DNA of 64,000 nucleotides from Sphingosinicella flava. GTDB lineage: Bacteria > Pseudomonadota > Alphaproteobacteria > Sphingomonadales > Sphingomonadaceae. The stretch is from contig NZ_CP065592.1 in the NCBI RefSeq assembly GCF_016025255.1, positions 1,283,122 through 1,347,121 on the forward strand, given 5' to 3'. How positions within the stretch are numbered: the first letter of the stretch is position 1; each line of letters starts with the position of its first letter. The translations under genes were made by a program, and so were the position numbers. Positions 1 to 64,000 of this stretch are shown piece by piece. The notes under the pieces were generated by a model. It was not told the DNA's origin, ran no database searches, and saw only the letters and a program-made list of their open reading frames with translations.

Positions 1-606
1 GCTCGGCCAAGTCTCAAGATCGAGCGGAAAGGCCGCATTCGCTTCCCGCATCGCCCAGGTCGGCCTAGTCACCGGGCCGTTATGCTTGGCGAGTCCTTCC
101 AGCGTCTCCCAGGTGAGGTTCAGCCCGTCGAACCGCGGATAGGGCGATTCCATCTTGGTGAGCTGGCGGATCGTGTTCGCATTGTGATCGAACCCGCCGG
201 CTTCGGCCATCGCCTCCTGCAAGGCATCCTCGCCCGAATGGCCGAAAGGCGGGTGGCCAATGTCATGAGCAAGGCACAAAGCCTCGGTCAGATCCTCGTT
301 GAGGCCAAGGGCACGGGCGAGCGTCCGCCCGATCTGCGCGACTTCCAGGCTGTGAGTCAGGCGGACGCGGAAATGGTCGCCATCCGGGGCCACGAACACC
401 TGCGTCTTGTGACGGAGGCGCCGGAAGGGAATGGAATGGATGATCCGGTCGCGGTCGCGCTGGAAGGCGTCGCGCGGCCCCCGCGTCTCGCCGCCCGCTT
501 CGGGGTGCAGCCGCCCGCGCGACCGGGCAGGATCGGACGCATAAGGAGCAAGGGGCCTTATTTGGCCGGCAATTTCTCGATTTCCTGTCCCGCCATGCTG
601 GTCCAT
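1..606 (-). CDS. dgt: dGTP triphosphohydrolase-like HD protein, 3' end outside window
   Basis: This is the 5' part (202 codons) of an HD-superfamily deoxynucleoside triphosphate triphosphohydrolase, which cleaves dNTPs, typically dGTP, to nucleoside plus triphosphate. The metal-binding pattern is visible: His85 in THSLEVAQ, then His114-Asp115 in [11 protein letters not shown]. The family N-terminus ([13 protein letters not shown]) is also clear. The only canonical in-frame start is the ATG at 606. That start lies inside the upstream SPOR-protein gene, so the two genes overlap by 49 bases, and the ribosome binding site there is weak. The true start is therefore less certain than the identity. 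The gene runs off the left edge, so its C-terminus is unseen. Confidence 0.88.
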
Positions 607-2039
607 GCGAAGCCGTTCACCTTGTCCTTGGCGAGATCGTTGACGAATGCCTGCGCCTCTTTAGCGGTCTTGAACGGGCCGACAAGCAGGCGATTGGTGG
701 CGCCCGCTTTCACGGTATAAGCGAGTTTGGAAGCCAGCTTCTTTTCGGCCTTGGCCTTCAACTTCCTATATTCGCCCGGCAGTGCGGCAATATTGGCACC
801 ACTTGCCAACTGGACCCAGCTGCGCGCCGGATGCTCCTTCAGCGGATCCTTCTTCTTGGGCGCGGCCTTGGCGGCTTCGGTTTTCTTGACCGGCTCCTTC
901 TTCACGGCAGCGGGCTTCGAAGCCTTCACTTCGGCGGCTGGCGCGGCCTTGGCGGGCACGTCGGTCGCGATGGGAGAAGCAAGCGGCGCGGGCAAATCCT
1001 GAACCAGGGTCACGACATCGGCAAATTGGAGCGGCCTCGATGCGCTCGCGGCCGGTGGGAACAACGTCGCCACCGGCGCGGGAGAGACGGCCTGAGGCTC
1101 TGCCTGCGCGACGGCAACCGGTTTGGACGATAGGGGCGCGGATGGCTGGACGGAAACGGGAAGCGGCTCTTGACGGGCAATATCCACCGGCGGCGCGACA
1201 GGCTTTTCGGCAATTGCTGCCGGCACTGCAGGCGCCGCTTCCGCGCCGCGCAGATTCTGGAAGGTGACGGGCATCTGACCCAGATGCACCGCAGCGGCCT
1301 TTTCAGCCGGATTGAGGGTCGCGAGGCGGGCAAGGAACGGCGCGAAGGCGGCAGCCTGGGCGGGAATGGCGGTCTTCACCGCCTGGTTCGCGCCCGCAAG
1401 GTCGCCGGTCAGCGCAAGGATGAAGGCCCGCGTGCGCCATGCCGCTTTGTCCTGATGGCGCAGCTGCACTTCGATCGTGCCCAGGGCCTGCGACTTGTTG
1501 CCGCTGATCGCCTGCGACAAGGCAAGCCGGCGCTCGACTTCCGGAGCGTCCTCTTGCGTGAGGATGGCAAGCGCATAATCCTTCTGGGCCGCCGCCTGAT
1601 CGCCCTTCAAGTCATAGGCAAGGCCGCGATAGGCCGCCACGTCGCGCTCGGGAATGCCCATCGCCCGGGCGTCCGCGAACAGGCGCAGCGCCTCGTCGGG
1701 TTGGCCCATCAGAGCAAGAACGGACGCGATCCCCGCCTTCACGCCGCCGTCGTTCGGCGCCACCGCTTCGGCCCGGGCGAAGAAGCCGCCCGCCGCCTCC
1801 GCATCGCCCAGACGCAAGGCCGCGGCACCCGCACCTTTCAATGCTGTGAGGCTCTGCGGACTGGACGACAGCTCGCGCACATAGCGGGACAAGGCCGTGG
1901 AGGGATCTTCGCGGTTCGTCGATCCCAGCTGATAGGTATAAGTGCCGATCCCCGTCTGCGTTTGCGCCTGGAGCAGGCCAGGAGCAAGCAGGGCGGCCAG
2001 CGGGATGAGGCCGCGGCGCATCGTCTGCGATGAAATCAT
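558..2039 (-). CDS. Secreted TPR/SPOR-domain protein
   Basis: A protein of 493 residues if read from the ATG at 2039, where a signal peptide begins ([18 protein letters not shown], cleavage near AQA-Q). Starting 30 codons further upstream would bury that signal peptide. Residues of about 50-260 are Ala/Leu-rich and look like TPR-type helical repeats. About 260-400 is a Pro/Ala/Val/Lys-rich linker. The last ~85 residues (from [18 protein letters not shown]) match a SPOR domain, which binds denuded glycan strands at the septum. It follows ftsZ, which suggests a role in cell division, but the function is inferred from the domain only. The dGTPase gene begins inside its 3' end. Confidence 0.8.
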
Positions 2040-2228
2040 GGCGCCGTTAAGCCACGCCAAACCTTGCCCGCCAATGAAAGAGCCCAGCCTTGTGCGCCGG
2101 GACGACGGCTGGAAACGACGAGTTGCCATTGCGCTTTGCCGATACCTGCTCCTGCGCAGGCAGGAGCCTAGTTTCAGCGCCAGCGTCGCCCCTGCTTGTG
2201 CAGGAGCATACCAGCTTCATGGATCGGC
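2040..2228. other. Spacer between ftsZ and the SPOR-protein gene
   Basis: A non-coding stretch of 189 bases downstream of ftsZ. It holds a hairpin doublet of the second palindrome family described below. No clear Rho-independent terminator with a T-run is visible, so some read-through from ftsZ into the SPOR gene is possible. Confidence 0.5.
2148..2207. repeat. Hairpin doublet, family 2, between ftsZ and SPOR gene
   Basis: Two stem-loops about 20 bases long face each other. The first is a perfect 8-base-pair stem (GCTCCTGC, loop GCAG, GCAGGAGC) at 2148-2167. The second is shorter (CCTGC, loop TTGT, GCAGG) at 2191-2204. The same architecture recurs at 44.7, 48.9, 51.7 and 60.8 kb, with CCGGC or CTGGC replacing CCTGC in the stem. 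This looks like a REP/BIME-like extragenic element. Confidence 0.7.
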
Positions 2229-3647
2229 TTACTGGCCGCCGCCGCGATTGAGGAAGCGCGGAATATCGAGCGGATCGCGCTCCTGCTCCTCGTTGCCGAC
2301 CTTCGCCGCGCCGCGCGCGATGTTCGACATGCGCTCGAACAAGGTGCCGCCTTCCCGCGCCGGACGTGGGGCCTGCTGCGGCTCCTGCGCGGCGAGCCAG
2401 GCGCGGGTGCCGGGCGCCGGATCCCCTGCGATCGGGCGCGGCTCTTCGACCGGCGCGCCAAGCACCAGCTCATCCGGCGTTTCGGTATCCGCGACATCGC
2501 TCAGCTCAAGCTCGTCGCCCGCTTCCGAACCGCCAAGATCCAGCTCGCCGGGCGCTTCATCGCCTTCGGCTTCGACAGCCGCCTCGGTGACCGGCTCTTC
2601 GATCTCGATCGGCTTCGGCGCCGGGCTGCCGCCGCCGTTGAAGGAAAAGAAGGACTTGACCGGCGCGGGCTGCGGCACGGCTTCCGCATCGATGCCGGTC
2701 GCGACGACCGACACGCGGATCTTGCCTTCCAGCTCCGGATTGAAGGCCGAACCCCAGATGATGTTCGCATCTTCGTCGACCAGCTCGCGAATATGGTTGG
2801 CGGCTTCGTCGACTTCCATCAGGCGCATGTCCTCGCCGCCGGTGATGGAGATGATGACGCCCTTCGCGCCCTTCATGCTGACGCCGTCGAGAAGCGGATT
2901 GGCGATCGCTTTTTCCGCCGCTTCGATCGCGCGGTTGTCGCCGGACGATTCTCCGGTCCCCATCATCGCCTTGCCCATTTCGCCCATGACGGAACGGACG
3001 TCGGCGAAATCGAGGTTGATGAGGCCAGGCATGACCATAAGGTCGGTGATGCCGCGCACGCCCTGCTGCAGCACTTCGTCCGCCATTTCGAACGCTTCCT
3101 TGAAGGTCGTGTTCGGATTGGCGATGCGGAAGAGGTTCTGGTTCGGAATGACGATCAGCGTGTCGACATGCTGCTGCAGCTCTTCAATGCCAGCATCGGC
3201 CGAACGCATGCGGCGCGTACCTTCGAAGCTGAACGGCTTCGTCACGACGCCGACGGTCAGGATGCCCTTTTCACGCGCGACCTTGGCAACGACCGGCGCC
3301 GCGCCGGTACCGGTGCCGCCGCCCATGCCGGCGGCGATGAAGCACATGTGGGCGCCGTCGAGCGCGCGCTCGATCTCGGCGATCGTCTCTTCGGCCGCCG
3401 CCTTGCCGATTTCGGGGCGGGAGCCGGCGCCGAGCCCTTGCGTGATCTTGAGACCGAGCTGGATGCGCTGATCCGCCGGGGAAGCATTCAAGGCCTGCGC
3501 GTCGGTATTGGCGACCATGAAGTCGACACCCTGCACGTCGCTGGCGATCATGTTGGCGATGGCGTTGCCGCCCGCGCCGCCGACACCGATGACGCTGATC
3601 CGCGGCCGAAGTTCATCCACTTCCGGACGGATGAAATCGATGCTCAT
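2229..3647 (-). CDS. ftsZ: Cell division protein FtsZ
   Basis: The tubulin-like GTPase (472 residues) that polymerises into the cytokinetic ring. Visible are the N-terminal nucleotide fold ([15 protein letters not shown]), the signature loop [10 protein letters not shown] and the T7 synergy loop region ([20 protein letters not shown]). A long acidic linker of about 130 residues follows, ending in the conserved tail [12 protein letters not shown] that binds FtsA and other partners. The start is supported by a GGGGAG ribosome binding site 6 bases upstream. It is the last gene of the dcw cluster and is separated from ftsA by a 152-base spacer with its own candidate promoter. Confidence 0.98.
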
Positions 3648-3733
3648 GATGGTCTCCCCGTTGCTACGCCGACGCGCCCCGAAGCGCTTCGAAGACGTTA
3701 TTGCACGACCCGATTCGCGGACGGAAGAGAAAA

Positions 3734-3762
3734 GTTAATTTCGCCCGCGTTTTTAGTGACAA
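3734..3762 (-). promoter_or_regulatory. Candidate ftsZ promoter
   Basis: On the minus strand TTGTCA (3757-3762) and ATTAAC (3734-3739) are separated by 17 bases, in the AT-richer spacer between ftsA and ftsZ. A single TTAACCA half-site resembling a CtrA motif lies just after the ftsA stop. The spacing fits a housekeeping promoter, but the -10 is imperfect and this is inference only. Confidence 0.4.
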
Positions 3763-3799
3763 TTTGGGCGTTTAAAGGCAGATGCGGCGCCTGTTGTGG

Positions 3800-5068
3800 T
3801 TAATAACCGCTCCGGAAGGCGGAGATCAGGCGCTGCATGAAACCGCCGCCTTGTGCTTTTTGCATGGTTTCGCCCGGCTGGGCGATCTGGCGCAGGTCGA
3901 GCTCGTCCGACGCGGCGAACAGCGCAAGCCCCGCTAGCGTCGCGAAAGCGGGCCCGCCATGCGCCTCGGGAAGACCGGGCAACTGCGGCCGCCCGACCCG
4001 CACGGCACGGCCGAGCACGCCTTGCGCATAGTCGGCGATCCCCTTCAGCTCCGATCCCCCGCCGGTCAGCACAACCTGGCGTCCGAACGGCCCGGCGAAA
4101 CCCAGCGCCTTCAGGGCCGCTTCGATCTCGCCCATCATATGGTCGAGCCGCTGGCGGATGACGGCAATCAGCTGGGCACGAGTGATCCGCGCCGCTTCCG
4201 CCCCCTCTTCGGTCCCGCCCATCGGCTTCAGCTCGATCATGTCGTGATTGTCGCGCGGAGAGGTGGTCGCCGAACCGTAGAAGCATTTCATCCGCTCCGC
4301 TTCGGCGCGCCGCGTGCCGAACGCGGAGGCGATGTCGTCGGTAATGTCGATGCCGCCCAAGGGAATGGACATGAGGCCGACCAACATGCCCCCCGCGAAA
4401 ACGGACACGTTGGTGACGCCCGCTCCAAGCTCGACGAGGGCGACGCCCAATTCCCGTTCCTCTTCGCTCAGCACAGCCTTGCCCGCCGCGACCGGCGAGG
4501 CGACGATGGCTTGAACGCCAAGATGCGCGGATCGGACGCAAAGGTCGAGATTGCGCACCGGCGCAACTTCGGCGGAAAGGACATGGATGTCGACGGCGAG
4601 CTTGTCGGCGTGAAGACCGAGCGGCTTCTTCACGCCCTGCAGGCCGTCCAGCGTGTAGAGCGCGGGAAGCGCGTGAAGAACCATTCGCCCTTCGGGATCG
4701 ATCGAATTGCGCCCGGCGAGCAGCAAGGCGTCGATATCGGCCTTTTCGATCCGGTGACCGCCCGTCTCCACCTCGACCGACGCCACCGTGGACACAAGAC
4801 CGCCCGCCGAATAGCCGGCGAACACGTCCTCGATATTGGTGCCCGCGATACGCTCGGCTTGCTCCACCGCTTCGCGGATCGCCCCTTCGGTCCTTTCCAT
4901 GTCGGCGATGAAGCCGCGCTTGACGCCCCGGCTTTCCCGCTGCCCGGTGCCTAGGATGCGAAGCGCCCCGTCCTCGCCCGGTTCGGCGATCAGCGCGCAG
5001 ACCTTGGACGACCCGATGTCGAGGGCGGTGACGAGCTTCCTGACCGGCGGCGGCGCCATTTTCTTCAT
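3800..5068 (-). CDS. ftsA: Cell division protein FtsA
   Basis: An actin-like ATPase of 422 residues that tethers FtsZ to the membrane and recruits later division proteins. The sequence shows the phosphate-1 motif (LDIGSSKVCALIAE), the 1C subdomain region specific to FtsA, the adenosine motif (VVLTGGGSELKGI) and a C-terminal amphipathic helix (GFMQRLISAFRSGY), the expected membrane-targeting sequence. Length is normal for the family. Two starts are possible (MKKM, first or fourth codon); the first lies 3 bases after the ftsQ stop. The tight spacing indicates co-translation with ftsQ. Confidence 0.97.
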   Translation of the reverse strand: MKKMAPPPVRKLVTALDIGSSKVCALIAEPGEDGALRILGTGQRESRGVKRGFIADMERTEGAIREAVEQAERIAGTNIEDVFAGYSAGGLVSTVASVEVETGGHRIEKADIDALLLAGRNSIDPEGRMVLHALPALYTLDGLQGVKKPLGLHADKLAVDIHVLSAEVAPVRNLDLCVRSAHLGVQAIVASPVAAGKAVLSEEERELGVALVELGAGVTNVSVFAGGMLVGLMSIPLGGIDITDDIASAFGTRRAEAERMKCFYGSATTSPRDNHDMIELKPMGGTEEGAEAARITRAQLIAVIRQRLDHMMGEIEAALKALGFAGPFGRQVVLTGGGSELKGIADYAQGVLGRAVRVGRPQLPGLPEAHGGPAFATLAGLALFAASDELDLRQIAQPGETMQKAQGGGFMQRLISAFRSGY

Positions 5069-5071
5069 CCT

Positions 5072-6010
5072 CTATATCGTCTTCGTCAGGTCGGCCGGCG
5101 GCGACTGGACCGGTGCGGACGGCTGCGGCGCGGCAGGCGGCGCATCCGGCACGGCGCCTCCCGGCTGGCGCGACACCCGGACGACGAATTTGCCTGGAAT
5201 GCGCATGTCGAAACGAACGAGACCGCGCCCCAGAAGCGGCGTCTGCTGGTCCATCCGCGCGAAAAGGACAAGCGCTTTCTTCGCCGCCTCCTCGCCTTCC
5301 GGCAAGGCCAAGGTCTCGCCCGATTGAAAGCCGATGTCCCATCGCCTCCCGCCGATCCAGGTCGCGCTTTCCAGCATCGGCTTTAGCGACGGCGCCGCGC
5401 CGAGCAGGCGGCCGAGCGTCGCGGTCTGACGATTGGCCTGGGGCCCGATGACGAGCGGCAGATCGGGCATGGCGTCAAGGCGCACCTGCTCCAGCACCAC
5501 GCCTTCATCGTCGATCAGCGCGAGCCGGCGGTTATGCTGCCAGATGGCTGCGGGTCGCCGCTCGACGATGTCCACGACCAAAGTGTCGGGCCAGCGGCGC
5601 GATACGCGCGCTTCCTTGACCCAGCCGAAGCGCAGCATCCGCGCCCGCGTGGCGCCCAGGTCGACCAGCGGCAACGCCATGGAATCCTGGTCCAGCGCCG
5701 CCGCATAGACGGGCAGGCGCTGCATATGGTTGAGGCCCTTGATCTCGACCCGCTTCACCGAAAATCCGGCCTCTCCCACAGCCTCGCCGACCTCGGTACC
5801 GATCGTCTGCGGCACCCGAAAGGCCAGGGCGAGCGTGACGATGATGGCGAGGATCAGGCCGCCGAGCGCCCAATAGCCGGCCCGCTTTATCCAATCCGTC
5901 GATATCGGCAGCGTATCGACGATCGACGCCCGCTTCTTCGTCTTGACCGATTTCGCGCGCGGGCGGGACCGGGCAGCCGATCCGCCGCGCGCCGCCGCCC
6001 GCGCGCTCAT
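5072..6010 (-). CDS. ftsQ: Cell division protein FtsQ
   Basis: A bitopic divisome protein (312 residues) that links FtsA/FtsZ to FtsL and the septal synthase. It has a basic cytoplasmic N-terminus (residues 1-42), one membrane segment (about 44-64), a POTRA domain beginning near FSVKRVEIKG, and the FtsQ beta domain with the RRPAAIW motif. The last ~35 residues are Pro/Ala-rich and low in complexity. The ATG at 6010 overlaps the ddl stop (ATGA), so translation is probably coupled. Confidence 0.95.
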   Translation of the reverse strand: MSARAAARGGSAARSRPRAKSVKTKKRASIVDTLPISTDWIKRAGYWALGGLILAIIVTLALAFRVPQTIGTEVGEAVGEAGFSVKRVEIKGLNHMQRLPVYAAALDQDSMALPLVDLGATRARMLRFGWVKEARVSRRWPDTLVVDIVERRPAAIWQHNRRLALIDDEGVVLEQVRLDAMPDLPLVIGPQANRQTATLGRLLGAAPSLKPMLESATWIGGRRWDIGFQSGETLALPEGEEAAKKALVLFARMDQQTPLLGRGLVRFDMRIPGKFVVRVSRQPGGAVPDAPPAAPQPSAPVQSPPADLTKTI

Positions 6011-6924
6011 AGCGCCAGCTCCACGATCTTCTGAACGAGCTCAGCATAAGACATGCCGCGATATTTCGCCTGTTCCGGGACCAGGCTCAAGGGCGTCATG
6101 CCGGGCTGCGTATTGACTTCGAGAAGATAAAGTCCCTTGACGCCCTGCTCATCGTCCCAACGGAAGTCGGACCGCGAGGCGCCCTTGCAGCCCAATAGCT
6201 GATGCGCCTTTAACGCCATCGCCAGCGCAGCGTCGCGGATCTCGTCGGGGATCTCGGCGGGGCAAACATGCTCGGTCAGACCGTCCGTATATTTGGCGTC
6301 GTAATCGTAGAAGCCGGACTTGGGCCGGAGCTCCGTCACCGCCAATGCCTCGTCGCCGATCACCGCCGCCGTCAGCTCGCGCCCGCGAATAAAGGGCTCA
6401 GCCAGCAAGCGGTCGAATTCCTGCCACGGTCCTTTGGCCTCCCGCGCGATGGGGTTGCCATAATTGCCTTCCTTGGTGACGATGGCCACGCCGACCGACG
6501 AGCCTTCGTTGACGGGTTTCAGCACATAGGGCCGCGCCATTGGATCGGCGGCATACAGGCTTTCGCACTCGACGATCCGTCCTTCCGGCATGCGGATGCC
6601 GTGGGGCACGAGCGCCTGCTTGGTCAGCTCCTTGTCGATGGCGATGACGGACGTGACCATGCCCGAATGGGTGTAGGGCACCTGCATCAGATCGAGCATG
6701 CCCTGCACCGAACCGTCCTCGCCGGGCGTCCCGTGGAGGGCGTTGAACACCACGTCGGGCCGCGCCGCTGCGATGACCTGCGCGACGTTCCGGTCCATGT
6801 CGATCCGCGTTACCCGGTGGCCCAGGCTCTCGAGCGCGTCGGCGACGCCATTGCCGCTCATCAGCGAAACCTCGCGCTCGGCGGACCATCCGCCCATCAG
6901 CACGGCGACATGCAGCTTCTTCAT
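6007..6924 (-). CDS. ddl: D-alanine--D-alanine ligase
   Basis: An ATP-grasp ligase of 305 residues that joins two D-alanines in the cytoplasm to feed MurF. It begins MKKLHVAVLMGGWSAEREVS, the family's N-terminal fold, and carries VLKPVNEGSSVGV (ATP-grasp) and LLEVNTQPGMT (metal and substrate binding) near the C-terminus. I chose the ATG at 6924: it lies one base after the murB stop and has GGAG 9 bases upstream. A TTG 15 bases further up is in frame but unlikely. It sits between murB and ftsQ, as usual in this cluster. Confidence 0.97.
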   Translation of the reverse strand: MKKLHVAVLMGGWSAEREVSLMSGNGVADALESLGHRVTRIDMDRNVAQVIAAARPDVVFNALHGTPGEDGSVQGMLDLMQVPYTHSGMVTSVIAIDKELTKQALVPHGIRMPEGRIVECESLYAADPMARPYVLKPVNEGSSVGVAIVTKEGNYGNPIAREAKGPWQEFDRLLAEPFIRGRELTAAVIGDEALAVTELRPKSGFYDYDAKYTDGLTEHVCPAEIPDEIRDAALAMALKAHQLLGCKGASRSDFRWDDEQGVKGLYLLEVNTQPGMTPLSLVPEQAKYRGMSYAELVQKIVELAL

Positions 6925-6925
6925 C

Positions 6926-7819
6926 CTACGCGACTCCAACCCGCTGGATTTCCCATTCCAGGGTCACCCCGCTTTTATCCTTCACCCGGCGCCGCACTTC
7001 CTCGCCCAGCGCCTCGATATCGGCGGACGTCGCCGCGCCGAGGTTGAGGAGGAAATTGCAATGCTTCTCAGACACCTGCGCGCCGCCAACCATCAATCCC
7101 CGGCACCCCGCTTCATCGACCAGCCGCCAAGCCTTGTCGCCGGGCGGGTTCTTGAAGGTCGAACCGCCCGTGCGGCTGCGCAGCGGCTGAGACTCCTCGC
7201 GCGATTGCGCGATCCGGTCCATCTCAGCCTGAATGACGGAAGGCTCTTCGGCATGGCCTCGAAAGGTCGCGGAGACGACGATCGCGCCTTCGGGCAATTC
7301 GCTATGGCGATAGGTGTAGCCAAGCGCCTCAAGCGCCAGCGTCCGCCGCGCGCCAGACCGCAGCACCACCTCGCATTCGACGAGAATGTCCTTCACCTCG
7401 CGGCCATAAGCGCCGCCGTTCATCCGCACGAAGCCGCCGACCGTGCCCGGAATGGAGCGCAGGAATTCCAACCCCCCGATCCCCGCATCGCGGGCCGTGG
7501 AGGAAACGAGGATGCCTGAAGCCCCGCCGCCGCAGCGCAAGGTGAGATCGTCCAGTTTCTCGACCTTCGCCAGCGCCTTGCCGAGCCGCACCACGACACC
7601 CGGAAAGCCCCCGTCGCGCACGATCAGGTTCGACCCGAGCCCAAGGCCCATGACGGGCACGTCCGGATCGAGCGCCACGAGGAAATCGCTCAAATCGTCC
7701 CTGTCGGCGGGCTCGAACAGCCATTTCGCCGATCCGCCCGACTTGAACCAGACGAGCGGCGCCAGCGGCGCATTCTCGGTCAACCGGCCCCGCACGGCTG
7801 GAAGGGTCGCGACGCTCAT
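6926..7819 (-). CDS. murB: UDP-N-acetylenolpyruvoylglucosamine reductase
   Basis: An FAD- and NADPH-dependent reductase (297 residues) that makes UDP-N-acetylmuramate, the second committed step of peptidoglycan synthesis. The FAD-binding motif [12 protein letters not shown], the IPGTVGG segment and the C-terminal catalytic region ([14 protein letters not shown]...LVDEAG) identify a type II MurB. The reading frame is open far upstream, but the start that overlaps the murC stop (ATGA at 7816-7819) gives the normal length. It lies in the mur block of the dcw cluster. Confidence 0.97.
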
Positions 7820-9228
7820 TTCGCCAGCCTTGCCTGCTTGATCTTCTCGCCCAGACCGGCAGCCCATTTCGTAATGTCGCCAGCGCCAAGGCAAATCACC
7901 ATGTCGCCCCGCGCGGCGATGTCGCGCAGCTGCCGGGCCAGGTCGTCCGCATCCTGCACCGCGCTCACCGCCCGGTGCCCACGCTCTTTCAGACCCTCGA
8001 CCAGATCGGCCGCGCTCGCGCCCTCGATCGGCGCCTCGCCCGCCGCATAGACTGGCGCGACATAGACGATGTCGGCGTCGTTGAAGGCGCCCTGAAACTC
8101 GTCCATCAGATTGTGGAGGCGGGTATAACGGTGCGGCTGGACGACGGCGATCACCCGCCCTTGCGCGCCTTCGCGGGCGGCGGCGAGCACGGCTTTGATC
8201 TCGACCGGATGGTGTCCATAATCGTCGATGATCGTCACGCCTTCGACTTCGCTGACCTTGGTGAAGCGCCGCTTCACGCCGCCGAATTGGGCAAAGCCGC
8301 GCGCGATCACCGTGTCGGGAATGCCCATCTCGATCGCCACGCCGATGGCGGCGAGCGCATTCTGGACGTTGTGGCGGCCGGGCATCGGCAGCTCGACGCC
8401 CTCGATCACCCGCACATCGCCATGCCGGTCGCGGACGGAGACGTCGAAGCGGTTGCCGCCCGGAAACGGCGTCACATTGTCGCCGCGAATGTCGGCCTGG
8501 GCCGCAAAGCCGTAGGTCACGACCCGCCGGTCGCGCAGGCGCGGGATGATCGACTGCACTTCGGGATGGTCGACGCAAAGGAAGGCCGCGCCATAGAAGG
8601 GCACATTCTCGACGAACTCGACAAAGGCGTCCTTCACCCTGTCGAAGCCGCCATAATGATCGAGATGCTCGGGATCGATGTTGGTGACGATGGCGAGCGT
8701 GCCGTCCAAGCGCAGGAAGCTGCCGTCGCTCTCGTCGGCCTCCACCACCATCCAGTCGGACGTGCCGAGCCGGGCATTCGAGCCATAAGCGTTGATGATG
8801 CCGCCGTTGATGACCGTCGGATCGATCCCGCCCGCGTCGAGCAACGCCGCGACCATCGAAGTCGTCGTCGTCTTGCCGTGCGTCCCCGCTACCGCGACGG
8901 TGGCCTTGAGGCGCATCAGTTCGGCCAGCATCTCGGCACGGCGCACCACCGGGATACGCCGTTCATAGGCGCACTGAACCTCCGGATTGTCCTTCTTGAT
9001 CGCGGTCGAGGTGACGACCACCGCCGCATCGCCGAGATTGTCCGCCTTCTGGCCGATCATCACCGGGATGCCCGCCTTGCGCAGCCCCTCGATCACATAG
9101 CTCTCGGCGACATCCGATCCTTGGACCTTATAGCCCAAGATGTGCATCACCTCGGCGATGCCGGACATGCCGATGCCGCCAATGCCGACGAAGTGGATGG
9201 TGCCGATGTCGGTCCCGACGCCCCTCAT
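7816..9228 (-). CDS. murC: UDP-N-acetylmuramate--L-alanine ligase
   Basis: An ATP-dependent Mur ligase (470 residues) that adds the first amino acid of the stem peptide. It has the N-terminal Rossmann motif ([15 protein letters not shown]), the P-loop [11 protein letters not shown], the central [11 protein letters not shown] region, and a Mur ligase C-terminal domain starting near [14 protein letters not shown]. The frame is open for another 42 codons upstream, but the ATG at 9228 overlaps the murG stop (ATGA) and matches the family start. Confidence 0.98.
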
Positions 9229-10382
9229 GCCAAAGCTCCCTGAACCGGCGCGGCCACCGGCTGCTCCTTGGCCGGCAACGGATCCATGCCCGGCGTCCGT
9301 GAAATGCGCTCGACCAGATCGGCGAGCGCCCGTGTCGCATCGGGGCGGCCGCACGCCCGCGCATGCGCCGCCGCTTCAGCGAGCGCATCCGGCTCTAGCC
9401 CCAGCGTCGCAATCTCCTGGGCCAGCCGCTCCGGCGTGAATTCGCTCTGCGGCACCATGCGCGCGCCGCCTTCCTTCGCCATTTCGCGCGCATTGGCGGT
9501 CTGGTGATCGTCGGTGGCGATAGGCAGCGGCACCAGGATCGCGGGCCGTCCCGCCGCGGTCAGCTCGGCGATGGTGGAGGCTCCGGCCCGCGCGATGACG
9601 AGATGCGCGCTCGCCAACCGCTCCGGCATGTCGGCGAGATAGGTGGCAAGCTCCGCCTTCAGCCCCAATTCGGCATAGCGCGCCCGCACCCGGTCGATAT
9701 CTTCCGCCCGGCATTGCTGCACGATATTGAGGCGGTTGCGATAGGGCTCGGGCAGCAAGGCCAGCCCGTCGGGCACCACGCTGGACAACACCGTCGCTCC
9801 CTGGCTTCCGCCGGTCACCAGCACGTTGAATTCGGCCTCCGGTTTCGGAAATGGCCGGTCCCTCAGCGACAGGACTTCGTCCCGCACCGGATTGCCGACC
9901 AGCTCGACCTTCTTGGCGGATGCCTTTGGCAGCCGGTCCACCTGCGGATAGGCGGTGGCGATCGCATTCACCTTGCGCGCCAGCAGCCGGTTCACGCGGC
10001 CCAGCACCGCATTCTGCTCATGAATGATCGTGGCGATGCCCGCGCCCTGCGCCGCCAGCAAAGCGGGAAGCGCAGGATAGCCGCCAAAGCCGACCACGGC
10101 GGCGGGCCGCACCTCGCGGTAAAAGCGCCGCGCCTGGGCGCGCCCGGCAAGGATGTTCCGCCCGGCCTTCAACCAGCCGAGCACTCCGCCGGCCAGCCGC
10201 CCGGCCGGAAGGATGTTCACCTCCACATTGCCGAACAAAGCCGGGATCTTCGCACCCCGCTCGTCGGTGATGAGCGAAACCTGATGCCCGCGCGCCATCA
10301 ATTCCTCGGCCAGCGCGTGGGCCGGAACCATGTGCCCGCCCGTCCCGCCGGCAGCCATGACGAAATGGCGCTTACCCATCAT
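9225..10382 (-). CDS. murG: UDP-GlcNAc lipid I transferase MurG
   Basis: A peripheral membrane glycosyltransferase (385 residues) that turns lipid I into lipid II at the inner face of the cytoplasmic membrane. It shows the N-terminal glycine loop ([19 protein letters not shown]), the FGGYPALP segment and the donor-binding motif ([18 protein letters not shown]). The first of two adjacent ATG codons overlaps the ftsW stop. A low-complexity tail of about 15 residues follows the usual family end. Confidence 0.98.
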
Positions 10383-11566
10383 TTGCCTCTCACCACATAA
10401 GGGGAGCGGTGGAGATAGGGGTTTCGCCGCGTGAAGGCGAGCAGCAATCCAAAGCCGATCGACAAGGCCAGCATCGACGACCCGCCATAGGAGATGAACG
10501 GCAAGGTCATACCCTTGGACGGCGCGATCTGGACGTTCACCGCCATGTTGATCAGCGCCTGCAGTCCGAACTGCGTGACGAGGCCCGCCGTGGCGAGCAG
10601 GAGGAAGGTATCCTCCTCATGCAGCAATTTGATCAGCACGCGCGCCACGATAGTCATGTAGATGACTGCGATGGCGATGCAGGCGATGAGGCCGAACTCC
10701 TCGCCGATCACGGAAAAGATATAGTCGGTCTGCGGTTCGGGCAGGTGAAACTTGCGCGTGCCGCCGCCCGGACCGGTGCCGAACAGCCCCCCTGCGGTCA
10801 GCGTGCGGAGGGCACTGTCGGTCTGATAGGTGTCGTGCACGCCGCTGTCCGCGAACAGGAAGGCGTCGATGCGCTTCGTCGCAACCGGATAGAAGAGATA
10901 GGCGAGGACGATCCCCGCCACGCCCGCTCCGCCAAGGCCGAACAGAAACCGCATCGACACGCCCGACAGGGTAAGCAGGATCACCCACGCCGCGGCGAAG
11001 ATGATCGTCTCGCCGAAATTAGGCTGCTGCATCAAGAGAAGTGCGACGATGCCGAGCATCAAGGCCGAGAGCGGCACGACCGGCAAGGTCTTGTCCTGAT
11101 CGCGCAGGGACAGCAGCCAGGCCATGCTGACGATGAACATCGGCTTTAAAAATTCGGACGGCTGGAACTGGGTGAAGCCGACGCCGATCCAGCGCCGCGC
11201 CCCGTTCACTTCGTGCCCGACGATCGGAACCAGGAAAAGGAAGAAGGTGAAGAGCCCGGCACCGATCAGGCACAGCCGCCGCGCCAGCGTCTTGGGCAGC
11301 ATCGACACCACGATCATCACCGGGAAGGCGACCATGATCCAGACGAGCTGCCGGTAGAAATAGTAAAGCGGCGGGAAGGACACGCTGCCCCCCGAATAAC
11401 GCTGCGCCGCCGCCGGAGATGCTGCCGCCACCGCGATCAGGCCGATGGAGATGAGGACGACGACCAGGACGAGCAGCATCCGGTCGATTTCCCAGAACCA
11501 TTTGCCAAGCGCGCTGCGGTCGGAGCGGCCGAGCCGCGCGCCGGTGCCTTTGCGGGCCTGCTCCAT
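10379..11566 (-). CDS. ftsW: Septal peptidoglycan polymerase FtsW
   Basis: A SEDS-family membrane glycosyltransferase (395 residues) that polymerises lipid II at the septum together with FtsI. About ten hydrophobic segments alternate with short loops. Conserved SEDS motifs are visible: NGARRWI, FQPSEFLKPM, the large periplasmic loop ending LPEPQTDYIFSVIGEEFG, and PFISYGGSSM near the C-terminus. I chose the ATG at 11566, which forms TGATG with the murD stop; a GTG one codon earlier is also possible. It lies between murD and murG, the normal order. Confidence 0.97.
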   Translation of the reverse strand: MEQARKGTGARLGRSDRSALGKWFWEIDRMLLVLVVVLISIGLIAVAAASPAAAQRYSGGSVSFPPLYYFYRQLVWIMVAFPVMIVVSMLPKTLARRLCLIGAGLFTFFLFLVPIVGHEVNGARRWIGVGFTQFQPSEFLKPMFIVSMAWLLSLRDQDKTLPVVPLSALMLGIVALLLMQQPNFGETIIFAAAWVILLTLSGVSMRFLFGLGGAGVAGIVLAYLFYPVATKRIDAFLFADSGVHDTYQTDSALRTLTAGGLFGTGPGGGTRKFHLPEPQTDYIFSVIGEEFGLIACIAIAVIYMTIVARVLIKLLHEEDTFLLLATAGLVTQFGLQALINMAVNVQIAPSKGMTLPFISYGGSSMLALSIGFGLLLAFTRRNPYLHRSPYVVRGK

Positions 11567-12945
11567 CACAGCGTCTCCACCGCCGCGCGGAATGCATCGC
11601 CCCGCGCCTCATAATCCCTGAACTGGTCGAACGAGGCGCAGGCGGGCGACAGCAGCACGACCTCCCCGGTCTGAGCCGCCGCCGCCGCATCGCGCACGGC
11701 CTGATCGAGCGTCCTGCTCTCCGTCACCGGCACCTTGCCTGCAAGCAGCCGGGCGAAGAGCGGCCCCGCCTTGCCGATCGTGTAAGCCGCTTTCACATGG
11801 CCGATATAGGGAAGACAGGCATCGAGATCGTCGCTTTTCGCCAAACCGCCCAATATCCAATGGATCTGCGGATAGGCGCCAAGCGCGGGCGCGGTGGAAT
11901 CGGGGTTGGTCGCCTTGCTGTCGTTGACGAACAGCACGCCGCCTTTCTCAGCCACCCGCTCCATCCGGTGCGGAAGGCCGGGATAGGTCGCAAGCCCTTC
12001 CGCGATCCTGTCGTCAGGAACGCCCAATGCCCGCGCCACCGCGACGGCGGCGGCGGCATTCTGCGCATTGTGCGGCCCTTGCAACGACGGCCAGCGCGAC
12101 TGATCCTTCACGTCGGTCGAGGAAACGATCACCTTGCGCCCCGCAACCTGTCCCGCAATTGCGCGCGTATAATCGTCCTCCGCCGCGATGATCGCGACAT
12201 GATCCTGCGATTGCAGGGCAAACAGCCGCGCCTTCGACGCCGCATAATCGTCCATTCCGTCATAGCGGTCGAGATGGTCCGGCGTGATGTTCAGCAGCAC
12301 CGCGACCTCGCAATCGAGGCTCTGCGTCAGGTCGATCTGGTAGGACGACAATTCCAGCACGTAGACGCCGCCTTCCGGCAGCGGCTCCTGCTCCAGGATG
12401 GGCAGCCCGATATTGCCCCCCATGGCCGCCGGTACGCCCGCTGTCTTCAGGATGTGGTGGACGAGCGCCGTGGTGGTCGATTTGCCGTTCGTGCCCGTGA
12501 TGCCGACCACCTTATGCGGCGGCAACTCTTTCCGGGCCTGGGCGAACAATTCGATATCGCCGATCACCGGCACCTTCGCTTGCCGCGCCCGCTCCGCGAT
12601 CGGATGCTTGTTGAGGGGCACGCCCGGCGAAACGATCACCGCTTCAAAGCCGTAGATGGACGTCGCGAGCGGATCGGCGATCCTTAAGCCCCTCCCATTC
12701 AGGGGAGGGGTTGGGGTGGGGCCGGTGCTGATGGATGCTTCGGGACTTGTCCGCTCCGCACTCCCCCACCCCCCGGCCCCCTCCCCTGAAGGGGAGGGGG
12801 AGAGTTTGGCCCGCGCCTCTTCACTCGCATCCCAAGCCATCACCCGCGCGCCGCTGGCGGCAAGCGCCTTCACCGTCGCCAGCCCCGATCGCGCGAGGCC
12901 GAGCACGGCATAATCCTTGTTGGCGAATGCGGCGCTCCCGATCAT
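11566..12945 (-). CDS. murD: UDP-MurNAc-L-Ala--D-Glu ligase with in-frame palindromic insertion
   Basis: A Mur ligase of 459 residues that adds D-glutamate to the stem peptide. The N-terminal motif [15 protein letters not shown], the P-loop [15 protein letters not shown] and the C-terminal motif [19 protein letters not shown] are intact. Residues of about 49-87 do not look like MurD. They are Pro/Gly/Ser-rich ([13 protein letters not shown] ... [11 protein letters not shown]) and are encoded exactly by a palindromic repeat doublet at 12685-12801, inserted in phase in the UDP-binding N-terminal domain just before [20 protein letters not shown]. Because the gene is the only visible murD in an essential cluster, the protein is presumably functional. 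The start ATG overlaps the mraY stop. Confidence 0.95.
12685..12801. repeat. Palindrome doublet, family 1, inside murD
   Basis: An element of 117 bases with mirror-image halves. One hairpin is at 12689-12710 (8-base-pair stem of CCCCTCCC and GGGAGGGG). The other is at 12777-12800 (perfect 10-base-pair stem CCCCCTCCCC, loop TGAA). Each is flanked inward by a G-rich or C-rich tail (TTGGGGTGGGG; CTCCCCCACCC) around a spacer of about 40 bases. It is a multiple of three with no stop codon in the murD frame. The same design is found at 24053-24161, and a single hairpin at 15388-15409. Confidence 0.85.
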
Positions 12946-14012
12946 CTCAGCTTCAGGGTCGACAGGCCCGCGAGCGCGAGGACGAAGCTGATGATCCAGA
13001 AGCGGATGACGACCGTCGGCTCGGACCAGCCGACCTGCTCGAAATGATGATGGATCGGCGCCATCTTGAACACGCGCTTGCCGGTGCGCTTGTAGAAGAA
13101 GACCTGCACGATCACCGACACGGCTTCCAGCACGAACAGGCCGCCGATGATCGCCAGCACGATCTCATGCCGCGTCGCGACCGCGATCGCGCCCAGCGCC
13201 CCGCCCAGCGCGAGGCTGCCCGTATCGCCCATGAAGACGGCGGCGGGAGGCGCGTTGAACCACAGAAAGGCGAGCCCCGCCCCCACGATCGCGGAGCAGA
13301 GAACGGTGAGATCGCCGACACCCAGCACATGCGGAATGCCGAGATACGAGGCGAAGATCGCGTTGCCGACTAGGTAGGAAATGAGGAGGAAGGCGAGGCT
13401 GGCGATGATCACCGGCATGGTCGCCAGCCCGTCCAGGCCGTCCGTCAAATTCACCGCATTGCCCGCGCCGACCACCACGATGGCCGCGAAGACGATGTAG
13501 AAGGGGCCAAGATCGATGACCGGCCCATTGTAAAACGGGATGTAGAGCGCCGTCTCGCCGCCCCAGATCATGATCGCGCAGCCCGCGCCCGCGACAATGA
13601 ATTCACCGAGCAGGCGCACCTTTCCGGACACGCCCTTATGGCTCTTCTTGGTGACCTTGTCGTAATCGTCGAGGAAGCCGATCAGGCCGAAGCCGACCGT
13701 GATGAGCAGGCAGCCCCACAGATAGCGGTTGGAAAAGTCCATCCACAGCAGCATCGCCACGGTGACGCAGGTGAGGATCATGAGGCCGCCCATGGTCGGC
13801 GTACCGCGCTTGGCGAGATGGGTCTGGGGTCCGTCCTCGCGGATCGGCTGCCCCTTGCCCTGGCGGACGCGCAGCCAGCCGATGAATTTGGGTCCGATCA
13901 GCAGCCCCAGGAAAAGCGCCGTCGCCGTCGCCGCGCCCGCGCGCAAGGTGATGTAGCGGAAGAGGTTGAAGATGCCTTCATAACCGAATTGTTCGGCGAT
14001 CCATTGAAACAT
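12942..14012 (-). CDS. mraY: Phospho-MurNAc-pentapeptide translocase MraY
   Basis: An integral membrane enzyme (356 residues) that transfers phospho-MurNAc-pentapeptide to undecaprenyl phosphate, giving lipid I. About ten membrane segments are visible. The motifs are GTPTMGG, the Mg-binding [17 protein letters not shown], and the histidine loop [15 protein letters not shown] near the C-terminus. Its start forms TGATG with the murF stop. Confidence 0.98.
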
Positions 14013-15385
14013 CAGCTTCCCCCGTTCGTCAGCGCCTCGACCAGCGCCGACAGCCCCACGCCGTTCGATCCCTTGACGAGCACCGCATCGCCTGCCTGCA
14101 GCTCGTCCCGCACCAGCGCCGTCGCCGCCGCAGCGTCGGGCACATGCGCGAATTCCACCTTGTTTCCAAGGACATTTGCGAGAGCGGTCATTTCTTCGCC
14201 AACCAGGATGGCAAGATCGACGCGCGCCTCCCCTATGGGTTCGGCCAGCGCCGCATGATAATCGTTCGACCCGGGTCCAAGCTCCCGCATGGCGCCGAGC
14301 ACGGCGATGCGCCGCGCGGCTTCCGTCGCGCCCAGCGTCTTCAGCGTCGCCGCCATGGAAGCGGGATTGGCATTATAGCTTTCGTCGATCAGCAAAGCCT
14401 CGCCGCCCTTCACGGATATGCGGTGCCGCTGCCCCCGGCCCTTCAGCCCTTCCATCTCGGCAAGCGCGAGACCGGCGGCGGCGAGATCGCCCCCCACCGC
14501 CTGCACCGCCGCGACGACGGCAAGCGCATTCTGCACCCAATGGTCGCCGGGATGACCAATGGTGAAAGTGAGCTCCGCCCGGGGCAATGCCGCCGAAACC
14601 AGCGTGCCCCTGTCGACCGGTACCACGTCAAGCGCGCGGACGTCCGCCCCCTTGCCAAGACCAAAGGTTACGATCCGGTCGGCATAAGGCCGCGCCGCAG
14701 CGATCAGCCGGTCGCGATAGGGGCTGTCGAACGGCACGATGGCGACGCCGCCCGGCTCCAGACCCTGGAAGATCTCGCCCTTGGCGTCGGCGATTTCCTC
14801 TTCGCTCGAAAAGAACTCACGGTGCGCGGGCGCGATGGCGGTGACGATGGCGACGTGCGGCCGCACCAGCCGGGTCAGCGCCGCCAACTCGCCTGCCGCG
14901 CTCATGCCCATCTCGAACACGCCGAACCGCGCCCCTCGAGGCATCCGCGCGAGCGACAGCGGCACGCCGGTATGATTGTTGTAGCTCTTGACCGAACGGT
15001 GCGCCTGACCACGATGGGGCCGGTCCAGCGCGGCGAACAGCGCCTCCTTGGTGCCTGTCTTGCCGACCGATCCGGTCACGCCGATCACCTTCGCCTCGCT
15101 CCGCAGGCGCGAGGCACGGCCAAGATCGTTCAGAGCGGTGGTCGTATCAGAAACCAGCACATGCGGAAAATCGCCGCCTTCACTGACGACGACACCCGCC
15201 GCTCCGGAGGAAAAGGCCTTGTCCAGAAAGCGGTGCCCGTCGGTGAATTCGCCCTTCATCGCGATGAACAGATCGCCCGGGCCGATCTCGCGGGAGTCGA
15301 AGGCGATGCCATTCGCTTCGAACGTGCCATGCGCGATGCCGCCGGTGGCGGAGGCAATCTCCTCGGACGTCCAAAGCGCCGTCAT
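14012..15385 (-). CDS. murF: UDP-MurNAc-tripeptide--D-Ala-D-Ala ligase
   Basis: A Mur ligase of 457 residues that completes the pentapeptide by adding D-Ala-D-Ala made by Ddl. It has the N-terminal MurF fold ([17 protein letters not shown]), the P-loop [14 protein letters not shown] and the C-terminal domain beginning near [13 protein letters not shown]. Unlike its neighbours it does not overlap the upstream gene. A 46-base spacer from murE is almost filled by a perfect palindrome whose right arm, GGGGAGGGG, ends 3 bases before the ATG and must act as ribosome binding site. Confidence 0.97.
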
Positions 15386-15387
15386 TT

Positions 15388-15409
15388 CCCCTCCCCTGAA
15401 GGGGAGGGG
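15388..15409. repeat. Single family-1 palindrome at the murF ribosome binding site
   Basis: A perfect 9-base-pair inverted repeat (CCCCTCCCC, loop TGAA or TTCA, GGGGAGGGG) lies between murE and murF. On the mRNA strand the purine-rich right arm is the only Shine-Dalgarno-like sequence before murF. Folding of the hairpin would hide it. Confidence 0.85.
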
Positions 15410-15431
15410 AGATATGCTGGTGCAATCCCAA

Positions 15432-16847
15432 TCACGCCGCGCACTCCCTTGCCACGGTCACGTCATCGAACGGCAACACTTTATCTCCCACGATTTGTCC
15501 CTGCTCATGGCCCTTGCCCGCGAGCAGGATGATGTCATCCGGCCCGGCCTCCGCGATTCCCGCCGCAATCGCCTCGCGCCGCCCGCCGATCTCGCGCGCT
15601 CCCTTCGCGCCCGCCAGCACAGCGCTACGGATCGCGGCGGGATTCTCGCTTCTGGGGTTGTCGTCGGTGACGATGACGATGTCGGACATGCGGGCCGCCA
15701 CCTCGCCCATCTCGGGCCGTTTGCCAACGTCCCTATCGCCGCCCGCACCGAAAATCGTGATGAGCCGACCCTTGGTGTGCGGGCGAAGCGCCTCGATCGC
15801 CGACTGGATGGCGTCCGGCGTATGGGCGTAGTCGACATAGACCGGCGCCCCGGCCTTGGTGATGACGGCCCGCTCCAGACGCCCGCGCACCGGCTGAAGC
15901 CGGGACAGATGTGAAAAGGTCTGCTTCACGTCGCCGCCCGTGGCGATGACGAGGCCCGCCGCCGTCAGCACGTTCGCGGCCTGATAGGCGCCGATCAGCG
16001 GCAGCGTCACCTTATGCTCCGCGCCGTCCGCCGCAATCGCAAGGACTTGGCCGAGTTGCGTCGGCGTGCGCGACACCAATTTCAGCGTTTCGCCCTTGGC
16101 GCCCACGGTCAGCACCTTCAGGCCCCGCGCCCGCGCGATCGCCTCGACCTCGGCGGACTTGGGATCGTCGGTCCAGATCACCGCACCGGCGCCGGGCTCC
16201 AGCACTTCCGTGAACAGCCGCATCTTAGCTTCGAAATAAGCCTCCATCGTGCCGTGATAGTCGAGATGGTCGCGGCTGAAATTGGTGAAGGCGCCCGCCG
16301 CCACCGGCAGTCCTTCTGTGCGATATTGCGACAATCCGTGGCTCGACGCTTCGAAGGCGGCATGGGTGACGCCCATGCGGCGGAGGCCCGCCATGTTGGA
16401 AAGAAAGGTCACGATGTCCGGCGTGGTGAGGCCAGTCGTCACTTGATCGTCGGCGGTGGTCACGCCCAGCGTTCCAATCGATGCCGAGACATGCCCCGCC
16501 ATGCGCCAGAGCTGGCGAACCATTTCGACATTGGACGTCTTGCCGTTGGTGCCGGTGACAGCGACCACCGTTTCCGGAAACGGCGCGAAGAAGCGGGCGG
16601 CCAAAGCGGCGAAGGCCTGGCGCGGTTCTTCCGCTTTCACATGCGGGGCGCCTTCCACCTTCGCTTCAGGCCGCGCGACGATGGCGACGGCCCCCGCCTG
16701 GACCGCATCGGCGATGAAGTTCTCGCCATTGAACCGCGTGCCCGGAAAGGCGCCGAACACGGTTCCCGGCGCCACCTTCCGGTGATCGATCGCGAAACCG
16801 GTCACTTGCGCTTCCGCATCACTTCCAATCAGCTCGCCAAGGCGCAT
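15432..16847 (-). CDS. murE: UDP-MurNAc-tripeptide synthetase MurE
   Basis: A Mur ligase of 471 residues that adds the third residue of the stem peptide. Family motifs are DHRKVAPGTVFGAFPG, the P-loop VTGTNGKTSNVEMV, and VYVDYAHTPDAIQSAI before the C-terminal domain. The motif TDDNPRSENP matches the DNPR signature of enzymes that use meso-diaminopimelate, as expected for a Gram-negative bacterium. It begins 3 bases after the ftsI stop. Confidence 0.97.
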   Translation of the reverse strand: MRLGELIGSDAEAQVTGFAIDHRKVAPGTVFGAFPGTRFNGENFIADAVQAGAVAIVARPEAKVEGAPHVKAEEPRQAFAALAARFFAPFPETVVAVTGTNGKTSNVEMVRQLWRMAGHVSASIGTLGVTTADDQVTTGLTTPDIVTFLSNMAGLRRMGVTHAAFEASSHGLSQYRTEGLPVAAGAFTNFSRDHLDYHGTMEAYFEAKMRLFTEVLEPGAGAVIWTDDPKSAEVEAIARARGLKVLTVGAKGETLKLVSRTPTQLGQVLAIAADGAEHKVTLPLIGAYQAANVLTAAGLVIATGGDVKQTFSHLSRLQPVRGRLERAVITKAGAPVYVDYAHTPDAIQSAIEALRPHTKGRLITIFGAGGDRDVGKRPEMGEVAARMSDIVIVTDDNPRSENPAAIRSAVLAGAKGAREIGGRREAIAAGIAEAGPDDIILLAGKGHEQGQIVGDKVLPFDDVTVARECAA

Positions 16848-16850
16848 CCC

Positions 16851-18542
16851 TCAGTCTCCCCGGACATAGGGGAGGACTTCGGCCAGGTTCGCATCCTTGT
16901 CCATGCTCGGATGCACGCCCAGCATCGGCCCGACCCGGCTCACCACCTTCGAGATGACCGGCGCGACGTTCCAGCCGGCCGTGTGGAAGCCATAGGTTTC
17001 CGCCGTCGCCTTGGGGTCGTCGAGCATCGCGATGACGACGTAGCGCGGCTCGTCCATCGGGAACACGCCGGCGAAAGTCGTGACCACCGCAGCGCCCGTA
17101 TAACGTCCGCCGACGATCTTTTCCGCGGTTCCGGTCTTGCCGCCGATCCGGTAGCCGGGCGCATCGGCTTTCTTGCCGGTGCCGTGCGTCACGACAAGGC
17201 GGAGCAGCGCGCGCATCTTGTAGGACGTATCCTCGCTGAACACGCGGCGGCCCTCCGGCACGGGATGATTTTTGCCGACCTTGAGCAGCGTCGCGGGATG
17301 CCAGACGCCGCCGTTGAACAGGGTCGCATAGCCGGTGGCGAGATGCAGAGGCGTCACCGCGATGCCGTGGCCGTAGCCGACCGTCATCGTCGCGACCTCG
17401 CCCCAGTCATTGCCCGGCGTCAGCGTCCGGCCGCGCTCCATCAGCTCGACCTCGACCCGGTCGAGGAAGCCCATCTTGCGCAGGAACTCCTTCTGCCGCG
17501 CCCCGCCAAGCTGCGCCGCGATCTGCGCGGTGCCGATGTTCGAGGATTCCTGCATGATTTCGGACACCGAACAGGCGCGGTTGAACGGATGGGTGTCGGT
17601 GATCGTGAAGCCCCCGGCTTTCAGGCCGCTCGGGCAATTGTACATCTGCCCCAGGCTCTTGATGACCCCCGCGTCCATCGCCATCGCCACCGTGAACGGC
17701 TTGAAGGTCGAACCGAGCTCGTAGACGCCCAATGTGATGCGGTTGAACCGCGCATCCATCGACCCCTTGCCGGGCACGTTGGGATTGAGCTCGGGCAGCG
17801 AGGACATGGCGAGTATCTCGCCCGTTTTCACGTCCATGATCACGCCCGCCGCGCCGATCGCGCTGAACTTGTGCATCGCCGCCGACAATTCGGCCTCCAG
17901 CGCTTGTTGCACGCGCGCGTCGATGGACAGCTGGATCGGCTCCCCGCGCGTCGCCGGATCGGACAGACGCTGGTCGAAGGCGCGCTCAATGCCCGCCGCG
18001 CCTTTGCCATCGAGATCGGTATAGCCGATCACATGGGCGGCGAGCTCCAGGTTCGGGTAAAGCCGCTCCGGCTCCCGGTCGAAGGCGATGCCCGGTTCGC
18101 CGAGGGCATTCACCGCCGCCACCAGCTCCGGCATGGCGCGGCGGCTGAGATACACGAAGGTCTTGTCTGATGTGAGGATGCGGCGATACTGATCGACGCT
18201 CTTTTCCGGCATCAATTCATTCAGCTTCACCGCCAATTCGTCGGGATCGCCGAGCAATTTTTTCGGATGAACGGCGATCGACCAGGCGTCGATGTTGCGG
18301 GCGAGCGGCACGCCGTTGCGGTCGAGTATGTCGCCGCGCGCGGGCAGCAGGGGATCGCCCGCCAGGCCGGTGCCCGACGGCGCGGCGAAGACGCTCAAAT
18401 AGAGAATGCGGGCGACGATCAATGTCGTAACGCCCGCAAACACCAGCATCATCAGCATGAGGCGGTGATAGGTGAGGGCCAGCGTCGTCTGGCGCTGGCC
18501 CGGAAGGCTGACCCGTCCCCGCTCTATCGCAATTGCGTTCAC
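16851..18542 (-). CDS. ftsI: Septal transpeptidase FtsI (class B PBP)
   Basis: The class B penicillin-binding protein (563 residues) that crosslinks septal peptidoglycan with FtsW. One membrane segment (about 27-50) is followed by the pedestal domain starting PARGDILDRNG. The transpeptidase motifs are STFK (active Ser278, Lys281), SSN (333-335) and KTGT (469-472). Translation starts at a GTG that overlaps the stop of the ftsL-like gene (GTGA). Confidence 0.98.
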   Translation of the reverse strand: MNAIAIERGRVSLPGQRQTTLALTYHRLMLMMLVFAGVTTLIVARILYLSVFAAPSGTGLAGDPLLPARGDILDRNGVPLARNIDAWSIAVHPKKLLGDPDELAVKLNELMPEKSVDQYRRILTSDKTFVYLSRRAMPELVAAVNALGEPGIAFDREPERLYPNLELAAHVIGYTDLDGKGAAGIERAFDQRLSDPATRGEPIQLSIDARVQQALEAELSAAMHKFSAIGAAGVIMDVKTGEILAMSSLPELNPNVPGKGSMDARFNRITLGVYELGSTFKPFTVAMAMDAGVIKSLGQMYNCPSGLKAGGFTITDTHPFNRACSVSEIMQESSNIGTAQIAAQLGGARQKEFLRKMGFLDRVEVELMERGRTLTPGNDWGEVATMTVGYGHGIAVTPLHLATGYATLFNGGVWHPATLLKVGKNHPVPEGRRVFSEDTSYKMRALLRLVVTHGTGKKADAPGYRIGGKTGTAEKIVGGRYTGAAVVTTFAGVFPMDEPRYVVIAMLDDPKATAETYGFHTAGWNVAPVISKVVSRVGPMLGVHPSMDKDANLAEVLPYVRGD

Positions 18543-19231
18543 CGCGTCGCTTTGCCCCCTCCGCGCGTTTCATTCTTCGACTGGTCGACGATGTCGCCAA
18601 GCACGTCGTCGCTCAACAGGCCCGCCGATTTCACCTGATTCGTCTTGGACTTAGCCGGTTTCGGCGCTTCCGCTTTCTTGACAGGAGAAACCGCCTTTTC
18701 AACCGCCGCCTTTTTCGGCGCCGTCTTTTCTGTGGATGTTACGGATGCGGACTTAACCAAAACGGACGCGGGCTTGCCGGCCGTTTCCAGGCTTGCCTTG
18801 CGCAGCAATGGCTGACCGGCTGGAACGTTGGCGGCGGCCTGGATCAGGCGCGGCTGGGCAGTTGCCGCATCCTGATCCGGGACCGTCACCGTTTCGTGGG
18901 AAGCCATGCGCACCGGCACGCGCTCCTCGACCGTGCGTTCATGCGTTTCGAAGCGCGCCAGCATCACCTGGTCGGACAGGAACTGGTTGGTGGCGGGCGC
19001 GGACAGCGCCAGCACTTCGGCATTCCATTGTTCGAGCTGCGACAGCCGCCCGCGCGTGCCGAGCTCGGTCTGGAGCGAACGGATGTCCTGCTTGGCCGCG
19101 ATGATGCTGCGTTCGACCCGCGCCAGCTCGGCCCGCTCCGACGCGACCTGCAACGAAAGCATATAGCAGCCCAATGCCGCGGCGCCGACGCCCGCGACCC
19201 AGCCGACGGACCTGAAACCCTGCGCCATCAT
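18539..19231 (-). CDS. ftsL: FtsL-like division protein with long C-terminal tail
   Basis: This gene occupies the ftsL position between rsmH and ftsI. From the ATG at 19231 (ATGA overlap with rsmH) it encodes 230 residues: a short N-terminus, one membrane segment (about 7-27), then a coiled-coil-like stretch (about 28-62, [20 protein letters not shown]). This topology is that of FtsL, which binds FtsB and FtsQ and activates FtsWI. FtsL is usually about 90-120 residues. Here about 120 extra residues, rich in Lys, Ala, Pro, Val and Ser, continue into the periplasm. Identity rests on position and topology, because FtsL sequences diverge widely. Confidence 0.8.
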
Positions 19232-20181
19232 TGCGCCAGTCCTTCTCTTTTCCAAGCAATTGCGGCGGTGCGCCGGGCGACACGAAGCGTGGCGGAACGC
19301 GCACGCGGATTGCGTTTGAGCTCGGCCTCGCCAGGCCGCACGGCCTTGGCGACGGCTTCGAAGGTCGGCGCGGGCCCTTTGGCCGCGACCGGCAAGTGGC
19401 GCGAACCGGCGGGCGTCGATCCGCTCCGCTCCTTCAGGAAGCGCTTGACGATCCGGTCCTCGAGGCTGTGGAAGGTGACGACCGCCAGCCGCCCGCCCTC
19501 TTTCAGCACCTGCTCGGCCGCTTCCAGCCCTTCCTCCAGCTCCTGCATTTCCTGATTGAGGTGAATGCGGATGGCCTGGAAGGTACGGGTCGCGGGATCC
19601 TTCTTCATGCCCGGATGGTGGCCGAGCGCTTTGCGGACGACGTCGGCCAATTGCCCCGTCCGCTCGATTGGCCGCGCAGCCACGATGGCGCGCGCGACAC
19701 GGCGCGACTTAGGCTCCTCGCCATAATGATAGAGGACGTCGGCAATCTCGCCCTCGTCAGCAGTGTTGACGAAATCCGCCGCGCTCTCGCCGTCCTGGCT
19801 CATGCGCATGTCGAGGGGACCGTCGGATTGGAAAGAAAAGCCGCGCTCGGCCTGATCGAGCTGCATCGAGGAAACGCCGATATCGAGCGTCACGCCGTCC
19901 ACTTCAGCGATGTTGCGGTCGGCAAGCGCCTGACGCATCCGGGAAAAACGCTCCGGAACCAGCGTCAGGCGCTCCCCGCTCTCCGCGACGAGCCCTTGCC
20001 CGTCACGAATGGCGTCGGGATCGCGGTCGAAGGCGATGACCTTCGCACCCGTCTCCAAAATCGCGCGCGTATAGCCGCCGGCGCCGAAAGTGCCGTCGAC
20101 ATGGACCTCGCCCGCTTGTGGCGCGAGGCCTAGGATCACTTCGTCGAGCAGGACCGGAATATGGGGCGCGGGCTGGCTCAC
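19228..20181 (-). CDS. rsmH: 16S rRNA m4C1402 methyltransferase RsmH (MraW)
   Basis: A SAM-dependent methyltransferase (317 residues) that N4-methylates C1402 of 16S rRNA. The N-terminal motif [13 protein letters not shown], the SAM loop [14 protein letters not shown], the [12 protein letters not shown] segment, and the [11 protein letters not shown] and [12 protein letters not shown] motifs are typical. Translation starts at a GTG that overlaps the mraZ stop (GTGA). It is the second gene of the dcw operon. Confidence 0.97.
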
Positions 20182-20660
20182 AGCGCGATCCCCTTCTCTT
20201 CCAACCGGTAGGCCGCGAGTTCCTTCAAATCCGCGTCGCCGCTCTTCAGCGCCAGATGCGGATTCCAGATTTCGAACGTGCCGCCGACGCCGACGAACAA
20301 GGCGAGATCCTCGATCTGCCCTTTCTTGCGCATCATCGGCGGCAGGATGATACGGCCGCTCGTATCGTAAGGAACGTCTTCGGTGATGCCGAAGGTGCGG
20401 CGGGCGCGGGCGAAGTGATTGCCCGCCTCGCCCTGCGCCTCTTCATTGAGGCGGCGGCGCTCATTCTCGGCATGAAGATAGCGGGCATAGCCGCGATCGT
20501 AAGCGGTGAGGCAGGGGTCGACCTCATGCGCGCCGAGGATCAGGGCTTTGGCGTCGGAACGGCGCTCGATCACTCCACGGATGAACGAGGGAACCGACAG
20601 ACGCCCCTTGGCGTCCACCGCGTTCAGCGCGCTCCCGTTGAAGAGATGTTCGAGTTCCAC
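20178..20660 (-). CDS. mraZ: Transcriptional regulator MraZ
   Basis: A protein of 160 residues with two SpoVT/AbrB-like halves: [17 protein letters not shown] near the N-terminus, and the second half around [13 protein letters not shown]. MraZ forms a ring-shaped oligomer and in other bacteria binds repeats upstream of its own gene to control the dcw operon. The start is a GTG. It is the first gene of the cluster; the spacer upstream probably holds the main dcw promoter. Confidence 0.95.
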
Positions 20661-20772
20661 CCTGTTTGCCCACCACCTGTTTCAGGCGGAGCTTCTCCGT
20701 TCGCAAAAACGCGCATCCACGTCTGTGCGCCGATTTAAACCGGCCAGAGAAAACCCCTCTCTATTCAATAGG

Positions 20773-20781
20773 AGTGGATAA
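20773..20781 (-). promoter_or_regulatory. DnaA-box-like site (8 of 9)
   Basis: TTATCCACT on the minus strand differs from the consensus TTATNCACA at the last base. It lies 113 bases upstream of the mraZ start codon. Confidence 0.4.
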
Positions 20782-20910
20782 CATTGATGACTTGGGGATG
20801 GAAGGGGTTTTCATGCCCTATGCGGGGATTTCATGCCTTACCATGGTATAATGCTTATATATTCATGATCTGTTCTTCAAATGTACGACGCCCAAATTGC
20901 CCGGCGGGGC

Positions 20911-20919
20911 TGTGGATAA
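20911..20919 (-). promoter_or_regulatory. DnaA box (perfect match)
   Basis: TTATCCACA on the minus strand matches the DnaA consensus exactly. It lies just after the stop of the upstream membrane-protein gene, 251 bases before the mraZ start. Together with the weaker site at 20773 it could link dcw transcription to replication initiation; chance occurrence is not excluded. Confidence 0.5.
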
Positions 20920-20941
20920 GTTTGTGAGAAGTAAGGAAGCG

Positions 20942-22216
20942 TTAGGATGCGCGGCGGAATCGCAATGCGAGTCCGGCAACCGCCGCGAGCAGGATCGGCA
21001 AGGCGGCCAGCAGGAACGCGCGGTCGCGGTTCGCCTGGGGGCTGGTCCACGCCACGTCGCCGCCGCCGCGCTGGCGCGTCACGCCGGCCAGCTCGTCGAT
21101 CCAGTCCGCGACGACCAGCGGATTGTCCGCCGTGCGCAGGTCGCGGCGGTCGCCGCCTTCCAGCTCCGGCTCGATCCAGAGCGCGTCGTGCATCAGATCG
21201 GCGTCGGCGACGACGAAAGCGCCCCCCCTGCCGACACCGCAGCGGGCGACGAGCCCTGCGTCCCCGACGCGGCAGGCGGAGTTAGCGCTCTCGAAGCGTC
21301 CGGGCGCCGCGACAGCGAGCTTGCGGCCGCCGATAAAGCGGACCGCCTGTCCGCGCTCTCCATCCTCCAGCCGCAGCCCCCAATGATCGAGCAAGGGGCC
21401 GAGCAATCCCACCGGCGGAGCGCGGCGCGCGTCGCCGGGCGGCAAGCGGCTCGGCCAGACGAGCATGGGGTCGGTCAGGATCAACGCCCGCCCGCCGCCG
21501 CGCACCCAGGCGTCGAGCGCGGCCAGCTCCGCGGACGCAAGCCGCCGGGGCTGGGCCAGGAGCAACAGGCGGGCGCCCTTCAGCGCACTCTCGTCCAGCG
21601 TATCGAGCGGCTTCACCTCATATTCGCCGCGCAGCACGGCATAGGTCCGGCTCGGCTTCGCATCCAGCAGCCGGTCGCTCTCGCCCCAAATGACCGGCAG
21701 CGCTGTCATCACCGCGAGACCGGGCTTGTCCGCATCGCGCGCGGCGGACGCCGGCGGCCCCTTATCGACGACGATGCCCTCATAGATGGTCAGCCCCGTG
21801 GCCAGCATGAAGACCACCCCGGCGACCACCCCGGCGATGACGCCCCACCGCCCCAGCACGTCCCGCCCGACAAGGCACAGGGAATCGAACAGAAGGGCGA
21901 ACAGCAGTCCCGCCCCCCATCCCCACGCCAATTCCGGCCAAGGGTTCGGGGCGCCAATACCGGAAAGAAACAACCCCTCCGCCAGCGCGGCCGCCAGCAG
22001 AGCGGACGGATAAAAGACCGCGCGCATCCGCCAGTCCCAGAACGACACGAAGGGGGCAAGGATCAGCAGCAGCCCCGGCCGCAGCAGGTGGAATATCCCC
22101 GCCTCCGCCCGGCCGGCCGGGAAAAAATCCCCCAGGAGAATGCCGAGCCCCAACTCCACTGCCGCGTAGAGGGATGCGGCCGCCACGGGGCGCCAAAGCC
22201 AAATGGGAAGGGTCAT
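20942..22216 (-). CDS. Polytopic membrane protein with DUF4350/GldG-like domain
   Basis: A protein of 424 residues from the ATG at 22216. The N-terminal ~150 residues contain about five hydrophobic segments. A soluble middle region follows (from about TALPVIWGESD to DWIDELAG), with the motif GARLLLLAQPRRLASAEL and a DPMLVWPS strand. One membrane segment ends the protein (FLLAALPILLAAVAGLAL). The soluble part resembles the GATase-like domain of GldG/DUF4350 proteins found with ABC-type transport systems, but I would not assign a substrate. The small membrane gene at 22,229 precedes it by 12 bases, so the two are probably cotranscribed. Confidence 0.6.
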   Translation of the reverse strand: MTLPIWLWRPVAAASLYAAVELGLGILLGDFFPAGRAEAGIFHLLRPGLLLILAPFVSFWDWRMRAVFYPSALLAAALAEGLFLSGIGAPNPWPELAWGWGAGLLFALLFDSLCLVGRDVLGRWGVIAGVVAGVVFMLATGLTIYEGIVVDKGPPASAARDADKPGLAVMTALPVIWGESDRLLDAKPSRTYAVLRGEYEVKPLDTLDESALKGARLLLLAQPRRLASAELAALDAWVRGGGRALILTDPMLVWPSRLPPGDARRAPPVGLLGPLLDHWGLRLEDGERGQAVRFIGGRKLAVAAPGRFESANSACRVGDAGLVARCGVGRGGAFVVADADLMHDALWIEPELEGGDRRDLRTADNPLVVADWIDELAGVTRQRGGGDVAWTSPQANRDRAFLLAALPILLAAVAGLALRFRRAS

Positions 22217-22228
22217 CGCGGGCAAGGT

Positions 22229-22510
22229 TTATTTGGGCTGCGAATCGGCATCGTTGGAATCGGCATTGCCCGGCGCTACGCCCAGTTCTGCGAGCGGTTC
22301 GTTGGGCTCTTCCTTGATGACGCCCGATTTCGGATCGGTAGTCGAAGGACTTTCGCTCAAGGCCGGATCGAGACTGTTGGCGGTGATCGGCGCCTCATCG
22401 CTCGCACGAGTAAAAACCGCGGCCAGCAGGACCAGCACGAAAACGAAGGCCAGGCCCGTCAGTCCGATGCGGACGCGCTGCGTTCCGTCCATGTCTTTCA
22501 CGCGCTTCAT
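22229..22510 (-). CDS. Small single-pass membrane protein, unknown function
   Basis: A protein of 93 residues with a basic N-terminus (MKRVKDMDGTQRVR), one strong membrane helix (about 15-34) and an acidic, Pro/Ser/Asp-rich exported tail. I do not recognise a family. It lies directly upstream of the DUF4350-like membrane protein on the same strand and may be its partner. Confidence 0.6.
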   Translation of the reverse strand: MKRVKDMDGTQRVRIGLTGLAFVFVLVLLAAVFTRASDEAPITANSLDPALSESPSTTDPKSGVIKEEPNEPLAELGVAPGNADSNDADSQPK

Positions 22511-22626
22511 TACGGATAAGCCTAAACCAGGCTTTTCGCTTTGTCGAACCGTGCATCAAATGCGGTCGCCCGCACGCATCTTTGCACTTGACGTTCCGTG
22601 CCGCACTCGCGAAATCTTCCGTTGTT

Positions 22627-23010
22627 ATGAACAACTCAAAAACCTTCGCCGTCGCGGCGTCAGTCGCGGCCCTCCTCTCCCTCTCGGCCTGCAATAGCGA
22701 GCCGGAGGTTGTCACCGCCAATGCGCCGGATCCACAGGCCGAAGCGCTGCAGAACGCCGCGCCCGTGGAGCTGCCGCCCGCCATTCAGGCCAGCCGCACC
22801 TATCGCTGCAAGGACAACAGCCTCGTCTATGCCGACTTCTATACCAATAACACGGTGAAGGTCCGCGGCGACCGCAACGAGCCGGGTACGATCCTGACCC
22901 GCGGCGAAGGCGGCGGCGCCTACAAGGCCGAAGGCTATTCGGTCAGCGACAATGTAGGCACCATCACTTATGCCGCGCCCGGCAAGGGCAGCCAGAGCTG
23001 CAAGGCCTGA
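22627..23010 (+). CDS. Small lipoprotein, MliC-like
   Basis: A protein of 127 residues with a lipoprotein signal (lipobox LSAC, Cys22), followed by a short Ala/Pro-rich spacer and a domain from about YRCKDNSLVYADFYTN to the final SQSCKA. The two cysteines and beta-strand pattern resemble MliC-type lysozyme inhibitors, but the match is not strong. A clear terminator follows 24 bases after the stop. The gene is divergent from the membrane-protein pair to its left. Confidence 0.6.
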   Translation: MNNSKTFAVAASVAALLSLSACNSEPEVVTANAPDPQAEALQNAAPVELPPAIQASRTYRCKDNSLVYADFYTNNTVKVRGDRNEPGTILTRGEGGGAYKAEGYSVSDNVGTITYAAPGKGSQSCKA

Positions 23011-23032
23011 TTTCCACCCTTTCAATTCCATA

Positions 23033-23065
23033 AGGCCGGCGAACATCCGTTCCGCCGGCCTTTTT
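23033..23065 (+). terminator. Rho-independent terminator after the lipoprotein gene
   Basis: A perfect 8-base-pair stem (GGCCGGCG / CGCCGGCC) with an 11-base loop is followed by TTTTT, 24 bases after the stop codon. Confidence 0.85.
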
Positions 23066-23070
23066 CATGC

Positions 23071-23478
23071 CTAGTGCCAAAGGCCAAGCACCAGCGCGAA
23101 GATCAGGAATTGCGCGACATGATAGCCGCCGTTGATCAAAGTCAGCCTTGCGCTCTTGCCTTCGAACAGATGCTGGATGCCGAAAGACGTGACGATGAAA
23201 CCTGCCCCCACGGCCAGCGCCCAGCCTATGGCATGAGTGAGAGCCGGGGCCGGACCGACCAGCGCCGCGAACACCGCCGCCGCGACCAGCGACAACAATA
23301 TGCCGAGGCCGAAGCGCATCGCGGGCGGCATGCTTCCCTGATGGCCTTCGATGCCGCTGTCGGCCTGCCACGCCTTCAGGAACATCGCGTTCGAATACCA
23401 CAGGCCGCCGACGAAAAAGCCGAGCACCCCCGCCACGATCACGGCGGGCCAATTCAGGTCCGTCCAGTTCATGTCCAT
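23071..23478 (-). CDS. DUF1761 family membrane protein
   Basis: A protein of 135 residues with four hydrophobic helices and the family features WNxPAVIVAGVLGFFVGGLWYS near the N-terminus and SFGIQHLFEGKS in the third loop. The ATG at 23478 follows a strong purine-rich ribosome binding site (GAGGGGAGGGGG). Function is unknown. It converges on the lipoprotein gene; the terminator at 23,033 lies just beyond its stop. Confidence 0.8.
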   Translation of the reverse strand: MDMNWTDLNWPAVIVAGVLGFFVGGLWYSNAMFLKAWQADSGIEGHQGSMPPAMRFGLGILLSLVAAAVFAALVGPAPALTHAIGWALAVGAGFIVTSFGIQHLFEGKSARLTLINGGYHVAQFLIFALVLGLWH

Positions 23479-23504
23479 CACCCCCTCCCCTCGTTACCAG
23501 TGTT

Positions 23505-23975
23505 TTACTGGGCTGCCACTTCGACTTCCCACTCCTTCATTTTCGCCTGCATTTCGTCCGGCGACACTTCGCGCACCTGCGTCGACAATGTCCAGCGATG
23601 GCCGAAGGGATCGACGACCGTGCCCATCCGGTCGCCCCAAAATTGATCCTCGACCGGCCGCTCGACCGACGCCCCGGCGCGGATCGCGCGGTCGAACGCG
23701 GCGTCCACGTCCGGGAGATAGATCATCAGGCTCGCCGTCGCGCCGCCCCGGTTCTTGGGGCCGAGCAGGTTCATGTCCGGCCATTCGTCCGACAGCATGA
23801 CGTGGGAATCGCCGATCTTCACCTCGGCATGAGCGATCTTGTCGCCCATCGGCATGCGGAACACCTCCTCCGCGCCGAAGGCCTCGGCGTAGAAATCGAT
23901 CGCCGCCTCAGCGCCATCGATGATGAGATAGGGCGTAACACTATGATAGCCCTTGGGAATGCCGCTGCCGTCCAT
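23505..23975 (-). CDS. VOC-superfamily (PhnB-like) protein
   Basis: A protein of 156 residues with paired beta-alpha-beta-beta-beta modules typical of glyoxalase/bleomycin-resistance (VOC) proteins. Examples are HSVTPYLIIDGAEAAIDFYAEAFGA in the first half and DQFWGDRMGTVVDPFGHRW in the second. PhnB-like proteins of this subgroup have no settled function. It is divergent from purL, with a palindrome doublet in the space between them. Confidence 0.85.
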   Translation of the reverse strand: MDGSGIPKGYHSVTPYLIIDGAEAAIDFYAEAFGAEEVFRMPMGDKIAHAEVKIGDSHVMLSDEWPDMNLLGPKNRGGATASLMIYLPDVDAAFDRAIRAGASVERPVEDQFWGDRMGTVVDPFGHRWTLSTQVREVSPDEMQAKMKEWEVEVAAQ

Positions 23976-24052
23976 CGCAACTCTCCTTGTGATTATCGCG
24001 ATACTATCTTCTTCTAAAAAGGGTCACGCAATCGGGGGAAACGCCCATAATA

Positions 24053-24161
24053 CCCCTCCCCCTCGATGGGGGAGGCTGGGTGGGGGTGATCTACGACGTA
24101 GAGCGCCACCTTTTCCGGAAGCATCACCCCTCCCCAACCCCTCCCCATCAAGGGGAGGGGC
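24053..24161. repeat. Palindrome doublet, family 1, between VOC gene and purL
   Basis: Two hairpins face each other: 24055-24075 (CCTCCCCC / GGGGGAGG, 8 base pairs) and 24138-24160 (CCCCTCCCC, loop ATCAA, GGGGAGGGG, 9 base pairs). Inward tails (CTGGGTGGGGGTGAT and ATCACCCCTCCCCAACC) are themselves complementary, so the whole 109-base unit can also fold as one long hairpin. The layout equals that of the element inside murD. It ends 41 bases before the purL start codon. The purL frame is open through it, but purL homology begins only at the ATG at 24203. Confidence 0.85.
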
Positions 24162-24202
24162 TTAGACTTTCCACCCGCCCAAACTCCCGCTATTGGCCCG
24201 CC

Positions 24203-26389
24203 ATGACCCAATCGCCGATCACCCCGGAAGTCGTCGCCGAACACGGCCTCTCCCCAGAAGAATATGAGCGTGTCCTCCAAGCCATGGGGCGGGAGCCGAA
24301 CCTCACCGAACTCGGCATCTTCTCGGTCATGTGGTCGGAGCATTGCTCCTACAAATCCTCCCGCATCCACCTGAAAAAGCTCCCCACGACAGGTCCGCAA
24401 GTCATTTGCGGTCCCGGCGAGAATGCGGGCGTGGTCGATATCGGCGATGGCCAGGCCGCCATTTTCAAGATGGAGAGCCACAACCACCCGAGCTACATCG
24501 AGCCTTATCAAGGCGCGGCGACCGGCGTCGGCGGCATCCTGCGCGACGTGTTCACCATGGGCGCCCGTCCCATCGCCAACATGAACGCGCTCCGCTTCGG
24601 GCGCCCCGATCACCCGAAGATGCGCCACCTGATCGCGGGCGTCGTCCACGGCATCGGCGGCTACGGCAATTGCGTCGGCGTCCCTACCGTCGGCGGCGAG
24701 GTCAATTTCCACAAGGCCTATGACGGCAACATCCTCGTCAACGCGATGACCGTTGGCATCGCCGACACCGACAAGATCTTCTACTCGGCCGCCTCGGGCG
24801 TCGGAAACCCCATCGTCTATGTCGGCTCGAAGACGGGCCGCGACGGCATTCACGGCGCGACCATGGCTTCGGCCGATTTCGGCGAGGATAGCGAGGAGAA
24901 GCGCCCCACCGTCCAGGTCGGCGACCCCTTCACCGAAAAGCTGCTGATCGAAGCCTGCCTCGAACTGATGGCGTCGGACGCCATCGTCGCCATCCAGGAC
25001 ATGGGCGCGGCGGGCCTCACCTCCTCCAGCGTCGAAATGGCCTCCAAGGGCGGCGTCGGCATCGAGCTGATCATGGACGACGTGCCGCAGCGCGAAGAGG
25101 GCATGACGCCCTATGAAATGATGCTGTCGGAAAGCCAGGAGCGCATGCTCATGGTGCTGAAGCCCGGCCGCGAGGATTTCGCCAAGGCGATCTTCGAAAA
25201 GTGGGAGCTGGACTTCGCCGTCATCGGCCGCGTCACCGACACCGGCCGCATGATCCTGAAGTGGAAGGGCGAAACGGTCGCCGATATCCCCCTCGCCCCA
25301 CTTGCCGACGAAGCGCCGCTCTACGACCGACCCTCCATCCCCACGCCGAAGCCCGCGCCGCTCACCAATGTCCCGGACAGCAACGATATCGGCGCCGATC
25401 TCCTGAAGCTGATGGGTTCGCCCGATCTCGCCAGCCGCCGCTGGATTTGGGAACAATATGACCATATGGTCGGCGCCGACACCGTCCAGCGCCCCGGCGG
25501 CGACGCCGCGGTCGTCCGCGTCCACGGCACGGACAAAGGCCTCGCCATCACCACCGACTGCACACCGCGCTACTGCTTCGCCGATCAGGTCGAGGGCGGA
25601 AAACAGGCCATCGCCGAGGCTTGGCGCAACCTGAACGCGGTCGGCGCGAAGCCGCTCGCCGTCACCAACTGCCTCAATTTCGCCAATCCGCAGCGGCCCG
25701 AAATCATGGGCCAGATCGTCGGCTGCCTCGAGGGCATGAGCGAGGCATGCCGCGCGCTCGACATGCCGATCGTGTCCGGCAACGTCTCACTTTACAATGA
25801 ATCGAAGGCGACCGGCGGCGGCTCCGCCATTCTGCCCACTCCCGCCATCGGCGCCATCGGCCTCCTCGCCGATTGGTCGAAAAGCGCCACTCTTGCCTTC
25901 AAGAGCGAAGGCGAAGGCATCTACCTGATCGGCGGCACGGTCGCGGAACGGGCCGGCCATCTTGGTCAATCGCTCTGGCTGCGCGAACTCCACGGTCGCG
26001 AGGATGGCCCGCCGCCGCCGGTCAATCTCGACCGCGAAAAGGCGGCTGGCGAATTCGTTCGCCAGTTGATCCTCGATGGCAAGGCGACCGCCGTGCACGA
26101 CGTGTCAGATGGCGGCTTGCTCGTCGCCGTTGCGGAAATGGCGCTGGCGGGCGGCATCGGCGCCGAACTCGGCGCTATCACTGACGCCGCCTCCGCCTTT
26201 GGTGAGGATCAAGGCCGCTATGTCGTCACCGGCAAAGACCTCCATCTCGCCTACACGGCGGGCGTGTCCGTCACGCGCATCGGCACGACCGGCGGCAATG
26301 AGGTGGCGGGTGTACCCCTTGAGGATCTCCGCGCCGCCCACGAAGGCTTCTTCCCCAGATTGATGGGCACCAACGCCGCTCTCGCATGA
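24203..26389 (+). CDS. purL: Phosphoribosylformylglycinamidine synthase subunit PurL
   Basis: The small-type FGAR amidotransferase synthetase subunit (728 residues), which works with PurQ and PurS in the fourth step of purine synthesis. Family motifs include [18 protein letters not shown], the ATP-binding [29 protein letters not shown], and [18 protein letters not shown] in the second AIRS-like half. Length is normal for the short form. The frame is open upstream through a repeat, but the ATG at 24203 ([16 protein letters not shown]) fits the family start. The stop overlaps the next gene's start (ATGA). Confidence 0.98.
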
Positions 26390-26790
26390 CGGGCTATTCC
26401 GGCACTCCGCTCTGGAAGAAACTGTCCCTGAAAGATGGCCAGCGCGTCTGGCGGGAAGGGATGCCGGACACCGTCCGCACCGAGCTCGAGACGGGCGGTC
26501 TGACCCTTATCCATCTGCCGGCGCCCGAAGCGCCGGTCGACGCCGCTCACATCTTCGTCACTGAAACGGCAAAGCTGGAGGAAGCCGTGCACCGCCTCCT
26601 CCCTGTCCTTGCGCCTACCGGCTTCCTCTGGATTTCCTGGCCGAAAAAGGCGTCCAAGGTGCCGACCGACATCACCGAAGACCGCATCCGCGACATCGTC
26701 CTTCCTACCGGCCTCGTCGATGTGAAGGTCTGCGCGGTGGACGCTATCTGGTCCGGCCTCAAGCTGATGATCCGCAAGGACCGCCGCTAA
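26386..26790 (+). CDS. DUF3052 family protein
   Basis: A protein of 134 residues beginning [21 protein letters not shown], the typical opening of DUF3052, with the motif [18 protein letters not shown] in the second half. No biochemical role is known to me. Its ATG overlaps the purL stop, so it is translated with purL. Its last codons overlap the stop of the convergent DUF1059 gene by 4 bases. Confidence 0.85.
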
Positions 26791-26990
26791 CCGGCCGCCA
26801 TCGTCGGTTCTCCTATATGCATCGCCTGATGCAGCCGGCTGCGCAGTTCCGGCGTATCGCGATGGCCATGCACTTGCACGGCATGCTGCGCTGCGGCTTC
26901 CATCAACTCCTCTTCGGTGTTGGCGGAAATGGCAATGGAGCAATGCGTGTCGCTCGGTATCTCGCGGCAATCGATATATTTGCGGTTCAT
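26787..26990 (-). CDS. DUF1059 family small protein
   Basis: A protein of 67 residues starting MNRKYIDCREIPSD, with conserved Cys8 and the pattern CSIAISANTEEELMEAAAQHAVQVHGH that defines DUF1059. GGAG lies 8 bases before the chosen ATG; the longer open frame lacks homology. The gene converges on the DUF3052 gene with overlapping stop codons. Function unknown. Confidence 0.8.
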   Translation of the reverse strand: MNRKYIDCREIPSDTHCSIAISANTEEELMEAAAQHAVQVHGHRDTPELRSRLHQAMHIGEPTMAAG

Positions 26991-27101
26991 GGCCACTCTC
27001 CTCGAGTCCCCCGCGCTCGTCTTCTTATACGCCTCTTCGAGTCTAAGCTCCACGCGCGGAAAGCTATTGCGACACGTTCTCATTATCGTTATCTAAATCC
27101 C

Positions 27102-27272
27102 ATGATCGTCTGCGTTTGTAATGCGATTCGGGAACGGGAAGTACGCGAAGCCACGCGCAGCGGCGCCTCCTGCCCGTCCAGCGCCTATGCCTGCCTGGGC
27201 CGCCGCGCCAAATGCGGCCAGTGCTTCCCGTTCGCGCGCGAGGTGATCGCGTCCGCCCGGGCCGGCGCCTGA
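27102..27272 (+). CDS. bfd: Bacterioferritin-associated ferredoxin
   Basis: A 56-residue [2Fe-2S] protein with the canonical cysteines Cys4, Cys6, Cys38 and Cys41 (CVC ... CGQC). Bfd docks on bacterioferritin and donates electrons to release stored iron. It is short, which is normal for the family. The bacterioferritin gene follows on the same strand about 200 bases later, so the pair forms an iron-storage module. AT-rich sequence before the start (including ATTATCGTTATCTAAATC) could hold an iron-responsive operator, but I cannot assign a specific box. Confidence 0.9.
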   Translation: MIVCVCNAIREREVREATRSGASCPSSAYACLGRRAKCGQCFPFAREVIASARAGA

Positions 27273-27380
27273 CAGGATTCTCCCAAAAACCATTTTCCTA
27301 CTTCCGCCGCATCGGTCATGCTAACAGGGCGTATCCGTTGATGCGGATGCGCTTCGGCGAAAAGCTGAGGAATTGATTTT

Positions 27381-27419
27381 CTTGCCAGAGCATCAATTTC
27401 ATCAACTTTCCCTCGAAGA
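27381..27419 (+). promoter_or_regulatory. Conserved 39-base leader element, copy 1 (upstream of bfr)
   Basis: This 39-base block matches 35864-35902 (opposite strand) at 38 of 39 positions. The flanks diverge sharply on both sides. It contains a near-perfect direct repeat (CATCAATTT, CATCAACTT). It lies 60-98 bases before the bfr start and reads in the same direction as bfr. Translated from its TTG it gives LPEHQFHQLSLEE. The function is unknown. Confidence 0.8.
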
Positions 27420-27516
27420 AAATCGGCTAAGGCTTTCCATCCAGTTAGGGTTGAAAGCGATCGGAGGGAGTGACGGCCATGAAGGGCGACGAACGCGTCA
27501 TCGAGCTTTTGAATGA
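27382..27516 (+). other. Possible small leader ORF before bfr
   Basis: A 44-codon frame from a TTG preceded by GAGGA about 10 bases upstream. It begins LPEHQFHQLSLEENRLRLS and ends 38 bases inside bfr in another frame. The first 13 residues equal those of the possible leader ORF before panB. The two copies differ by one synonymous base (CCA/CCG). Whether it is translated is unknown. Confidence 0.35.
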
Positions 27517-27958
27517 AGCGCTCAAGAATGAGCTGACCGCCGTCAACCAATATTGGCTGCATTACCGCCTGTTCGACCATTGGGGCATCCAGCGCCTCGC
27601 CGAGTTCGAACGGCATGAATCGATCGACGAGATGAAGCATGCCGACCGCCTGTCGGAACGCATCCTGTTCCTCGACGGACTTCCCAATTTCCAGCTCCTC
27701 GGCCGCCTCCGCATCGGTGAGACGGTGGAGGAGGCGCTGAAGGCCGACCTCGACCTTGAAAAGGAGGCGCTTCAGCAGCTTCGCGAGGCCATCGCCCATT
27801 GCGAAAGCGTCCGCGATTATGTGAGCCGCGATCTCTTCGCCGAAATCCTCGCCAATGAGGAAGAGCATGTCGATATCCTCGAAAAGCAGTTCGACATGAT
27901 CGAGCGGATGGGGCTCCAAAATTATATCCAGCTTCAGTCCAAACCGGCTGAGGACTGA
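27479..27958 (+). CDS. bfr: Bacterioferritin
   Basis: A haem-containing ferritin (159 residues) that oxidises and stores iron in a 24-subunit shell. It begins [20 protein letters not shown], and the ferroxidase ligands are in place: [22 protein letters not shown] and EEEHVDILE. The ATG at 27479 has GGAGGGA about 9 bases upstream; a GTG three codons earlier is less likely. Bfd is encoded just upstream. The leader carries the conserved 39-base element described separately. Confidence 0.96.
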
Positions 27959-28028
27959 CCGTCTGGTCAGCCCATGCGGAGAGTGAAGCCGCTCCACGTT
28001 CTTGTTTGAGTTTTTGAGGGGGAAGAGC

Positions 28029-29279
28029 ATGGAAGCGCGGCTGCCACTGGAACGCATCCCGACCCTCGACATCTTGCGTGGCATCGCCGTCATGGGCATT
28101 CTCGCGATGAACATTCCGGCCTTCGCGATGCCGGAGGCGGCTTATACCAGCCCCGCCGCTTATGGCGGCTCCGAAGGCCTCGACCTGTTCGCCTGGATCG
28201 CGAGCTTCATTCTTTTCGACGGCAAGATGCGCGGCTTTTTCGGCTTGCTTTTCGGCGCGAGCATGCTGCTCGTGATCGATCGGGCGGAGGCGCGAGGGGA
28301 AAATGGCGCGGCCGTCCACCTGCGCCGCATGGCCTGGCTCCTCGTCATCGGTCTCGCCCATTTCTATCTCTTTTGGTGGGGCGACATTCTCTCGCTCTAC
28401 GCCCTGGCGGGCACCGCCGCCTTCCTGCTCCACCGCTTGCCGGCCAAGTGGATGATCGCCGCCATTGTCCTGCTGCTTGGCTGGCAAGGCGTGAAGATGG
28501 GCATGACCTCGGCTCGCTTCCTCGCCGCGGAAAGCCGGGCGGAAGCGCCGGGCGCCTCCGCCGACGCCGTCGCCCGCTGGCAGCGCATGGATGGCAGCTT
28601 CCGTCCGCCCGCGGACCGGATCGCGGCCGATCTCGCGCTCCACCGTTCGGGTTACGGCACGCTCGTTCACGACCGCGTGGCGAACCGGACATGGGAGCCC
28701 TTTACCGGCTTCCTCTTCATCGGCGCCGAGACGGTCGCTTACATGCTGATCGGCATGCTGGGCTTGCGCAGCGGATTCCTGATCGGGGCCTGGACGGCGG
28801 AGGCCTATCGCCGCGTCGCTTTTTGGGGCCTGGCGCTAGGCGGGGGCGGCTTCATGGCGCTTGCGGCTCTGGACGTGGCGTCCGGTTTCAACACCGCCAC
28901 GGTCGCCGCGGTGCAATTCAGCGGGACGCAGGTGCCGCGCCTTCTGATGATCTTCGGCTATGCCGCCTTGTTCATCCTCCTCGCCCGCAAAGGCGGATGG
29001 CTGATCGGGCGCATCGCCGCAGCCGGGCGGATGGCGCTCTCCAATTATCTCGGCGCCACCTTGGTTCTTACGCCGATATTCTACGGCTACGGTCTCGGCC
29101 TCTACGGGCATCTCGACCGGGCGGCGCTTTATCCCATCGTGTTCGCGACTTGGATCTTGATGCTGCTTTGGTCGCAGCCATGGCTGGCGCGGCACCGTTA
29201 CGGCCCGTTCGAATGGCTGTGGCGCAGCCTCGCGCGCGGGCGGGCCCAGCCGATGCGGCTCTCCGCGCAAATCGCATGA
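28029..29279 (+). CDS. DUF418 family polytopic membrane protein (copy 1)
   Basis: A membrane protein of 416 residues with about nine to ten helices. It starts with the DUF418/acyltransferase-3-like motif RIPTLDILRGIAVMGILAMN, has a conserved FLLFGASMLL-type segment (GLLFGASMLLVIDRAEARG), and ends with the C-terminal DUF418 region around AAGRMALSNYLGATLV and YGPFEWLWRSLARG. DUF418 proteins are putative envelope proteins of unknown substrate. The ATG at 28029 has GGGGGAAGAG just upstream. A second copy follows 61 bases later. Confidence 0.88.
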   Translation: MEARLPLERIPTLDILRGIAVMGILAMNIPAFAMPEAAYTSPAAYGGSEGLDLFAWIASFILFDGKMRGFFGLLFGASMLLVIDRAEARGENGAAVHLRRMAWLLVIGLAHFYLFWWGDILSLYALAGTAAFLLHRLPAKWMIAAIVLLLGWQGVKMGMTSARFLAAESRAEAPGASADAVARWQRMDGSFRPPADRIAADLALHRSGYGTLVHDRVANRTWEPFTGFLFIGAETVAYMLIGMLGLRSGFLIGAWTAEAYRRVAFWGLALGGGGFMALAALDVASGFNTATVAAVQFSGTQVPRLLMIFGYAALFILLARKGGWLIGRIAAAGRMALSNYLGATLVLTPIFYGYGLGLYGHLDRAALYPIVFATWILMLLWSQPWLARHRYGPFEWLWRSLARGRAQPMRLSAQIA

Positions 29280-29340
29280 TCGGTTATGACCGCGCCGCGA
29301 TGATTGGGTAACCTACATGACGACCAGGGGGGAGGCAGAC

Positions 29341-30591
29341 ATGGCGACGACATCGGAACCGCAGGCTCGCATCGTCACGCTCGACATCGTTCGCGGCATT
29401 GCCGTGATGGGCATATTGGCGATGAACATCGTCGCCTTCGCCATGCCCCAAGCGGCCTACCAGAATCCTAAGGCCTATGGCGGGTCAGAGGGGCTGGACC
29501 TCGCCGTCTGGTGGTTCAACTTCGTGCTCGTCGACGGAAAGATGCGCGGTCTTTTCTCGCTTCTGTTCGGCGCCAGCATGCTGCTCGTCATAGAGGGCGC
29601 CGCCGCGAAGGGCGAAAATCCTGCATCCGTCCACTATCGCCGCATGGGCTGGCTCCTGATCTTTGGTCTCCTCCATTTCTTTTTCGTCTGGTGGGGAGAC
29701 ATCCTCTACCAATATGCCTTGATCGGCATGATCGCTTTCCTGTTCCGGAATAAGCCAATCAAAGCGCTGATCCGGTGGGCCATCGGCTTTCTGCTCGTTC
29801 AGTGGTTGCTCATGGCGCTGATTTCCTTCCAATTTTTCACAGTGGCTGAACAGGCTGCCGCGCCCGGCGTCAGTGCCGATGTCCTCGCCCAGTGGAGCCA
29901 GATGAAGCAGGGTTTCATGCCGTCCGCCGCGGAGCTCGCGAAGGATATTGCCGTCTATGATGGCGGCTATGGCAGCATCGTCGTTCATCGTGCCGGGCAG
30001 GCGGGCTTTATGATCACCGGCCTTATCTTCGTCGGCATGGAGACGCTGGCCTATATGCTGATCGGCATGGCGGCGCTGAAAAGCGGTTTCTTGACCGGCG
30101 CCTGGGACAATCGCCGCTATCTTCGCTGGATGATCGTCGCTTATGCGATCAGCATTCCGCTCTATATGTTGATCGCCGCCTGGCTTGCCGGTTCCGGCTT
30201 CTCCGTCACGACTGTCGTCGCCGCCAACCTGGGCGCGACGGTGCCGATCCGGCCGGTGATGATCGTCGGCCACGCCGCGCTCATCATCTTGCTCACCCGC
30301 AATGGCGGCGCTTTGGTCGAGCGGATCGCGGCGGCGGGCCGGATGGCGTTCACCAACTATCTGGGCACGAGCATCATCGTCTCGACGCTCTTCTACGGTT
30401 ATGGCGGCGGCCTCTACGGGGATCTCAGCCGGGCGGAGAGCTATTTGGTCGTGTTCGCCATGTGGGCGCTGATGCTGCTTTGGTCGAAGCTTTGGCTCGA
30501 CCGCTACCGGTTCGGCCCGTTCGAATGGCTGTGGCGCAGCCTCGCGCGCGGCAAAGTGCAGCCGATGCGGAGGGAGGCGGCGGCGATTTAA
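29341..30591 (+). CDS. DUF418 family polytopic membrane protein (copy 2)
   Basis: 416 residues, the same length and motif order as the preceding gene: RIVTLDIVRGIAVMGILAMN, LLFGASMLLVIEGAAAKGENP, AAGRMAFTNYLGTS and RFGPFEWLWRSLARG. The two are clearly a tandem duplication that has diverged mainly in the loops and middle helices. The ATG at 29341 has GGGGAGG upstream. Its stop overlaps that of the convergent HPt gene. Confidence 0.88.
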   Translation: MATTSEPQARIVTLDIVRGIAVMGILAMNIVAFAMPQAAYQNPKAYGGSEGLDLAVWWFNFVLVDGKMRGLFSLLFGASMLLVIEGAAAKGENPASVHYRRMGWLLIFGLLHFFFVWWGDILYQYALIGMIAFLFRNKPIKALIRWAIGFLLVQWLLMALISFQFFTVAEQAAAPGVSADVLAQWSQMKQGFMPSAAELAKDIAVYDGGYGSIVVHRAGQAGFMITGLIFVGMETLAYMLIGMAALKSGFLTGAWDNRRYLRWMIVAYAISIPLYMLIAAWLAGSGFSVTTVVAANLGATVPIRPVMIVGHAALIILLTRNGGALVERIAAAGRMAFTNYLGTSIIVSTLFYGYGGGLYGDLSRAESYLVVFAMWALMLLWSKLWLDRYRFGPFEWLWRSLARGKVQPMRREAAAI

Positions 30592-31016
30592 ATCCGCCCG
30601 AATTCCTGATTGGTTCCGGCGCGGCCGAAGGCCGGGCGGCGCTGGGCAAGCGGATTCATTTCCGCCGCGAAGAGCGCCATCGTTTCGTCGAACAGGCGGC
30701 GGAGCTGCACGACCGCAGGCAGGATTTCGTCGGGAAACAGCCGATTTTCCACCGCGCGGCGTCCCGCAAACTCGATCTTTTCGGCGAGCGCGCCGATCGG
30801 CTCCGCGCCGAACTGCCGCGCCTCGGTCTTCAGCGTGTGGGCGGGGAGGATAAGCGCTGTCGCGTCCCGGCGGTGCATGCCGTCCTCGATCCGGGCCACG
30901 GCCTTTTCACCATCTTCCTGGAAATAGCCGAGGATTCGCACGAAGCTCGCGCCAAGCTCAGTGCGGGTGCGCGAAAAAAGCGCCCAATCCACAATGGCTT
31001 CGCCGTTATTGTTCAA
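30588..31016 (-). CDS. Histidine phosphotransfer (HPt) domain protein
   Basis: A single-domain HPt protein of 142 residues. The phosphoacceptor is His60 within LPAHTLKTEARQFGAEP, followed by ALAEKIEFAGR, a typical HPt helix pair. HPt proteins pass phosphate between response-regulator domains in multistep relays. No kinase or response regulator gene is adjacent, so its partners are encoded elsewhere. The tail of about 25 residues is not conserved-looking. Confidence 0.82.
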   Translation of the reverse strand: MNNNGEAIVDWALFSRTRTELGASFVRILGYFQEDGEKAVARIEDGMHRRDATALILPAHTLKTEARQFGAEPIGALAEKIEFAGRRAVENRLFPDEILPAVVQLRRLFDETMALFAAEMNPLAQRRPAFGRAGTNQEFGRI

Positions 31017-31070
31017 TGGTGCATCCTCTTTTCAATGCGCCCCGTCTAACCGGCAGCGGTAAATAGGGAG

Positions 31071-31295
31071 TTACACGGACAGGATTTCGACGCGAAATGC
31101 ACCTTCCTCTTCCGTGCTGCAAGTCCAGCCGCGTTCGGCGCAAAGCGCGGCGATCTCCCGCGGCGCGATGGGATCGTCGGCAAGGATCCGGATCGTCCCC
31201 GCCCCGCCCATTTCCCGCACCGCCCGGGCAAGCCGCATGACCGGCCACGGGCACAGCATGCCCCGCGCATCGACGAGTCGCGGCCCGCCCTTCAC
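31071..31295 (-). CDS. TusA/SirA-like sulfurtransferase
   Basis: A protein of 74 residues with the CPxP motif (Cys15-Pro-Trp-Pro18) in VDARGMLCPWPVMRLARAV, the signature of the TusA/YeeD/SirA family of small sulfur carriers. The GTG start overlaps the der stop (GTGA), so it is co-translated with der. Which sulfur pathway it serves cannot be told from context. Confidence 0.85.
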   Translation of the reverse strand: MKGGPRLVDARGMLCPWPVMRLARAVREMGGAGTIRILADDPIAPREIAALCAERGWTCSTEEEGAFRVEILSV

Positions 31296-32659
31296 GACCC
31301 GAACGGATTCTTCGGCGCCCGCGCGTGGAGCCGCACCGGCACCGCGCCAAAGCCCAATTCCTTGCGGATGCCGTTCACGAGATAGCGTTTGTAGCTTTCC
31401 GGAAGCTCATCCACCCGCGTCCCGAACAGCACGAAGCTCGGCGGGCGCGTATTCACCTGGGTGATGTAGCGCAGTTTGATCCTTTTGCCGCCCGGCGCGG
31501 GTGGCGGATTATTCTCCACCGCCCGTTCGAACCAGCGGTTGAGCTCGCCCGTCGACACGCGCCGCGACCAGATGTCGCGCACCTCGAAGGCGGCGGAGAG
31601 CAATTGGTCGATCCCCTTGCCGGTACGCGCCGATACGGCGATCAGCGGCACGCCGCGCACCTGCGACAAGCCTTCTTCCAACGCGGCCCTGATGCCCTGG
31701 AACAGCGAACTCGCATTCTCCGCCACGTCCCATTTGTTGATGGCGATGACGAGCGCGCGGCCCTCCTGAAGCGCATTGTCCGCGATCCGCAGATCCTGCG
31801 CCTCCAGTCCCAGTGTCGCGTCGAGCAGCAAAACCACGACTTCCGCGAAATCCACCGCGCGCCGCGCGTCGGCGACGGACAGTTTTTCCAGCTTGTCCTG
31901 CACCCGTGCCTTCTTGCGCATGCCTGCCGTGTCGATCAGCCGTACCGGACGGATATTGCCCCCCGCGTCCTTCCATTCCCAATCGATGGCGATGGAATCG
32001 CGGGTAATGCCCGCTTCCGGCCCGGTGATGAGGCGTTCCTGTTCCAGGATGCGGTTGATGAGGGTCGACTTGCCCGCATTGGGGCGGCCGACGATGGCGA
32101 GCTTCAGCGGGCGGTTCGCCTCGTCGGCCTCTTCCTCCTCGGCGAAGGGATCCTCCTCGCGCTCGATGAAGGGGGCGAGCTGCTCGTAAAGATCGGCGAC
32201 ACCCTCGCCATGTTCCGCGCTGATCGCGATCGGTTCGCCAAGGCCAAGGGCATAGGCCTCCAACAATCCCCCCTCGCCCGCGCGTCCTTCCGCCTTGTTG
32301 GCGGCAAGCACGACCGGCGTTTTTTCGCTGCGGAGCCAGCGGGCGATTTCCTCGTCCAAAGGCGTGATGCCGGCACGCGCATCGACGATGAAAAGCGCGG
32401 CATCCGCCTCCCGCACCGCTGCCGTGGTCTGCGCGCGCATGCGGCCGGGCAGGGTTTCGGGATCCTCATCCTCGAAGCCCGCCGTATCGATGATCCGGAA
32501 TTCAGTGCCGAGCAGAACGGCATCGCCCTCCCGCCGGTCGCGCGTCACGCCGGGCCGGTCGTCGACGAGCGCCAGCTTCTTGCCCACCAGGCGGTTGAAC
32601 AAGGTGGACTTTCCGACATTCGGACGTCCGACGATCGCGACGGTGGGCAATTTGGCCAT
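31292..32659 (-). CDS. der: Ribosome-assembly GTPase Der (EngA)
   Basis: An essential double-GTPase of 455 residues that acts in 50S subunit maturation. Two GTP domains are visible: GRPNVGKST with DTAG in the first, GRPNAGKST with DTAGMRKK and NKWD in the second. In the first domain the NKxD-type motif reads ANKAEG, where Asp is replaced by Glu, as is common in Der. A KH-like C-terminal domain follows (from about ELNRWFERAVENN). It is flanked by bamB upstream and tusA-like downstream. Confidence 0.97.
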   Translation of the reverse strand: MAKLPTVAIVGRPNVGKSTLFNRLVGKKLALVDDRPGVTRDRREGDAVLLGTEFRIIDTAGFEDEDPETLPGRMRAQTTAAVREADAALFIVDARAGITPLDEEIARWLRSEKTPVVLAANKAEGRAGEGGLLEAYALGLGEPIAISAEHGEGVADLYEQLAPFIEREEDPFAEEEEADEANRPLKLAIVGRPNAGKSTLINRILEQERLITGPEAGITRDSIAIDWEWKDAGGNIRPVRLIDTAGMRKKARVQDKLEKLSVADARRAVDFAEVVVLLLDATLGLEAQDLRIADNALQEGRALVIAINKWDVAENASSLFQGIRAALEEGLSQVRGVPLIAVSARTGKGIDQLLSAAFEVRDIWSRRVSTGELNRWFERAVENNPPPAPGGKRIKLRYITQVNTRPPSFVLFGTRVDELPESYKRYLVNGIRKELGFGAVPVRLHARAPKNPFGS

Positions 32660-32713
32660 GAAAGGCCCCTGCCCGAGGCAGCCGGGACATTCAAGCCCCG
32701 GCTCTTCAGTGGC

Positions 32714-34063
32714 TTACCGCCAGGCGGCGAGCGTACCGTCGTCGTGAAGGACGTAGAGCGCGCCGTTCGCGACGACCAGCGGCAGCGACACCGGCTTCTT
32801 GGTGTTCACCGTCGTCTGGATGGCGCCGTCCGCCGGATTGACATTGGTGATCTGCCCCTCGGAACTGGCGAGGATCAGCCGATCCCCCGCAAGCACGGGG
32901 CCGACCCAGCTGATCGGGCCCTTCTTATCCTCTTCGTCCCGGTAACGCGGAAGCTGCGTCATCCAGCGGACCTTGCCAGTGTCACGCGCGACGGCCAGAA
33001 GCTCGGCATCGTCGGTGACGACGTAAATCCAGTCGCCCGCCACCCACGGCGTCGAGATGCCCGCGACGTTGATTTCCCAAAGCCGCTGGCCGGTGGCGAG
33101 GTCGATCGCAACCATGCGTCCGCCCTGGCCGATGGCGTAGACGCGGCCATTGTCGATCACCGGATCGGCATCGACGTCGGACAAATTGGTGACGGCGGTC
33201 GAAATGGACGTGCGGGTCAGCGCATCGCCCCACACCGGCTGGCCGTTTTCATAGCGGAAGGCCGTAAGCTCGCCGGAGGAGAAACCCGCGACCACGGTGC
33301 CCTGCGCGACGGCAGGAGCGGCAACGCCGAACACGCCCGCAAGCTCGATCGATCCCGCGCCTTGCCAGCGGAGCGAACCGTCCGCGACATTCAGCGCGTA
33401 AAGCTGGTTGTCCTGGCTCAGCACATAGGCGCTGTCATAGGCGATGGTCGGGGCGCCGCGCAGCGGCCCGCCGGGGCGCGTCTTCCAGATCTGCTTGCCG
33501 GTCGCGGCATCGAACGCCGCGACATCGCCAATGCCGTTGGTCGCATAGACTCGGCCATTGTCGAAGCTGACGCCGCCGCCGAACACGGCGCCGCTATTGC
33601 CGGTATTTTCGCCGGTCCAAAAACTACGGCGTCCGGTCACGTCGCCGACGCTCGCCCGCCAGCGTTCGCCGCCGTTGGCGGCGTCGAGCGCGCGGACCGT
33701 CGCATTGGTGTCGATGACATAGATGGTCCCGTTGGCAACCACCGGCGCCGCGGCGAGCCGGGTCCGCGATGTGCTGCCCGCGATTTCAACCGCCCAAGCC
33801 CGGCCGATCGCGGCGGGCAAGGCGAGGTGGCCGATCGACTTGGCCGCGCTGCCGCCGGGCTGCGCCCAATCGGCATTGCTGACCGCGCCCGGGATCGTCA
33901 CCGGCACGGCCGCGAGCTCCGGATCGACCTGAATGCCAGTTTCGGACGACAGGACGGGAATGCGTTGTCCCACAGTCGGCGTCACCGGATCCTTCTTGCC
34001 GCCGACGATGCCGCAGCCGCCCAGAATGCCGGCGGCGGCCAGGATTGTTACCAGTCGCTTCAT
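32714..34063 (-). CDS. bamB: Outer-membrane assembly lipoprotein BamB-like
   Basis: A lipoprotein of 449 residues (lipobox LGGC, Cys17) made of repeated PQQ-like beta-propeller blades, for example GTIYVIDTNATVRALDAANGGERWR and GRMVAIDLATGQRLWEI. BamB helps BamA insert beta-barrel proteins into the outer membrane. The gene sits between a YfgM-like protein and der, the same order known for bamB in many proteobacteria, which supports the assignment. Its ATG overlaps the upstream stop. Confidence 0.88.
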   Translation of the reverse strand: MKRLVTILAAAGILGGCGIVGGKKDPVTPTVGQRIPVLSSETGIQVDPELAAVPVTIPGAVSNADWAQPGGSAAKSIGHLALPAAIGRAWAVEIAGSTSRTRLAAAPVVANGTIYVIDTNATVRALDAANGGERWRASVGDVTGRRSFWTGENTGNSGAVFGGGVSFDNGRVYATNGIGDVAAFDAATGKQIWKTRPGGPLRGAPTIAYDSAYVLSQDNQLYALNVADGSLRWQGAGSIELAGVFGVAAPAVAQGTVVAGFSSGELTAFRYENGQPVWGDALTRTSISTAVTNLSDVDADPVIDNGRVYAIGQGGRMVAIDLATGQRLWEINVAGISTPWVAGDWIYVVTDDAELLAVARDTGKVRWMTQLPRYRDEEDKKGPISWVGPVLAGDRLILASSEGQITNVNPADGAIQTTVNTKKPVSLPLVVANGALYVLHDDGTLAAWR

Positions 34064-34782
34064 TGTTTCGCTTTCTCCGTCGCGGCGCCGCCGCTTTGGT
34101 CACTGTCCGGAACCGCGTCGATGCCGAGGGACGACGCCATCTGGACGGCGCGCGACCGGATCGTGTCGGGGAGTTGATCGTCCTTGGCCATGGCGGCGAA
34201 GATCGGGCCGGCAAGCTCCGGCTTGCCCGCCTTCATATGCGCGATCGCGACCATTTCCCCCGCGCTGCCGAACCAGGGATTGCCGGCGACGGCGAGGCCC
34301 TTCAACCGCTCGATCACTTGAGCCGGGGGCAATTTATCGAATTCCGCCGCCGTCTGGCGAAGGAGCGCGAGCTCGCGATAGGGCGCGGCGAAATCGGCAT
34401 TGTCGGCGACGGCCTTGAACTGAGCGGCGGCCTCTGCATCCTTGCCTTCGCTCAGCGCGATATCGGCCTTGGTGAGCAAGGCGGCGGCGCGATACCCGTC
34501 CGAACCCTCCTTGGCGAGTTGATCGAGGCGCGGACCCGCTTCCTTCAGCTTGTTCGCCTGAAGATCGGAAAAAGCCTGGGTCAGCATTTCGGCATGGGCA
34601 GCCTCTTCCTGCTCCTGCCGATGCTGCCAATAAAGATAGCCGCCGATCGCGGCGAGCAGCAGGGCAAAGCCCGCGATCAAGGCCTTGCCGTAACGCTGCC
34701 AGAATGTGGTCAGCTGGGCGCGGCGAAGCTCGTCGTCCACCTCGCGGTAGAAAGCTTCATTGTCAGCGGGCTTGATCGCCAA
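34060..34782 (-). CDS. YfgM-like TPR membrane protein
   Basis: A protein of 240 residues with one membrane segment (about 34-52, ALIAGFALLLAAIGGYLYW) after a short cytoplasmic N-terminus, followed by TPR-like helices to the C-terminus. This matches the YfgM/DUF2133-type family, periplasmic ancillary proteins near the Sec translocon. The frame starts at a TTG with GGAG 7 bases upstream; no in-frame ATG gives the full N-terminus. Its stop overlaps the bamB start (ATGA). Confidence 0.82.
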   Translation of the reverse strand: MAIKPADNEAFYREVDDELRRAQLTTFWQRYGKALIAGFALLLAAIGGYLYWQHRQEQEEAAHAEMLTQAFSDLQANKLKEAGPRLDQLAKEGSDGYRAAALLTKADIALSEGKDAEAAAQFKAVADNADFAAPYRELALLRQTAAEFDKLPPAQVIERLKGLAVAGNPWFGSAGEMVAIAHMKAGKPELAGPIFAAMAKDDQLPDTIRSRAVQMASSLGIDAVPDSDQSGGAATEKAKQ

Positions 34783-34915
34783 GAATCGTCTCCATGGATG
34801 TCACGCGGTCTGCCCGGGCCAACCTATCTCCCCCCTGAACGAAGGGCGAAGGCGCCGGGTGTTTCCGCCTCTGCCCTGCACCTCTATCCGCGCCGAGGCG
34901 CAAACGGAAGAGCAT

Positions 34916-35773
34916 TCACTTGCGCCGGTAGATCTGCGCCTCGGTGGGAAAGGTTCGCGCCCTGACATCGGCCGCGTAGGCTTCCGCCGCCGAAGTAATG
35001 CGACCCGCCAGATCGTCGAACTTCTTCACGAAACGCGGCGTCCGCTCGAACATGCCGAGCATGTCGTCGATCACGAGCACCTGGCCATCGCACTGCGCCG
35101 ACGCGCCGATACCGATCGTGGGGCAGGCAACAGATTTAGTCGCTTCGACCGCGATTTCCTCCATCACGCCTTCCAGCACGACGGCGAAAGCGCCGGCATC
35201 GGCGACGGCGCGGGCGTCGGCGAGGATCTTCGCCGCCTCCGCTTCGCTCTTGCCGCGCGCGGCATAGCCGCCCAATGCGTTCACCGCCTGCGGGGTGAGA
35301 CCGACATGGGCCATCACCGGAATGCCGCGCGCGGTGAGGAAAGCGATCGTCTCCGCCATCGCCTCGCCGCCTTCCAGTTTCACCGCCGCCGCACCGGTTT
35401 CCTTCAGGATGCGGGCGGCGCTTTCGAAGGCTTGTGCCGGGCTTGCTTCATAGGAACCGAACGGCATGTCGATCACCACGACGCTGTGCCACGACCCCCG
35501 CACCACGGCGGCGCCATGCGCGCACATCATGTCGAGCGTCACCGGCACCGTTGAGGGCAGGCCGTAAATCACCTGGGCCAGACTGTCGCCGACCAGCAAT
35601 ATGTCGCAATGCGGGTCGAGCAATTGCGCCATGCGCGCCGTATAGGCTGTGAGCATGACGATCGGCTCGCCGCCCTTCATGCCCTGTATCTTGGGAACGG
35701 TCAGCCGCTTCATTGGCGCTGGCGTCGGATTGGCGCGGCTGGTGGAGGTGTCGAGCGTGTAGGTCGTGGACAT
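34916..35773 (-). CDS. panB: 3-methyl-2-oxobutanoate hydroxymethyltransferase
   Basis: The first enzyme of pantothenate synthesis (285 residues), forming ketopantoate from ketoisovalerate and methylene-THF in the cytosol. Family motifs include [14 protein letters not shown], the metal site [33 protein letters not shown] and [22 protein letters not shown]. It has an N-terminal extension of about 20 residues. The leader carries a 39-base element shared with bfr, and a possible leader ORF ends inside the gene. Confidence 0.97.
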
Positions 35774-35901
35774 GGATTACCTTCTATCGCCGCGCGGGCC
35801 GTTGCGGAAGGCCGGCCGCACGGCCGACGGCGTGCCCAGACGAACCGCCGCAGATGCATCCCCTCTTCGAGGGAAAGTTGATGAAATTGATGCTCCGGCA
35901 A
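35710..35901 (-). other. Possible small leader ORF before panB
   Basis: A 63-codon frame from a TTG that begins LPEHQFHQLSLEEGMHLRRF and ends 64 bases inside panB in another frame. After residue 13 it shares nothing with the possible leader ORF of bfr. The later part is Arg/Pro-rich and may not be real coding sequence. Confidence 0.35.
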
Positions 35902-35902
35902 G
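35864..35902 (-). promoter_or_regulatory. Conserved 39-base leader element, copy 2 (upstream of panB)
   Basis: Identical to 27381-27419 except for one base, with unrelated flanks. It lies 91-129 bases before the panB start codon and points the same way as panB, just as copy 1 does for bfr. No comparable sequence was noticed elsewhere in the window. Confidence 0.8.
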
Positions 35903-36055
35903 TTTTTCAGGCTGCCCTTCCCGACCGGCGGGGCTTGATGGCCGAAATGGCAAGGAGGGCGCGGGATTCATCATCCCGCCTTCATGGCAGATTCTGGCAA
36001 TGTAGGAAAATCCGTTCCCCCAATATGGATAAGCGACCCGGCCTCACTGCGGGCA

Positions 36056-36403
36056 TCAGGCGATCAATGCGGCCTCATATGCGGCCGGTCCGAAGCCAAG
36101 AAGCCAGCATTCCCCAGTGCCGAGGATCGGCCGCTTGATCATCGAAGGCTGCGCCAACATCAGGCTCACGGCCCTGTCGACATCCAATCCTTCCTTATCC
36201 GTATCGGGCAGCTTGCGGAACGTCGTGCCCGCGCGGTTCAGAACCTTTTCCCAGCCGAATTCGTCCACCCAGGCGCGAAGCTGGGCTTCGTCGACGCCTG
36301 CGACCTTATAGTCATGGAAGGTGTAGCCGATACCCTGCGCGTCCAGCCACGCCCGCGCCTTCTTCACCGTGTCGCAATTCTTGATGCCGTAAAGCGTCAG
36401 CAT
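36056..36403 (-). CDS. ArsC/Spx-family reductase-like protein (YffB-like)
   Basis: A thioredoxin-fold protein of 115 residues beginning MLTLYGIKNCDTVKKARAWL. It has a single N-terminal cysteine (Cys10), the conserved Arg/Lys-rich middle (TTFRKLPD), and SMIKRPIL with the cis-Pro region near the end. This matches YffB-like members of the ArsC/Spx family, which are not proven arsenate reductases. The ATG has GAGGGG upstream and lies one base after the stop of the acetyltransferase gene. Confidence 0.87.
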   Translation of the reverse strand: MLTLYGIKNCDTVKKARAWLDAQGIGYTFHDYKVAGVDEAQLRAWVDEFGWEKVLNRAGTTFRKLPDTDKEGLDVDRAVSLMLAQPSMIKRPILGTGECWLLGFGPAAYEAALIA

Positions 36404-36404
36404 A

Positions 36405-36830
36405 TTACCCCTCGATCGTCTTGCCGAAACGCAGGCTGGTCCGTTCGTAGCCGAGCCGTTCGTAGAAGCGGTGGGCATCCACCCGTTTTTGGTTGCTTGT
36501 CACCTCGATCAGGGCGCAACCCAATGCTTTCATGCGCGCTTCCGCCGCGATAACGAGCTGCGCCCCTATGCCGGCCGATCGCTTACGCGCCGTGACCACC
36601 AGCATCGAAATCCGCCCAACCCGGGTATCGCGGTGGAGAACAGGCATGATATTCCAGGTCAGACACCCGATCGGCTTGCCCTCGTCCGCCACCAGGGCAG
36701 GTTGGCCGAGCTTCGCCAGCCGGTCCAGCCGCTCAGCGACATCGAAGGCGGTCACCGCATAACCCAGTTCCTCGATAAGACCCGTTAGCGCTTCAGCGTC
36801 TTCCGGCCGCGCCTCACGAACAACGAACAT
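36405..36830 (-). CDS. GNAT family acetyltransferase
   Basis: A GNAT-fold protein of 141 residues starting MFVVREARPEDAEALTGLI. The acetyl-CoA-binding segment (ISMLVVTARKRSAGIGAQLV, with the R-x-x-G-I/A-type motif) and the C-terminal HRFYERLGY motif are clear. The substrate is unknown. It lies 9 bases after guaA and one base before the ArsC-like gene, so the three form one unit. Confidence 0.88.
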   Translation of the reverse strand: MFVVREARPEDAEALTGLIEELGYAVTAFDVAERLDRLAKLGQPALVADEGKPIGCLTWNIMPVLHRDTRVGRISMLVVTARKRSAGIGAQLVIAAEARMKALGCALIEVTSNQKRVDAHRFYERLGYERTSLRFGKTIEG

Positions 36831-36839
36831 TCATGCCCC

Positions 36840-38411
36840 TCACTCCCACTCGATCGTGCCGGGCGGCTTCGAGGTGTAATCGTAGACGACGCGGTTGATG
36901 CCCTTCACTTCGTTGATGATGCGGGTGGCGACGCGGCTGAGGAAAGCGGCGTCGAAGGGGTAGATGTCGGCGGTCATGCCATCGGTGGACGTGACGGCGC
37001 GGAGGGCGCAGACGCTGTCGTAGGTGCGGTAATCGCCCATCACGCCAACGGTCCGGACCGGCAGCAGCACGGCAAAAGCCTGCCAGATGGCGTCGTAAAG
37101 CCCGGCGGTGCGGATTTCCTCAAGATAGACGGCGTCGGCCTTGCGGAGGATGTCGCAACGTTCCTTCGTCACTTCGCCCGGAATGCGGATTGCGAGGCCC
37201 GGGCCGGGGAAAGGATGGCGGCCGACGAAGACCTCCGGCAGGCCGAGCTCCCGCCCAAGCGCCCGCACCTCGTCCTTGAAGAGTTCACGCAACGGTTCGA
37301 CGAGCTGCATGTTCATGCGCTCGGGAAGGCCGCCGACATTGTGGTGGCTCTTGATCGTGACCGAGGGGCCACCCGTGAAGCTGACGCTTTCGATCACGTC
37401 GGGGTAAAGCGTGCCTTGGGCCAGGAAATCGGCGCCGCCGATCTTCCTCGCCTCCTCCTCGAACACATCGATGAAGGTCTTGCCGATGAATTTGCGCTTG
37501 GCTTCGGGATCGGTGACGCCGGCGAGGCCGGAAAGGAACAATTCCTCCGCATCCACGTGGACGAGCGGAATGTTGTAATGATTGCGGAACAGGCTCACCA
37601 CCTGCTCGGCTTCATTGGCGCGCAACAGGCCGTGATCGACAAAGACGCAAGTCAATTGATCGCCGATGGCTTCGTGGATCAGCACCGCCGCCACTGCGCT
37701 GTCGACGCCGCCGGAGAGGCCGCAAATCACCCGTCCCTTGCCGACCTGGGCGCGGATTTCCGCGATCTTGGTCTGGCGGAATTCGGCCATGGTCCAATCG
37801 CCCGCGAGGCCACAGACGTGGCGGACGAAATTGGCGATGAGCTTGGCGCCGTCGGGCGTATGCACGACTTCCGGGTGGAATTGCGTGCCGTAATAGTTTT
37901 TCTCTTCGTTGGCGATGAGCGCGAAGGGCGCGCCGTCCGATGTCGCGACGACGCGAAAGCCGGGCGCGAAGCGGGTTACCTTGTCGCCATGGCTCATCCA
38001 GACCTGATGGCGCTCGCCGACCTTCCACAGCCCGTCGAACAGCTTGCAATCCTCGGTGACCGTAAGGAAGGCACGGCCGAATTCGCCCCCCTCCCCGGTT
38101 TCATGCCCTGGCCGCACCTCGCCGCCGAGCTGATGCGTCATCACCTGCTGGCCGTAGCAGATGCCGAGGATGGGGAGGCCGCTTTCGAACAGGATTTCCG
38201 GTGCCCGGGGGCTGCCTTCCTCCGGCACGCCCGCCGGCGATCCGGACAGGATGATGCCTTTGGGCTTCAGCCGTTCAAAGGCTTCCGCGGCCTGGGTGAA
38301 GGGCGCGATCTCGCTATAGACGCCCGCCTCGCGCACCCGCCGCGCGATCAGCTGGGTCACCTGGCTCCCGAAGTCGACGATGAGGATATTGTCGCTGGGC
38401 TGGATCGTCAT
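36840..38411 (-). CDS. guaA: GMP synthase (glutamine-hydrolysing)
   Basis: A bifunctional enzyme of 523 residues converting XMP to GMP. The N-terminal class I amidotransferase has its nucleophile in ILGICYGQQ and the catalytic His in GTQFHPEV. The central ATP pyrophosphatase domain has the P-loop [16 protein letters not shown]-synthase dimerisation domain ends with [14 protein letters not shown], the normal terminus. It heads the unit guaA-GNAT-ArsC-like. Confidence 0.98.
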
Positions 38412-38437
38412 GCGGCCGGGCCTTTTCGAGCATAAAG

Positions 38438-38467
38438 AGATGCGCGGGCCTTAAGACCCGCGCATCT
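38438..38467 (-). terminator. Hairpin between the small secreted-protein gene and guaA
   Basis: A perfect 11-base-pair stem (AGATGCGCGGG / CCCGCGCATCT) with an 8-base loop lies 22 bases after the stop of the minus-strand gene at 38,489. On that strand it is followed by CTTTATG, so it is probably a terminator with a weak T-run. It also lies just before guaA. Confidence 0.65.
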
Positions 38468-38488
38468 TCCTGTCCAGCAAGCCTGTCG

Positions 38489-38971
38489 TCAGAAACGGTA
38501 GGCGTTCAGCTCGAAATTATAGATTTCGCCGTCCTTGGCGAAGCAGGTGAACGACCGGATGCCGCCATCGCCCGGAAAGCCGCCGACATCGACGACGCCG
38601 CGCACCCGATAGACGCCGTCGCGGCGGTCGACATCGGTGATGTCGCGGACGCGGGCGTCGGAATACTGACCGCCATGCTCGGCTTCGTTGACGCAGGTAT
38701 AGACGGCCCCGCGCTCGCCCCGGCTGCCGCCGCTATAACCATAGCGATCGCCGCCAAAGCCGTAATCGTCGTCCTTCTTGGCCGCAGACGCGATGGCCGC
38801 GATCGCGCCGATCAGCAGAACGCCGCCGACGACATCCCCGGCAGTCAGCTTGTCGTTCCGATGGTAGCCATGATGCCATCCGCCGCCCCGGCGCGCTTCC
38901 GCCGGTGCCGCGGCACCGGCCAGCAAGGCTGCTGCAACAATCGCGCTCATCCCTTTTTTCAACGTGCCCAT
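38489..38971 (-). CDS. Secreted or membrane-anchored protein, unknown function
   Basis: A protein of 160 residues. A signal peptide (MGTLKKGMSAIVAAALLAGAAAPAEA) leads into a short His/Gly-rich stretch (RRGGGWHHGYHRND), a hydrophobic Gly/Ala segment (about 43-60), a Gly/Tyr/Asp-rich part, and a C-terminal domain with two cysteines (VYTCVNEAEH ... RSFTCFAKDG). I recognise no family. GGAGG lies 7 bases before the ATG at 38971, which decides the start over a long open frame upstream. Confidence 0.72.
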   Translation of the reverse strand: MGTLKKGMSAIVAAALLAGAAAPAEARRGGGWHHGYHRNDKLTAGDVVGGVLLIGAIAAIASAAKKDDDYGFGGDRYGYSGGSRGERGAVYTCVNEAEHGGQYSDARVRDITDVDRRDGVYRVRGVVDVGGFPGDGGIRSFTCFAKDGEIYNFELNAYRF

Positions 38972-39075
38972 AATATCCTCCAACAGCCTTTTCGGCCCTG
39001 GAACGAAATTGGCGCCCCAGCCCTGACTGATGGCTGAACGATCCTGAAGGATGCCGTTCAGTTTCGAGGCTCCGA

Positions 39076-41220
39076 TCAATCGCCGATCGTCAGCCCGGTA
39101 TGATGCGCGATGAAGGCGTACATGTCGGTATATTCCTCGATCTGCTTGGCGGTCGGCTTCCCCGAACCGTGCCCGGCGCGCGTTTCGATGCGGATGAGGT
39201 GCGGCGCCGGACCAGTATCGGCCGCCTGCATCGCGGAGATATATTTGAAGCTGTGACCCGGAACGACGCGGTCGTCCGTGTCCGCCGTCGTCACCAGCAT
39301 CGGCGGGTAATTCACGCCCGATTTGATGTTGTGATAAGGCGAATAGGAATAGAGCGTCCGGAAATCCGCTTCCTTGCTTGGATAGCCATAATCGTCCACC
39401 CAATAACGCCCGGCGGTGAACCGGTCGAACCGCAGCATGTCCATCACACCCACGGTCGGCAACGCCGCCGCGAATAGGTCGGGCCGCTGATTGAGCGCCG
39501 CGCCGACGAGAAGGCCGCCATTGGACCGGCCTTCGATCGCGAGCTTGTCCTTCGACGTGATCCCCTGCGCGATCAGATACTCGCCCGCCGCGATGAAATC
39601 GTCGAACACATTCTGCTTGTTGTGAAGGCGCCCGGCATCGTGCCACGCCTTGCCATATTCGCCGCCGCCACGCAGGTTCGCCACCGCCAGCACGCCGCCC
39701 TCGGCGACCCAGGCCATCCATTTGGGCTGGAAGCGGGGCAGCTCCGGCGCGTTGAACCCGCCATAGCCGTAGAGCAGGGCCGGCACGTTCTTGAGCGCCA
39801 TGCCTTTCTTGTGAATGAGGAAGATCGGCACCTTGGTGCCGTCCTTCGAAGTGTAGAAACGCTGCGCAACCTCATATTGCGCCGGGTCGAAGGACAGCTT
39901 GGGCTCGGCGAACACCGAAGCCGCGTTGGCCTTGCTGTCGTAGCGATAGATGGCGCCTGGCGAGTTGAAACTCGCGAAAGAGAAGAAGGTCTCGCTGTCG
40001 CTCGCGTCGCCGGAGAAGCCGGCCGTCGTGCCGATACCGGGGAGGGTCACCGTGCCGACGCGCTTACCGGCCATGTCGAAGGTGCGCACTTCCGTTTTCG
40101 CATCGACCAGGTAGGAGCCGATGATCTTGTCTCCGACGATCGAGGCGCTGCCGAGAGTCGCCTGATCCTCCGGCACCAATTCCGTCACCGTCAACGCCGG
40201 TTTCGAGACGTCCGTCGAAACGATCCGCCCGCGCTGCGCATCCTTGTCCGTGCGCCAGTAGAAAGTGGTGCCCATGTTGCCGAGATAGGACCAATCATTC
40301 TCCAGGCCCGTCACCAGGCGGCGCGGCTTGGCTCCCGCCGTCTGAAGGTCGATCAGCGTGATTTCGTAGCGCTCGTCGGTGCCTTCCGAGCTGGTGACGA
40401 TCAGCCAGCGCCCGTCATCCGACACTTCCGCCGTGTTGCTGAGCTTCGGACGGTCGGGCTGCGCGTAGATCAGCTTGTCGTCCGCCTGTGTCGTGCCGAG
40501 CTTGTGGAAGTAGACCGCCTGCCCCTCGTTCAGCGACTGGAACTGCGCGCCAGGCTTCGGCTCGGCGAAACGGGAATAATAGAAGCCCGATCCATCCTTC
40601 GCCCAATCTAGGTTGGAGAATTTGACCCACTTCACCTCGTCCGGCAGCACCTCGCCGGTATCGGCGTTCAGTACCTTCACCACGCGCCAATCGGTGCCGC
40701 CTTCCTGAATGGAATAGAGGACGTGCTTACCATCCTTCGACGCGTCCCATTCGGCGAGCGCGGTCGCTCCATCCTTCGACCAGGTGTTCGGATCGATCAG
40801 TTGGCGCGGCGTGCCGTTGAGACCATCGCGGACATACAGCACCGACTGGTTCTGCAGGCCGTCATTGCGCGTGTAGAAATAGCGATTGCCGGCCTTCTCC
40901 GGCACACCGTAGCGCTCGTAATCGTAGAGCGCGGTCAGCCGGGCCTTCAGTGCATCGCGGCCCGGAATCGCGGCGAGATAGGCGTTAGTCACCGCATTCT
41001 GCGCCGTTACCCATTCCCGCACCTTAGGGTCTTCGCGCACATCGTTTTCAAGCCAGCGATAGGGATCGACCACGGCTACTCCGAATTGCGTCTCCACCAC
41101 ATCACCCCGCGCCGTCTGGGGATAAGCAAAGGGGGTGAAGGCGGCGATCGCAACCGGGGCATCTGCCATGGCTGGCGACAAGGCGGTAGATAGAAGCAGA
41201 AGAGCAGCAGCGTAACGCAT
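39076..41220 (-). CDS. Prolyl oligopeptidase family serine peptidase (copy 1)
   Basis: An S9A peptidase (714 residues) with a signal peptide, so likely periplasmic. The N-terminal half is the seven-bladed propeller, starting DPYRWLENDVRED, that limits access to short peptides. The C-terminal alpha/beta hydrolase domain holds Ser566 (GRSNGG), the Asp in DDRVVPGHS, and His684 (RAGHGSGKP). It cleaves after proline in peptides, judged from the family. A closely related gene lies immediately upstream. Confidence 0.95.
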   Translation of the reverse strand: MRYAAALLLLSTALSPAMADAPVAIAAFTPFAYPQTARGDVVETQFGVAVVDPYRWLENDVREDPKVREWVTAQNAVTNAYLAAIPGRDALKARLTALYDYERYGVPEKAGNRYFYTRNDGLQNQSVLYVRDGLNGTPRQLIDPNTWSKDGATALAEWDASKDGKHVLYSIQEGGTDWRVVKVLNADTGEVLPDEVKWVKFSNLDWAKDGSGFYYSRFAEPKPGAQFQSLNEGQAVYFHKLGTTQADDKLIYAQPDRPKLSNTAEVSDDGRWLIVTSSEGTDERYEITLIDLQTAGAKPRRLVTGLENDWSYLGNMGTTFYWRTDKDAQRGRIVSTDVSKPALTVTELVPEDQATLGSASIVGDKIIGSYLVDAKTEVRTFDMAGKRVGTVTLPGIGTTAGFSGDASDSETFFSFASFNSPGAIYRYDSKANAASVFAEPKLSFDPAQYEVAQRFYTSKDGTKVPIFLIHKKGMALKNVPALLYGYGGFNAPELPRFQPKWMAWVAEGGVLAVANLRGGGEYGKAWHDAGRLHNKQNVFDDFIAAGEYLIAQGITSKDKLAIEGRSNGGLLVGAALNQRPDLFAAALPTVGVMDMLRFDRFTAGRYWVDDYGYPSKEADFRTLYSYSPYHNIKSGVNYPPMLVTTADTDDRVVPGHSFKYISAMQAADTGPAPHLIRIETRAGHGSGKPTAKQIEEYTDMYAFIAHHTGLTIGD

Positions 41221-41310
41221 GATGATTTCCCGTTGTGCAATGCTCCGACTGAGGCCGGGCTCTGATTGAACGTTATGGCTGGCTCACGCTTTCACCCGAG
41301 CCAACGCGAG

Positions 41311-43467
41311 CTACTTCACCGTCATGCCGGTATGTTTGGCAGTGAAGGCCCAAAGGTCGGCATATTCCTCGATGATCTTGTCGGTGGGCTTGCCGGAGCC
41401 GTGCCCGGCCCGCGTCTCGATGCGGATGAGGTGCGGCTTGTCGCCGATATCGGCGGCCTGGATCGCGGCGGCATATTTGAAGCTATGGCCCGGCACCACG
41501 CGATCATCCGTATCGGCGGTCGTCACCAGGATGGCTGGATAGGACACGCCCGTCTTCACATTGTGATAAGGCGAATAAGCGTGGAGCTTCCGGAAGTCCG
41601 CCTCTTTGTTAGGATAGCCGTAATCGTCCACCCAATAGCGCCCCGCAGTCCAGCGGTCGAAGCGCAGCATGTCCATCACGCCGACGGCGGGCAAGGCGGC
41701 AGCGAACAGATCCGGCCGCTGGTTGACGACGGCGCCGACCAGGAGGCCGCCGTTCGAGCCGCCCTGAATGGCAAGCTTGTCCTTCGTCGTGATCCCTTGC
41801 GCGATCAGATATTCGCCCGCCGCGATGAAATCGTCGAACACGTTCTGCTTGTTCTGCAGACGCCCGGCATCGTGCCAGGCCTTGCCATATTCGCCGCCGC
41901 CGCGCAGGTTCGCGACCGCGAGGACACCGCCTTGCTCCATCCAGGCGAGCCGCGTCGGCGAATAGCTTGGCGTCATCGAAATGTTGAAGCCGCCATAACC
42001 GTAGAGCAAGGTCGGCGCGCCCTTCGACAAGTCCAGGCCCTTTTTGTGCACGACGAACATCGGCACGCGGGTGCCGTCCTTCGACGTGTAGAAACGCTGG
42101 CTGACTTCATAAGCGGCGGGATCGAACAGCACCTTGGGCTCCGCCCAGGGGGTCGCCTGCCCCGTCGCCGCGTCGTAGCGATAGATGGCCGTCGGCGTCG
42201 CGAAGCTGGTGAAGGAGAAGAAGGTTTCGGGATCGTCCGATTCTCCGCCGAAACCGCCCGCCGTGCCGATGCCGGGCAAGGCCACGGTGCCGAGCTTCTT
42301 GCCATCGAGGCTGTAGCGCCTGACCTCCGTCTTTGCATCGACGAGGTAGGAAAGCATCAGAGTGCCGCCGAGCAGCGACGCGCCGTCCAGCGTCGCCTGA
42401 TCTTCCGGCACCACTTCGACCGGCTTCGGATCGTCCTCCGCCACATCGAGCGACACGACGCGCAAACGCGGGGCATCCTTGTTGGTCGCCCACAGGAATT
42501 TCGTGTCCTGATTGCCGATATAGGACCAGTTATTTTCAAGCCCAGCGATCAATGTGCGCGGTTTTGCTTCCGGCCGGGCAAGGTCGATCAGCGTGATTTC
42601 GTAGCGGTCGTCCGTCCCTTCGGATGAGGTGACGATCAGCCACTTCCCGTCTTCGCTCACCTGTCCGTAATGGCCGCGCTTGGGCAGATCGGGGGTTTCG
42701 AAGATCAGCTTGTCTTCGCCTTGCGGCGTGCCGAGCTTGTGGAAATAGATTTTGTGATGCTCGTTCGTGGCCTGGAATTTCTGGCCGGGCGCGGGCTCGG
42801 GGAAACGGCTATAATAGAAACCGGAACCATCCTTCGCCCATTCGACGCCGCTATTCTTGATCCACTCCAACTGGTCAGCGGTTTCCTTGCCGGTCGCGAG
42901 GTCGAGCACTTTTACCGTCCGCCAATCGCTGCCGCCATCCTGGATCGCATAAGCCACATAACGGCCGTCCTCCGACGGTACCCAGCTCGCCAACGCCGTC
43001 GCACCGTCCTTCGACCAGGTGTTGGGGTCGAGGAGCATCCGCCCCTCACCGTTCAGGCTGTCCCGGACATAAAGAGCCGACTGATTCTGCAGGCCATTGT
43101 TACGCGTGTAGAAGTAACGGCCACCTTTCTTATAAGGCAGGCCGTACCGTTCGTAATCGTATAGCGCCTTGATCCGAAACGCGAAGATGTCCCGGCCCGG
43201 CAGCGTGTCGAGATAGGCATTCGTCACCTTATTCTGTTCGGCTACCCAATCGGCAACGGCCTTGTCCTCGCGCACGTCATTTTCAAGCCAGCGATACGGA
43301 TCGGCGACCTTCACCCCGAATTGCGTGTCCACCACGTCCTGACGCAGCGTCTTGGGATAGGCGATGGGCGCTGCCTGCGTCGCGGCGGCATTGGCTGTCA
43401 TGGCGGTAAAGGTGCTTCCGGTGGTGGCGAGGAGGGCGGTGAAGATCAGTCGAGTAGAGACGCGCAT
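41311..43467 (-). CDS. Prolyl oligopeptidase family serine peptidase (copy 2)
   Basis: A second S9A peptidase (718 residues from the ATG at 43467, where a signal peptide begins; earlier in-frame starts give no homology). The catalytic motifs are Ser571 (GGSNGG), DDRVVPGHS and His689 (RAGHGSGKP). Sequence and motif order closely follow copy 1 along the whole length, so the pair is a tandem duplication. The spacer between them is 90 bases. Different signal peptides suggest both are exported. Confidence 0.95.
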   Translation of the reverse strand: MRVSTRLIFTALLATTGSTFTAMTANAAATQAAPIAYPKTLRQDVVDTQFGVKVADPYRWLENDVREDKAVADWVAEQNKVTNAYLDTLPGRDIFAFRIKALYDYERYGLPYKKGGRYFYTRNNGLQNQSALYVRDSLNGEGRMLLDPNTWSKDGATALASWVPSEDGRYVAYAIQDGGSDWRTVKVLDLATGKETADQLEWIKNSGVEWAKDGSGFYYSRFPEPAPGQKFQATNEHHKIYFHKLGTPQGEDKLIFETPDLPKRGHYGQVSEDGKWLIVTSSEGTDDRYEITLIDLARPEAKPRTLIAGLENNWSYIGNQDTKFLWATNKDAPRLRVVSLDVAEDDPKPVEVVPEDQATLDGASLLGGTLMLSYLVDAKTEVRRYSLDGKKLGTVALPGIGTAGGFGGESDDPETFFSFTSFATPTAIYRYDAATGQATPWAEPKVLFDPAAYEVSQRFYTSKDGTRVPMFVVHKKGLDLSKGAPTLLYGYGGFNISMTPSYSPTRLAWMEQGGVLAVANLRGGGEYGKAWHDAGRLQNKQNVFDDFIAAGEYLIAQGITTKDKLAIQGGSNGGLLVGAVVNQRPDLFAAALPAVGVMDMLRFDRWTAGRYWVDDYGYPNKEADFRKLHAYSPYHNVKTGVSYPAILVTTADTDDRVVPGHSFKYAAAIQAADIGDKPHLIRIETRAGHGSGKPTDKIIEEYADLWAFTAKHTGMTVK

Positions 43468-43688
43468 ATAAGGCTGCCTTCGCGAAGGAAAAGAATAGTG
43501 GGAGGGTAGCGGCCTCATTGCGCTTGTCAAAGGCAAGCTCAAAGAGCCGGATAACGGCCCCAACGCCCGACAAAAGAACGCCGGGTCAAACACTTGTTCA
43601 TCGCTTGCTCAGGCAATGGGGCGGATAGTCTCACCTTCGGCGGCGCTTGCGGCTGCAAGCCATGCCACCCTGAGTTAGGAGCCAGTAT

Positions 43689-44135
43689 ATGCTCAAGAAA
43701 TTCATCCTTGGCGCGGCCGTTCTTGCCACGAGCGCGACCGCCCTTCCCACTGCCGCTCAAGCGCAATCGCGCTACCGCGATTATGGTTATGCCCGCCACT
43801 ATGACGGCTATGGCTATGACCGCGGCTATCGCGATTATGACCGGCGCTACGGCGACTATCGCCGCTACCGGCGCGGCGACCATTACTATGAAGGCGGCCG
43901 CTATTATGAAGGCGACCGCTATTATGCAGATAGTCGCTACCGCCGTTGCAGCGATGGAACGGCCGGCGCCATCGTCGGGGGCGCGGCGGGCGCCCTGCTC
44001 GGCCGCGAGATCGCGCGGGATGGCGGCCGGAGCCGTTATTCCTACCGCCATCGGGGCGGCGACGGCACAACCGGCGCGATCCTGGGCGGCGCGATCGGTG
44101 CGCTGATCGGCAACGAAATCGGCAAGAATTGCTGA
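43689..44135 (+). CDS. Glycine-zipper envelope protein
   Basis: A protein of 148 residues with a signal peptide (to about AAQA), a Tyr/Arg/Asp-rich region of imperfect repeats (RGYRDYDRRYGDYRRY; HYYEGGRYYEGDRYY), and two glycine-zipper segments (GTAGAIVGGAAGALLGREIA and GTTGAILGGAIGALIGNEIG). The latter match the 17-kDa surface antigen or 2TM glycine-zipper family. It probably lies in the outer membrane or periplasm; no function is known. TAGGAG precedes the start, and a bidirectional terminator follows. Confidence 0.78.
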   Translation: MLKKFILGAAVLATSATALPTAAQAQSRYRDYGYARHYDGYGYDRGYRDYDRRYGDYRRYRRGDHYYEGGRYYEGDRYYADSRYRRCSDGTAGAIVGGAAGALLGREIARDGGRSRYSYRHRGGDGTTGAILGGAIGALIGNEIGKNC

Positions 44136-44141
44136 CAAACA

Positions 44142-44169
44142 AAAAGGGCCTCCAGACGGAGGCCCTTTT
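44142..44169. terminator. Bidirectional Rho-independent terminator
   Basis: A perfect 12-base-pair stem (AAAAGGGCCTCC / GGAGGCCCTTTT, loop AGAC) separates the plus-strand glycine-zipper gene from minus-strand rplQ. A/T runs on both sides let it stop transcription in both directions, ending the ribosomal operon after rplQ. Confidence 0.92.
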
Positions 44170-44196
44170 CATATCAGTCGATGCAAAGCGTGAGGC

Positions 44197-44622
44197 TCAG
44201 GCGGCCTCTGCCTCGAACCCTTCGTCGTTCATCACCGGACCGGAATCCTGGCCCTTGGCGGACACGTCGCGGTCGACGAATTCGATGATCGCCATGGCTG
44301 CGGCGTCCGACGCGCGGATACCGGCCTTGATGACGCGGGTGTAGCCGCCGTTGCGGTCCGCATAGCGGGCAGCAAGGACGTCGAACAGCTTCACCAGCTG
44401 CGCGTCGTCGAGCAGACGGGCATGCGCGAGGCGGCGGTTCGAAAGGCCGCCCTTCTTCGCGAGCGTGACCAGCTTTTCGACGTAGGGACGCAGTTCCTTC
44501 GCCTTGGCGACGGTGGTCATGATCTGCTCATGCTTGATGAGCGCGGCCGCCATGTTGCGGAACAGGGCCGCACGATGGCTGGAGGTCCGTTGCAGCTTAC
44601 GGCCGCCGACGCGATGACGCAT
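44197..44622 (-). CDS. rplQ: 50S ribosomal protein L17
   Basis: L17 (141 residues), starting [20 protein letters not shown], the invariant opening of the family. It binds 23S rRNA near the exit tunnel. A longer frame is open upstream, but the ATG at 44622 matches the family start. The C-terminus carries an extra acidic tail after FVDRD. It is the last gene of the alpha operon, separated from rpoA by a 156-base spacer with a hairpin doublet. Confidence 0.97.
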
Positions 44623-44710
44623 TGTTCTTTTCCTTCGTTCGTTAAGGGACCGTGTGAGGTATCCCAAACCAGGCGGTGAAAACGGGCACCGCCCATACCC
44701 CTTATCAGTT

Positions 44711-44769
44711 CCCCGGCGAAAGCCAGGGTCAAGCAAACAGGAGAGCTGGGCTCCGGCCTTCGCCGGAGC
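44711..44769. repeat. Hairpin doublet, family 2, between rpoA and rplQ
   Basis: One perfect stem is at 44750-44769 (GCTCCGGC, loop CTTC, GCCGGAGC). A degenerate partner is at 44711-44727 (CCCCGGC, loop GAAA, GCCAGGG). It is arranged like the other four doublets of this family. Confidence 0.75.
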
Positions 44770-44778
44770 ACAACCTCA

Positions 44779-45837
44779 TTAGCCCATCAATTCCTGTTCG
44801 AGCTTCTTGGCCATTTCCTCGATATTTTCAGGCGGCCAGCCCGGAATGTCCATGCCGAGGCGGAGGCCCATGCCGGACAGCACTTCCTTGATCTCGTTGA
44901 GGCTCTTGCGCCCGAAATTCGGCGTGCGGAGCATCTCGGCCTCGGTCTTTTGGACGAGGTCGCCGATGTAAATGATGTTGTCGTTCTTCAGGCAATTGGC
45001 GCTGCGGACCGACAGTTCCAGCTCGTCCACCTTCTTCAAGAGATAGCGGTTGAGCTGGTTCGCGTCGCTTTCGGTTTCCATGGCGGTCATGGAAACACCG
45101 GCGCTCGGCGCGGCGGCGGCCAGGCCTTCGTCGAAGTGGACGAACAGCTGGAGCTGGTCCTGAAGGATGCGGGCCGCATAGGCGATCGCATCGTCCGGGC
45201 TGATCGTGCCGTCGGTTTCGACGGTGAGCGTCAGCTTGTCATAGTCGAGTTCCTGGCCGACGCGGGTGTTTTCAACCTTGTAGCTGACCTGGCGCACCGG
45301 CGAGTAGAGCGCATCGACCGGGATGAGGCCGATCGGCGCGTCGGCCGGACGGTTGTTGGCGGCGGGGACATAGCCCTTGCCGGCCTGAACCGTCAGTTCC
45401 ATGTTGAGCGTCGCGCCTTCGTCCAGATGGCAGATGACGAGATCGGGGTTCATCACCTCGATATCGCCCGTGGCCGCGATCTGGCCGGCGGTGACTTCGC
45501 CGGGGCCGGTGGCCGACAGCGACAGGCGCTTCGAGCCTTCGCCTTCCATCTTCAGCGCAACCTGCTTCACGTTGAGGACCATGTCGGTCACGTCTTCGCG
45601 GACGCCCGCGAGGCTCGAAAATTCGTGCAGCACGCCTTCGATCTTGATCGACGTGACGGCAGCGCCCTGAAGCGAAGAAAGAAGGACGCGGCGCAGCGAG
45701 TTGCCGAGCGTCAGGCCGAAGCCGCGCTCAAGCGGCTCGGCGACGAAGGTCGCCTTGCGCCGGGCGTCGCCACCCGCCTTCTTCTCCAGAGCGTTGGGCT
45801 TCTTCATTTCCTGCCAGTTCTTTGCGTTGACGGCCAT
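44779..45837 (-). CDS. rpoA: RNA polymerase alpha subunit
   Basis: A 352-residue subunit that dimerises to seed RNA polymerase assembly. The N-terminal domain shows [26 protein letters not shown], the family signature. The C-terminal domain that contacts UP elements and activators starts near [15 protein letters not shown] and ends ELMG. Its leader from rpsK contains three stem-loops. Confidence 0.98.
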
Positions 45838-45857
45838 GATCTTCCCTTGGCTTCCTC

Positions 45858-45951
45858 GGAAGCGATCGAGGATCGCTTCCGGTTTTTGAAAAATTCGAAA
45901 CCGTTTTGCGGTTTCGGCAATCTGAAACCGGCTTTCCGCAAAGGCGGAAAG
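45858..45951. other. Three consecutive stem-loops in the rpsK-rpoA spacer
   Basis: Three perfect inverted repeats fill the 121-base spacer: 45858-45880 (GGAAGCGATC / GATCGCTTCC, loop GAG), 45897-45915 (GAAACCG / CGGTTTC) and 45932-45951 (CTTTCCGC / GCGGAAAG). The first is followed on the plus strand by GGTTTTT. On the mRNA strand the first lies 21 bases before the rpoA start. They could be processing or attenuation sites. Confidence 0.65.
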
Positions 45952-45958
45952 ACGATTT

Positions 45959-46348
45959 TTATACGCGGCGACGCTTGGACGGGCGGACGCCGTTGTGCGG
46001 GATCGGCGTCACGTCGCGGATGGACGTGATCTGGAAGCCGACCGCCTGAAGCGCGCGAAGGGCGCTTTCGCGGCCCGAGCCCGGACCCTTCACTTCGACC
46101 TCGAGCGTGCGGACGCCATGTTCGGCGGCCTTCTTGCCCGCATCTTCGGCGGCGACCTGGGCGGCATAAGGCGTCGACTTGCGGCTGCCCTTGAAGCCCA
46201 TCATGCCCGCCGAAGACCAGGCAATCGCATTGCCCTGCGCATCGGTGATCGTGATCATCGTGTTGTTGAAGCTGGCGTTGACGTGGGCAACACCGGCGGT
46301 GATGTTCTTGCGCTCGCGCCGGCGAAGGCGCTGAGGTTCGCGTGCCAT
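45959..46348 (-). CDS. rpsK: 30S ribosomal protein S11
   Basis: S11 (129 residues), part of the 30S platform. The motifs [22 protein letters not shown] and the C-terminal [18 protein letters not shown] are typical. It lies between rpsM and rpoA, the standard order. Confidence 0.98.
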
Positions 46349-46403
46349 AATCTTTATTCCTACCTAAATCCTGAGATCAAATCGGCGGAGGAGAAGTGTC
46401 TCA

Positions 46404-46424
46404 CAATCGTCCCCCGGACGATTG
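46404..46424 (-). other. Hairpin between rpsM and rpsK
   Basis: A perfect 9-base-pair stem (CAATCGTCC / GGACGATTG, loop of three) lies 5 bases after the rpsM stop codon on the minus strand, without a T-run. It is perhaps an mRNA-stabilising or processing structure. Confidence 0.6.
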
Positions 46425-46429
46425 CTCGC

Positions 46430-46798
46430 TTACTTCTTCTTGCCGGCGATCGGCTTGGCCTTGCCCTTGCGGGTGCGCGCATTGGTGTGCGTGCGCTGGC
46501 CGCGGACCGGAAGGCCCTTGCGGTGACGCAGGCCGCGATAGCAGGCGAGATCCATCAAACGCTTGATGTTCATCGCGGTCTGGCGGCGAAGATCGCCCTC
46601 GACCGTATGATCGGCGTCGATCGTTTCGCGGATCTGCAGGACTTCCTGGTCAGAAAGATCCTGGACGCGGCGCTCCGCAGTGATACCGAGCTTGGTGGTG
46701 ATCTCCTTGGCTTTGGTCGGGCCAATGCCATGGATATAGGTCAGCGCGATTTCGACGCGCTTGTTGGTCGGGATGTTCACACCCGCAATACGTGCCAT
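46430..46798 (-). CDS. rpsM: 30S ribosomal protein S13
   Basis: S13 (122 residues), at the head of the 30S subunit and the subunit bridges. It starts [20 protein letters not shown] and ends in the basic tail typical of S13, with the motif [26 protein letters not shown] precedes the ATG at 46798. Upstream, where adk usually lies, there is a 259-base spacer and an inserted block on the other strand, so this gene must have its own promoter or a distant one. Confidence 0.98.
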
Positions 46799-47057
46799 TC
46801 GATAATTCTCCTGCTCCACAGGACGGCTGGCCACCGCCCCATCTCAGCGCTTTCAAAATCCCTAAAACAGGCATAGCCGACGCGCGCAAAGCATGCGCCG
46901 CCGGAGGGCCGGTTAACGGGATGACGGCGAGATAGGAGCGCGAACCGATTCTGTCAACAGCGTCCAAATTTGGATTTCTCCAAAAAAGACTTTCCTTACC
47001 GACATATTTCGGAATAATCCTAATTCGCTGATTCACTAATTAACTCGGGGAATAATC
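46799..47057. promoter_or_regulatory. Divergent spacer between rpsM and the TraB-family gene
   Basis: 259 bases without a gene. The half near 47,000 is AT-rich (for example TTTTCATTAATTAG-like sequence close to 47,030) and probably carries the promoter of the plus-strand gene. The promoter for rpsM-rpsK-rpoA-rplQ should also be here. I could not assign -35 and -10 boxes with confidence. Confidence 0.4.
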
Positions 47058-47912
47058 ATGAAAATTAAAATGTCCGTAGCGGCCATTCTGACAGCCATCA
47101 CCACACCCGCTTTGTCGGCACCTGCTTTGTGGTCGGTAAGCGATAGCGACTCCACCATTTACATGTTCGGCACCTCTCACGGTGTACGTCCCGATGCGCA
47201 ATGGCAAACGCCAGCTCTTGTAGCCGCTATCGCCGCGTCCAATACACTTTGGCTTGAGATCAAGGAATTAAATCCCAGCGCCGCAGCGCCGCTCGTGCAG
47301 TCGCTTGGCCTCGACACGGCCAAGCCGCTGTCCAGCAAGCTTTCTCCGGATACGAATGAGAAGTTGAAGGCTTTCGTCACCCAGAACGGCCTGCCCGCCG
47401 CCCAGATCGAGATGATGAAGCCTTGGCTCGCCGCAGCAACCGTCGGCCGCGTGGCAGGCGCAAAGGCAGGCCTAGACTTCAAGGCTGGCGCAGACCTCAT
47501 CATCAAGGACAAGGCAGAAGCAGAGGGCGACAAGATCGACGGGTTCGACAGTGTCGAACAACAGGTTCGGTACCTGGCGGATTTACCAGAGACCGATCAA
47601 ATCGCTTTTCTGGAAAGTGCCCTTGATCGGGCCGCCGACAATAAGGCAGTGATGGTTGTCGCAGACGCCTGGGAAAAAGGCGACGTTGAAACAATTGACA
47701 CCCTTTTGAATAAAGAAGTTAAGAGTAAGTCGAAACTGCTTTATGATCGCCTAATCGTCCAGCGGAACCGCCGCTACGCCGATAGCATCAAGGCATTGCT
47801 AAACGGCGCGGAGACCCACTTCGTCGCGATCGGTGCGGCCCATCTCGTCGGCGCCGACAGCATTCAGAATATGTTGGCGGGGAGCGGCATCACTATCAAG
47901 CGCGTTCAATAA
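47058..47912 (+). CDS. TraB/GumN family protein
   Basis: A protein of 284 residues with a signal peptide (cleavage near ALS-A). It shows the TraB/GumN pattern: the N-terminal GTSHG motif (YMFGTSHGVRPDAQ) and the C-terminal FVAIGAAHLVGADSIQNMLAGSGI. Proteins of this fold resemble Tiki-type metalloproteases, but most bacterial members have no known role. Base composition and codon choice are more AT-rich than in the flanking ribosomal genes, consistent with a later insertion. It is read opposite to the ribosomal operon. Confidence 0.88.
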   Translation: MKIKMSVAAILTAITTPALSAPALWSVSDSDSTIYMFGTSHGVRPDAQWQTPALVAAIAASNTLWLEIKELNPSAAAPLVQSLGLDTAKPLSSKLSPDTNEKLKAFVTQNGLPAAQIEMMKPWLAAATVGRVAGAKAGLDFKAGADLIIKDKAEAEGDKIDGFDSVEQQVRYLADLPETDQIAFLESALDRAADNKAVMVVADAWEKGDVETIDTLLNKEVKSKSKLLYDRLIVQRNRRYADSIKALLNGAETHFVAIGAAHLVGADSIQNMLAGSGITIKRVQ

Positions 47913-47946
47913 GGAACCGGCTTCCATTTCACCTGTTCGGGTGCGT

Positions 47947-48456
47947 ATGAGAATGATACGCACCCGGCACAAAGCCGCCATCGCCCTGCTGACCGTCACC
48001 CTTGTCGCCTGCGCATCCGTTTCGCCCGAAACGGCGAGCGCGTGGACCGATACCAGCATCGAGATTGAGCAAGGGCCGTGCTTCGGCTTTTGCCCGACCT
48101 ATCGCGCGTCGGTCGCCACGAATGATAGGATAAGTTTCCACCCCAACCGCAATACTCGAGTCGAAACGCCGGTCGAGCGGCAGGGTCCGGCGGGAAGTTA
48201 TGCGCGCGTCGCGACCTTGATGGCGGCGCTGCGCCCGGCGGCCGTCGGATCCTACGATATCAGCCAGCAATGCGACAATGTCGTCACCGATCTGGCCGAT
48301 TATCATATCCGCTGGCGGAGCCCGGAAGGAGAGCGGGTCGTGCGTTTCTATCCTGGTTGCCAGAACAGCCGATCGGAAGCCGACCACAAGCGCATCCGCG
48401 ACGCGATCGACGCGATGAATATCGACGATCTCGTGACCAAGCCCGAGAATCGCTGA
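47947..48456 (+). CDS. DUF6438 domain lipoprotein
   Basis: A protein of 169 residues with a lipobox (LVAC, Cys22). The domain begins SIEIEQGPCFGFCPTYRASV, the CFGxCPxY motif of DUF6438, and contains two more cysteines (QQCDNVV and PGCQNSR). No function is known to me. The ATG at 47947 was chosen because it begins the lipoprotein signal; the ribosome binding site is weak. It follows the TraB-family gene by 34 bases. Confidence 0.8.
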   Translation: MRMIRTRHKAAIALLTVTLVACASVSPETASAWTDTSIEIEQGPCFGFCPTYRASVATNDRISFHPNRNTRVETPVERQGPAGSYARVATLMAALRPAAVGSYDISQQCDNVVTDLADYHIRWRSPEGERVVRFYPGCQNSRSEADHKRIRDAIDAMNIDDLVTKPENR

Positions 48457-48472
48457 TTGGCCTCCTGGCGGG

Positions 48473-48781
48473 TTAGCGCGCCAGCCGCGCCGTCAAAATG
48501 ACGCGGCCATGTTCGACGAAGCCGCCAGAGGGGAGGGATTCACAGAAGCAGCCGCCGGGCTCGGCGCGGACGGAGAGGCGCGCCGCTTCTCCGGAATAGC
48601 TGTGCGCCGGGTTCCACCATTCGCCGATCCGGATCAGCATCGCATAGCTCGTCGCCGGATCGGCCGGGACCACGGACTTGCTTTCCGCTTCGAAATGGGT
48701 CGCAGAGGCGGACTTGACCTCGGCGGCGGCGGGGCCTGCCATAAGCAGAACAGCAAAGAACGGAAGAGCAGAGCGGATCAT
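48473..48781 (-). pseudogene. Truncated SRPBCC/START-like gene
   Basis: 102 codons encode a signal peptide and the first half of an SRPBCC-like domain (ATHFEAESKSVVPADPATSY, then IRIGEWWNPAHSYSGEAARL and PGGCFCESLPSGG). The homology stops after HGRVI and an unrelated ARLAR precedes the stop. Family members have roughly 60-80 more residues forming the C-terminal helix. The missing part is not found downstream, where the next gene ends 16 bases away. It is probably a remnant left when this block was rearranged. Confidence 0.65.
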
Positions 48782-48816
48782 GGCGGCCTCCATGAGGAAG
48801 CCGCACTCTAGCCGCT

Positions 48817-48885
48817 CGTCCCGAGCGAGGTCGAGGGGCGCACTTCAGAACATTGTTCCAACGCCTCTCGACCTCGCTCGGGACG
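48817..48885. repeat. 19-base-pair inverted repeat, family 3
   Basis: A perfect 19-base inverted repeat (CGTCCCGAGCGAGGTCGAG at 48817-48835 and its complement at 48867-48885) with a 31-base loop. It belongs to no gene. Short inverted repeats of this style are common between genes in sphingomonads, as far as I know. Confidence 0.85.
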
Positions 48886-48906
48886 AACGAGATTAAGCAA
48901 TTGAGT

Positions 48907-48970
48907 GCTCCGGCGAAGGCCGGAGCCCAGCGGCTTACGCAGTGAAGCTGGACTCCTGCTTTCGCAGGAG
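48907..48970. repeat. Hairpin doublet, family 2, downstream of adk
   Basis: Two stems: 48907-48926 (GCTCCGGC, loop GAAG, GCCGGAGC) and 48953-48970 (CTCCTGC, loop TTTC, GCAGGAG). The outer ends (GTGCTCC and GGAGCAC) are also complementary, so the unit is a mirror-image doublet. Confidence 0.85.
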
Positions 48971-48986
48971 CACAATGAACGGGCAA

Positions 48987-49640
48987 TCAGCGTCCGTCGA
49001 GGATTGCCTCGATATCCGCATTGACCTGCGCGATCGGGGCCATGCCGTCGACGCGGCGGACGATGCCCTTGGCTTCGTAGAAGGGCAGGATCGGTGCGGT
49101 CTTGGCGCGATATTCGCACAGGCGGTTGCGGACCGTTTCCTCGACATCGTCGGGGCGCCGCTTGAACTGGTCCTCGGCGCCGCAGCGGTCGCAGATGGTG
49201 GGGATTTTTGGCAGCTTGTAGCGATCGTGATAGCCTTCGCCGCATTTGGCGCAGGAGAAACGGCCAGTGATGCGGTCGACCAGCGCATCCTCGTCCACGA
49301 CCAGCTCGATCACATAATCGAGCTTCATGTCCTTGCTGGCGAGCAAATCCTCCAGCGACCGGGCCTGCGCATCGGTGCGAGGATAGCCGTCGAGGATGAA
49401 GCCTTGGGCCACGTCCGGCTGGTCGAGGCGTTCAGAGAGGATGCCAGTAACGATCTCGTCCGAAACGAGCTCGCCCGCGTCCATTACCGCCTTGGCCTTC
49501 CTGCCTACCTCGGTGCCCGCCGCGACGGCGGCGCGCAGCATGTCGCCGGTGGAGAGCTGGACCATGCCGCGCTCCTTCTCGAGGCGGCTCGCCTGGGTGC
49601 CCTTGCCGGCGCCCGGCGGGCCAAGGAGAATGATGTTCAC
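48987..49640 (-). CDS. adk: Adenylate kinase
   Basis: Catalyses ATP + AMP to 2 ADP (217 residues). It has the P-loop [10 protein letters not shown], the AMP site [10 protein letters not shown], and a long LID domain with four cysteines (Cys130, Cys133, Cys150, Cys153), which form a structural zinc site in this type. It lies after secY, as in many spc operons, but rpsM does not follow directly: a 2-kb block with opposite-strand genes and repeats intervenes. Confidence 0.98.
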
Positions 49641-49672
49641 GGGCCTTCGAACTCCCCTGTTGCTGGCGCCTG

Positions 49673-51040
49673 TTAGCGCGCGCGGCCGCCCTTCAGCTTC
49701 GCCTTCTTGATCAGATCGCCATATTGGTGCGCGATCAAGTGGCTTTGGATCTGGGTCACCGTGTCCATCGTCACGTTGACGACGATGAGCAGGCTGGTGC
49801 CGCCAAGATAGAAGGGAATGCCCGCCCGCGCGACCAGGAATTCCGGCACGAGGCAGATGAAGGTGAGGTAGGCGGCCCCGATCACGGTGATGCGGGTGAG
49901 GACATAGTCGAGATATTCCTCGGTCCGCTTGCCCGGGCGGATGCCGGGAATGAAGCCGCCATAGCGCTTGAGGTTATCCGCCGTCTCCTCCGGGTTGAAC
50001 ACGACCGCGGTGTAGAAAAAGCAGAAGAAGATGATGCCAGCGGCATAGAGCGCCATGTAGAGCGGCGCGCCGTGCTGAAGCGCGGTCGTCACCGTGATGA
50101 GGATGTCGCCCCAGGTGCTTTCGCCCGCGACGCGATTGCCAGCGAACTGCGCGATCGTCAGCGGCATCAGGAGCAGCGACGAAGCGAAGATCGGCGGGAT
50201 GACGCCCGAGGTGTTCAATTTCAGCGGCAGGTGCGAACGCTCCGCCTGCATCAGGCCGCGCTGCGTCTGGCGCTTCGGATATTGAATGAGGATGCGGCGC
50301 TGGGCGCGCTCCATGAAGCAGATGAAGGCGATGAGGCCGATGATGAGGGCAAGGACGCCCATGATCAGGAGCGGCGACAGCGTGCCGGTGCGGCCGCCTT
50401 CGAACACCTGCGCCAATGCGGTCGGCAGCTGGGCGACGATGCCCGCCATGATGATGAGCGAGACGCCGTTGCCGATGCCGCGGCTGGTGATCTGTTCGCC
50501 CAGCCACATCAGGAACATCGTGCCGCCGACGAGGCTGACGACGGTGGTGACGCGGAACAGCACGCCGGGATCGATCACGGCCGAGCCCGCCTGACCGGCG
50601 CCCCAGCCTTCAAGGCCGACGGCGATGAAATAGCCCTGGATCGCGGCGAGGAAGACGGTGCCATAGCGTGTATATTGGTTGATCTTCTTGCGGCCCGTCT
50701 CGCCCTCTTTCTTAAGCGCGGCGAGCGTTGGCGACATGGTGGTCGCGAGCTGCACGACGATGGACGCGGTGATGTAGGGCATGACGCCAAGCGCGATGAG
50801 GCTCATCCGCTCCAGACTGCCGCCCGAGAAAGTGTTGAAGAAATCGAGCACGGTGCCGCGCGTCGTGTCGAACAGGCTCGACAAAGCGCGGGGATCGATG
50901 CCGGGCAACGGCACGAAGCTCAGCAACCGGAAGAGGATCAGCGCGCCCAGCGTGAACCACAGGCGCTTTTTAAGATCGGTGGCCTTGGCGAAATTCGCCA
51001 TGCTGAAATTGCTGGCCATTTGTTCGGCTACGGATGCCAT
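49673..51040 (-). CDS. secY: Preprotein translocase subunit SecY
   Basis: The protein-conducting channel of the inner membrane (455 residues, ten helices). Visible are the plug region ([13 protein letters not shown]), [31 protein letters not shown], and the cytoplasmic loop around KGQ-like [11 protein letters not shown]. Length is normal. It lies between rplO and adk. Confidence 0.98.
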
Positions 51041-51153
51041 CGGCTATCATGCCCTCAGAAAAGAATACGGCGGAGAGAGCAAAGAAACTCCCCCCGCCGC
51101 CTCATATAGTCATCGGTTCCGGCTTGTCAGCCTCCAACCGCCAAGCGACGGGA

Positions 51154-51684
51154 TCAGGCCTTGGCCTTCTTCGCCGCGGCGCGGGTCGTGCCCTTCTTGG
51201 CAGCGGCCTTTTCGGAAGCCGGAACAACCTCGATCACCTCGACCTTGCCGCCAGCCTTTTCAATGGCTTCGCGGGCGCCGGCGGAGACGCCGGCGACGAG
51301 GAAATTGAGCTTGGCCGTCAGGCTGCCCTTGCCGAGCAGGCGAACGCCGTCCTTGCCGCCGCGCGCGACACCAGCGGCTTTAAGCGCCGCGTGATCGATC
51401 GTGCCTTTGGCGTCGAGCTTGCCCGCGTCAAAGAGCTTCTGGATCGCGCCCAGATTCACTTCGGCATAGTCCTTGGCAAACGGATTGTTGAAGCCGCGCT
51501 TCGGGATCCGCATGTGAAGCGGCATCTGACCGCCTTCGAAGCCCCAGATCGAGACGCCGGAGCGGCTCTTCTGGCCCTTCTGACCACGGCCGCCGGTCTT
51601 GCCGAGGCCCGAACCGATGCCACGGCCCACGCGGACGCGGGACTTACGGGCACCTTCATTGTCGCGGATGTCGTTCAGTTTCAT
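51154..51684 (-). CDS. rplO: 50S ribosomal protein L15
   Basis: L15 (176 residues) starting [20 protein letters not shown], with the family's Gly-rich [15 protein letters not shown] segment. It carries a Lys/Ala-rich C-terminal tail of about 20 residues ([20 protein letters not shown]). It lies upstream of secY. Confidence 0.97.
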
Positions 51685-51728
51685 GTCTTGCACTCGCTTT
51701 CGCTATGTTCGCGCTGATAGTTCAGTGT

Positions 51729-51787
51729 GTTCCGGCAAAGGCCGGAACCCAGCTACGGGGACGCCTGGACCCCGGCCTTCGCCGGGG
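51729..51787. repeat. Hairpin doublet, family 2, between rpmD and rplO
   Basis: Two stems: 51729-51748 (GTTCCGGC, loop AAAG, GCCGGAAC) and 51770-51787 (CCCCGGC, loop CTTC, GCCGGGG), in mirror orientation. They fill the 111-base spacer between rpmD and rplO in the middle of the spc operon, where spacers are otherwise only a few bases. Confidence 0.85.
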
Positions 51788-51795
51788 AACAGTCA

Positions 51796-51972
51796 TTATC
51801 CCTCGACCTTCACCATGTGCTGCACCTTGCGGATCATGCCACGCACTTCAGGGGTATCCTGAAGCTCGGCGGTCCGGTGCATCTTGTTGAGGCCGAGACC
51901 GATCAGCGTCTTGCGCTGGTCGGGCGTGCGGCGGATCGGCGAACCGATCTGGGTGACCTTGATGGTGGTCAT
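51796..51972 (-). CDS. rpmD: 50S ribosomal protein L30
   Basis: A small ribosomal protein of 58 residues, [19 protein letters not shown] at the N-terminus and ending QHMVKVEG. The motif [16 protein letters not shown] is characteristic of L30. It lies 5 bases after the rpsE stop, in its normal place between rpsE and rplO. Confidence 0.95.
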
Positions 51973-51977
51973 GTCTC

Positions 51978-52706
51978 TTACTCCGTCACAGCCGCGGCAT
52001 CAGCCTCGGCCGTCTGCGAGCCGCCACGGCCGAGCAGGTCGGCAATCTTCTTGCCGCGGCGCTGCGCAACCGACTTGGGGCTGGTCTGATCGGTGAGCGC
52101 TTCGAAAGTCGCCCGGATCATGTTGTAGGGGTTGGACGTGCCGACCGACTTGGTCACCACGTCGGCGACGCCAAGGCTTTCGAACACGGCGCGCATCGGA
52201 CCGCCGGCGATGATGCCGGTGCCCGGAGGCGCGGTGCGGACCGTCACCTTGCCGGCGCCGAAATGGCCGCGCGCGTCATGATGCAGCGTGCGGCCTTCCT
52301 TCAGCGGCACGCGAACCATCGCCTTCTTGGCGGCGGCGGTCGCCTTGGTGATCGCTTCCGGCACTTCGCGGGCCTTGCCCTTGCCGAAGCCCGCGCGGCC
52401 CTTGCCGTCGCCGACGACGACGAGTGCTGCGAAACCGAAGCGCTTACCGCCCTTCACGGTCTTGGACACGCGGTTGATGTGGACGAGCTTTTCGATCAGC
52501 TCCTCGCCACCATCTTCGTCGCGGTTGCCGCCACGGCGATCGTCACGACGGCCACGGCCGCCGCCACGATTGTCACGGCCGCCCTGTCCGCCACGGCCGC
52601 CGCGGCCGCGGCGTTCGCCGCCTCCGCGCTCTTCAACCGCTGCCGGAGCCTCGGCCGCGGGAACCACTTCCTGACCTTCGGTCGCCTGGTTGTTTTCTTC
52701 AGCCAT
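51978..52706 (-). CDS. rpsE: 30S ribosomal protein S5 with RGG-rich N-terminal extension
   Basis: S5 (242 residues), involved in decoding accuracy and mRNA entry. The double-stranded RNA-binding domain ([20 protein letters not shown]) starts only at about residue 70. Before it lie about 25 Ala/Glu-rich residues and then about 40 residues of Arg/Gly/Asp repeats ([17 protein letters not shown]). S5 is usually about 165 residues. Extended S5 proteins are known from some alphaproteobacteria, but the RGG-like composition is notable. The ATG at 52706 has GGAG 9 bases upstream. Confidence 0.96.
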
Positions 52707-52709
52707 CAC

Positions 52710-53063
52710 TTAGAACTCCAGTCCGCCTTCGCGCGCGGCATCGGCGAGAGCCTTCACGCGGCCGTGGAACAGAAAACCGCCACGATCGAAAATAACCTTG
52801 GTGATGCCGGCGGCCTTGGCGCGCTCGGCGAGACGGCGGCCCACATCCTGCGCGGACTCGACAGTCGCACCCGTCTTGGCCGCGACATCCTTGTCGAGGC
52901 TCGACGCGGCGGCCACGGTGCGGCCTTCGAGATCGTTAATGACCTGCGCGTAGATATGGCGGCCGGAACGGTGCACCGACAAGCGCGGCTTGCCGCCGCC
53001 GACCTTGCGGAGCGAAGTGCGGACGCGCTGACGGCGCCGATCGAAGAGAGAGAGTTTCGCCAT
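52710..53063 (-). CDS. rplR: 50S ribosomal protein L18
   Basis: L18 (117 residues), which binds 5S rRNA with L5. It starts [20 protein letters not shown] and has RPRLSVHRS-like [16 protein letters not shown] and the terminal [19 protein letters not shown]. It lies 3 bases after rplF. Confidence 0.97.
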
Positions 53064-53066
53064 GGC

Positions 53067-53600
53067 TTACTTCTTCTTGCCTTCTTTGCGGAAGATATAC
53101 TCACCGCGATATTTGATGCCCTTGCCCTTATAAGGCTCCGGCTTGCGCCAGCGGCGGATCTCGGCGGCCAGCTGGCCGACCTTCTGCCGGTCGATACCCG
53201 AAATCTCGACCGTGGTCGTGTCCGGGGTCTTCACTTCCAGGCCGTCCGGCACCGGAATGTTGACGTCGTGGCTGTAACCGAGCTGCAGCTTCAGGTTCTT
53301 GCCCTGAGCATTGGCACGATAGCCGACGCCGGTGATTTCGAGCACCTTCGTGAAGCCTTCCGAAACGCCGGTAACCAAATTCTGGACCAGGGTGCGATGC
53401 ATGCCCCAGAAGGAGCGGGCGCGCTTCGTGTCGTTGGCGGGGCGAACCAGGATACGGCCGTCTTCGATGCCGTAGCTGATGTCGTCCATCATCTGCATGG
53501 TGAGGGTGCCCTTAGGGCCCTTCACGGACAGGACGGAGCCTTCGATCGAGGCGGTCACGTTGCCCGGCAACGCGACAGGAACTTTACCGATGCGGCTCAT
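53067..53600 (-). CDS. rplF: 50S ribosomal protein L6
   Basis: L6 (177 residues), near the sarcin-ricin loop. It begins [19 protein letters not shown] and has the C-terminal motif [14 protein letters not shown](Y/V). Its start forms TGATG with the rpsH stop. Confidence 0.98.
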
Positions 53601-53995
53601 CAGAACACCTCCGCCAGCACTTCGCCGCCGACATTCTGATCGCGCGCTTCCGCGTCGGACAGAACGCCGCGAGGCGTCGAGACGATGGTGATGCCGAGGC
53701 CGTTGCGGACCCGGGGCAATTCCTGCGAACCCGAATAGACGCGGCGGCCGGGCTTCGAAATACGGGACACGTGGCGGATCGCCGGCTGGCCCTCGAAATA
53801 TTTCAGTTCGATGCGCAGGCCCTTGTGGGCGCCCAGCGCTTCTTCGGAATAACCGCGGATATAGCCTTCGCGCTGAAGCACGTCGAGAACGCGGGCGCGC
53901 AGCTTGGACGCGGGGGAAACCACACTGTCCTTGCGCGCCTGCTGGCCGTTGCGGATGCGGGTGAGCATATCACCCAAAGGATCGGTCAATGGCAT
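53600..53995 (-). CDS. rpsH: 30S ribosomal protein S8
   Basis: S8 (131 residues), a 16S rRNA-binding protein that in E. coli also represses the spc operon mRNA. The N-terminus [18 protein letters not shown] and the C-terminal [13 protein letters not shown] motif are intact. It lies between rpsN and rplF. Confidence 0.98.
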
Positions 53996-54005
53996 ATCTT
54001 ATACC

Positions 54006-54311
54006 TTACCAGCTCGATTTCGTCAGACCGGGGATCAGGCCCTTATTGCCCAATTCGCGCAGCATGACCCTCGAAAGCCCGAATTTGCGATAATTCGCGC
54101 GCGGACGGCCAGTCATCTGGCAACGGTTGCGGACCCGGGTCGGGTTCGCGTTGCGCGGGATTTCCGCCATCTTCAGACGCGCGATCAGACGTTCGGTGTC
54201 GTCCTTGGACTCATCGTCCGCGATCGCCTTCAGCTTCGCATATTGGCCGGCATATTTCTTCACCAGCTTCTTGCGACGCTCATTCTTGTTGATGGAACTC
54301 AGTTTCGCCAT
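54006..54311 (-). CDS. rpsN: 30S ribosomal protein S14 (zinc-independent type)
   Basis: S14 (101 residues), of the long form without CxxC zinc pairs (a single Cys in [10 protein letters not shown]). It ends [11 protein letters not shown], the normal terminus. It lies between rplE and rpsH. Confidence 0.97.
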
Positions 54312-54346
54312 GACTTAAGTTCTCTTCCTTCTCTCAAGCAGACCGC

Positions 54347-54928
54347 TTACGCGGCCTGCTGCTGATCCTGTTCGACCGGGAAGGGGAAGTTGAAGAGGCG
54401 CAGCAATTCGCGCGCTTCCTCATCCGTCTTCGCGGTGGTGGTGACGATGATGTCCATGCCGCGCACCTTGTCGATGCGGTCATAGCTGATCTCAGGGAAA
54501 ATGATCTGTTCCTTGAGGCCCATCGCATAATTGCCGCGGCCGTCGAACGACTTCGGGTTCAGGCCGCGGAAGTCGCGGACGCGCGGCAGCGCGACCGTGA
54601 CCAGGCGGTCCAGAAACTCATACATACGCTCGCGGCGCAGGGTGACCTTGCAGCCGATCGGCATGCCTTCACGCAGCTTGAACTGCGCGATCGACTTCTT
54701 CGCCTTGGTGACGACAGGCTTCTGGCCGGCGATCAGCTCCATTTCGGAAGCCGCGACCTCGACCTTCTTCTTGTCCTGCGTGGCTTCGCCGACGCCCATG
54801 TTGATGACGATCTTTTCGAGCTTGGGAACCTCCATGCGGTTCTTGTAGCCGAACTTCTCGGTCATCGCCTTGACGATGCGCTCGTCATAATCCTTGCGGA
54901 GGCGGGGCGTATATTTCTTATCAGCCAT
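54347..54928 (-). CDS. rplE: 50S ribosomal protein L5
   Basis: L5 (193 residues), binding 5S rRNA and the P-site tRNA. The motifs [28 protein letters not shown] (here VTKAKK) and [17 protein letters not shown] are clear. The start overlaps the rplX stop by 8 bases. A short Gln/Ala tail follows the family end. Confidence 0.98.
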
Positions 54929-55241
54929 TGATGGTCTCCCCGGACTTCACGGCCACGCGGACCTTCTTGCCGTCCTTGGTTTCGAAACGGACGCGCGTCG
55001 GCTTGCCCGTCTTGGGATCCTTGAGCGCCACCTTGGACACGTGAAGCGGCGCTTCAGCGCGTTCCAGGCCGCCCTGCGGATTGGCCTGGGTGGCCTTCCG
55101 GTGACGGGTGATAATGTTCACGCCCGACACGACGACCTTGCCGTCCTTGGGCATGCTCTTGGTGACTTCGCCGGTCTTGCCCTTGTCCTTGCCGGACAGG
55201 ATGACGACCTGGTCACCTTTCTTGATCTTCGCAGCAGCCAT
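54921..55241 (-). CDS. rplX: 50S ribosomal protein L24
   Basis: L24 (106 residues) with an N-terminal KOW motif ([20 protein letters not shown]). It is an early assembly protein of the 50S subunit. It lies 4 bases after rplN and overlaps rplE. Confidence 0.97.
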
Positions 55242-55245
55242 GATC

Positions 55246-55614
55246 TTACAAAACCTCCGGCGCGAGCGAGATGATCTTCATGTGCTTCTTCGCGCGCAAT
55301 TCGCGGACGACCGGGCCGAAGATACGGGTGCCGATCGGCTCCTGGTTGTTGTTGACGAGCACCGCGGCGTTGGAATCGAAGCGGATCGTCGAACCGTCGG
55401 GACGATGAATGTCCTTGGCGGTCCGGACGATGACGGCCTTGTGGACGTCGCCCTTCTTCACGCGGCCCTTGGGGGACGCTTCCTTCACCGACACCACGAT
55501 GATGTCGCCGACACTGGCAAAGCGGCGCTTTGAGCCGCCGAGCACCTTGATGCACTGGACGCGCTTGGCGCCCGAATTGTCAGCCACATCAAGGTTGGAC
55601 TGCATCTGGATCAT
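55246..55614 (-). CDS. rplN: 50S ribosomal protein L14
   Basis: L14 (122 residues), starting [20 protein letters not shown]. The motif [21 protein letters not shown] and the C-terminal ISLAPEVL are typical. It is the first gene of the spc part, 61 bases after rpsQ. Confidence 0.98.
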
Positions 55615-55675
55615 CGATCCATTCCTTCTCTCACTTCAACCGGGACATCCCGGCGATCAGCTACAAATAAGCGGC

Positions 55676-55942
55676 TTAAATATCCGACTTGGCGGGCGTG
55701 GCATGCGTGTCTACGCGATCCAGCACCTTCCAGGTCTTCAGCTTGGAAATCGGCCGCGTCTCTTCGATGCGGACGGTCTCGCCGGCCTTGAACTCATTGC
55801 CCTCGTCATGGGCATGATACTTCTTCGACAGCTTGATGATCTTGCCGTAGAGCGGGTGCTTCACCCGCCGCTCGACCTTCACCACCACGGTCTTGTCGGT
55901 CTTGTCGGACACCACGGTCCCGGTCAGAATGCGCTTCGGCAT
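55676..55942 (-). CDS. rpsQ: 30S ribosomal protein S17
   Basis: S17 (88 residues), a primary 16S-binding protein with the OB-fold motif [20 protein letters not shown] and [17 protein letters not shown]. It ends the S10 part of the cluster. Confidence 0.97.
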
Positions 55943-55951
55943 GATAACTCC

Positions 55952-56158
55952 TTAGGCCTTCTGAGCGGCGCGCGTGCGCTCACCCTGCAGCGTCTTGATC
56001 TGGGCGATGGAGCGGCGAACTTCACGAACGCGCGCCGGCTTCTCGAGCTGGTTCGTCGCGGCCTGGAAGCGCAGGTTGAACTGCTCGCGCTTCAGCTCGC
56101 CCAGCTGCTCGTTGAGCTGGTCGTCGCTCTTGGCTTTGAGATCGTCGATCTTGGCCAT
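55952..56158 (-). CDS. rpmC: 50S ribosomal protein L29
   Basis: L29 (68 residues), two long helices with the motif [20 protein letters not shown]. It sits by the peptide exit tunnel. It is 3 bases after rplP and 9 bases before rpsQ. Confidence 0.97.
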
Positions 56159-56161
56159 TTA

Positions 56162-56593
56162 TCAATCTTCCTCAATCAGCGATTCACCGAGGCGGGCCAC
56201 CACCTTGGTCTTGATCGGCAGCTTTTCCATCGCGCGCTCGAAAGCGACGCGAGCGAGCGGGCCGGGAACGCCGTCCAGTTCGAACAGGATGCGGCCGGGC
56301 TTCACGCGGGCCGCCCAATATTCCGGCGAACCCTTGCCCGAGCCCATGCGGACTTCAGCGGGCTTCGACGACACCGGCACGTCCGGGAAGACGCGGATCC
56401 ACAAACGGCCCTGACGGCGGATGTGGCGCGTGATCGCGCGACGGGCCGCTTCGATCTGGCGGGCGGTGATCCGATCCGGCTCCAGGGCCTTGAGGCCGAA
56501 GGCGCCGAAGGTCAGATCGGTGCCGCCCTTGGCGTTGCCCGAAATGCGGCCCTTGAAGGCCTTGCGGAATTTGGTGCGCTTTGGTTGCAGCAT
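56162..56593 (-). CDS. rplP: 50S ribosomal protein L16
   Basis: L16 (143 residues), which helps tRNA positioning at the A site. It starts [19 protein letters not shown], with GFGLKAL-like [21 protein letters not shown] and [11 protein letters not shown]. It is in the normal S10 order between rpsC and rpmC. Confidence 0.98.
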
Positions 56594-56605
56594 GTCTCTA
56601 ATTCC

Positions 56606-57313
56606 TTAGCGACGGTCGTCGCGCGCCGGGCGAACGCCCGACGTCTGCGCTTCCATCATGAGGCGGTCCTGGGCCATCGGATCGTGACCAAGGATTTCGC
56701 CCTTGAAGATCCAAACCTTGACGCCGCACACGCCGTAAGCGGTGTGGGCCTGGGCTTCGGCATAATCGACGTTGCCACGCAGCGTGTGGAGCGGCACGCG
56801 GCCTTCGCGATACCATTCCGTGCGGGCGATTTCAGCGCCGCCGAGGCGGCCGCCGCAGGTGATACGAATGCCTTCCGCGCCGAGGCGGAGAGCCGACTGC
56901 ACCGCGCGCTTCATGGCGCGGCGGAACGCGATGCGGCGCTCGAGCTGATCGGCGACGCCCTGGGCGACGAGCTTGGCGTCGATCTCCGGCTTGCGGATCT
57001 CGACGATGTTCAACGACACGTCGGACGAGGTCATTTCGCCGAGCTTCTTGCGAAGCTTTTCGATGTCGGCGCCCTTCTTGCCGATGATGACGCCCGGACG
57101 CGCGGCATAGATGTTGACGCGGCAGAGCTTGGCCGGACGCTCGATCACGACCTTGGAGATCGCGGCCTGCGGCAGGGTCTTCAGGACATATTCGCGGATC
57201 TTGAGATCCTCGAGCAGCAGGCGGCCGTAATCGGCGCCTTCCGCATACCAGCGGCTGTCCCAGGTGCGGTTGATCTGCAGGCGCAGACCGATCGGAGAGG
57301 ATTTTTGGCCCAT
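56606..57313 (-). CDS. rpsC: 30S ribosomal protein S3
   Basis: S3 (235 residues), part of the mRNA entry channel. It has the KH domain around [20 protein letters not shown] and the C-terminal domain ([32 protein letters not shown]). It begins 1 base after rplV. Confidence 0.98.
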
Positions 57314-57314
57314 C

Positions 57315-57695
57315 TTAAGCTTCCTGGCTCGCTTCGCGGACGACGATGCGCACGCGGCTGAACGGTTTCACGATGCGGCTCGAACGGCCGCGCGCACGGG
57401 TCGCGAAGCGCTTCATCGAGATGCTCTTGCCGACGCTGGCTTCCGCGACGACGAGGCTGTCGACGTCGAGATTGTGGTTGTTTTCCGCATTGGCGATCGC
57501 CGAGGCGAGCACCTTGCGGACATCCACTGCCATCGCCTTCTTGGAGAAGGTGAGGACATTCAGCGCATCTTCGACCTTGCGGCCGCGGATGAGGGCGGCG
57601 ACAAGGTTCAGCTTCTGCGCGGAACCGCGGATCGTGGTGCCGACGGCCAGGGCCTCGTTGGCCGCGACGCGGCGGGGGGCTTTTTCCTTACCCAT
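57315..57695 (-). CDS. rplV: 50S ribosomal protein L22
   Basis: L22 (126 residues). Its extended hairpin lines the exit tunnel ([18 protein letters not shown] at the C-terminus). The N-terminus [20 protein letters not shown] is slightly longer than in E. coli. It lies 3 bases after rpsS. Confidence 0.97.
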
Positions 57696-57698
57696 GGC

Positions 57699-57974
57699 TT
57701 ACCTCTTGCCCTTCTTGTCGGCGGCGTGGCCGGGGAAGTAGCGGGTCGGAGCGAATTCGCCGAGCTTCATGCCGACCATTTCTTCCGAAACCGAAACCGG
57801 CACGAACTTGCGGCCATTATAGACGTTGAACGTCAGCCCGACGAACTGCGGGAGAATGGTGGAGCGGCGCGACCAGGTCTTGATCGGCGCGCGGCCACCG
57901 GATTCCTGCGCTGTTTCTGCCTTCTTCAGCAGCGACAGCTCGACGAACGGACCTTTCCAGACGGAGCGGGCCAT
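57699..57974 (-). CDS. rpsS: 30S ribosomal protein S19
   Basis: S19 (91 residues) in the 30S head, beginning [20 protein letters not shown] and containing [20 protein letters not shown]. The frame is open upstream inside rplB, but the ATG at 57974 is the family start, 2 bases after the rplB stop. Confidence 0.98.
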
Positions 57975-57976
57975 TA

Positions 57977-58813
57977 TTACCTCTTCTTCTTCGCGTGACG
58001 CGAACGGATGATCATCTTGTCCGTCGCCTTGTTCGAACGGGTGCGGGCACCCTTGGTCGGCTTGCCCCACGGCGTGACCGGGTGACGGCCGCCCGAAGTC
58101 CGGCCTTCACCACCGCCGTGCGGGTGGTCGACCGGGTTCTTCGCAACGCCGCGGGTCAGCGGGCGCTTGCCCATCCAGCGCGTGCGGCCGGCCTTGGCAA
58201 AGTTCTGGTTCTGGTTGTCGGGGTTCGACACCGCGCCAACCGTGCCCATGCAGTCCGCGCGCAGGTAGCGCTGCTCGCCCGAATTCAGGCGAACGATGAC
58301 CATGCCCTTGTCGCGGCCGACGACCTGCACATAGGTGCCGGCCGATCGGGCGATCTGGCCGCCCTTGCCCGGCTTCATCTCCACATTGTGAACGATGGTG
58401 CCGACCGGCATCTGGCCGAGTTCCATGGCGTTGCCCGGCTTCACGTCGGTCTTCTTGCCCGCGACGATGGTGTCGCCCGGGGCAAGACGCTGCGGCGCGA
58501 TGATGTAGGCGAGTTCGCCGTCTTCATACTTCACCAGAGCGATGAACGCGGTGCGGTTGGGGTCATATTCCAGGCGCTCGACGGTGGCCGGCTGGTCCCA
58601 CTTGCGACGCTTGAAGTCGATATAGCGGTACTTCTGCTTGTGACCGCCCGCAATGCCGCGCGAGGTCACATGACCCTTGTTGTTGCGTCCGCCCGTCTTG
58701 CGCTTGCCTTCGGTCAGCGCCTTCACAGGCTTGCCCTTCCACAGCGACGACTTGTCGACGAGGATCAGGCCGCGCTGTGACGAGGTGGTCGGATTATAAT
58801 GCTTGAGTGCCAT
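57977..58813 (-). CDS. rplB: 50S ribosomal protein L2
   Basis: L2 (278 residues), needed for the peptidyl transferase centre and subunit joining. The conserved C-terminal segment with the essential histidine ([21 protein letters not shown]) and the terminal RSRHAKKKR are present. Confidence 0.99.
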
Positions 58814-58823
58814 CGTCCGCGCC

Positions 58824-59138
58824 TCAGATTCCGGTGGTGACGTCGATGGACTGGCCGTCGGCCAGCGTCACGATCGCCTTCTTCATGTCAGACTTGGTGT
58901 AGGGACGGCCCTTCCACTTCTTCGTCTTGCCCTTTTGGGTGATGGTGTTCACGCCCAGCACCTTGACGCTGAACAGAGCCTCGACCGCCGCCTTGATCTG
59001 CGGCTTGGTGGCATCGTTCGCAACCTTGAAGACGACTGCGTTCTGCTCCGAAAGCAGAGTCGTCTTTTCGGTGATGTGGGGAGCGAGAACGACATCATAA
59101 TGCTTGATGTCGACACCCGTCTTCTGCTGCTTAGCCAT
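58824..59138 (-). CDS. rplW: 50S ribosomal protein L23
   Basis: L23 (104 residues), the docking site for trigger factor and SRP at the exit tunnel. It has the motif [20 protein letters not shown] and the loop [20 protein letters not shown]. The start overlaps the rplD stop by 8 bases. Confidence 0.97.
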
Positions 59139-59757
59139 TGAAGCGCGCCTCCAGCTTTTCAACCGCGGCGCGGGTCAGCACCAGCGTTTCGGCCTTGAGA
59201 ATGTCGTAGACGTTCGCGCCGACCGCCGGGAGAAGGTTGATCTCGCGGAGGTTGGACGAAGCGAGGGCGAAACCGACGTTCAGCGCGTCGCCGTCGATGA
59301 CGAGGGCGGTCTTGCCGAAGCCCAATTTGCCGAGCTGATCCTTGAGCGCCTTGGTCTTGGATTCCTTGACGTCCAGGTTTTCCATGACGACCAGCTTGCC
59401 GTCGCGGGCCTTGGACGACAGGGCCATCTTCAGGCCGAGCGCACGGATCTTCTTATTGAGCGACGGATTGAAGTCGCGGACGCGGGGGCCATGGGCCTTG
59501 CCGCCGCCGATGAAGATCGGGGCACGGCGATCGCCGTGACGTGCCGTACCGCCGCCCTTCTGACGGCCGAACTTCTTGCCGGTACGAGCGACATCCGAGC
59601 GCTCGCGGGCGGCGCGGGCGGTGCCGCGGCGCTTTTCGAGCTGCCAGGTGACGACGCGGTGCAGGATGTCGGCACGGGGCTCAACGCCGAAAATCGCGTC
59701 GTTGAGCTCGATGTCGCCTTTGCCCTGGGCGTCGAGGGTCTGAACCTTGACCTTCAT
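59131..59757 (-). CDS. rplD: 50S ribosomal protein L4
   Basis: L4 (208 residues), whose extended loop ([20 protein letters not shown]) lines the exit tunnel. In E. coli L4 also represses the S10 operon; no comparable leader can be proven here. It lies between rplC and rplW. Confidence 0.98.
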
Positions 59758-59760
59758 CGT

Positions 59761-60516
59761 TTAGCCTTCCTGGCCTTCGGTGGCTTCCACGGGAGCCTCG
59801 GCCTCGGCCGGGGTGTTCGCGGGAGCGTTGTTGCTGTTGGCAGCCTGGCGAATGCCGGCCGGATACGGCGCATCCGCGTGGCGTGCGACCTTCACGGCGT
59901 CCTTGACGAGGAGCCAGCCGCCCTTCGAGCCGGGCACCGAGCCCTTGACGAAGATGAGGCCGCGCTCGACGTCCGTGCGGACGACTTCGAGGTTCTGCTG
60001 GGTGCGGTTGCGGGCGCCCATGTGACCAGCCATCTTCTTGTTCTTGAAGACGCGGCCCGGATCCTGGCGGTTACCGGTCGAACCGTGCGAACGGTGGGAG
60101 ACGGACACGCCGTGGGTGGCGCGCAAACCGCCGAAGCCCCAACGCTTCATGGCGCCGGCGAAACCCTTACCCTGGGTCACGCCCTGAATGTCGACCAGCT
60201 GGCCGACGGCATAATGGTCCGCCGCGATTTCGGCGCCGACGTCGAGGAGAGCATCCTCGGCGACGCGGAATTCGGCGAGCTGCGCCTTCGGCTCCACTTC
60301 GGCCTTGCCGAAATGGCCACGCTCCGGCTTCGTCAGGTTCTTGGCCTTGGCCGAACCCGCGCCGAGCTGAACGGCGACATAGCCGTCACGATCCGCCTCG
60401 CGGCGGGCGACGACCTGAACATTTTCAAGCGCCAGGACAGTGACGGGCACGTGGCGGCCGTCTTCCTGGAACAAGCGGGTCATCCCCATTTTCTTCGCGA
60501 TCACGCCGGTACGCAT
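59761..60516 (-). CDS. rplC: 50S ribosomal protein L3
   Basis: L3 (251 residues), required for early 50S assembly. The motifs are [20 protein letters not shown] at the start and [32 protein letters not shown]-type segments ([33 protein letters not shown]). The last ~30 residues are Ala/Glu/Pro-rich and go beyond the usual end. The ATG at 60516 is preferred because AGGAG lies 7 bases upstream; the ATG two codons earlier is too close. An unusual 330-base spacer separates it from rpsJ. Confidence 0.97.
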
Positions 60517-60537
60517 GACCATACTCCTTATACAGAG

Positions 60538-60561
60538 GCCCCCGAAGCGATCTTCAGGGGC
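60538..60561 (-). promoter_or_regulatory. Stem-loop directly upstream of rplC
   Basis: On the mRNA strand GCCCCTGAAG, loop ATCG, CTTCGGGGGC: 10 pairs including one G-U, ending 21 bases before the rplC start codon. No T-run follows, so it is more likely a translational or processing structure than a terminator. Confidence 0.55.
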
Positions 60562-60755
60562 GTGCCAGCCCAACAAATGATGCATGCCCCGCCTTGGGCT
60601 ATTTCCTCGACAAGCGAGAAAAGCGGGGGACGCAGACCACGGCGATGCCGTGCGGTATCCCGAACCATTTTCCTGCCTAAAGCCAGTGCTTTGCAGGGGC
60701 CCCGGTCCGAGCGGGGCCGAATCTGTGGCATCCCCATAGTAGGGAATTTCCCGTC

Positions 60756-60829
60756 ATGCCAGCGAAAGCTGGCATCTCAGCGAAAATAAGGCTCAGCCCT
60801 TCCCGCCGAGACCCCGGCTTGCGCCGGGG
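60756..60829. repeat. Hairpin doublet, family 2, between rpsJ and rplC
   Basis: Two stems: 60756-60775 (ATGCCAGC, loop GAAA, GCTGGCAT) and 60812-60829 (CCCCGGC, loop TTGC, GCCGGGG). Stem sequences drift between copies while the stems remain paired, which points to conserved structure. Confidence 0.85.
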
Positions 60830-60846
60830 CTAAAGGCAAATTGGCC

Positions 60847-61158
60847 TCAGGCCAACTTGATCTCAACATCAACACCTGCTGCGAGATCGAGCTTCATAAG
60901 AGCGTCGACCGTCTGCGGCGTTGGCTGCACGATGTCGAGCAGGCGCTTGTAGGTACGCACCTCAAACTGTTCGCGGGACTTCTTGTCCACGTGCGGCGAA
61001 CGGTTGACGGTGAACTTCTCGATGCGCGTCGGGAGGGGAATGGGACCGCGAATAAGGGCGCCAGTGCGACGGGCGGTATCGGCGATGTCGCCGGTTGCCT
61101 GATCGAGCACACGATGATCGAACGCCTTGAGGCGAATGCGGATATTCTGCGTTTCCAT
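60847..61158 (-). CDS. rpsJ: 30S ribosomal protein S10 (NusE)
   Basis: S10 (103 residues), also the NusE antitermination factor. It starts [20 protein letters not shown] and includes [29 protein letters not shown]. It leads the S10 operon. A terminator-like hairpin follows tuf upstream, so rpsJ may have its own promoter in the 145-base spacer. Confidence 0.98.
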
Positions 61159-61253
61159 GGTCCTACCGATGCGAAAGAGCCAACCCCGACAGGGGCAATC
61201 AAAAAACCGGAGCCGGAAGCCTCTCGGCCGCCGGCGCCGCTAAAAACTCGCAT

Positions 61254-61297
61254 AAAAGCGGGCCGCCTGACCTCCGGGGAGAATCGAGCGGCCCGCT
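61254..61297 (-). terminator. Candidate terminator between tuf and rpsJ
   Basis: A perfect 10-base-pair stem (AGCGGGCCGC / GCGGCCCGCT) with a 21-base loop begins 7 bases after the tuf stop on the minus strand and runs into TTTTATG. The short T-run suggests partial termination, which would lower S10-operon expression relative to tuf. Confidence 0.65.
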
Positions 61298-61303
61298 CCT
61301 ATA

Positions 61304-62494
61304 TTACTTAGTGATGTTCGCCACAACCCCGGCGCCGACCGTGCGGCCGCCTTCGCGAATGGCGAAGCGCAGACCCTGGTCCATGGCGATCGGAGCGATG
61401 AGCTTCACGCCGAGCTGGACGTTGTCGCCCGGCATGACCATCTCGGTGCCTTCCGGCAGAACCACTTCGCCCGTCACGTCGGTCGTGCGGAAGTAGAATT
61501 GCGGACGATAGTTCGCGAAGAACGGCGTGTGACGGCCGCCTTCGTCCTTCGACAGGACGTAGACTTCGGCGGTGAATTCGGTGTGCGGCGTGATCGAGCC
61601 CGGCTTCGCCAGAACCTGACCGCGCTCCACTTCCTCACGGCCGACGCCGCGGATGAGGGCACCGATATTATCGCCGGCCTGACCCTGATCGAGCAGCTTG
61701 CGGAACATTTCGACGCCGGTGACGGTCGTCTTCTTGGTGTCCTTGATGCCGACGATTTCGACTTCTTCGCCAACCTTCACGATGCCGGTTTCGACACGGC
61801 CGGTGACGACGGTGCCGCGACCCGAGATCGAGAACACGTCTTCGATCGGCATCAGGAACGCCTTGTCGAGCGGACGCTCCGGCTGCGGGATGTAGCTGTC
61901 GACGGCCTGCATCAGCTCGAGGATCGCCTTGCGGCCGATTTCATCGTTCGAATCTTCAAGAGCGGCGAGCGCCGAACCCTTGACGATCGGAATGTCGTCG
62001 CCCGGGAAGTCGTAGGACGAGAGCAGCTCGCGGATTTCGAGCTCGACGAGCTCGAGCAGCTCGGGATCGTCGACCTGGTCGACCTTGTTCATGAACACGA
62101 CGAGCGCCGGAACGCCGACCTGACGGGCGAGCAGGATGTGCTCACGGGTCTGCGGCATGGGGCCGTCGGCGGCCGACACGACCAGGATGCCGCCGTCCAT
62201 CTGGGCGGCGCCGGTGATCATGTTCTTCACATAGTCGGCGTGACCCGGGCAGTCGACGTGCGCATAGTGGCGGGCTTCGGTTTCATATTCGACGTGCGCG
62301 GTCGAAATGGTGATGCCGCGCTCGCGCTCTTCCGGAGCCTTGTCGATGTTCGCATAATCGACGAAGGTCGCGCCGCCGGTTTCGGCGAGAATCTTGGTGA
62401 TCGCCGCGGTGAGCGACGTCTTGCCATGGTCGACGTGACCGATGGTGCCGATGTTGCAGTGCGGTTTCGTCCGCTCAAACTTAGCTTTCGCCAT
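61304..62494 (-). CDS. tuf: Elongation factor Tu
   Basis: EF-Tu (396 residues) carries aminoacyl-tRNA to the ribosome. The GTPase motifs are [23 protein letters not shown] and NKVDQVDD, followed by domains II and III to the terminus [11 protein letters not shown]. The switch motif [13 protein letters not shown] is intact. It lies between fusA and rpsJ. Many proteobacteria have a second tuf; only one is seen here. Confidence 0.99.
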
Positions 62495-62617
62495 TGTGTC
62501 CTACCTTCTGTTCAAATCCAATCGACCGCATCGCCCGGGCGGGCCGCTTGCCGAATCTATCGATTGCACACCCTAAGCCAGGCTTCGGATGCGCGCCCCA
62601 TAACGGCTCTTTCCGGC

Positions 62618-64000
62618 TTATGCCAGCTTTGCCTTGACCTCGTCCGCGACGTTCTGCGGCACTTCCTCATAATGCGAGAATTGCATCGAATATTGCGCGC
62701 GGCCCTGCGTGAAGGAACGCAGCTCGTTCACGTAGCCGAACATATTCGCAAGCGGGACCATCGCCTCGACGACCTGGGCATTGCCCCGGCTGTCGGTGCC
62801 CTGGATCTGGCCGCGGCGGCTGTTCAAGTCGCCGATCACGTCGCCCAGATAATCTTCCGGCGTCACGACTTCGACCTTCATCATCGGCTCGAGGAGCTTG
62901 ATGCCGGCCTTTTGGGCCACTTCGCGCATCGCACCGCGGGCGCAGATTTCGAAGGCCAGGGCCGACGAGTCGACGTCGTGATAGGCGCCGTCCGTCAGGT
63001 GAACTTCGAAGTCGATGATCGGGAAGCCGATCAGCGAACCGGTCTCGGCGGTTTCCTTGAAGCCCTTTTCGACCGACGGGATATATTCGCGCGGAATGTT
63101 GCCGCCCTTGATCTCGTCGAAGAACTGGAAGCCCGAACCGCGCTCGCCGGGAACGACGGTGACCTTGACGCGGCCGAACTGGCCCGAGCCGCCCGACTGC
63201 TTCTTGTGGGTGTAGTCGACGTCGACCTTCTTCGCGAGATATTCGCGATACGCCACCTGCGGCGCGCCGACATTGGCCTCGACCTTGAACTCACGCTTCA
63301 TGCGGTCGACGAGGATTTCGAGGTGGAGCTCGCCCATCCCCTTGATGATCGTCTGGCCCGATTCGTGGTCGGTCGACACGCGGAAGGAGGGATCCTCGGC
63401 AGCGAGGCGATTGAGCGCGATGCCCATCTTTTCCTGGTCGGCCTTGGTCTTCGGCTCCACCGACAGCTCGATCACCGGCTCGGGGAATTCCATCCGCTCG
63501 AGGATGATCGGGTTGGCCGGATCGCAAAGCGTGTCGCCGGTCGTCGTTTCCTTGAGGCCCGCGATCGCGACGATGTCGCCGGCGCGCGCCTCTTCGATGT
63601 CCTCACGCGAGTTGGCGTGCATGAGGAGCATACGGCCGATCTTTTCCTTCTTGTCCTTCACCGAGTTCAGATACTGACCCTTGGTGAGGGTGCCCGAATA
63701 GATGCGGGCGAAGGTCAAGGAGCCGACGAACGGATCGTTCATGATCTTGAAGGCGAGCAGCGATAGCGGCGCCTTGTCGTCGGCCGGACGCGAAGCCGGG
63801 GTTTCGCCGTCGAGCTTCACGCCCTGGACGTCGGGAATGTCGAGCGGGCTCGGCAGATAATCGACGACGGCGTCGAGCAGGGGCTGAACACCCTTGTTCT
63901 TGAAGGCCGAGCCGCAGACGATCGGCACGAACGAGAAGTTGAGCGTGCCCTTGCGGATCAGCTTCTTGAGCGTCGCCGTATCGGGCTCTTCACCGCCAAG
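62618..64000 (-). CDS. fusA: Elongation factor G, 5' end outside window
   Basis: The C-terminal 460 residues of the translocation GTPase EF-G. The frame is open to the right edge, starting [20 protein letters not shown]. Domain II ([14 protein letters not shown]), domain III ([14 protein letters not shown]), domain IV ([14 protein letters not shown]) and domain V ([20 protein letters not shown], then [20 protein letters not shown]) are all visible. The GTPase domain is mostly outside the window. Confidence 0.98.

Follow-up and report, generated by a model that had tools for sequence, protein, structure and literature searches.

What is the 39-base sequence that stands, almost unchanged, before both bfr and panB in this 64,000-nucleotide window (the whole stretch of DNA that was analysed)? 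The two copies were confirmed to be identical at 38 of 39 bases with both flanks diverging abruptly, and to lie 60 to 98 bases before the bfr ATG (27479) and 91 to 129 bases before the panB ATG (35773), as a sequence-only reading had reported. The 9-base tandem repeat noticed within the 39-mer was likewise present at both sites, and both downstream genes scored above their NCBIfam cut-offs (Table 1). When a 38-base pattern was searched with up to 3 mismatches, only these two sites were recovered in the window, and 100 shuffles gave 0 matches. The 39-mer, hereafter box B, is one half of a two-box unit of about 150 bases, in which a promoter-like box A is followed about 100 bases later by the 9-base tandem repeat and of which some 20 copies are present in the genome. 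Neither box A, found here at both sites, nor the 14 further box B profile matches in the genome had been part of the earlier reading.

Table 1. Features of the bfr and panB units in the window
Feature	Position	Strand	Basis or remark
Box A, bfr unit, TTTTCCTACT	27293..27302	+	Starts 98 bp before tandem core; 102 bp in sister species
Possible -10 region CATGCTAAC after bfr box A	27317..27325	+	Read from sequence; putative promoter function
Box B (reported 39-mer), bfr unit	27381..27419	+	Pattern and profile search
Tandem 9-mer CATCAATTT CATCAACTT, bfr unit	27391..27408	+	Sequence
bfr, bacterioferritin, downstream gene	27479..27958	+	TIGR00754, 225.5 bits (cut-off 125.55)
panB, 3-methyl-2-oxobutanoate hydroxymethyltransferase, downstream gene	34916..35773	-	TIGR00222, 305.6 bits (cut-off 207.55)
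Box B (reported 39-mer), panB unit	35864..35902	-	Pattern and profile search
Tandem 9-mer CATCAATTT CATCAACTT, panB unit	35875..35892	-	Sequence
Possible -10 region CATGAAGG after panB box A	35979..35986	-	Read from sequence; putative promoter function
Box A, panB unit, TTTTCCTACA	36001..36010	-	Starts 118 bp before core in both species

A dispersed element

A genome-wide search for the 39-mer, as had been suggested, gave at least 16 profile matches in the 2.42-Mb genome and at least 11 in the sister species; these are minimum counts in which weak copies may be missed, at most the best 150 first-look candidates per genome having been scored with a profile (R1) built from 22 of the 27 copies that it then found. 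One weak match, L076, is probably due to chance. For 19 of the 27 copies, a called gene in the same orientation begins within 123 bp downstream, and about 15 loci of unrelated function carry the element. An element common to bfr and panB was upheld; a control shared by just these two genes is too narrow a reading. Of the four readings offered for the 39-mer, that of an operator survives because the element is shared, is not due to chance and mostly precedes same-strand genes. An RNA reading of the 39-mer form was not borne out, as fold analysis gave 0 pairs.

The reading as a leader mini-peptide is refuted in substance. Translated from a TTG, both sites give LPEHQFHQLSLEE, with the single base difference synonymous and the frames ending inside the downstream gene after 44 (bfr) and 63 (panB) codons, and the same frame is used where a box B copy lies inside an ORF (L066/L053). 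However, 9 of the 27 copies have the TTG start, the residues drift by non-synonymous changes, and a stop falls within 12 codons in two copies. A small ORF at typA, running from just after box A through box B, is open in both species, but about 20 of its 56 residues differ (by reading) and it was set aside as a coding candidate. ATGs at about A+36/37 in the G031 and G462 units gave no consistent product.

A second, partly palindromic repeat (subfamily 2) was found in at least 8 copies in each of the two genomes, with a profile (R2) built from 12 of the 16 copies that it then found and the same limit of 150 candidates per genome; in 14 of the 16 cases it comes after a box A. Its tandem runs on the opposite strand, and the genes faced by several of the copies are convergent. 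It can form a 6-pair stem in which double changes are kept at 2 pairs (12 sequences). In a separate inverted-arm test over 26 copies, summed left-arm stems reached 140, compared to a mean of 50 in, and above all of, 200 mononucleotide shuffles; an inverted arm was nevertheless rejected as a defining feature, since only a few copies have long arms (a sister TerS-GNAT ORF, L063, ppdK and panB). A covariance search of 8 loci against Rfam at E<=1 returned no family match, one tRNA and three sub-threshold matches.

Box A and the two-box unit

Box A reads TTTTCCTAC[A/T], with variants covered by [C/T]T[T/G]TCCTAC[A/T]. It lies upstream of box B on the same strand and is followed by a -10-like stretch; CCATGnTA, similar to that of bfr, was found in other units. 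In the window box A is present only at bfr and panB. Measured to the tandem core, its start is 84 to 127 bp upstream for 11 of the 16 box B copies of the genome and 85 to 119 bp upstream for 6 of the 11 copies of the sister species. The exact TTTCCTACA was more common than its reversed control in both genomes (28 versus 7 and 26 versus 17 in the sister). The ppdK copy has only a coding look-alike of box A in both species, and there is none at L076 in the own genome, at L055 in the sister or at the sister subfamily 2 loci L211 and L214. A-like matches in glyS were attributed, by eye, to coding sequence (SYT codons).

Both boxes were better conserved than their surroundings. Box A was in range in 5 of 8 aligned ortholog pairs; in these, identity between the two species was 81% for box B and 70% for A to A+30, compared to 49% for the spacer between the boxes, 45% from B to the gene and 41% above A, the box B value being biased upward because the pairs were chosen for having box B. 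At panB, 43 of 45 box B positions and 29 of 32 positions of the A to A+30 segment were identical, and the spacer from B to the gene was 35% identical; at bfr and rpe the A segment was only 50% identical. Ortholog-specific variants were kept between species (by eye), which argues against homogenising conversion.

Box A also closely precedes a DUF6456 (PF20057) gene, whose product we take to carry the GafZ domain, a GH108 endolysin gene and lexA, and it stands before terminase-small-subunit-like genes. The endolysin gene is followed by a GTA_holin_3TM (PF11351) holin gene, with box B between the two. No box B was found behind the box A sites of DUF6456 and lexA.

The same layout with other repeat words

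A profile search gave weak box B matches in 3 of 24 other genomes of the genus, and no unit was seen in the 190 bp before rpe in other genus members. Order-wide, with the best 15 first-look candidates per genome scored, at least 13 further genomes of 396 had matches at E<=0.001, several matches in coding sequence being set aside. In hold-out genomes, repeats of 9-bp period with other words were found 105 to 160 bp after box A. In the 24 genus genomes, 8 of the 32 sites that have no called start close by carried such a repeat (shuffles: mean 0.67, maximum 3); two of these, L219 and L284, are doubtful and look like GC-rich coincidence. The repeat was present at 2 of 18 sites with a nearby called start and at 0 of 18 coding sites. 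Of the periods from 5 to 14, period 9 was the only one enriched after box A in these genomes. In two species of another genus, the repeat followed box A at 14 of 19 and 11 of 19 sites (shuffle maxima 1 and 2).

Single CTGTCCTACA loci passed the repeat test in 2 of 22 cases (own genome and G462) and in 0 of 18 cases in genomes without a previously known repeat, and CTGTCCTACA was at control level in most of 119 family genomes. In three genomes (G269, G319 and G292) tandem repeats occur with no recognisable box A, and in G008 the repeat at sufD differs from that of its other unit. The shared layout and different repeat word of the relatives suggest that these are the sites of a changing DNA-binding protein.

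A proposed promoter and operator, and rival explanations

We tentatively favour the explanation that the unit combines a promoter (box A) with a downstream tandem operator (box B) read by a protein that takes 9 bp per protomer. We regard box A as most probably a promoter of a special kind, its -35 element being atypical. Box B is a direct repeat of a 9-bp word about 85 to 150 bp after A, in some cases with an inverted half-site, and most likely serves as the operator, by analogy with BldC, of a protein whose protomers would bind head to tail, one on each 9-mer. By occupying the stretch transcribed first from A, this protein would block or gate transcription into the genes behind. Some 20 such modules are scattered over the genome, many before housekeeping genes including bfr and panB, with box A also before phage-like genes. 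The specificity of the protein would shift between lineages, and the 9-mers of one genome would change together because of this shift. In Streptomyces, each protomer of BldC, a MerR-like wHTH protein, takes one 9-bp direct repeat, and repeat number varies (PMC5859096). The units share the 9-bp direct repeats, with period 9 alone enriched; unlike BldC operators, they have a repeat word that varies by lineage and an array downstream of a promoter-like box, and the likeness is one of repeat layout only.

A different and rather unlikely account is that the units are decayed mobile cassettes, with a full form of box A, terminase-small-subunit-like gene and box B, from which short A-B units lost the gene and were passively inherited. 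Box A, a terminase-like gene and a repeat do occur in this order in the own and sister genomes, where subfamily 2 spans the stop codon (L183/L192), and by reading in G016 (L219, with the same word as short unit L254), G010 (L280) and G006 (L272). Two forms stand ahead of what seems to be one gene: A-B lacking the terminase-like gene in G011 (L264) and the form that includes it in the sister (L209). Copies within reading frames also fit mobility, as does a presence/absence polymorphism at sufC-sufD, where, among 23 genomes read of 25 matched, A and B were found in 6, a B-like sequence only (by eye) in 2 and no A in 15, one of which (G004) has only 95 bp of upstream sequence. In G006 and G019, however, the repeat lies within the sufD frame 145 to 150 bp after A, 30 bp further than elsewhere, with native SufD between the boxes, so that these are more than the two ends of a single inserted block. 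The poorly conserved interior likewise argues against one contiguous conserved block. Furthermore, several of the 18 terminase-like ORFs listed (L187, L240, L250 and L256; the stop is in the stretch for 13 of the 18) have no convincing repeat by reading, and the terminase-like genes show purifying selection (dN/dS 0.18 and 0.33).

It is quite improbable that the units are small RNA genes, with A as promoter of a short non-coding RNA that would be transcribed at many loci and have B as its 3' part. An independent unit with its own promoter-like box, the paired changes in the subfamily 2 stem and the units before convergent genes would suit such genes, but the Rfam search gave no family, the 39-mer form has no fold, the interior is not conserved and no obvious terminator follows B (by eye). 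We consider highly improbable an attenuator in a GTA (gene transfer agent) regulon, in which B would end transcripts from A except where an antiterminator of the GafZ type (DUF6456) permitted read-through to holin, bfr, panB and other genes. The DUF6456 and endolysin genes behind box A and the B between endolysin and holin are in keeping with it; conversely, B is unlike an intrinsic terminator and was not found behind the DUF6456 and lexA sites. In Caulobacter, GTA-related promoters have degenerate -35 elements at which GafY acts, and GafZ works as an antiterminator (PMC11150451). The units resemble those promoters in their atypical -35, small scattered set, and DUF6456 and GTA-type lysis genes, but the part of that study consulted describes no tandem 9-mer array, and most units precede genes without a known GTA role.

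A more far-reaching reading is speculative and improbable: a regulon of phage or GTA descent across the Sphingomonadaceae, its operator rewritten in each lineage, in which a terminase-small-subunit-like or BldC-like protein would read the 9-bp-period array, also found at the end of some such genes, and about 20 promoter-tied chromosomal arrays would put core genes under control or mark GTA packaging sites. Phage pac sites (P22, SPP1) lie in or beside terS, and the repeat that some terminase-small-subunit-like genes carry at their 3' end is like them in position only; unlike pac sites, the repeats are also present at about 20 chromosomal loci without a terminase-like gene. Repeats of the REP and MITE type are, like the units, short, present in tens of copies, mostly intergenic, lineage-specific and partly palindromic. 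The units differ from these in that their two conserved boxes stand apart, and what lies between is not conserved or is even native coding sequence. In literature searches we found no published account of the unit: the papers listed for four box sequences concern other organisms, none was returned on sphingomonad short interspersed repeats, and no account of it was evident among the matches listed for GTA promoters, Novosphingobium promoters and sphingomonad transformation.

An observation that speaks against the promoter-operator explanation is that several housekeeping genes have, by eye, an apparent promoter of their own 3' of box B. If that explanation is true, a conserved layout whose word changes between lineages but recurs at many loci within a genome would preserve naturally how a regulator and its sites co-evolve, with sites that can be counted in each genome, and housekeeping genes such as bfr, panB and typA would be tied to a phage- or GTA-like promoter class.

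Box B family and adjacent genes

The sequence-only reading had described a 39-base element before both bfr and panB, and re-reading of the sequence confirmed the two copies, their identity at 38 of 39 bases and their abrupt flanks. When the window was searched with up to 3 mismatches, only these two matched, compared to 0 in 100 shuffles. For a 19-base core, the genome-wide search it had proposed gave 13 matches in the S. flava genome (3 mismatches allowed; reversed control, 0) and 11 in the sister species G019 (2 allowed). One of the 13, L011, reads from its sequence as a chance coding match. The search took in 59 other relatives; one or two core matches, which look like chance, turned up in each of five that lie outside the genus. 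A profile built from sequence only found 16 copies of this family (box B) in S. flava and 11 in G019, and of the 26 genus genomes searched, G001, G011, and G018 gave weak matches only.

Gene starts were taken from a purpose-written gene caller that is prone to shadow errors, and by this caller 19 of the 27 copies were 12 to 123 bp upstream of a same-strand gene. In both species, bfr, panB, and a holin gene were downstream of box B, as were genes that we take, from their protein starts, to be typA, rpe, and a paaA-like gene. Judged likewise from protein starts, the genes behind further S. flava copies are presumably sufD, a maoC-like gene, yggT, genes for an MBL-fold protein and an acyl carrier, and a short gene before rimO; a sister copy precedes the gene at L063. 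Copies at L060 and L067 were 235 to 262 bp upstream of what its protein start suggests to us is ppdK, those at L066 and L053 were within an ORF, and those at L055, L057, L074, and L076 did not fit the before-gene pattern. Several downstream genes appear, on our reading, to have their own promoter after box B.

The adjacent similar genes following bfr look like a tandem duplication, and a gene of the same sort is also present after bfr in the sister. One frame just upstream of the bfr unit (box A plus downstream repeat) reads like a Bfd-type ferredoxin, which may place the unit between bfd and bfr. Palindromes with the look of TetR operators were seen between box B and the gene (L163, L176, L155, and L178) at both loci in both species, with TTTGACCGATCGGTCGG upstream of the paaA-like gene and TTGACCGACCGATTGGTCAG upstream of the ilvE-like gene.

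Features of the window near bfr and panB
Feature	Coordinates	Strand	Reading
39-mer before bfr	27381-27419	plus	
39-mer before panB	35864-35902	minus	
Frame just upstream of the bfr unit	~27200-27272		...CAYACLGRRAKCGQCFPFAREVIASARAGA
Gene after bfr	28029-29279		protein start MEARLPLERIPTLDILRGIAVMGILAMNIP
Adjacent similar gene	29341-30591		protein start MATTSEPQARIVTLDIVRGIAVMGILAMNI

Box A and a second repeat subfamily

Upstream of box B on the same strand was a promoter-like box, box A, reading TTTCCTAC(A/T) or TGTCCTACA. Its distance to the tandem core of box B was 84 to 127 bp in 11 of 16 S. flava copies and 85 to 119 bp in 6 of 11 sister copies. The distance was 164 bp at L057 and 314 to 654 bp in five copies with an intervening gene start; the sole look-alike for the ppdK copies was at 296 bp, within glyS, and no box A was found upstream at L076 or L055. 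The pattern occurs twice in total in the window, at bfr and panB. Exact TTTCCTACA was counted 28 times in S. flava and 26 times in the sister, compared to 7 and 17, respectively, for the reversed word.

Eight ortholog pairs were aligned between the two species, and identities were taken from the five with box A in range. Identity was 81% for box B, a value biased upward because pairs were picked for having it, and 70% for box A through 30 bp after it (A+30), compared to 49% for the interior between the boxes, 45% from box B to the gene, 41% above box A, and 90% for coding sequence. At bfr and rpe, the box A segment was only 50% identical.

Reading other box A sites revealed subfamily 2, CGGAAACTGACAAAACTGACGG...GTGCGAACG...GTCAGCTTTC, which has a tandem 9-mer at its left and a single inverted arm at its right. 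By profile, S. flava and the sister each carried 8 copies, and the remaining 24 genus genomes yielded none (E ≤ 0.01). Box A preceded 14 of the 16 copies, two of them after a terminase-like gene, at 444 bp. RNAalifold gave 6 pairs, 2 of them changed on both sides. Several copies face convergent genes, and the genes behind others include what we take to be ilvE, fabF, gyrB, and a glycosyltransferase.

Units in other genomes

A search of 26 genus genomes for TTTTCCTACA gave, by count, 80 sites in the 24 other than S. flava and G019, and 68 of these were analyzed (40 stretches from eight genomes, together with loci that the search returned). The gene caller placed 32 without a close gene start, a group that wrongly includes some terminase-like genes, 18 with one, and 18 inside coding regions. 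Repeats of period 9 (at least 9 of 11 matching, at A+60 to A+180) were found in 8, 2, and 0 of these, respectively; shuffles of the 32-site group gave a mean of 0.67 and a maximum of 3. Among the other periods from 5 to 14, none rose above its own shuffles at these sites. Six of the eight were clear (L217, L224, L232, L252, L264, and L277, at A+108 to A+141) and two doubtful (L219 and L284). The repeat words differed: GAACATTGG in G006 and G008, TGACATTCG in G016, TGAACTTCA in G011, and GGAAACTTC in G018; G025 carried TGACATTCG at A+165, beyond the tested range.

SufD was matched in 25 genus genomes, with a readable start in 23. Both boxes, 114 to 118 bp apart, were upstream of sufD in G000, G011, G018, and G008. 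In G006 and G019, box A preceded the ATG by ~40 bp, and the reading frame itself contained a B-type repeat, 145 to 150 bp after box A; G010 and G007 had a B-like repeat alone (by eye), and 15 of the 23 readable genomes had no box A at this locus. By eye, box A flanks were alike between genomes and repeat words differed. Word and flank at sufD in G018 agreed at 30 of 31 bases with those of the genome's other unit; in G008 they did not agree.

Beyond the genus, seven genomes contributed 25 loci with repeats of the TCAACTTC type, and each locus was checked for an upstream box A-like decamer. By raw count, it was present 94 to 153 bp upstream, mostly as CTGTCCTACA, in 7 of 10 loci from G447, G433, G355, and G155, and in 0 of 15 from G269, G319, and G292. 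By hand tally, 18 of 119 family genomes had at least 16 copies of CTGTCCTACA, with the reversed word no more than half as frequent (82 versus 3 in G157; 72 versus 8 in G447), and in most of the 119 CTGTCCTACA was at control level. Sites were fetched for G031 (21 of 26) and G462 (20 of 20 or nearly so), and 19 were tested from each; 14 and 11, respectively, had a repeat, at period 9 only, with the word TGTGTCAGGTGTGTCAGG at A+105 to A+142 except in L358. The search also gave 22 single loci, of which L317 (S. flava) and L327 (G462) passed the repeat test; none of the 18 from genomes not already counted did so.

Units of G031 and G462 (e.g., L349 and L377) have a third conserved block, GCTCTTTCACA, ~40 to 48 bp after box A, and in both species subfamily 2 carries GCTCTTTCTC or a similar sequence in a comparable position (L159, L181, and L184). 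G269 has 14 copies of TCAACTTCNTCAACTTC (L132 to L154), some within coding ends that we take to be a radA-like gene and a sucB-like linker; 8 loci examined had no recognizable box A.

Interpretation and phage-like neighbors

The layout, the unconserved interior, and the lineage-dependent words fit a reading in which each unit would consist of a promoter and, downstream, an operator recognized by a protein that changes. The main rival is decay of a mobile cassette of box A, a terminase-like gene, and box B, from which the sites may derive even if some are functional today. Box A was 27 to 69 bp upstream of terminase-small-subunit-like genes, and the genome's own repeat was at the 3' end of some of these (L183/L192 by profile; L219, L272, and L280 by eye) and absent there from others. 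Two terminase-like genes had dN/dS values of 0.18 and 0.33, which shows that they are kept. Since matches to PHROG 4044 were uneven (L187, 2e-25; L053, 3e-11; weaker in L165, 4e-5, and L188, 5e-5; only 0.1 in L183; none in L197), the family rests partly on a common RHDGWTPERQ-like motif.

For the promoter/operator reading, BldC (PMC5859096) is a solved case with one protomer per 9-bp direct repeat; box B shares such repeats, a candidate analogy. The GafY/GafZ work (PMC11150451) would similarly offer box A units a possible model of atypical -35 elements and of antitermination of GTA genes. Box A lacks the TTG that, according to a survey of alphaproteobacterial promoters (PMC8407463), is over-represented at the -35 of most of the species it covered.

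Box A also preceded a DUF6456 gene, a GH108 endolysin gene with a GTA_holin_3TM holin behind it, and a LexA gene. At L053 and L066, a terminase-small-subunit-like domain and a GNAT acetyltransferase are fused in one open frame, and the middle of the L066 frame has GTCATTCCCGCGCAGGCGGGAATCC-type repeats. The DUF6456 gene with box A adjoins a divergent regulator gene at L180 (DUF6456 by Pfam; regulator HTH_3) and at L179, L233, and L251 (DUF6456 by eye), a pair reminiscent of GTA control genes.
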